DNA of 20,782 nt from a virus, in IMG/VR virus record IMGVR_UViG_3300031523_000124, positions 1 through 20,782 of that record. The stretch is one strand, 5' to 3'. Every line of letters starts with the position of its first letter. Within the stretch, counting starts at the first letter, position 1. Shown piece after piece: positions 1-20,782 of this stretch. A program made the translations under genes and the position numbers. Below the pieces are notes generated by a model. It was not told the origin of the DNA, did not search any database, and saw only the letters and a program-made list of their open reading frames with translations.

Positions 1-273
1 GTGCTACTAGAGTTATAGCTATCAGACGCAGCGTAATTCGGCACATTACCAAGACCGACTTGGGCCTTAGTGTGCGAATGTGAACTGGATGCCTTCAATG
101 CCAATCCATCCTTGATCGCTTTGGAAGTCGCCAGCGTTGTAGTGCTACTAGAGTTATAGCTATCAGACGCAGCGTAATTCGGCACATTACCAAGACCGAC
201 TTGGGCCTTAGTGTGCGAATGTGAACTGGATGCCTTCAATGCCAACCCATCTTTGATCGCTTTGGAAGTTGCT
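1..273. repeat. 141-bp tandem repeat in the tail fibre gene
   Basis: Two copies, 1-132 and 142-273, lie 141 bp apart. The first 104 bases are identical and the next differences (positions 105 and 111 of the first copy) are single substitutions. The period is exactly 47 codons, so copy number can change without breaking the frame. The first copy touches the window edge, so the array may continue outside. Confidence 0.93.
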
Positions 274-434
274 GCAGAGGTTAATTCAAGTTTCTCCTTA
301 AGGTATGCAGTACGATTAGCAAGCTGTTGGGCCTGCTTATTATCTATTCCACCTGGGCCAGCCAACACTGGATCAGTCGTTTCAAGCTGATAAACGCCTG
401 CTTCATAAAGAGCTTGTTCAGTTAAATTGGTCAT
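1..434 (-). CDS. Phage tail fibre protein (N-terminal part, runs off the left edge)
   Basis: The first 144 codons of a tail fibre gene; the rest lies beyond the left edge. The start ATG (432-434) shares one base with the TAA of tail protein I, so the two are translationally coupled. Residues 21-49 hold the DPVLAGPGGIDN and QQLANRTAYLKEKLE motifs common at the N-terminus of fibres that attach to a P2-type baseplate. From about residue 54 a 47-residue unit begins, with ATSKAIKDG, the His-rich SSSHSHTKAQ and VGLGNVPNYAAS, and it repeats in tandem. GLGNV-type repeats are typical of fibre shafts. The position directly after gpI corresponds to P2 gpH. Receptor specificity would lie in the missing C-terminus. 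Confidence 0.85.
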   Translation of the reverse strand, partial: MTNLTEQALYEAGVYQLETTDPVLAGPGGIDNKQAQQLANRTAYLKEKLELTSAATSKAIKDGLALKASSSHSHTKAQVGLGNVPNYAASDSYNSSSTTTLATSKAIKDGLALKASSSHSHTKAQVGLGNVPNYAASDSYNSSS

Positions 435-937
435 TAAGCTAACCCTCGTGCGTAGGTACCGTTTCTTATAATTTCACCGTTGTGAAGATGATTTGCTTGC
501 GAATAAGAAATACCGGTTAAGTGGCAACGAGCAGGTGCAGTGTTCCTTAACATTCTGCGCACTTGCTGAGCTTGATCGATCGTAATGGGGCGACTTACTT
601 CCACCTGATAATGGGCCCATTTAATGCCTCCTTCAAAGACCGTTGCATCACCATAGCCTGCTGCAGACAAGACTCGTAAAATACTCACCACGGTGCCTTT
701 TACTGAGTGAATTTGAATGCTTTGTGCAATAGCGCCACGCTTTTGATCTTCGCTCCAGAGGTCGTCCCACTCGTCCACCGACAAGGCCCACGCTAACCAA
801 GGCAGCAATGTCAGAGGACATTTAGCAGGGTTCCACAAATCACGCACTGGCACGTTGATGGCCGAGATAGGCTGATGCATGGCCGCTTCTGTTGCGGTTT
901 CTAGCGCTGTGGCATTTGGGGGTAATAAGCTAGGCAT
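434..937 (-). CDS. I: Phage tail protein I (P2 gpI family, baseplate)
   Basis: 167 residues, similar in length to P2 gpI, a baseplate component thought to help join the fibres to the baseplate with gpJ. The N-terminus MPSLLPPNATALETATEAAM and the following block with NPAKCPLTLLPWLAWALSVDEWD are characteristic of the gpI family, in which a P-x-x-LPWLAWALSVD motif is strongly conserved. The start overlaps the end of the DUF1353 gene by 8 bp and the stop overlaps the fibre start. The gene therefore sits in a coupled J-DUF1353-I-fibre string, like J-I-H of P2 with one insertion. Confidence 0.93.
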   Translation of the reverse strand: MPSLLPPNATALETATEAAMHQPISAINVPVRDLWNPAKCPLTLLPWLAWALSVDEWDDLWSEDQKRGAIAQSIQIHSVKGTVVSILRVLSAAGYGDATVFEGGIKWAHYQVEVSRPITIDQAQQVRRMLRNTAPARCHLTGISYSQANHLHNGEIIRNGTYARGLA

Positions 938-1292
938 TGGTTACTCCCTTTATAATTCCAAACACGCGCACGGCGGCAAACATGGTGACACGTCGCCATG
1001 TGGCTACGTCCATGCGCACCATGACTTCTAGGAATAGATGATCTGCTTGGGCGCGGGTAACTAGGCCGCTTTGCAATAGGTAGTCGTGCAGCAAGGCGGC
1101 TGCCATGTATCGGCCAGATGGCGGAAATAACCACCACATCACCCGTGGCACGCTGGCACCATCGGTAACGAAGCCCATGGGAATCTCAAAGCGCAGTAGC
1201 GTTACGGGAACAACAACCTCCCACTGGGTACGTTGGTGCCAGTGGTGGGCAGGTATGTGTCGTAAAACGAGGCTAGGAATCATTGTTAACAC
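930..1292 (-). CDS. DUF1353 family protein
   Basis: 120 residues. It carries the DUF1353 signature around residues 38-73: MGFVTDGASVPR, then WWLFPPSGRYMAAALLHDYLL. The family occurs widely in tailed phages, often among tail or lysis genes, and its biochemical role is not established. Conserved Asp and His residues (HDY) make an enzymatic or metal-binding role conceivable, but this is inference. The gene lies between baseplate J and tail protein I, overlapping J at its start and I at its end; P2 has no gene there. A start at the internal Met4 (1283) is also possible and would shorten the overlap with J. Confidence 0.85.
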   Translation of the reverse strand: MLTMIPSLVLRHIPAHHWHQRTQWEVVVPVTLLRFEIPMGFVTDGASVPRVMWWLFPPSGRYMAAALLHDYLLQSGLVTRAQADHLFLEVMVRMDVATWRRVTMFAAVRVFGIIKGVTNA

Positions 1293-2172
1293 CCACTACT
1301 ACGCTAACGCTTGAACAATGAGCGGCTTGTGCATAAGTAATCACAAGGCTTGCACTGGGGCTTGTGATCGTTACGTTTTGCACACCTGGCTGGTGCAGTG
1401 CTGCATACAAGCCAGACAATGTAATGTCATAACCAAAGCGGTGATGGTCTACCACATAAGCCTCTACGGCAGTTTGGGCGGCGCTACGCACTACAGAGGC
1501 GTCTGGCCCAGCAAACATAGTGAGTGTTGCTGAAACGGTATAATCAATAATTGTAGCGCTTTGCATGACCACTTGATCTGTCAACGGGCGTACAAGATCT
1601 AGGGCAGTGGCCACAGTATCTAGTAATGATTGATCAGCCGTGCCTGTGCCTTGGCTGGCCAATACACTTACTTGCACTTGCCCCGGTACCGGGCTAGTAA
1701 TTGCGGCATCTTTTACTAATGCGGAAGCTGCTAAGGCATGGAACTGATACGCGCCCACGGTGCCTGCAGTAGTAAAGCCCTCTAGACTCATTTGCACACG
1801 ACTGCGAAGCCTCGAATCATTCTCATAAACCGCTACTGTTGGCGGCTGGGCATCCGCATTTGCGGGGGTGACTAGTGGGCGCTTTACGTTAAATAGTGCT
1901 GCAATGTTGTCTAGGTCTGCACCGGTGGCGGTGGCTAGTAACACGGCACGGCCTGCGTCGTTTACACGCTGGCGCAGGTTTAGGGCCACGTAGGCGGCGC
2001 TTTCTAGCAGCTTTACAATGGGCTCGCTGGGAGTGTCTAGCACGTTGGCATAGTCCGGTGCACGAGTTACAAAGTCGGCTTTGATGTTGGCTAAGATATC
2101 CTCAAAGCTTAAAGCTTCTACTACGCTTGGCGCGGGTAATTTGCTTAAATCGATAGCAGATAATTGAGGCAT
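1273..2172 (-). CDS. J: Baseplate assembly protein J
   Basis: 299 residues, essentially the length of P2 gpJ (302). This is the wedge protein at the baseplate rim to which gpI and the fibres attach. Family features include the early segment EDILANIKADFVTRAPDYANVLDTPSEPIVKLLE, quoted here as its two halves EDILANIKADF and DTPSEPIVKLLE, then RQRVNDAGRAVLLATATGADLDNIAALFNV and the mid-protein ENDSRLRSRVQMSLEGFTTAG block. The ATG overlaps the TAA of the upstream 223-residue gene as TAATG, and a GGAGG ribosome binding site lies about 9 nt upstream. W normally precedes J directly in P2; here two extra genes separate them. Confidence 0.95.
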   Translation of the reverse strand: MPQLSAIDLSKLPAPSVVEALSFEDILANIKADFVTRAPDYANVLDTPSEPIVKLLESAAYVALNLRQRVNDAGRAVLLATATGADLDNIAALFNVKRPLVTPANADAQPPTVAVYENDSRLRSRVQMSLEGFTTAGTVGAYQFHALAASALVKDAAITSPVPGQVQVSVLASQGTGTADQSLLDTVATALDLVRPLTDQVVMQSATIIDYTVSATLTMFAGPDASVVRSAAQTAVEAYVVDHHRFGYDITLSGLYAALHQPGVQNVTITSPSASLVITYAQAAHCSSVSVVVGVNNDS

Positions 2173-2843
2173 TATGAAACCTCCAGTACAAAATACATGG
2201 CGACATCTAGCTGATCGCCCAGCGCCATGGTTGCGCCTTGACCTGTACCATGCATGTAGAGATTAAAATCTGAACTATCGTTCACTACTTTGTCTGTTAA
2301 CACCAAGGCCCACTTTTTAGGCAATTTCACTTTTTTGTTGACTCGCGCGGGTTTATAAAATCCAAACACCACCTCTTTGCCTATAGAGCTGCCCACGCCT
2401 CGGCACACCAGCCCATATTGATATGTTTTGCCAGCTACTGGCAAAAATCCCGCTTGGCCTGAGTTTAGGTGGAGCGTATAACTATTGGATGCATCAGTGA
2501 CTGTGTATGTTTCATACAACTCACCAAGTGGGCTCTCTTGTGTAGACGTGGTTGATGTAAAACCTTGTCCAGAGTTAAATGGCGACACATTGTGTTTGAG
2601 AGAAAAATTGGAGGAAAACACAGATGCAGTGTTGTAATAACGCAAGATGTTGCCTTTTAATACATTAGGCAATGACGCTAGATTGAATTTGAAAGTCTCT
2701 CCTTTTACAGACTCAAGGATCTCAGATCGATTTTGCAAAACGAATGCAATCATCTCGTCTAGCGTATCTAGATCAAGATTATCTGTACCGCCAAAACTAG
2801 TGCTGGCAGGTTTATTCATAGGCTGAGGAAAAGTTAGGTCCAT
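2172..2843 (-). CDS. Unknown protein between baseplate W and J
   Basis: 223 residues, not recognised. The N-terminus (MDLTFPQPMNKPAS, then DNLDLDTLDEMIAFVLQNRSEIL) looks like a short polar head followed by a helix. The rest is rich in Ser, Thr, Asn, Tyr and Gly and alternates in a way that suggests beta structure, with no Cys cluster, signal peptide or membrane segment. The gene looks more AT-rich than its neighbours. It starts with a TAATG overlap after the 78-residue gene and ends in a TAATG overlap with J, so it is co-translated with baseplate genes. A virion-surface or fibre-associated role is plausible from position and composition, but this is a guess. Confidence 0.6.
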   Translation of the reverse strand: MDLTFPQPMNKPASTSFGGTDNLDLDTLDEMIAFVLQNRSEILESVKGETFKFNLASLPNVLKGNILRYYNTASVFSSNFSLKHNVSPFNSGQGFTSTTSTQESPLGELYETYTVTDASNSYTLHLNSGQAGFLPVAGKTYQYGLVCRGVGSSIGKEVVFGFYKPARVNKKVKLPKKWALVLTDKVVNDSSDFNLYMHGTGQGATMALGDQLDVAMYFVLEVS

Positions 2844-3079
2844 TAGCGCACCTCCGTTACGACAACATCTAACGAGCCATCAATAGCACGGGCGTACACT
2901 TTTTCAGCGCCTGAATAAGCCAGGTTTGCGGTGGGGTGAAAATCAACAGTATCAGCCGCAGGTGCCACTGTGCCCACATGCACCCGCATTTTTACGGCAT
3001 CTACGGGTGTTGCAACACAAGGCCCTGTTGCTATTTCTACGTAACCGTTTGGGGTCAGGTGTTTAGTTTGAGTGGTCAT
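2843..3079 (-). CDS. Small unknown protein in the baseplate operon
   Basis: 78 residues, not recognised as a named family. The sequence is mainly short beta-like stretches (YVEIATG, MRVHVGTVAP, KVYARAIDGSLDVVVTEV) with no charged coiled coil or membrane helix. The LAYSGAEKVYARA segment resembles small beta-rich phage decoration or fibre-linked proteins, but the likeness is loose. The stop overlaps the ATG of the next gene (TAATG), and the start lies 10 bp after the end of W. With the following 223-residue gene it forms a two-gene insertion between W and J that is absent from P2. Confidence 0.6.
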   Translation of the reverse strand: MTTQTKHLTPNGYVEIATGPCVATPVDAVKMRVHVGTVAPAADTVDFHPTANLAYSGAEKVYARAIDGSLDVVVTEVR

Positions 3080-3089
3080 TGCTGTATTC

Positions 3090-3434
3090 CTAGCGGTAAA
3101 GTTCTATATTTTCTAAAGTAATTGGCTTGCCATTGGGCAAATACTCACCTTGCAAGCTGACCGTGGTTTGGCCTTCTTCATTAATGCCTGATACCCACAC
3201 ACGAGCAAGTTTAAAGCGTGGTTCCCACTTGGCCAGAGCTTCGGCAACAGCGGCATACAGTTGCACTAGATTGTTGCCGTTGCCAGGGGCGTCAACCAAG
3301 GTGAATAAACGGCTGCCGTAGTCTCTACGCATCACTCGTGAACCGATAGGCGTGCTTAGAATGTCGCTAATGGATTGGCGCAAATGATCTAGCCCGCTTA
3401 GGGCTTTACCTGTGTTTACGTTCATGCCGTTCAT
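3090..3434 (-). CDS. W: GPW/gp25 family baseplate wedge protein W
   Basis: 114 residues, matching P2 gpW and T4 gp25 in size. This is a lysozyme-like fold protein that links wedge and sheath in contractile baseplates. The family block DHLRQSISDILSTPIGSRVMRRDYGSRLFTLVD is clear and is seen here as SISDILSTPIGSRVMRRDYG and SRLFTLVDAP. This is followed by the LYAAVAEALAKWEPRFKL region. The start overlaps the end of V by 4 bp, so V and W are translationally coupled. Met4 is an alternative start. Confidence 0.95.
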   Translation of the reverse strand: MNGMNVNTGKALSGLDHLRQSISDILSTPIGSRVMRRDYGSRLFTLVDAPGNGNNLVQLYAAVAEALAKWEPRFKLARVWVSGINEEGQTTVSLQGEYLPNGKPITLENIELYR

Positions 3435-3949
3435 TCTGGGATCCCAACACCAGCGACGTGGTCGTGGCTTTGAGCAGAAATGCCGTCAGATGTCATGTCA
3501 CCACCCACTTGCGTCACGGGGCCATCAATGCCAATCGCTGATGCTTTTAGGGTTAAGTTGCCTGCGGTTTCGAGATGAATGTCGCCCGCACTGTAAATGT
3601 CTAGTAATTGAGTAGCGCTGCTGTAGGACACCCGGGTGCCATCGTTAAATTCGATCTCGTCTAGGTCTTCATCATCAGACGTGCTTATTGCTTGAGTGAA
3701 GCACATGGCTACGACTACCGCGTGGGCTAGCTCACCCGCTGGCGCAGCAAGCACTACTTGGGTACCTACTCGCAGCGGCTGCCAATGCACATAATTTTTA
3801 CCAATGCTCACAGGCCATGGCAGCCATGCTGTTTTTAGGGTGCCCACGTTTACGCGGATCTTGCGAGTGACGTGGTTGGCTTCGGCAATGGTGCCTAGGT
3901 TAATGACGTTGTCTAAACGACGTGAAAGCTCGGCTAATTCAAAACTCAT
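3431..3949 (-). CDS. V: Baseplate assembly protein V (central spike)
   Basis: 172 residues, somewhat shorter than P2 gpV (211). This trimer forms the membrane-piercing spike at the end of the tail tube. The N-terminal OB-like domain (about residues 1-85) contains RKIRVNVGTLKTAWLPWP and the GTQVVLAAPAGELAHAVVV strand pair. Beta-helix-like repeats follow at about 98-155 (DIYSAGDIHLETAGNLTLKA). The tip has His162-Asp-His164 (SHDHVAG), matching the HxH motif that binds an iron ion at the spike apex in gpV proteins. The start overlaps the end of the DUF1834 gene by 4 bp and the stop overlaps W. Confidence 0.95.
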   Translation of the reverse strand: MSFELAELSRRLDNVINLGTIAEANHVTRKIRVNVGTLKTAWLPWPVSIGKNYVHWQPLRVGTQVVLAAPAGELAHAVVVAMCFTQAISTSDDEDLDEIEFNDGTRVSYSSATQLLDIYSAGDIHLETAGNLTLKASAIGIDGPVTQVGGDMTSDGISAQSHDHVAGVGIPE

Positions 3950-4491
3950 GCGGCACCACCAGCGTGGTCATATTCATTTTCGTTGCCAGTGCCCGTTTGT
4001 GGGTCTAAACCCCAATAGAGGTCTTTAAATACTTGGCCTGTGGAGGCAAATGCATCTTCACCTACACGGATGGTTTGTTCCCACGTAACAGAGCACAGGG
4101 CTACGCCGTGCTTATCAATAGCCCCGTTGTATAAGTTTTGATAGCTTGCATTTGTGCCAGCACCAAGGCCCTTTAAACCAAAGCGGTTGTTGGTGACCTG
4201 TAAAAGTACCGCTTCGGCTAAGTTGATCACGCCTTCTAAACGCGGCAAGCCTTGTTTATCACCAGTGACGACAAATGCGCCCAGGGACAAGGTAAGGTCA
4301 GATTCGCCCGTGGCAACGTCTCTCAACGGTTTACTGCCAAGGCAGGCGATATAGATAGAGGGGGTGCGAGCCGCAATGCGATTCAGCTCTTTCAAATCGA
4401 AACGGCCACCGTGCAATTCACAGTGATACAACTCTGGTAACGCAGACTTAAGGCTGGTTTGAACGGCTGTTAATAACTCAATAATACGCAT
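3946..4491 (-). CDS. DUF1834 / Mu gp37-like protein (probable tail terminator or head-tail joining)
   Basis: 181 residues, matching the DUF1834 (Gp37) family of Mu-like phages. The N-terminal helix (MRIIELLTAVQTSLKSAL) is followed by the strand ELHGGRFDLKELNRIAARTPSIYIACLG, visible as GRFDLKELNRIAARTPS. The typical LEGVINLAEAVLLQVTNNRFGL and VALCSVTWEQTIRVG segments come later. It sits between the gpG-type morphogenesis protein and baseplate V, at the switch from head to tail genes. In Mu, gp37 follows gp36 and G. A tail-terminator role is inferred from position and fold predictions for the family, not from this sequence. Confidence 0.85.
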   Translation of the reverse strand: MRIIELLTAVQTSLKSALPELYHCELHGGRFDLKELNRIAARTPSIYIACLGSKPLRDVATGESDLTLSLGAFVVTGDKQGLPRLEGVINLAEAVLLQVTNNRFGLKGLGAGTNASYQNLYNGAIDKHGVALCSVTWEQTIRVGEDAFASTGQVFKDLYWGLDPQTGTGNENEYDHAGGAA

Positions 4492-4513
4492 TTAAACCTC
4501 CGTCTTCGGCTGG

Positions 4514-4957
4514 CTACTGGTTCGCTAATTCGTTGGCCCACTGGTCTAAAATGGCCAGAAGGTCGTTTTCGTTTTCTGCAGACAGTCCTAAAAAGGGACG
4601 TGCCGGAATGTTCTTGCCTACCGCTTCACCACCAAATTGGTGTATGGCGCCATAAACTAAATTGGTACCAACGTGCACACCGTCGGCATCGATCTCAAAG
4701 CCGATGGAATCAACTAGATCCCCTTGACCCTCTAACAAACTTTGGCCGCCGTGTCGGGTTTTACCGTAGTCATCCGACCAGGCTTCCCATGCGGAGCCAT
4801 CTGGCCCTGCCTTTTCATCGGTAATGCGCCGTCGGGTTTGGCTTTCTACTTCTGCGCCTATGGCATTAAGTAATGCCGGTAGCGCTACGCCTGCTTGGCC
4901 TAGGCTATTGAGGCGCTGCTGTAACGCCTCTAAGCCTTCAACTTCTATGGAGATCAT
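4514..4957 (-). CDS. Phage virion morphogenesis protein (Mu gpG / P2 gpS family)
   Basis: 147 residues. Family features are a helical N-terminus (LEALQQRLNSLGQAG), the EVESQTRRRITDEKAGPDGSAW block (QTRRRITDEKAGPDGSAWEA) and LLEGQGDLVDSI. Then comes the YGAIHQFGGE motif with IPARPFLGLS, which is the hallmark of the Phage_tail_S (PF05069) family. P2 gpS is a tail completion protein and Mu gpG acts in head-tail joining. The gene lies 9 bp after the HI1506-like gene and 22 bp before the DUF1834 gene, in the connector block of the head module. Confidence 0.93.
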   Translation of the reverse strand: MISIEVEGLEALQQRLNSLGQAGVALPALLNAIGAEVESQTRRRITDEKAGPDGSAWEAWSDDYGKTRHGGQSLLEGQGDLVDSIGFEIDADGVHVGTNLVYGAIHQFGGEAVGKNIPARPFLGLSAENENDLLAILDQWANELANQ

Positions 4958-4966
4958 AGCGAGCTG

Positions 4967-5434
4967 TTAATCCAGCAACTCAACCCGTAAATGTGGGTCA
5001 TTCATTACTTTTTCAGCCTGCGCTACAGTGAATGTTTCAGCGGCAAACTCGGTCCATTCTTTGCTGTGCTGTTGACCACCACGGAAATACCGTGGCTGGC
5101 CTTTGGCTGTACGGGTGCGCATGGCAGGCACTCGGTTGGCTTTTGCGGCAGCATCGGCTTTTTCATCAGCATCTCGTTTTGCTTCAGCTGCTTTGGATTT
5201 TGCCTCTGCATCGGCTTGGGCCTTAGCTTCTTTATCTGCTTTGGCTTTTGCGGCAGCATCGGCTACCGCTTTTGCATCGGCGTCAGCCTTGGCTTTGTCA
5301 GCTACAGTTTTGGCGGCTGCCTGAGAGTCTGCATGATCAACTACTAGCGGTGGGGTAACAGCCTGGCCAACTTGCTCAGTGGCTGTTTCTACCTTGGGTT
5401 GTTTAACTGCCGTGCTTTTTTTCTTGGTAGCCAT
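4967..5434 (-). CDS. HI1506 / Mu gp35-like protein with an Ala-Lys-Asp repeat region
   Basis: 155 residues in three parts. Residues 1-35 are Lys- and Thr-rich. Residues 37-100 are made of Ala, Lys, Asp and Glu in short degenerate repeats (KADADAKAVADAAAKAKADKEAKAQ, e.g. KADADAKAVADAAAKA), which should form one long charged helix or coiled coil. Residues 103-155 form a compact C-terminal domain with RYFRGGQQHSKEWTEFAAETF and VMNDPHLRVELLD. That C-terminal domain resembles the gp35/HI1506 family found between capsid gpT and the connectors in Mu-like phages. Here DUF1320 comes before it rather than after it, a small order change. The function in the family is unknown. Confidence 0.7.
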   Translation of the reverse strand: MATKKKSTAVKQPKVETATEQVGQAVTPPLVVDHADSQAAAKTVADKAKADADAKAVADAAAKAKADKEAKAQADAEAKSKAAEAKRDADEKADAAAKANRVPAMRTRTAKGQPRYFRGGQQHSKEWTEFAAETFTVAQAEKVMNDPHLRVELLD

Positions 5435-5443
5435 GATGGCCTC

Positions 5444-5866
5444 CTATAAAACTCGATTCATTGATGGGCGATTAAACCGCCGTGGTTGGCTGTCTACTTC
5501 AACGTGCTGGCCTGCAGGGCTAGCGTCTTCGCTGGTGTCTGCATCCAAACCTAGGCTTACTTTGCCAGCAGCAATGCTGGCTAAAAGCTTCACAGCATCG
5601 TCGTAACGTTGCCGACGCTCTTCTGTATAGCCTGCGCCGTCAGACAGTCGATACAGCGCAAGATCTACAGCTACGCGAGTAATCACTCGTGGAACCATCA
5701 CTAAAGGCAGCGGATACCGCTTGCCTATATAGGTGTTGATCTCATCGTCTGCATCTTCTAAGGCGCGCAACACTTGTTGAACGTCAACATTGCCGTCCCG
5801 ATCCGTCACCATCAGCAACGCATCTGCGCTATAGCGATCTACAATGTCTTGCTGAGTGGCATACAT
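5444..5866 (-). CDS. DUF1320 / Mu gp36-like head-tail connector protein
   Basis: 140 residues. The N-terminus MYATQQDIVDRYSADALLMVTDRDG and the core ALEDADDEINTYIGKRYPLPL are diagnostic of DUF1320 (Mu gp36); both are given here by their key parts YATQQDIVDRYS and DDEINTYIGKRYPLPL. The helical bundle continues with RVAVDLALYRLSDG and DAVKLLASIAAGKVSLGLD, a pattern shared with gp6-type head-tail connectors. It starts 14 bp after the capsid gene. A role at the head-tail junction is well accepted by analogy for the family. Confidence 0.92.
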   Translation of the reverse strand: MYATQQDIVDRYSADALLMVTDRDGNVDVQQVLRALEDADDEINTYIGKRYPLPLVMVPRVITRVAVDLALYRLSDGAGYTEERRQRYDDAVKLLASIAAGKVSLGLDADTSEDASPAGQHVEVDSQPRRFNRPSMNRVL

Positions 5867-5879
5867 AAGTCAGTCCGTC

Positions 5880-6788
5880 TTACAGGTAGTCTGGAACAAC
5901 AATCTCAAACTTCTTGTACAGCTCGTTGCTTTCGCCGTTGTCTAGCTTTTCACGGTCTATCACACGTCGAGCCGCTCGCTCTAGTGACACAGGCACTACT
6001 AAGATAGTAGGACGAATGCCCAACTTAGCGCCGCCGTCTGCAGTCAATGAACGCATGGCGGTGTAAGCAGCCCACAAGGCGTCATACGTCAATGCAGCTT
6101 TAGCACCGTACGCCATTTGCCAAAACGCAAAACCTACGTTGTCACGACAATCCACACCAAAGCGAAACTCTTTAGACATAAAGACCTTTTCGTCTTTGCT
6201 GTCGGTCATCTGTTCAAACTTGGGCGCTTTGCGCTGCTGGAAGATAATCGGTTTAATGGCGCGACTAGCGTCCATCAAATACCAAGCTTCACCAGTGTAT
6301 GCTGCGTCTTCCACCATGTTAGACGTAGCGGTAACAGCACCGGTGCCGTCGGCCGTGGCGTTAACTGGGTGCTCGGTATCAAAGAACGGTTGGCCGTCAT
6401 AGCATAAATCTGTGAAGCCCGATTTCAATAGCGGGTATACCATTTGATCTGGGTGCAACTTGGCAGCGTGGCCTAGCTCTTTCATCAATGGCGCATAAAT
6501 GCCCAACTGATCATCTTCAATTTCGTTGCGACCCACCGATATAGTAGACTCCCAATCTTTGTTGATGATGCTGTAGCCATGGGCTGCAAGGTTGTTGAGC
6601 TGACGATCCCCAAGCCACTCGCGCATGCCTGGCACTTTACCTAGCCACGCGTAAGTGTTGCTAGCCGTAGAACTAGGCACATGGCTAGCTACTTTAAGGT
6701 ACATCGGTTCAACACTGGTTTGGCCGTCTTGGAAGTGCTTTTTAAAGCCAACAAATGCGGCGGCTAATGCTGCGGGTGTAATGATCAT
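5880..6788 (-). CDS. T: Major capsid protein (Mu gpT family)
   Basis: 302 residues, close to Mu gpT (305). Diagnostic stretches are the N-terminus with LAAAFVGFKKHFQDG, then YAWLGKVPGMREWLGDRQL, and the KDWESTISVGRNEIEDDQLGIY region (seen as ESTISVGRNEIEDDQLG). Further on come CYDGQPFFDTEHPV and FGVDCRDNVGFAFWQMAYG. gpT-type capsid proteins have the HK97 fold and are not known to carry a long N-terminal scaffold domain. The scaffold is supplied by the upstream gpI/Z product. It lies 46 bp downstream of gpI, the usual I-T order, and should be the most abundant virion protein. Confidence 0.97.
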   Translation of the reverse strand: MIITPAALAAAFVGFKKHFQDGQTSVEPMYLKVASHVPSSTASNTYAWLGKVPGMREWLGDRQLNNLAAHGYSIINKDWESTISVGRNEIEDDQLGIYAPLMKELGHAAKLHPDQMVYPLLKSGFTDLCYDGQPFFDTEHPVNATADGTGAVTATSNMVEDAAYTGEAWYLMDASRAIKPIIFQQRKAPKFEQMTDSKDEKVFMSKEFRFGVDCRDNVGFAFWQMAYGAKAALTYDALWAAYTAMRSLTADGGAKLGIRPTILVVPVSLERAARRVIDREKLDNGESNELYKKFEIVVPDYL

Positions 6789-6834
6789 GGGAAGACCTCT
6801 AATCGTTAAATAAAGTGTGGTTCAGGGCGCAGGC

Positions 6835-7332
6835 TTAATCTGCAGCCTGTGCGCTTAAAAATTCTGCTTCGGTTAAAGCCAACTGGCGGCACATGGCTAG
6901 CTGCGTTTCATCTAGCTTGCTTGCGCCGGTACCTGGTGGCTTGTCACTTAAGTCTTGGGCAGGAGCCAACACTTTAGGGGCAGAGGAAAACAAGGTTTTC
7001 ACTTGCTCTAAGCCACCCTCTGCACGACACAACGCTAAATATTGATCGCGGTTAGCAGGGGCTACTTGGCCGCCTGCAATGGCTGCGTCTACAACCGTGG
7101 TCGCTTCGCTTTCTAAACTAGCCAGTGCACTGGCAGCAATAGCCGCCTCTGCTGTAGTTGCACGGTTAAGTGCAAGCTGATGCGTTTCGGCAGGAATGAA
7201 CTTAGTCACGTCTACCTGTTGCGCGCTGTTCAGAGCCAACAAGTGGTCTGTGCCTAGCTTATCGATAGCAGCTACAGCAGCGTCTTCGGTAGCATCGGCA
7301 CGCAAGCCGAGCTTGGTTAAAATCTTGTCCAT
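6835..7332 (-). CDS. Z: Nested in-frame scaffold protein (Mu gpZ-like) inside gpI
   Basis: An internal ATG at 7330-7332 (Met156 of gpI, MDKILTKLGL) is preceded by AGGAG at 7339-7343, six bases upstream. This is as good a ribosome binding site as any in the operon. Translation from it gives 165 residues identical to the C-terminal part of gpI: Ala-rich helices without the protease domain. Mu makes its scaffold gpZ from such an internal in-frame start within gene I, and lambda makes Nu3 within gene C in the same way. The product would supply free scaffold in excess over the protease-scaffold fusion. Sequence support is strong; expression is inferred. Confidence 0.8.
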   Translation of the reverse strand: MDKILTKLGLRADATEDAAVAAIDKLGTDHLLALNSAQQVDVTKFIPAETHQLALNRATTAEAAIAASALASLESEATTVVDAAIAGGQVAPANRDQYLALCRAEGGLEQVKTLFSSAPKVLAPAQDLSDKPPGTGASKLDETQLAMCRQLALTEAEFLSAQAAD

Positions 7333-7797
7333 GGGTTTCTCCTGCTGATGATTCAGCGCTGGTAGTTGGGTTAGGTTTGCGCGGTTGGTTAAACCAACGC
7401 TAGATAAAGTAGTGACATAGCCTGTGGCGTCATGACGAAATGCGGGGCTGTAGTAGCGGTAGGCTTTGCCTTCTATTAAGGCTTTGCCAGCGTCAGTCCA
7501 TTGCACCTTGCCCCAAATAGCGCCGTCTCTAACAAACAAGTCTGCGATAGCAATCCATGCCATTGCTGGCGCTGGATCACCCTTTGGGCCTTTAAGTTCT
7601 GTGGAGTGCTCAATGTCTATCGCTATATCTAAGCCAAAATCTTGCGCTGCATTAATAACAAGCTGAGGATTAGGGTTAGACCAGCCACGTCCGTCGCGGC
7701 CAGCAAATTGGCCTGCGGGCACAAGCAACAGCTCTTCCGGTAAAGCGGCAGAGCTAAAGGCTTGTAATGTGGAGTTGAGAGCAAGAATCGTTTTCAT
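6835..7797 (-). CDS. I: Mu gpI-like prohead protease with C-terminal scaffold
   Basis: 320 residues, about 40 shorter than Mu gpI (361). The N-terminal protease domain (about 1-140) has VPAGQFAGRDGRGW, IDIEHSTELK (His64), MAWIAIADL and RYYSPAF (Ser117), followed by SVGLTNRANL. These are conserved in the Mu protein I family (PF10123), and His64 and Ser117 are plausible catalytic residues. From residue 156 the chain is an Ala-rich helical scaffold, ended by a LALTEAEF tail. In Mu the protease cleaves the scaffold during head assembly. The gene follows a strong candidate late-promoter motif (7827-7846) and begins the head operon. Not to be confused with tail protein I at 434-937. Confidence 0.94.
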   Translation of the reverse strand: MKTILALNSTLQAFSSAALPEELLLVPAGQFAGRDGRGWSNPNPQLVINAAQDFGLDIAIDIEHSTELKGPKGDPAPAMAWIAIADLFVRDGAIWGKVQWTDAGKALIEGKAYRYYSPAFRHDATGYVTTLSSVGLTNRANLTQLPALNHQQEKPMDKILTKLGLRADATEDAAVAAIDKLGTDHLLALNSAQQVDVTKFIPAETHQLALNRATTAEAAIAASALASLESEATTVVDAAIAGGQVAPANRDQYLALCRAEGGLEQVKTLFSSAPKVLAPAQDLSDKPPGTGASKLDETQLAMCRQLALTEAEFLSAQAAD

Positions 7798-7933
7798 GCG
7801 CCCATGTTAGGGCTAGGCGGTTATACTGTGGGATTCAAGCGTTTGAATGAATTTGGGTTTTTGATTAAACCAGTGATAAGCAGTGAAATAGGCTAATATT
7901 AAACATCAACCTGCTTAAAAAGGAACAAGCAAA
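7798..7933. promoter_or_regulatory. Divergent intergenic region between gpI and the pentapeptide gene
   Basis: 136 bp between two divergent starts. The left part carries the leftward late-promoter motif (7820-7848) for gpI. The right part is AT-rich and must hold the rightward promoter of the pentapeptide gene. TTGATT at 7861-7866 with TGAAAT at 7884-7889 (17-bp spacer), or the TAATAT at 7894-7899, are possible elements, none of them convincing. AAGGA at 7920-7924 is a good ribosome binding site for the ATG at 7934. Confidence 0.55.
7820..7848 (-). promoter_or_regulatory. Candidate activator-dependent late promoter upstream of gpI (PI-like)
   Basis: A perfect 6-bp dyad, ATTCAAGCGTTTGAAT (7833-7848), lies inside a 20-bp motif (7827-7846) that recurs at 15668-15687 with one mismatch. 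On the minus strand a TATAAC (7825-7820) follows at about -10 distance, and no -35 hexamer is evident. gpI starts 29 nt downstream of the motif. Mu has a C-dependent late promoter, PI, at exactly this gene. Mor/C proteins bind dyads upstream of such promoters, and a Mor-family gene is present at 17416-17853. Confidence 0.6.
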
Positions 7934-9232
7934 ATGATAAGTGAATCGTCAATTGAAGAAGGTATAGTGTCGTTAGAGGTCGCTGTTACAAAACACCTCG
8001 AAGGTAAGGATGCTTGGAATGAATGGATGGGCGAAGATTTTATTGATACTGCTGAGGTTCCTATGTTAACCATAGACGGTAATTTCAGAGGGCACTGCTT
8101 TGATGGTTTTATTTTTAAATGTAACGTCACTATCGGTGACCGTGTTCAGCACCCAACCTTTGTTGGAGCGGTGTTTCATGAAAGTCTCACCGCAGCGCCA
8201 ACTACCTTTGGAACCACCTCTTTTGATTTTCAGAAGGCCACGTTTTTTGGTGAAGTCTCATTTTGTAGAAAAATTGGTACATTAAATTTAGCCAACACGA
8301 TGTGCCACAGCTCTCTCAATTTCATGCTTAATAACACAATGAACACACTAATCCTAAAAAAAAGCACTCTCCATAAGGGCCTAACAATTGACTCTTTAAA
8401 GATAAGTAACGATTTAGAAGCTAGTGAGATTGATTGCATCGGATCGTTCAGTTTTAATAAATCTACAGTGGGTGGTAACTGCAACTTCACTAAGTCGACT
8501 TTTAGCCAACCTGTCTTCGTTTACGCCAATACATTTGATGAAATGGTGTCGTTTGGCAATTGCACTTTCCACGGAACGGCACAGTTTTTATCTTGCTCCT
8601 ACGCTCAAACGGTGCACTTTGAAAACTCTAGGTTCGACAAGGTGCCTGAGTTTTTCCAATCCAACATCTCTCCCGAATCTGTTGCGGGCATCGTCGTAAA
8701 GTATTCTCGGAACCCCAAACGGTATAAATGGATATTTTATCGGGCCAGCCGGTTTGAGGATGCACAAGCATATCGGCAACTAAAGCAGATGGCTGTGACT
8801 CGCCAGGACCATGCTGCGGAACAACGATACTTTGCTCAAGAAATGCGAGCAAAGCGATGGCATGAAGAAACGCATATAGCAAATCTTTCTATAAATTACT
8901 TATATGAAATGGTTAGCAACTATGGCCAAAGTATACTCAGGCCATTTATATTATTGTGGGCGGTAGTCTTTTTGCACACGAACCTATACTTACAAACATC
9001 CCCCATTAATAACTGGACACTTGCGTTTTATTACAGCCTAAGCAACAGTTTGCCATTTGGTAGCCTAACTCGACGGTCACAGAGTCTGTATGAGCAACTC
9101 TACCCAAAAGGGATTGAGGCATGCCCAGAACAACTTACCTTGTTCTACACAACGATAGGATTTAACGGGTTTTTTGGATTTGTTTTCTTGTTTCTAATTG
9201 GATTAGGGTTACGTAACCAGTTCCGTCTATAA
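7934..9232 (+). CDS. Pentapeptide-repeat membrane protein (moron, plus strand)
   Basis: 432 residues and the only plus-strand gene. The N-terminus has the AWNEWMGED motif common before pentapeptide domains. Residues about 46-240 form degenerate pentapeptide repeats with Phe or Leu at the centre of each turn (FVGAVF, FDFQKATFFGEVSF, FNKSTVGGNCNFTKSTF), a quadrilateral beta-helix. Residues 273-309 (SRFEDAQAYRQLKQMAVTRQD, then EQRYFAQEMRAKR) match the linker usual in membrane-anchored pentapeptide proteins. Two hydrophobic helices follow (about 335-353 and 404-425), with an amphipathic YYSLSNSLPFG loop between, reminiscent of a two-helix channel. It lies against the late operon with its own ribosome site and terminator and appears more AT-rich. 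Likely cargo; the function is unknown. Confidence 0.88.
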   Translation: MISESSIEEGIVSLEVAVTKHLEGKDAWNEWMGEDFIDTAEVPMLTIDGNFRGHCFDGFIFKCNVTIGDRVQHPTFVGAVFHESLTAAPTTFGTTSFDFQKATFFGEVSFCRKIGTLNLANTMCHSSLNFMLNNTMNTLILKKSTLHKGLTIDSLKISNDLEASEIDCIGSFSFNKSTVGGNCNFTKSTFSQPVFVYANTFDEMVSFGNCTFHGTAQFLSCSYAQTVHFENSRFDKVPEFFQSNISPESVAGIVVKYSRNPKRYKWIFYRASRFEDAQAYRQLKQMAVTRQDHAAEQRYFAQEMRAKRWHEETHIANLSINYLYEMVSNYGQSILRPFILLWAVVFLHTNLYLQTSPINNWTLAFYYSLSNSLPFGSLTRRSQSLYEQLYPKGIEACPEQLTLFYTTIGFNGFFGFVFLFLIGLGLRNQFRL

Positions 9233-9246
9233 GTTTGCATTACAAT

Positions 9247-9270
9247 AGCGTTTAACACCCGTTTAACGCT
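9247..9270. repeat. Small dyad with doubled CGTTTAAC
   Basis: CGTTTAAC occurs at 9249-9256 and again at 9260-9267. The outer arms AGCGTT (9247-9252) and AACGCT (9265-9270) are inverted. AGCGTTT-A also resembles the core of the late-promoter motif (AAGCGTTTGA). It lies in the 3' region between the pentapeptide gene and the head protein gene. A regulatory role, or a leftover of the cargo insertion, is possible but unproven. Confidence 0.3.
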
Positions 9271-9322
9271 TCGACCACGGCTTTTTAAAGAAATATCGCG
9301 GCCCTTGTGTGGGTTTTAGCGC

Positions 9323-9346
9323 AAGCGCCCCTTACAGGCGCTTTTT
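9323..9346 (+). terminator. Intrinsic terminator of the pentapeptide gene
   Basis: AAGCGCC (9323-9329), a 7-base loop and GGCGCTT (9337-9343) form a perfect 7-bp stem, and with the stem's last two T the run continues to TTTTT at 9342-9346. On the plus strand this is a standard rho-independent terminator about 90 bp after the pentapeptide stop. It overlaps the stop codon of the minus-strand head gene (9332-9334). In the opposite direction the stem is not followed by a T run, so leftward late transcription should be little affected. Confidence 0.8.
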
Positions 9347-10108
9347 CGCGGTCTGTTGTTTTTCCTCTAGTAGCGCATCTAAGTGCTTTTTGCGCGCTTG
9401 CCCAGGGTTGTGATCCCAACCCGGGTCTATGCCTTTTTCTACCTGCTTAACTTCACCCGTGCGCTTGTTGGTCCATTGCACTTGTTCAAGCTTGGGTGCT
9501 TGGGTTTGGTAGCGGCGGGAATCAGCCAAACGCTGGTGTTCTACTTTAGACACTTGACGCACTCGACACTTACACCCCCAACCGTTGGGTGGGAAGTGGG
9601 TCGCCCAAAAAGGGTCATCGGCTTTCAGTAGTAACCCTTCCCACGCTTGGTGTTGTTCGCGGTGGTTTTCGCTAGGGCCCAGTTGATACAGCAAATAGGG
9701 GTGGGTTTGTTGGCTGCGTTGAATACGATCCCACTGGCCAGCTGCACGAGCGGTGCGCAAGTTGGTACGGTAAATTACTTTTAAACGCCTTGGGCTACCT
9801 AGCTGCGCATTAACTTTATCGCCAGTAACAGGATCCACTTCCTCGCTTTCTCCCCACCAACCCAGTTGCTGCAGCACGGGCGTTAGCTCTTTTTTAAACT
9901 GGGCTAGTGTTCGGCCTTCGGCCAATGCCTGGTCTACTGCATTGTGAATCACTTCTAAAATATCTAAAGCGGTAGCCTTGGCTACAACGAAAGCAATGCC
10001 GTGCTCTTCTCTATATACATCTAAATGATGAAAGCTTGGCGTTAGCGCTTTATCTCTAAAGTAGTCTAAGGCGGCTTGGGGTGGTTTGGGGGTGAAGTTA
10101 GCTTTCAT
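9332..10108 (-). CDS. F: Mu F-like minor head / head morphogenesis protein
   Basis: 258 residues from the preferred start MKANFTPKPPQAALDYF, which overlaps the portal stop by 11 bp; an upstream Met at 10150 would add 14 residues that do not resemble the family. The PF04233 (Phage Mu F-like) features are present: RTNLRTARAAGQW at about 114-126, ENHREQHQAWEG at about 147-158, and FPPNGWGCKCRV at about 172-183 with its CKC. Mu gpF is a minor head component made with the portal and needed for head morphogenesis. It is the last gene of the packaging operon before the plus-strand pentapeptide gene interrupts the usual F-(G)-I order. Confidence 0.93.
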   Translation of the reverse strand: MKANFTPKPPQAALDYFRDKALTPSFHHLDVYREEHGIAFVVAKATALDILEVIHNAVDQALAEGRTLAQFKKELTPVLQQLGWWGESEEVDPVTGDKVNAQLGSPRRLKVIYRTNLRTARAAGQWDRIQRSQQTHPYLLYQLGPSENHREQHQAWEGLLLKADDPFWATHFPPNGWGCKCRVRQVSKVEHQRLADSRRYQTQAPKLEQVQWTNKRTGEVKQVEKGIDPGWDHNPGQARKKHLDALLEEKQQTAKKRL

Positions 10109-11666
10109 AGCCAGCACCACGCGCCATAAATAGCCCGCTAGCAATGCCATCTACTAAAGCTGTGGCATCCATTTGTTCCATTAGATCCGGCAGGCCTGCC
10201 TTTACTTCTTCTAAGGTGGTGGATTGATCCAATAGTTTTTGCACGGGATCAGTTACGTTGGTAATGGTTTGCTGCCAGTCTTCTAGCATCATGTTCTCCA
10301 GTTCTAAAAGCTCGTCTTCTACCGCCTGAGGCGACTGAGCGCGGTTAAGGGCTATCTTGTTGGTCGCCTTGCTTGGCGTATCAGGTGTAGGCTCGCCTGC
10401 GGCTACTTGCCCTAGAGTCTCTTCATCGGCCTGCGGTGCGCGCAGTGCAAACTTGTCACGCACTTGAGCTACTGATACGTTTAAGCCTAGCGGCACCAGC
10501 TCTTTTAAGCCTTCGGTTAGCGCAATCAAATCTTCTGGCTCGGCCATTGGGAAGGTGATTTTAGGGTAGTGAGGCTGTGGCCCATGGTTCAATTTTACAT
10601 ACGCTTGTATTACGTCTCTATTGAGGGTTTTTTCAAGATGACGCACATCCGCTTTACAAATATCCATGCGCACTTCGTTATGAACCTGTGCCTGGCTTAA
10701 GCTGGCACCGTCATCAGCACTCATGGTTTGGCCGAGGATACCCTTACTCACTTGCTTGTCTAACCACTCGCACAATGTTTTGTACATGGTTTCACCGCCG
10801 CTAGACTTGCTACGTTCAAGCAGCTCTATCTTCATTTGTTCTGGCATGATCGCACTGGCGTCTGTGCCTATGTTGGCCACTGCACGGCGTAGGGTGGCTT
10901 TTTCTTCGGGTGTGGCACCACCGTGGTATTTACCAATACGAATAGGCATACCGAACACCTCGGCAAAGGTCATCCAGTCGCCAAGGGCGAAGCTTTTAAG
11001 CATGTAGGCCACTGCTGCTGGCCTTGCTAATGCACCTCGTATAGGCAAACCCATCTTTACACGGGGCATGTGTTGCACCCAGCGCCACGGGGCTAGGGCT
11101 TCGCCAATTACTGGGTCGTTATCGGTTAGCAGGCGCAGCGCTTTGCCGTCTGCACGGTTAATGGCAAAGAAACGCGGGTCGCGCCATTGCCAATTGGTAG
11201 GCATCCATTGTTTGGCAGACGTTTCCCAATCTTGCTGCACAACGGCATAGCCCTTGCCCAAGCCATCCAAACACCCATCGATTAGGTCGCCAAAGCTAGG
11301 CTGCTGCACTAGTTGGCGGATCTCCTCTGCAATGTCTAGGGCCTTCTGATCGTCGCCCGCCGGTTCTACGTTAGGTTCAATACCGCTCACGGCTAGCTTG
11401 CGTTTGCTTAGCTCGCAAGCGTAGTGCAAATCACGCTCTTCCATTTCTTCTGCAAGGGTTAGAAAATCATGGTGATCACCATCGGCAGCGGCTTCTAACA
11501 CCCGTGCTAGGCTCACCGGTGTTAGCCCTGCTGCAATGCTGCCATGGCTCCACATATTGCGAATGCCTGTCAGTTGGGCGTCGTCTATCTCATCTACCAG
11601 CGCGTGCTTTTGGATGGGCTGGCCGTTGGGGCCCAGGATGGTGCTTTTAGTCATAGTGACGCTCAT
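10098..11666 (-). CDS. Portal protein (Mu gp29, DUF935)
   Basis: 522 residues, close to Mu gp29 (512). DUF935 features are ILGPNGQPI at the N-terminus and LAEEMEERDLHYACELSKRKLAVSG (key part ERDLHYACELSKRKLAV). Then come WEVGE-type core residues around QQDWET, WQWRDPRFF, and the GDWMTFAEVFGMPIRIGKYHG segment (DWMTFAEVFGMPIRIGKY). The family forms the dodecameric portal through which DNA is packaged and to which the terminase docks. The start forms an ATGA overlap with the terminase stop and the stop lies inside the F start region, so terminase, portal and F are coupled. Confidence 0.96.
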   Translation of the reverse strand: MSVTMTKSTILGPNGQPIQKHALVDEIDDAQLTGIRNMWSHGSIAAGLTPVSLARVLEAAADGDHHDFLTLAEEMEERDLHYACELSKRKLAVSGIEPNVEPAGDDQKALDIAEEIRQLVQQPSFGDLIDGCLDGLGKGYAVVQQDWETSAKQWMPTNWQWRDPRFFAINRADGKALRLLTDNDPVIGEALAPWRWVQHMPRVKMGLPIRGALARPAAVAYMLKSFALGDWMTFAEVFGMPIRIGKYHGGATPEEKATLRRAVANIGTDASAIMPEQMKIELLERSKSSGGETMYKTLCEWLDKQVSKGILGQTMSADDGASLSQAQVHNEVRMDICKADVRHLEKTLNRDVIQAYVKLNHGPQPHYPKITFPMAEPEDLIALTEGLKELVPLGLNVSVAQVRDKFALRAPQADEETLGQVAAGEPTPDTPSKATNKIALNRAQSPQAVEDELLELENMMLEDWQQTITNVTDPVQKLLDQSTTLEEVKAGLPDLMEQMDATALVDGIASGLFMARGAGYES

Positions 11667-13201
11667 AAGATGCCTCGGCTACTGCTGTCGTAGCGGCTGG
11701 TGTTTATAGAATCTGGATGTTGATCTGCGCCTTGCTGGCCACTTGCACGCGGATCTACTGTTTCGTAGTCGTAAGATAGAATTTCAGACACGCTAGCAAA
11801 GTAGGCCAGCACCAACGCAATGGCGGCATCGCCGTGGCGGTTTTTGCCTTTAACGGTGCTGGTGTTTACGTCTGGTACTTTGGCAATACCCTTGATGACT
11901 TTGATCGCCTGTAAATCGGCCACCACATCCGCATCTTTTGGAATGCTTATATTTTGATCTTCAAAAGCGGCTTTAAATACCGGCATGTTGTCTAAATACC
12001 AACGCTGGCTAAGGTCTACCTTTTGCATGATGCTGCCGTACTTATAGGCCGCTTGCTCTGCTAGGTAACCACCGTTGCCACGGTTATCTAAAGCCCCACC
12101 ACGCAAACGCGGCAAGAGGTCACAAATGAAATACATCACTTGTTCTTGCTGCTTATAGGGCATGTTTTGCAGCTCTACTAAAAACGGCACAGTGCGCTTT
12201 AGGTTCTGCTCTATGGCCATGGGGGCCATTACAGTTAAGTCGGCCACCCTTGCAAAGTCTTCACCAAAACAGTGCTCAAGCTTAGGATTAAGGGTGGTTA
12301 AAATGGGTAGTAAATGCTCATTACACCAGTCGTTAATCTCTGCCTGGCGCAGGTGTTCTGGCCATAGGTTGAACTCGCTAGTGCCTTGGTACCGAAATAC
12401 GGGCGTTTCTACAGTGCAAGATTCAATAAGCATGCGGCTAAGGTAGCTGCCACTGCCGTGCTTGGGCACACAGTAGTACTCTTCTAATGCATCTTCTTTT
12501 GTAGCGGTGTCGCTCAATAAGTTTTGTTTCCACTCTTCCTCTGCGCACAAAGACCACACGGTTTTATTAACTTGGCAAATGCGCTGATACAAGCCGTCTT
12601 CACACGCGTCATCTAGGGTGAGGCGGTGTACAGAGTAACGCTTCTTGCCTGCGCGGCTGTCTGTAATGAGCTGATTAAACAGGTTGTCGTAGCCATTGTG
12701 GGTGCTAATCAGGCGCACTTTTGCGCCCCACATTGTGAGGGCTAGGGCAGCCTTAAGCACTTCGTCTAGCCGATCATGAAAGGCGGCTTCGTCTATCGTT
12801 ACCGAGCCTTGACGGCCACGCAGGTTGCTAGGGCTAGATGACAGGGCTTGAATCTTAAAGCCGCTGCTAAAGCGAATGATGTAAGTGAGAATAGATTTGT
12901 CTTGATCTTCGTCGAAGATGTCTTCTTCAGAAATGGCAGTGCACGCTTTATCAAACGATTTAGCCCACATGGCGCAGGCGTCTATGAACTCAATGGCCAT
13001 GTCTTTGCCACTGCCCACATAAAAATGATCGTGCCCGCCAGCGGTTTTAGATGCGCCAGCGGTTAATACGGCATCGGCAGCCTCGGCCCACGTTAAACCT
13101 GTGCGGCGGCTTTTTTCTGCAATTTTAAGCTGCGACTTATCTTCTAGCCACCGCTTTTGATAACCCAGTAATACGCCTTGGCTTAGGTCGATTTCCGACA
13201 T
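11663..13201 (-). CDS. Terminase large subunit (Mu gp28-like)
   Basis: 512 residues. The N-terminal ATPase has GYQKRWLEDKSQLKIAEKSRRTG with a Walker-A-like EKSRRTGLTWA (about 29-39). Walker B is SVTIDEAAF (about 133-141, Asp137-Glu138), and LISTHNG is the likely coupling motif. The C-terminal RNase H-like nuclease has acidic positions in GEDFARVADLTVMAP, LDNRGNGGYLAEQAAYKYG and KNRHGDAAIALVLAYF. It cuts and pumps phage DNA into the head through the gp29 portal. In Mu-like phages packaging starts near the left end and takes flanking host DNA headful-wise. It overlaps its neighbours by 1 and 4 bp. Confidence 0.96.
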   Translation of the reverse strand: MSEIDLSQGVLLGYQKRWLEDKSQLKIAEKSRRTGLTWAEAADAVLTAGASKTAGGHDHFYVGSGKDMAIEFIDACAMWAKSFDKACTAISEEDIFDEDQDKSILTYIIRFSSGFKIQALSSSPSNLRGRQGSVTIDEAAFHDRLDEVLKAALALTMWGAKVRLISTHNGYDNLFNQLITDSRAGKKRYSVHRLTLDDACEDGLYQRICQVNKTVWSLCAEEEWKQNLLSDTATKEDALEEYYCVPKHGSGSYLSRMLIESCTVETPVFRYQGTSEFNLWPEHLRQAEINDWCNEHLLPILTTLNPKLEHCFGEDFARVADLTVMAPMAIEQNLKRTVPFLVELQNMPYKQQEQVMYFICDLLPRLRGGALDNRGNGGYLAEQAAYKYGSIMQKVDLSQRWYLDNMPVFKAAFEDQNISIPKDADVVADLQAIKVIKGIAKVPDVNTSTVKGKNRHGDAAIALVLAYFASVSEILSYDYETVDPRASGQQGADQHPDSINTSRYDSSSRGIL

Positions 13202-13764
13202 TATGCAACTCCTAAGATTTCTTTCTTAAGGTTATCAATAGTGGCTTTGCTCATGCCGCCCTGGCTTGCTATAGCATCCACGGTAGCTGCAGCTTCTAGC
13301 GCCATCTCCTTACGGATGGCTTGTTCTCGTTTGTTATTCATCTCTGCAGCGCGAGACAAACGCTGCACTGCAAGGCTTACGTCTGCAAGCATTTTTGGAT
13401 CGAATAATTCATCTTCGTCATCGTCGCTAGCTTTTAGGGCTACTTTAAATAACGCAGACTGCATCATTTCCACAACCAGCTGCAGTACATCACTGCCTTG
13501 GTCATCGCCAAAGCGAGCCATCCACACGTTAGCAATCTCGCGGGTTTCGCGCAGTTTTGCACCCACCGATTCCATGCGAGTAGAGTAACGATTAAAGCCG
13601 CTGCGGCTTAGTTGTTCGTTTGGGGCTAGGTGCTGGTTAATTTGCTCTAAAATATCAAGCTGGGTGTGCTTGCTTTCACGCAACAGCTTGTCGAGCATCG
13701 CTTTTAATTCAGCAGGCAACATATCTACTTTGCTGGGCCTGCCTCTTGTTTTGCGTTCCGTCAT
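13201..13764 (-). CDS. DUF3486 protein, probable small terminase (Mu gp27-like)
   Basis: 187 residues. The N-terminal RKTRGRPSKVDMLPAELKAMLDKLL, quoted as GRPSKVDMLPAELKAMLDKL, followed by an HTH-like LDILEQINQHL...LSRSGFNRYSTRMES segment, is diagnostic of DUF3486. The rest is helical, with an acidic DDDEDELFD stretch. Mu gp27 precedes the large terminase gp28 and is thought to be the DNA-recognising small subunit. Its stop overlaps the start of the large terminase as TAATG, consistent with balanced production. Confidence 0.9.
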   Translation of the reverse strand: MTERKTRGRPSKVDMLPAELKAMLDKLLRESKHTQLDILEQINQHLAPNEQLSRSGFNRYSTRMESVGAKLRETREIANVWMARFGDDQGSDVLQLVVEMMQSALFKVALKASDDDEDELFDPKMLADVSLAVQRLSRAAEMNNKREQAIRKEMALEAAATVDAIASQGGMSKATIDNLKKEILGVA

Positions 13765-13765
13765 G

Positions 13766-14062
13766 CTATTCCCCGGGGCTTGGCTTTTTTACACCTGGCA
13801 CCACAGACCTGCCGTCTGCAACGTCTGCACCACGGGTGGTAAGCTTGGCTACTTTAACGCTTGCTGTTTGGCTGCACAGAATAAGGCCTTGTTCTTCTAG
13901 CCAGGCTAGCTCCGTGTGCAGCTGGTCACGGCTGGGGCGATGGCCAAACTCAGCTAAGGCCATTTGAATAATGGCGCTGTTTAAGTCATAGCCTTGTGCT
14001 TCGTGCAGCAGGCGTAAAATAACCAGCCGCTGGTCTTCTTGTACGTGGGTTTTAAATTGCAT
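13766..14062 (-). CDS. Mu gp26-like small protein (VpaChn25_0724 family)
   Basis: 98 residues. It is a small winged-helix-like protein: EDQRLVILRLLHEAQGYDLNSAIIQMAL, key part RLVILRLLHEAQGYDLN, then HRPSRDQLHTELAWLEEQGL and a wing VKVAKLTTRGADVADG. This arrangement is standard for the family that sits just upstream of the DUF3486 small terminase in Mu-like phages. The C-terminal tail is short and basic. The spacing is one base to the downstream gene. DNA binding is likely from the fold; its exact job in the phage is not known. Confidence 0.85.
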   Translation of the reverse strand: MQFKTHVQEDQRLVILRLLHEAQGYDLNSAIIQMALAEFGHRPSRDQLHTELAWLEEQGLILCSQTASVKVAKLTTRGADVADGRSVVPGVKKPSPGE

Positions 14063-14065
14063 GGG

Positions 14066-14371
14066 TTAACTCCCTTGCTTGATTAGAAATTCGTTTATAA
14101 GGCGCAAGGTGTGGTTGATTTGATGCATCTCGCCTTCCATTCGCTTTTGCACTTCAGCCACTTCTGTAATGCGCCTATGAAGCGCGTCCATTTCCCGTTT
14201 GTTGGGTATGTGCTTGATGTGCTCTTCTATCCGCACCACCCTAATATCAACCTCGTCTATGGTTTCGCGGTTGGCCTTTTGGCGAGCGGTGATCCACGCA
14301 TACAACCCAATGAACGACATAGCGATGGTAAGCAGCACGTTCCACCAAAAGGCGGCCTGTTCGTAATCCAT
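14066..14371 (-). CDS. DUF2730 family membrane protein (Mu gp25-like position)
   Basis: 101 residues from MDYEQAAFWWNVLL. This start is preferred because AAAGGAG lies about 9 bases upstream and it follows the zinc-finger gene stop by 2 bp; the longer reading frame to 14419 would overlap that gene. One membrane segment (about 8-27, WWNVLLTIAMSFIGLYAWI) is followed by a long charged helix with heptad character to the C-terminus (RVVRIEEHIKHIPNKREMDAL and so on). DUF2730 proteins are found between the lysis and terminase genes of Mu-like phages. The topology, one N-terminal anchor plus a periplasmic coiled coil, is spanin-like, so an Rz-type role is conceivable but unproven. Confidence 0.82.
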   Translation of the reverse strand: MDYEQAAFWWNVLLTIAMSFIGLYAWITARQKANRETIDEVDIRVVRIEEHIKHIPNKREMDALHRRITEVAEVQKRMEGEMHQINHTLRLINEFLIKQGS

Positions 14372-14373
14372 GT

Positions 14374-14592
14374 TTATAGGCTCCTTTGGCGTGCTTGCTG
14401 CTCGTGGATCTGCTGACACTCCACACAGCGCACTGCGCTGGGGTAGGCCTGCAGCCTGCGCTTATCGATGGCGGTGTCACAATCCAAACAACAGCGTATG
14501 CCGTCGCGCACCACAGGCGTTGCCTGCTCGCGGTGGGTTTGTTGGCGTAGCAAGGCTTGGTCTCGCTGGCGGGCTTGGTCTGCAACGTCCAT
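14374..14592 (-). CDS. TraR/DksA C4-type zinc-finger protein
   Basis: 72 residues. A short helical N-terminus (DQARQRDQALLRQQTHREQA) precedes a C4 zinc finger with Cys35-LD-Cys38 (CCLDC) and Cys56-VE-Cys59 (RCVEC), the TraR/DksA arrangement. An I-D-K-R-R-L-x-A-Y-P loop between the pairs is typical. TraR and DksA bind in the secondary channel of RNA polymerase and alter transcription initiation. Small phage versions are common in P2-like and Mu-like late regions. It lies 2 bp from both neighbours in the lysis block. Whether it works on polymerase here or is only structural is not visible. Confidence 0.9.
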   Translation of the reverse strand: MDVADQARQRDQALLRQQTHREQATPVVRDGIRCCLDCDTAIDKRRLQAYPSAVRCVECQQIHEQQARQRSL

Positions 14593-14594
14593 GG

Positions 14595-15098
14595 CTAATC
14601 CAATAAACTGCTAGGAACAGGCGAGCCAGTGATGGCCGACGTTAGCTTGTTTCGGGTGCCTCGCTTTTCTGCACTACGCCCAATAGACCAAGTAGCACAG
14701 ATGCCACCCCATGCGGCCCAAAACTCGGTAGGCAAGTTAGCCAAGGGCTCTACAGTGACGCCCTCAACACCAAACAACTGCAGCAAACGGCCAGCAATGG
14801 GAAACAACACATAGTTAATGCCAATGAACAAAAGCCCTGCATACACCACCGTAGGCCGCGCACGCTTTGTGTAGTTATCGCCTTGGTTTAATTCGGCTAC
14901 CAGCACACGCTCTTTGGCTCCTAGCTCTGCACGGATGGTTTGCTCCACCTCAGAGTCACGCTTTTGCAGTAGCGTTTCGACGGCGAGTTTGAATTCCCTT
15001 TTTTCGTCAGGCGTTTCCATAAACCGATCGGCCACGTCTGCAATGCCACCAACCACTTTGGTTAGGCCGCCGCCTAAAATTTTGGTGATAAAACTCAT
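14595..15098 (-). CDS. Holin of the 3TM (GTA_holin_3TM) type
   Basis: 167 residues. An amphipathic N-terminus (about 1-25, ITKILGGGLTKVVGGIADVADRF) is followed by a charged helix to residue 75. Then come KRARPTVVYAGLLF and two hydrophobic segments at about 83-103 and 124-141. The N-x-x-TKRARPTV motif before the first strong membrane helix is the hallmark of this holin family. It should permeabilise or depolarise the inner membrane for the muralytic enzyme. The start overlaps the DUF5675 stop by 4 bp (ATGA), pairing it with the candidate lysis protein. Confidence 0.88.
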   Translation of the reverse strand: MSFITKILGGGLTKVVGGIADVADRFMETPDEKREFKLAVETLLQKRDSEVEQTIRAELGAKERVLVAELNQGDNYTKRARPTVVYAGLLFIGINYVLFPIAGRLLQLFGVEGVTVEPLANLPTEFWAAWGGICATWSIGRSAEKRGTRNKLTSAITGSPVPSSLLD

Positions 15099-15610
15099 GC
15101 GGCACCTCCTACTAGGCCATTGGCATCAATGGTTTTGTATTCGATAAATACCCGTTTGCCTGCGTTTAAGTGCGCACTCACACGGGTGTATAGGCGCTTG
15201 TAGGCAGCAGTAGATTTACCTAAAAAGGCGGTATTTACTTGGTTGTTGTTGGTGGTGTTGCCCACCAAATAACAAGCATCGGTGTGCTTTTCTGTATTGC
15301 CAATGTGGATGTACACGTAGGTGAAGTTGGGCACGTCTTGCACTTCTAAGTGATACGTAAACCATGGGTGCTTTTCGCGGTATTTAAGCGTAAGGCCGGA
15401 TTCTGCCTCACGAAATTTCACTTCATACACGCCATTGGGTATGCGGGTTTCGCCTGCCACTTTTTTGGCACGATGTTCATCTTCTAGCCCATGGCAAAAA
15501 AACTCACCGGCTACAAAGGTTAATGATTGAGTGGAATTGCCGTTGTCGCTATAACGCAGCACGTCAAGTTTTAAGGCATCGGTTGGTATTTGAAGGGTGG
15601 GTTGTGGCAT
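15095..15610 (-). CDS. DUF5675 family protein in the endolysin position
   Basis: 171 residues. Family features are FFCHGLEDEHRAKKVAGETRIPNGVYEVKF, seen as GLEDEHRAKKVAGETRIPNG, then HPWFTYHLEVQDVPNFTYVYIHIGNT and the DACYLVGN motif. The family often occupies the place of the endolysin next to holins in Mu-like phages. The conserved His, Glu and Cys residues would fit a peptidoglycan-active enzyme, but its chemistry is not known to me. It opens the lysis-packaging operon. Its ribosome binding site (GAGG) is in the distal arm of a perfect inverted repeat (15614-15643), so translation may be controlled. Confidence 0.85.
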   Translation of the reverse strand: MPQPTLQIPTDALKLDVLRYSDNGNSTQSLTFVAGEFFCHGLEDEHRAKKVAGETRIPNGVYEVKFREAESGLTLKYREKHPWFTYHLEVQDVPNFTYVYIHIGNTEKHTDACYLVGNTTNNNQVNTAFLGKSTAAYKRLYTRVSAHLNAGKRVFIEYKTIDANGLVGGAA

Positions 15611-15613
15611 GGT

Positions 15614-15643
15614 GGCCTCACTAGATTAAATGTCTGTGAGGCC
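15614..15643 (-). promoter_or_regulatory. Hairpin covering the ribosome binding site of the DUF5675 gene
   Basis: In the minus-strand mRNA GGCCUCAC and GUGAGGCC form a perfect 8-bp stem around a 14-nt loop, and AGA/UCU inside can extend it past a one-base bulge. The 3' arm contains GAGG, the only Shine-Dalgarno sequence, five bases before the AUG at 15610. There is no U tract, so it is not an intrinsic terminator. It would hold back translation of the first lysis gene. Confidence 0.65.
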
Positions 15644-15654
15644 AATTGTGGGGG

Positions 15655-15687
15655 ATTAGCTGTGGGGTGTGGGATTAAAGCGTTTGA
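15655..15687 (-). promoter_or_regulatory. Candidate activator-dependent late promoter of the lysis operon (Plys-like)
   Basis: The 20-bp motif at 15668-15687 matches 7827-7846 in 19 positions. Here the dyad is imperfect (TTAAAGCGTTTGAC on the plus strand). A GCTAAT on the minus strand (15660-15655) is a possible -10, but it is about 7 bp further from the motif than the TATAAC of the gpI copy. There is also a duplicated CCCCACA-type stretch between. The gene start lies 57 nt downstream of the motif. Mu has a C-dependent promoter before its lysis gene. Confidence 0.55.
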
Positions 15688-15702
15688 CTATTAATACATG
15701 GC

Positions 15703-17286
15703 TTATTCATTCTTAGCCTCTTGAGCACGCAATAGGTTGCTTTGAATGCCTTTGGTTGTTGGATGCTCTTCTCCCAAGGTGGCTAGGGCGCTTTTAAGGG
15801 CTTGCTCATAATAACCAATGGCTTTGTCGTACTCGCCCTTGGCTTTCCATGCCATGCCTAGGTTATTGCGATATGTTGCCACTTGAGGATGGTCTTCCCC
15901 AAAGGTGGCTAGATCGCTTTTAAGGGCTTGCTCATAATAACCAATGGCTTTGCCATACTCGCCTTTAGAGCACCATGCACTGCCTAGGTTATTGCGACGT
16001 GTTGCCACCTCAGGATGGCCTTCCCCAAAGGTGGCTAGGTCGCTTTTAAGGGCTTGCTCATAATAACCAATGGCTTTGTCGTACTCACCTTTAGAGGCCC
16101 ATGCAGTGCCTAGGTTATTGCGGTAAATTGCCACTGTAGGATGGTCTTCCCCAAAGGTGGCTAGGCCGCTTTTAAGGGCTTGCTCATAATAACCAAAGGC
16201 TTTGTCGTACTCACCTTTAGAGGCCCATGCAGTGCCTAGGCCATTGCGGTAAATTGCCACTGTAGGATGGTCTTCCCCAAAGGTGACTAGGCCGCTTTTA
16301 AGGGCTTGCTCATAATAACCAATGGCTTTGTCGTACTCGCCCTTGGTTTCCCATGCACCGCCTAGGTTATTGCGACGTAGTGCCACTCGAGTATGGCCTT
16401 CCCCAAAGGTGACTAGGTCGCTTTTAAGAGCTTGCTCACAATAACCCATGCCTTTGTCGAACTCGCCTTTAAGGTTCCATGCCAGGCCTAGGTTATTGCG
16501 AACTATTGCCACTGTAGGATGGTCTTCCCCAAAGGTGGCTAGGTCGCTTTTAAGGGCTTGCTCATAATAACCAATGGCTTTGTCGAACTCGGCTAAATTG
16601 GCTGATTTCTCTCCAGCATAGTTAGCGTAGCGGCCTATGTCAGGCCTAAGCTGAGTGGCCCGCTTGGCATGTGCAAAAGCCAACCGATATTCGATCTGAT
16701 CGTTGGCAATGTGGGCGCGTTGATAGGCGGCTTCTGCGGCGGCTTCAATATAACTTTGTGCAGACTCTTCCACCTTAGCTAAGGTGGCATCGGCTTTATT
16801 TTGATCACCAGCCTTTAGCGCGGCAATGGCCTCATCAAGAAGAACTTTTGGGATAATGCCTTGCTGATCTGTTAATTCTTCAATGCGCTGCTCAAGGTTT
16901 TTAACGTGAGTCTCATAGCTTGCATGGGGATCACTTAATTGAGTTTTCACCTCTGCTAATTGCTTGGTGAGGTCTTGAATGTCTCGTTTGCTGAGGGCCT
17001 GATCGATCAGTAATGTTTCAATTCTACCTTGCTTTTCTTCTAAGTCTTGTTTGTACTGTTCGTGGGTTATACCGACGGTAGTGTGATTTGTATTGCCTGT
17101 AAAGCTTTCTTGACGAACTGTATTACTATTGCCTTCAATAGTGGAAAATTGCCTACTGCTAACAATCGCTCCTTCGTCTTTAGTAGAGGAAAAAAACCAT
17201 TTGATGGCACCAAAAATCGCTGCTAATAAAAACAAACCGATGGTAATGATATTTGCATCACTAAGGCTTTTAAACCACTCCAGCAT
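15703..17286 (-). CDS. Membrane-anchored coiled-coil protein with seven TPR repeats (cargo)
   Basis: 527 residues. A membrane helix at about 12-32 (NIITIGLFLLAAIFGAIKWFF) is followed by a polar linker with EGNSNTVRQ and THEQYKQDLEEKQGRIE, and a coiled coil to about 140. Then come an Ala-rich helical segment and seven tandem 42-residue repeats that run to the last residue. The repeat consensus, YDKAIGYYEQALKS then LATFGEDHP and a NNLG-AW-KGE end, is the kinesin-light-chain type of TPR, a peptide-binding solenoid. With the N-terminus as anchor the TPRs would lie on one face of the inner membrane. It stands between the activator gene and the lysis genes with its own leader, not part of the Mu core. 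Its function is unknown. Confidence 0.88.
   Translation of the reverse strand: MLEWFKSLSDANIITIGLFLLAAIFGAIKWFFSSTKDEGAIVSSRQFSTIEGNSNTVRQESFTGNTNHTTVGITHEQYKQDLEEKQGRIETLLIDQALSKRDIQDLTKQLAEVKTQLSDPHASYETHVKNLEQRIEELTDQQGIIPKVLLDEAIAALKAGDQNKADATLAKVEESAQSYIEAAAEAAYQRAHIANDQIEYRLAFAHAKRATQLRPDIGRYANYAGEKSANLAEFDKAIGYYEQALKSDLATFGEDHPTVAIVRNNLGLAWNLKGEFDKGMGYCEQALKSDLVTFGEGHTRVALRRNNLGGAWETKGEYDKAIGYYEQALKSGLVTFGEDHPTVAIYRNGLGTAWASKGEYDKAFGYYEQALKSGLATFGEDHPTVAIYRNNLGTAWASKGEYDKAIGYYEQALKSDLATFGEGHPEVATRRNNLGSAWCSKGEYGKAIGYYEQALKSDLATFGEDHPQVATYRNNLGMAWKAKGEYDKAIGYYEQALKSALATLGEEHPTTKGIQSNLLRAQEAKNE
15706..16587. repeat. Seven tandem 126-bp repeats encoding the TPR array
   Basis: Seven in-frame units of 126 bp run from 16587 down to 15706, directly before the stop codon. 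The segment containing cataataaccaatgg recurs every 126 bases (about 15809, 15935, 16061, 16187, 16313, 16439 and 16565, with small changes). Units three and four are almost identical in DNA, including silent positions, which points to recent duplication or gene conversion. Confidence 0.95.
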
Positions 17287-17340
17287 TAAGTACTCCTTAT
17301 GGCATAACTTATATAGGAGTGTAAGGTAACAATTTTATAA
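17287..17340 (-). promoter_or_regulatory. Leader and probable promoter of the TPR gene
   Basis: On the minus strand a strong AAGGAG ribosome binding site lies about 8 bases before the ATG, in an AT-rich leader. TATAAA within the TTTATAAAAT stretch, or TATATAAG nearer the gene, could be a -10. No good -35 is seen, and the late-promoter dyad is absent. No terminator is visible after the Mor-family gene, so read-through from the early operon is also possible. Confidence 0.4.
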
Positions 17341-17415
17341 ATTTTTGTCTAACAGGTCACTGGTTGATGTGGCTTTCGTGGCGATAGGGGCATTCACATT
17401 ATTTGATGGTTGGCC

Positions 17416-17853
17416 TTACTGTTGTCCATTGAGTTTTAACTCAAATTGAACTTTGCCCACATGCAACTTCTTCTGTTGCGCCGCTATATTATAAATCTGC
17501 TGCCTCGTTAGTCCGTAACGCCTACCTAGTTCTTCAACATTACCGCTTTTCATTTGTTGCCAGATCAAGTTATCACGCAATGCACGACGCAGGGTTTCAT
17601 CCCTCGGTAAGTAGATTTGACGGCCACCAAAATAACTGGCCAATACGGTGATTAAATTTTGGGCCTTTTCTCTAGCCACTGCCTCTGGGTGTTTGTCCCT
17701 GCGATACAGGTGGTCTGTAAACACATCCACTAAGTCTGCTAAGGTATTAGGCCATGCCCTTGGATCGCCACGCACGGCATCGTCTAGATGGGCTAATAGG
17801 TCGTCTAAATCGGCATCAATGGGGTCGAATAGTTCGGTTTGGTTGTTGCTCAT
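17416..17853 (-). CDS. mor: Mor/C-family transcription activator
   Basis: 145 residues from MSNNQTELFD. This start is chosen because the ATG overlaps the GemA stop as ATGA and GAGGAGG lies about 8 bases upstream. The Mor family pattern is complete: an acidic N-terminus, then the dimerisation helix region (DLVDVFTDHL). After that come the FGGRQIYLPRDE strand and turn, and a C-terminal HTH (about 105-125, NVEELGRRYGLTRQQIYNIAA). In Mu, Mor switches on the middle promoter and the related C switches on the late promoters. Only one member is visible here, so it may act directly on the lysis and gpI promoters. It ends the early operon. Confidence 0.93.
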   Translation of the reverse strand: MSNNQTELFDPIDADLDDLLAHLDDAVRGDPRAWPNTLADLVDVFTDHLYRRDKHPEAVAREKAQNLITVLASYFGGRQIYLPRDETLRRALRDNLIWQQMKSGNVEELGRRYGLTRQQIYNIAAQQKKLHVGKVQFELKLNGQQ

Positions 17854-18308
17854 TGCGCCTCCTCTAGTCTCATTTTCCACCGTTTCAAATCCTCAATTAA
17901 TGGCGTTAACCAGCCCTCTGGTACAAACTCAAGGGCCTGCCAGCCTATGCCACCGTTGTGCTTCGCGGTCATACGTCTAATCCAGTTGCCTAAGCCGCGC
18001 TCGCTTCCATCTCGTATCAACCCTTGCTTAGCCATGCCGATCCATAACGCGCGTATTTTTTCGCGTTGGGTTTTTTCATCAAATGGGCGTTTACCACTTT
18101 TAGGGCTGTATTTATGCCCCTTGTTCTTTGGCTTCCAGCCGTGGTCTTTGAACCACTGCACAGCTTTATGTAAATCCATCACGCCCATATCAGCGCAGCT
18201 GGTTTTGCCTGTGGCCGAATTTAAGGAGCTGCGGTAGGTGTCGTCGTCTAGCATTAACTCTTTACGAGCAATGTGAACCTGCGCCATTAGTGAGTTACGG
18301 TTGCTCAT
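17850..18308 (-). CDS. gemA: GemA / gp16 family regulatory protein (DUF1018)
   Basis: 152 residues from MSNRNSLMAQVHIARKEL. The start is set by an ATGA overlap with the upstream stop; an in-frame Met six codons earlier is less likely. DUF1018 features are the N-terminal IARKELMLDDDTYRSSLNSATGKTS and the mid-region QREKIRALWIGMAKQGLIRDGSE, with the signature LWIGMAKQGLIRDGSE. GLGNWIRRMT then W-x-x-L at the end complete it. Mu GemA alters host gene expression and DNA supercoiling, and it lies before mor in Mu as here. The gene is translationally coupled on both sides. Confidence 0.93.
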   Translation of the reverse strand: MSNRNSLMAQVHIARKELMLDDDTYRSSLNSATGKTSCADMGVMDLHKAVQWFKDHGWKPKNKGHKYSPKSGKRPFDEKTQREKIRALWIGMAKQGLIRDGSERGLGNWIRRMTAKHNGGIGWQALEFVPEGWLTPLIEDLKRWKMRLEEAQ

Positions 18309-18547
18309 GGGTAAATGGCCCACCATACGTTACACTGGCCAACTTCGACCTTGCCTAAGGTGGTTTTACCCTTGATCATGCAGCCTGAATTAGGCAATGA
18401 TCTAGCGGCCTTGTCATGCTCTATATGCACGCTGACCTTGGTTTCGTTAATATGAACAGCAAGCACTTCGCACCCTTGATTTTCCAAATGACTTAAACAC
18501 GGAGCTACTTGATCGTGCCATTTTTGAGATATGGCTAAGCTGCTCAT
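18305..18547 (-). CDS. Small unknown early protein
   Basis: 80 residues from MSSLAISQKWHDQV, where the ATG overlaps the DUF3164 stop as ATGA; a start 11 codons earlier would overlap that gene more. Not recognised. It appears to be a single alpha/beta domain: a helix (HDQVAPCLSHLENQG), then two strands with EVLAVHIN and KVSVHIEH, then a Gly-rich turn and a C-terminal strand ending in VWWAIYP. It has three cysteines and no HTH or membrane segment. The outline resembles the 92-residue protein at 19433-19711. The position among early genes of a Mu-like phage fits a host-takeover protein, as a guess. Confidence 0.65.
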   Translation of the reverse strand: MSSLAISQKWHDQVAPCLSHLENQGCEVLAVHINETKVSVHIEHDKAARSLPNSGCMIKGKTTLGKVEVGQCNVWWAIYP

Positions 18548-19158
18548 AAAGCCGCCAAGTCTAATGCGATGGGTTGCCATGCATTCTCACCTACGCGCTT
18601 GTAAATGCGTACGTAGGCCTTGGTGCCGGTGATTTGCATACTGTCTGAAATGGCATCCATGGCGTTGACCCATGCCCCGTCATTGATATCTAAACGGCGT
18701 AGGCCCAACACACGGGCGGTGCTGATCTTGCCTTGCTTGTCCACTTGGAACGCATGCTCAATCAGGGCGCGAATGTTGGCCGAAGAACCTTCCGACCAGC
18801 TATGAATACACTGATCGATTAGTTCTTTGGCCACCTGTAAACGCTCATCAAACACCATGTGTTCTGCAATAGTGCGCTGGATTTTGTAGCGGCCGTCAAA
18901 GCTCAGTAACGTTACGTTGCCTTTATTACCGCCTATGTGCAGGTTGTACTTTTCGCCAGACAGCTCGATAAATGCGGCAATGTCATCAAATACTTCCTGT
19001 TTGAAGCTCACCATTTTGGCACGTAGGCCTTGGGCCTTTTCTACTATTTCAAGCACTAGATCATCGCGCACTAAGTCAATTTCACTCACAAGCTCTTTGG
19101 GCACTAAGTGCCCTGATTGGTTCTTTAAATAACCTTCTGGAATCGCTGAGATAGCCAT
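18544..19158 (-). CDS. DUF3164 family early protein
   Basis: 204 residues. The N-terminal IPEGYLKNQSGHLVPKELVSEIDLVRDDLV (key GYLKNQSGHLVPKELVSEID) is diagnostic of DUF3164. Also typical are FIELSGEKYNLHIGGNKGNVTLLSFDGRYK and the C-terminal RVLGLRRLDINDGAWVNAMDAI with TGTKAYVRIYKR. It occurs in nearly all Mu-like phages in the early region, and its function is unknown. AAGGAG precedes the ATG. The gene overlaps the end of the previous one by 34 bp and is coupled to the next by ATGA. The usual Gam host-nuclease inhibitor, often a neighbour of this gene, is not seen in the window. Confidence 0.9.
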   Translation of the reverse strand: MAISAIPEGYLKNQSGHLVPKELVSEIDLVRDDLVLEIVEKAQGLRAKMVSFKQEVFDDIAAFIELSGEKYNLHIGGNKGNVTLLSFDGRYKIQRTIAEHMVFDERLQVAKELIDQCIHSWSEGSSANIRALIEHAFQVDKQGKISTARVLGLRRLDINDGAWVNAMDAISDSMQITGTKAYVRIYKRVGENAWQPIALDLAAL

Positions 19159-19430
19159 GTTTCTGCTCCTTTTGTTAGAGTAAGTGGTTTAATAAAATCC
19201 ATAGGATCGCCGGTGTAGGCGTGGAGTCGATCACAAAGGATGGCTCGCGTGGTATCACCGTTGTCGTAGATTTCTAAGTGTTGAATGAGAAAGGATTCAG
19301 GGATCCGCTGGGCTTCATCTAAGCTATAGGTGAAGCGACCAGGGGTGCTAGTAGACCGCAAGCACAACACCTCAAGCCTGCGGCTTAGACCCACATCAAT
19401 GATGTAGTAACTAGGGTTTGTAGTGTCCAT
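19125..19430 (-). CDS. Unknown early protein
   Basis: 101 residues from MDTTNPSYYIIDVGLSRRLE. This start is preferred because GGAG lies nine bases upstream and it follows the previous stop by two bases; a Met six codons earlier is within the upstream gene. Not recognised. The content looks beta-rich at the start (YYIIDVGLSRRLEVLCLRS), then mixed, with an SFLIQHLEIYDNGDTTRAILCDRLHAYTG centre. No membrane segment or HTH is seen. It lies between the 92-residue unknown and DUF3164 in the early operon. Confidence 0.65.
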   Translation of the reverse strand: MDTTNPSYYIIDVGLSRRLEVLCLRSTSTPGRFTYSLDEAQRIPESFLIQHLEIYDNGDTTRAILCDRLHAYTGDPMDFIKPLTLTKGAETWLSQRFQKVI

Positions 19431-19432
19431 AG

Positions 19433-19711
19433 TTATCGCTCCGTCCATTCAACTTGGCAGCCTAAGTACTTAACACTGGCCAAGGTTCTATAAACGCCAT
19501 GTAAGTCCGCGCCACGTTTCTTCATCACACCTTTTAATTTTTCAGTGCGCCTTGTACGCTGAATTTCAATCACGGGTTTAGCGCAGGCTACGTTCACATC
19601 AAGTACCGTAAAGCCATCGGCCACCAGTTGTTTGATCACTGTGCCTGCGCAGGCCACACGCTCTAGCATGAGGCGGTTTTGTACGTTAATTGGGTTCTTT
19701 ATTGCATTCAT
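19433..19711 (-). CDS. Small unknown early protein, basic
   Basis: 92 residues, start at 19711 with GGAG about eight bases upstream and two bases after the HTH gene stop. Not recognised. It seems to be a compact alpha/beta domain: a helix with ERVACAGTVIKQLVADG, strand FTVLDVNV, strand VIEIQR, then a basic stretch (RTRRTEKLKGVMKKRG) and a final strand YLGCQVEW. The strand-turn-strand order and aromatic end are like the 80-residue protein downstream, which hints at distant relation. The basic middle could contact nucleic acid. Small proteins of this design are common in the early region of Mu-like phages. Confidence 0.65.
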   Translation of the reverse strand: MNAIKNPINVQNRLMLERVACAGTVIKQLVADGFTVLDVNVACAKPVIEIQRTRRTEKLKGVMKKRGADLHGVYRTLASVKYLGCQVEWTER

Positions 19712-19713
19712 AA

Positions 19714-20049
19714 TTACACTCCAAGGCTGTGAGGACAGCTGTTTCTACAAGCGCGAAACAACTTAACGCGCGTTGGGTTAGTGGCTGCAAAGGGTGCTTT
19801 CTGGTGGCCTAAGCATTTGTTTACGGCAAGCTCGCCCAGCACTGGGCAGCCTACGGTTGCGCCTAAATAGGCACCGCGCACTGCGGCTTCTACTTTGCTT
19901 ACGTCGCCTCTGTATTTATTGGCCAGCACTTGGTTCACTACCGCTGGGCTATAGCCAATTTCTTCACCTACAGCCTTTTGGCTTTTTGATACACATTGAG
20001 TGCGCAGTTCTGTAAGCCACAATGGCTGTGCATCTGTGGCTAAAATCAT
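19714..20049 (-). CDS. HTH transcriptional regulator with conserved cysteines
   Basis: 111 residues. The N-terminal XRE-like HTH is at about 22-48 (KSQKAVGEEIGYSPAVVNQVLANKYRGD, seen as GEEIGYSPAVVNQVLANKY). A VEAAVRGAYLGATVGCPVLGEL segment follows. Four cysteines come after the HTH (68, 79, 101, 105), ending in FRACRNSCPHS, and could bind a metal. This HTH-plus-Cys form is familiar from early regions of Mu-like phages and is not the main repressor. The ATG overlaps the upstream stop as ATGA, with GGAGG eight bases before it. It is likely a DNA-binding regulator of early genes. Confidence 0.8.
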   Translation of the reverse strand: MILATDAQPLWLTELRTQCVSKSQKAVGEEIGYSPAVVNQVLANKYRGDVSKVEAAVRGAYLGATVGCPVLGELAVNKCLGHQKAPFAATNPTRVKLFRACRNSCPHSLGV

Positions 20050-20699
20050 GAGCTTTCCTCCCTGTTTACCTTAGGCATCACTTTGCCTAGATTCGGATCA
20101 AAAACCTGCTTTACCTGCTGCACTTGTGGCGGTTTAGGGCCGGAGAACATGCTGGGTAAAAAATGATAGCGCGCACGCCGTGGGCTTAGGCCGCGTGAGC
20201 ATTCCGTTGTTTTAGCTAAATAACCTGCGTCGTATAAGTGTTTGATGTATTCCACAGCTACAGAAATCCTTATTGCCTTACGCTCGGTGCTAGCCGCAAG
20301 CATTAGATCCCAAGCATCAAAGTCGCCCATAATGCGCATGGCTCGCCAAAGTTGCTCACGGGCCATACCTTGAGGGCTTGGGGTGCCGTCCATGGTTAAT
20401 TGTGGTGTGTCTATCCCTACGTCGTTAATCAACTCGTAGACATGTTCACGCCTACAGCCACTCACATTAGCTACGGCCTTAACCGTTAAGTAATGCCCCT
20501 TTAATAGCCGGTCAACGTAGAGTTTAACGGTGCGATCTTTTACAGGAAGCGTTCTGTTAATCTCGCTAAGTAAGGCCTTACTGCTAAAGGTTTTTAGCTT
20601 GCGTATGGTTGCCCACATCACATCTGTGGTGCTTTTTGCGCCGCTAGCGATAAGGGGTACAGGCTTTTTGCCCATGCCTCGGTTTGTGTTAGGTACCAT
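20046..20699 (-). CDS. Unknown early protein with a winged-helix-like N-terminus
   Basis: 217 residues. Residues about 24-73 (TDVMWATIRKLKTFSSKALLSEIN, then VKDRTVKLYVDRLLKGHYLTV) have the spacing of a winged helix, with a SKALLSEIN / DRTVKLYVDRLL recognition pair. A second similar unit may lie at about 125-165 (REQLWRAMRIMGDFDAWDLML, AVEYIKHLYDAGYL). The C-terminus is basic and Pro-rich. Its place directly after the possible MuB-like gene and before the HTH gene is usual for uncharacterised early proteins of Mu-like phages. The ATG shares one base with the upstream TAA. Confidence 0.75.
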   Translation of the reverse strand: MVPNTNRGMGKKPVPLIASGAKSTTDVMWATIRKLKTFSSKALLSEINRTLPVKDRTVKLYVDRLLKGHYLTVKAVANVSGCRREHVYELINDVGIDTPQLTMDGTPSPQGMAREQLWRAMRIMGDFDAWDLMLAASTERKAIRISVAVEYIKHLYDAGYLAKTTECSRGLSPRRARYHFLPSMFSGPKPPQVQQVKQVFDPNLGKVMPKVNREESS

Positions 20700-20782
20700 T
20701 AGCGTGCTCTCCGCATCGGCGCGTCACCTGTGAACAGCTCACGGCCGTCCCAGTTTTCTAAGGTTGCAATTTCCCAGCCTTG
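20699..20782 (-). CDS. C-terminal end of an early gene, possibly the MuB-like transposition ATPase (cut by the window edge)
   Basis: Only the last 27 codons are present, ending in ENWDGRELFTGDAPMRRAR and a TAA that shares its last base with the next ATG. The frame is open to the right edge. In Mu-like phages the gene before this early block is normally the AAA+ target-selection protein B, after transposase A. The identity rests on position; the tail itself shows no ATPase motif. Any other early gene is possible. Confidence 0.45.
   Translation of the reverse strand, partial: QGWEIATLENWDGRELFTGDAPMRRAR

Follow-up and report, generated by a model that had tools for sequence, protein, structure and literature searches.

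Probable Mor/C-type activator operators at two late promoters of a Mu-like phage, one of them apparently fused to the start codon of the head protease gene

The window (the whole stretch of DNA analysed, all 20,782 bases of IMG/VR record IMGVR_UViG_3300031523_000124) derives from a Mu-like phage, and its genes lie mainly on the minus strand. The features of its two late operons, and of the gene whose product presumably acts on both, are as follows.

6835-7797, minus strand: gpI, Mu-like head maturation protease/scaffold (Pfam Mu-like_Pro, 4e-46; PHROG head maturation protease, 2.5e-79)
7797, minus strand: predicted gpI transcription start at the A of the ATG (leaderless), from the sequence and its relatives
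7800-7813, minus strand: hairpin GCCC-TAACAT-GGGC around the gpI -10 (-8.4 kcal/mol for 25 nt)
7804-7809, minus strand: predicted gpI -10 hexamer TAACAT, 34 bp from the dyad centre and 6 nt before the ATG
7827-7846, minus strand: 20-mer copy 1, TCAAACGCTTGAATCCCACA, upstream of gpI
7833-7848, minus strand: putative activator operator of the gpI late promoter, the perfect dyad ATTCA-AACGCT-TGAAT, with Mor-site geometry
14595-15098, minus strand: holin with three transmembrane segments (GTA_holin_3TM, Pfam profile), lysis operon
15095-15610, minus strand: first gene of the lysis operon (DUF5675, Pfam profile)
15637-15638, minus strand: predicted transcription start of the lysis operon, from the sequence and its relatives
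15645-15650, minus strand: predicted -10 hexamer of the lysis promoter, CACAAT, 34 bp from the dyad centre
15668-15687, minus strand: 20-mer copy 2, TCAAACGCTTTAATCCCACA, putative operator of the lysis late promoter, upstream of the DUF5675 and holin genes
17416-17880, minus strand: Mor/C-family activator of 154 aa, the presumed binder of both operators (Pfam Mor, 1.1e-25)

The Mor-family gene of the window (17880-17416), already reported in the original prediction and confirmed here by its Pfam Mor match (E 1e-25), precedes both late operons. Its product matches a PHROG of late transcriptional activators (2e-32), and among solved structures Mu C is the closest (9vw8 and 9l0x, ~1e-22), with Mor (1rr7) at 6e-14; exactly one such gene is present in 31 of 33 records. 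A rightwards gene (7934-9232, plus strand) with its own Shine-Dalgarno sequence sits between gpF and gpI and codes for a pentapeptide-repeat protein whose C-terminal part is membrane-like; it matches a PHROG of unknown function and is likely cargo. Between the Mor-family gene and the lysis operon there is a gene for a TPR-repeat protein with an N-terminal membrane helix (15703-17286), which contains about seven 126-bp DNA repeats and for which PADLOC gives a generic TPR match only. A 131-bp tandem duplication at the left end of the window (1-272; copies at 1-131 and 142-272, 98% identity) probably belongs to a tail fibre gene.

On the minus strand the motif TCAAACGCTT[G/T]AATCCCACA is found at 7846-7827 before gpI and at 15687-15668 before the lysis operon. 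A pattern search recovered the 20-bp repeat with the single mismatch originally described, found exactly two copies and no third in the record at up to three mismatches, and returned zero matches to the reversed control pattern; the DUF5675, holin and Mu-like_Pro profiles bear out the placement of the copies before the lysis operon and gene I. The perfect dyad attributed to the gpI copy is likewise present as the 16-bp sequence ATTCAAGCGTTTGAAT at 7833-7848, with two 5-bp repeats around a 6-bp spacer and 43.5 bp between its centre and the A of the gpI ATG downstream, and in the lysis copy it is imperfect, with three of the five outer pairs kept. Both promoters have the minus-strand orientation; a plus-strand promoter at the dyad, serving the divergent gene at 7934, was rejected because the hexamer at 34 bp (7872-7877, AGTGAT) is unfit. 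In shuffled sequence the 16-mer had a mean of 0.21 matches at up to three mismatches (100 shuffles), and when the 250 bp upstream of gpI are set against the sequence that follows the Mor-family gene, the best common 18-mer agrees at 17 of 18 positions, where 40 shuffles reached no more than 15. A simple sigma-70 promoter scan of 7700-8000 found nothing, as expected since no -35 is present. Because the exact 19-mer has zero matches across all viral contigs, the spelling of the motif is private to this phage.

Relatives were gathered through the terminase, which yielded 80 viral loci and 80 prophage loci from named species, the latter mainly Halomonas/Vreelandella, Pseudomonas, Marinobacter, other Gammaproteobacteria and Alphaproteobacteria; as scan queries, Mor gave one distant locus only and gpI three loci. 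In each relative the 250 bp before gpI were compared with the stretch after the Mor gene, and many Mu-like relatives of the Gamma- and Alphaproteobacteria have their own near-identical pair at the same two places, with a phage-specific spelling. The pair is CTCCTAAAGCGCTTTAAATCC / CTCCTAAACCGCTTGATTCCC in Halomonas phages and TCAAACGCTTGAA / TCAAACACTTGAA in L039; the L020 group has the motif CCTGAA-N4-TTCAGG, and alphaproteobacterial prophages have CCCTACACACCGTTGTAG. The search of the phage genome and its relatives that had been proposed with the original prediction found the motif essentially absent elsewhere in whole genomes. Complete phage records have exactly two copies of the Halomonas motif each (three in one record), the 4.5 Mb genome of Vreelandella maris QX-1, in which three prophages have the motif, contains seven, all on the three contigs that yielded Mu-like prophage loci, and a 5.1 Mb genome has the L126 motif twice; the reversed control pattern had 0 matches in these two genomes and in the complete phage records. 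A third genome contains the two expected sites plus one extra inverted copy with two mismatches, ~8 kb away. The divergence of the sites tracks that of the activators when corrected for terminase distance, with a correlation that is modest in size (partial Mantel 0.34, p = 0.0095, 16 phages). The phage-specific pairs, their near-absence elsewhere in the genomes and the correlation of site and activator distances together argue that the sites are an operator evolving with its own activator, and on this comparison of sequences the motif is very probably the docking site of the phage's own late-gene activator.

Several further observations were made among the relatives. The extra inverted copy with two mismatches is one of the L140 operator in L179; it is close to the end of the prophage, ~8 kb away from the lysis site. 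Some alphaproteobacterial relatives have the paired sites, yet the gene before the lysis site has a marginal or sub-threshold Mor match or no Pfam Mor match. HTH proteins are encoded at the Mor position in L126 (6718-7089), L140 (5230-5601), L143 (~6060-6394) and L167 (6552-7031), two with sub-threshold Pfam Mor matches and two with HTH-only matches and a Mor-like FGG..Y motif; from their sequences, it is possible that they are distant Mor/C relatives missed by the profile model. Repeated 20-mers before gpI and within the lysis region, without late-promoter annotation, are present in RcapMu (L183, 20/20), HS6 (L181, 19/20) and MuM16-1 (L180, 20/20), where the fused arrangement described below is absent, and the pair comparison found no significant long repeated 20-mer in Mu, D3112 or martha. 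In L062 (16286-16370, and also in L091 and L174) a third operator copy stands before a leaderless relic of the gpI start, six codons long (MKTKSL stop), an arrangement of sequence that suggests the gpI promoter as the entry point of cargo, with duplication of the promoter as the result.

The position of the gpI promoter was examined in 48 non-redundant gpI upstream regions (at most 65% shared identity), anchored at the ATG. The most conserved bases of a -10 element are the A at position 2 and the T at position 6. The corresponding pattern xAxxxT lies exactly at -12 to -7 of the gpI ATG in 25 of the 48 (mean 2.7 at other offsets), and at the same offset before the starts of the terminase subunits, gpF and gpT in just 1-2 of 35-59. 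The hexamers vary (TAACAT in the window, and GATCAT, TAAACT, CATGCT, TAATCT, CATTCT and others elsewhere); since the position is kept while the spelling differs, this is not mere sequence conservation. Dyad symmetry in the 25 has two peaks only, one with centres at -42.5 to -44.5 and one around the hexamer, and neither the peak at ~-43 nor that at -10 is present in the other 23 upstreams, which lack the fused arrangement and include that of Mu. A Shine-Dalgarno sequence occurs in one of the 25 fused-type upstreams, as against 43 of 47 for gpT. Because of an in-frame TAA stop at -12 to -10 in the window, there is no longer gpI N-terminus or upstream start codon. The dyad to -10 spacing varies by ~1 bp in some groups, and both -10 hexamers of the window are weak, with four of six consensus matches. 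The Mor site of Mu spans 16 bp with two 5-bp repeats and is centred at -43.5 (PMC4390567, PMC4461284); the site in the window, first described as unlike anything in Mu, thus has the published geometry, and a dyad centre 43.5 bp away places the predicted +1 on the A of the gpI ATG. These sequence relationships suggest a promoter fused to the start codon of a head gene, with an mRNA beginning directly at the AUG.

The lysis promoter serves as an independent test. Lysis sites were located as the best matches within the lysis region using a 24-bp stretch around the dyad that excludes the hexamer, and of the 14 non-redundant sites 13 have xAxxxT at the 34-bp distance from the dyad centre (mean 0.77 at other offsets), one of the 14 (L016) being individually non-significant (p 0.13). 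Roughly half of the 25 gpI sites are matched by a lysis partner at p <= 0.05, and several of the others are on truncated contigs; for several relatives no lysis partner above chance was found. In the window the predicted lysis leader is ~28 nt long, with GAGG (15619-15616) 5 nt before the ATG at 15610.

The gpI -10 hexamer in the window forms the loop of a hairpin whose right arm touches the ATG, and L054 has the corresponding hairpin CATGCCCGC-CATGCT-GCGGGCATG. The mean hairpin fold is -10.1 kcal/mol, as compared with -6.45 (sd 0.48) after swapping right arms between phages; as swapped arms fold more weakly, the two arms covary. The G-U pairs in the hairpins of L020, L042 and L076 are a pointer to action as RNA. 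At the lysis promoter every relative with the ATG at +1/+2 (L016, the L020 group, L039, L040, L052, L076, L082 and L085) has a strong hairpin (-6 to -16 kcal/mol), and the hairpin is weak (0 to -4 kcal/mol) where the ATG is further downstream, as in the window; being strong only where the ATG is at ~+1, it belongs with the start codon and not with the promoter. A transcript that starts at the ATG cannot contain the hairpin, which would then have to act on read-through RNA, and by analogy with T4 gene e it may mask the gpI start codon there.

The window resembles Mu in its activator family, with the activator gene before the lysis operon, in having a dyad that, counted from the predicted start, overlaps the -35 region, with no -35 hexamer and a weak predicted -10, and in having putative promoters before the lysis genes and gene I. 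It differs in its operator sequence, in having two sites where Mu has four late promoters (Plys, PI, PP and Pmom, activated by C, the middle promoter Pm being activated by Mor), and in having one Mor-family gene where Mu has both Mor and C. In addition, the gpI mRNA is predicted to be leaderless, whereas Mu gene I, as read from its sequence, has a leader of ~30 nt with a CAGGA Shine-Dalgarno sequence, and the window has a hairpin built around the -10. The likeness to the Mu late-promoter set drawn in the original prediction therefore stands for the sites before the lysis operon and gene I and does not extend to PP and Pmom, for which no counterparts were seen, since the window has two copies of the motif and complete relatives have two each, or three in one case; this concerns the size of the Mu regulon, not the promoter type.

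In T4, gene e, soc and I-TevI each have a translation start that is masked by a hairpin in early RNA, with the late promoter embedded in the hairpin-encoding sequence (PMC3014915, PMC2988022). The arrangement in the window is similar in that the hairpin would fold only in read-through RNA and the predicted late promoter lies inside the hairpin region, and in several relatives the gene concerned also belongs to the lysis operon. Unlike T4, which uses gp55, the promoter would be a sigma-70 promoter with a Mor-type activator; the late transcript is predicted to be leaderless, and it is the AUG, not a Shine-Dalgarno sequence, that is next to or inside the stem. A sequestered Shine-Dalgarno of the T4 kind does not occur in 24 of the 25 upstreams, which have no such sequence, so masking would concern the AUG. 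As in leaderless mRNAs the -10 hexamer is 6 nt before the ATG and there is no Shine-Dalgarno; what sets this case apart is that it concerns a late head gene, presumably activated by the phage (and in some relatives also the first gene for lysis), and that the arrangement, predicted from sequence, is conserved over many lineages.

We propose that the single Mor/C-family activator (17880-17416) binds both operators, its dimer sitting on the 16-bp dyad centred at about -43.5 in place of a -35 element, and that the host sigma-70 polymerase then uses the -10 hexamer that lies 34 bp further on, TAACAT at the gpI promoter and CACAAT at the lysis promoter. As the gpI -10 is 6 nt before the ATG, transcription of this gene would start at the A of the start codon and give a leaderless mRNA, and the lysis transcript would have an ordinary ~28-nt leader with a Shine-Dalgarno sequence. 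The inverted repeat around the gpI -10 would fold only in RNA read through from upstream and mask the start codon in it, so that most translation of gpI would come from the late transcript of the gene itself. The pairs, the spacing, the hexamer, the absence of a Shine-Dalgarno sequence and the covariation of the arms were computed, and from these we infer the binding, the start sites, the leaderless translation and the role of the hairpin. The probability of this combined reading, with Mor/C-bound operators at two late promoters, a leaderless gpI mRNA and a start-masking hairpin on read-through RNA, we put at roughly 0.8. The late-promoter operator in the original prediction is strongly supported by phylogenetic footprinting, the paired sites, the 34-bp spacing and the joint divergence of site and activator.

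Other readings of the locus differ in which part they change. With the same operator and activator, the gpI -10 could be TATAAC (7825-7820), as first proposed, giving a ~16-nt leader that contains the hairpin; this hexamer is present in the sequence and matches the consensus better than TAACAT, but it would put the dyad centre near -27 and not -43.5, no Shine-Dalgarno follows it, the lysis copy has CCCACA at the corresponding place, and it is unconserved in relatives, whereas 25 of 48 upstreams keep a hexamer at -12 to -7. As it is neither common to copy 2 nor conserved, TATAAC is probably not the -10, and we consider this version unlikely. Slightly less probable again is that another regulator, such as a phage repressor or a host factor, binds the dyad: the alphaproteobacterial relatives with paired sites and a sub-threshold or absent Pfam Mor match would fit it, as opposed to the Mor-site geometry, the tracking of Mor divergence by site divergence and the placing of the one Mor gene just before the lysis site.

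That the repeats are recombination junctions for the insertion of cargo (the pentapeptide-repeat gene at 7934-9232 and the TPR gene at 15703-17286) accords with the cargo genes adjoining both copies and with the L062/L091 third copy and gpI-start remnant that flank extra DNA between gpF and gpI; we regard it as very improbable, given the fixed distance of the copies to the -10 hexamer and the gene starts and the occurrence of pairs in many relatives regardless of neighbouring genes, although cargo exchange may be helped by the common promoter sequence as a by-product. Chance similarity of two short sequences is refuted in practice by the shuffle tests and the relatives, even though short repeats can arise in this way and the window has further repeat families with two copies each, comparable in length and less identical.

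With less assurance than for the window itself, we favour extending the Mor/C-activated, start-codon-fused arrangement to a broad group of Mu-like phages: a dyad at -43.5, a -10 at -12 to -7, a +1 at the AUG, a leaderless protease/scaffold mRNA and a covarying silencing hairpin, with operator and activator drifting together while the geometry stays constant, and in some lineages with the same layout at the first gene after the lysis promoter. We found no report of leaderless late mRNAs of Mu-like phages in the PMC literature, whose coverage leaves out most subscription journals, and a start-codon-fused late promoter with a start-masking hairpin appears not to have been described previously in these phages. 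If the proposal is correct, two devices known from single genes, leaderless translation and hairpins that mask the start, would constitute a conserved form of late-gene control in transposable phages. The sequence rule (dyad, 34 bp, -10, 6 nt, ATG) would allow late promoters to be predicted in Mu-like prophages and gene starts to be placed correctly there, and the natural series of activators and operators would provide material for studying joint change in a DNA-binding protein and its site.
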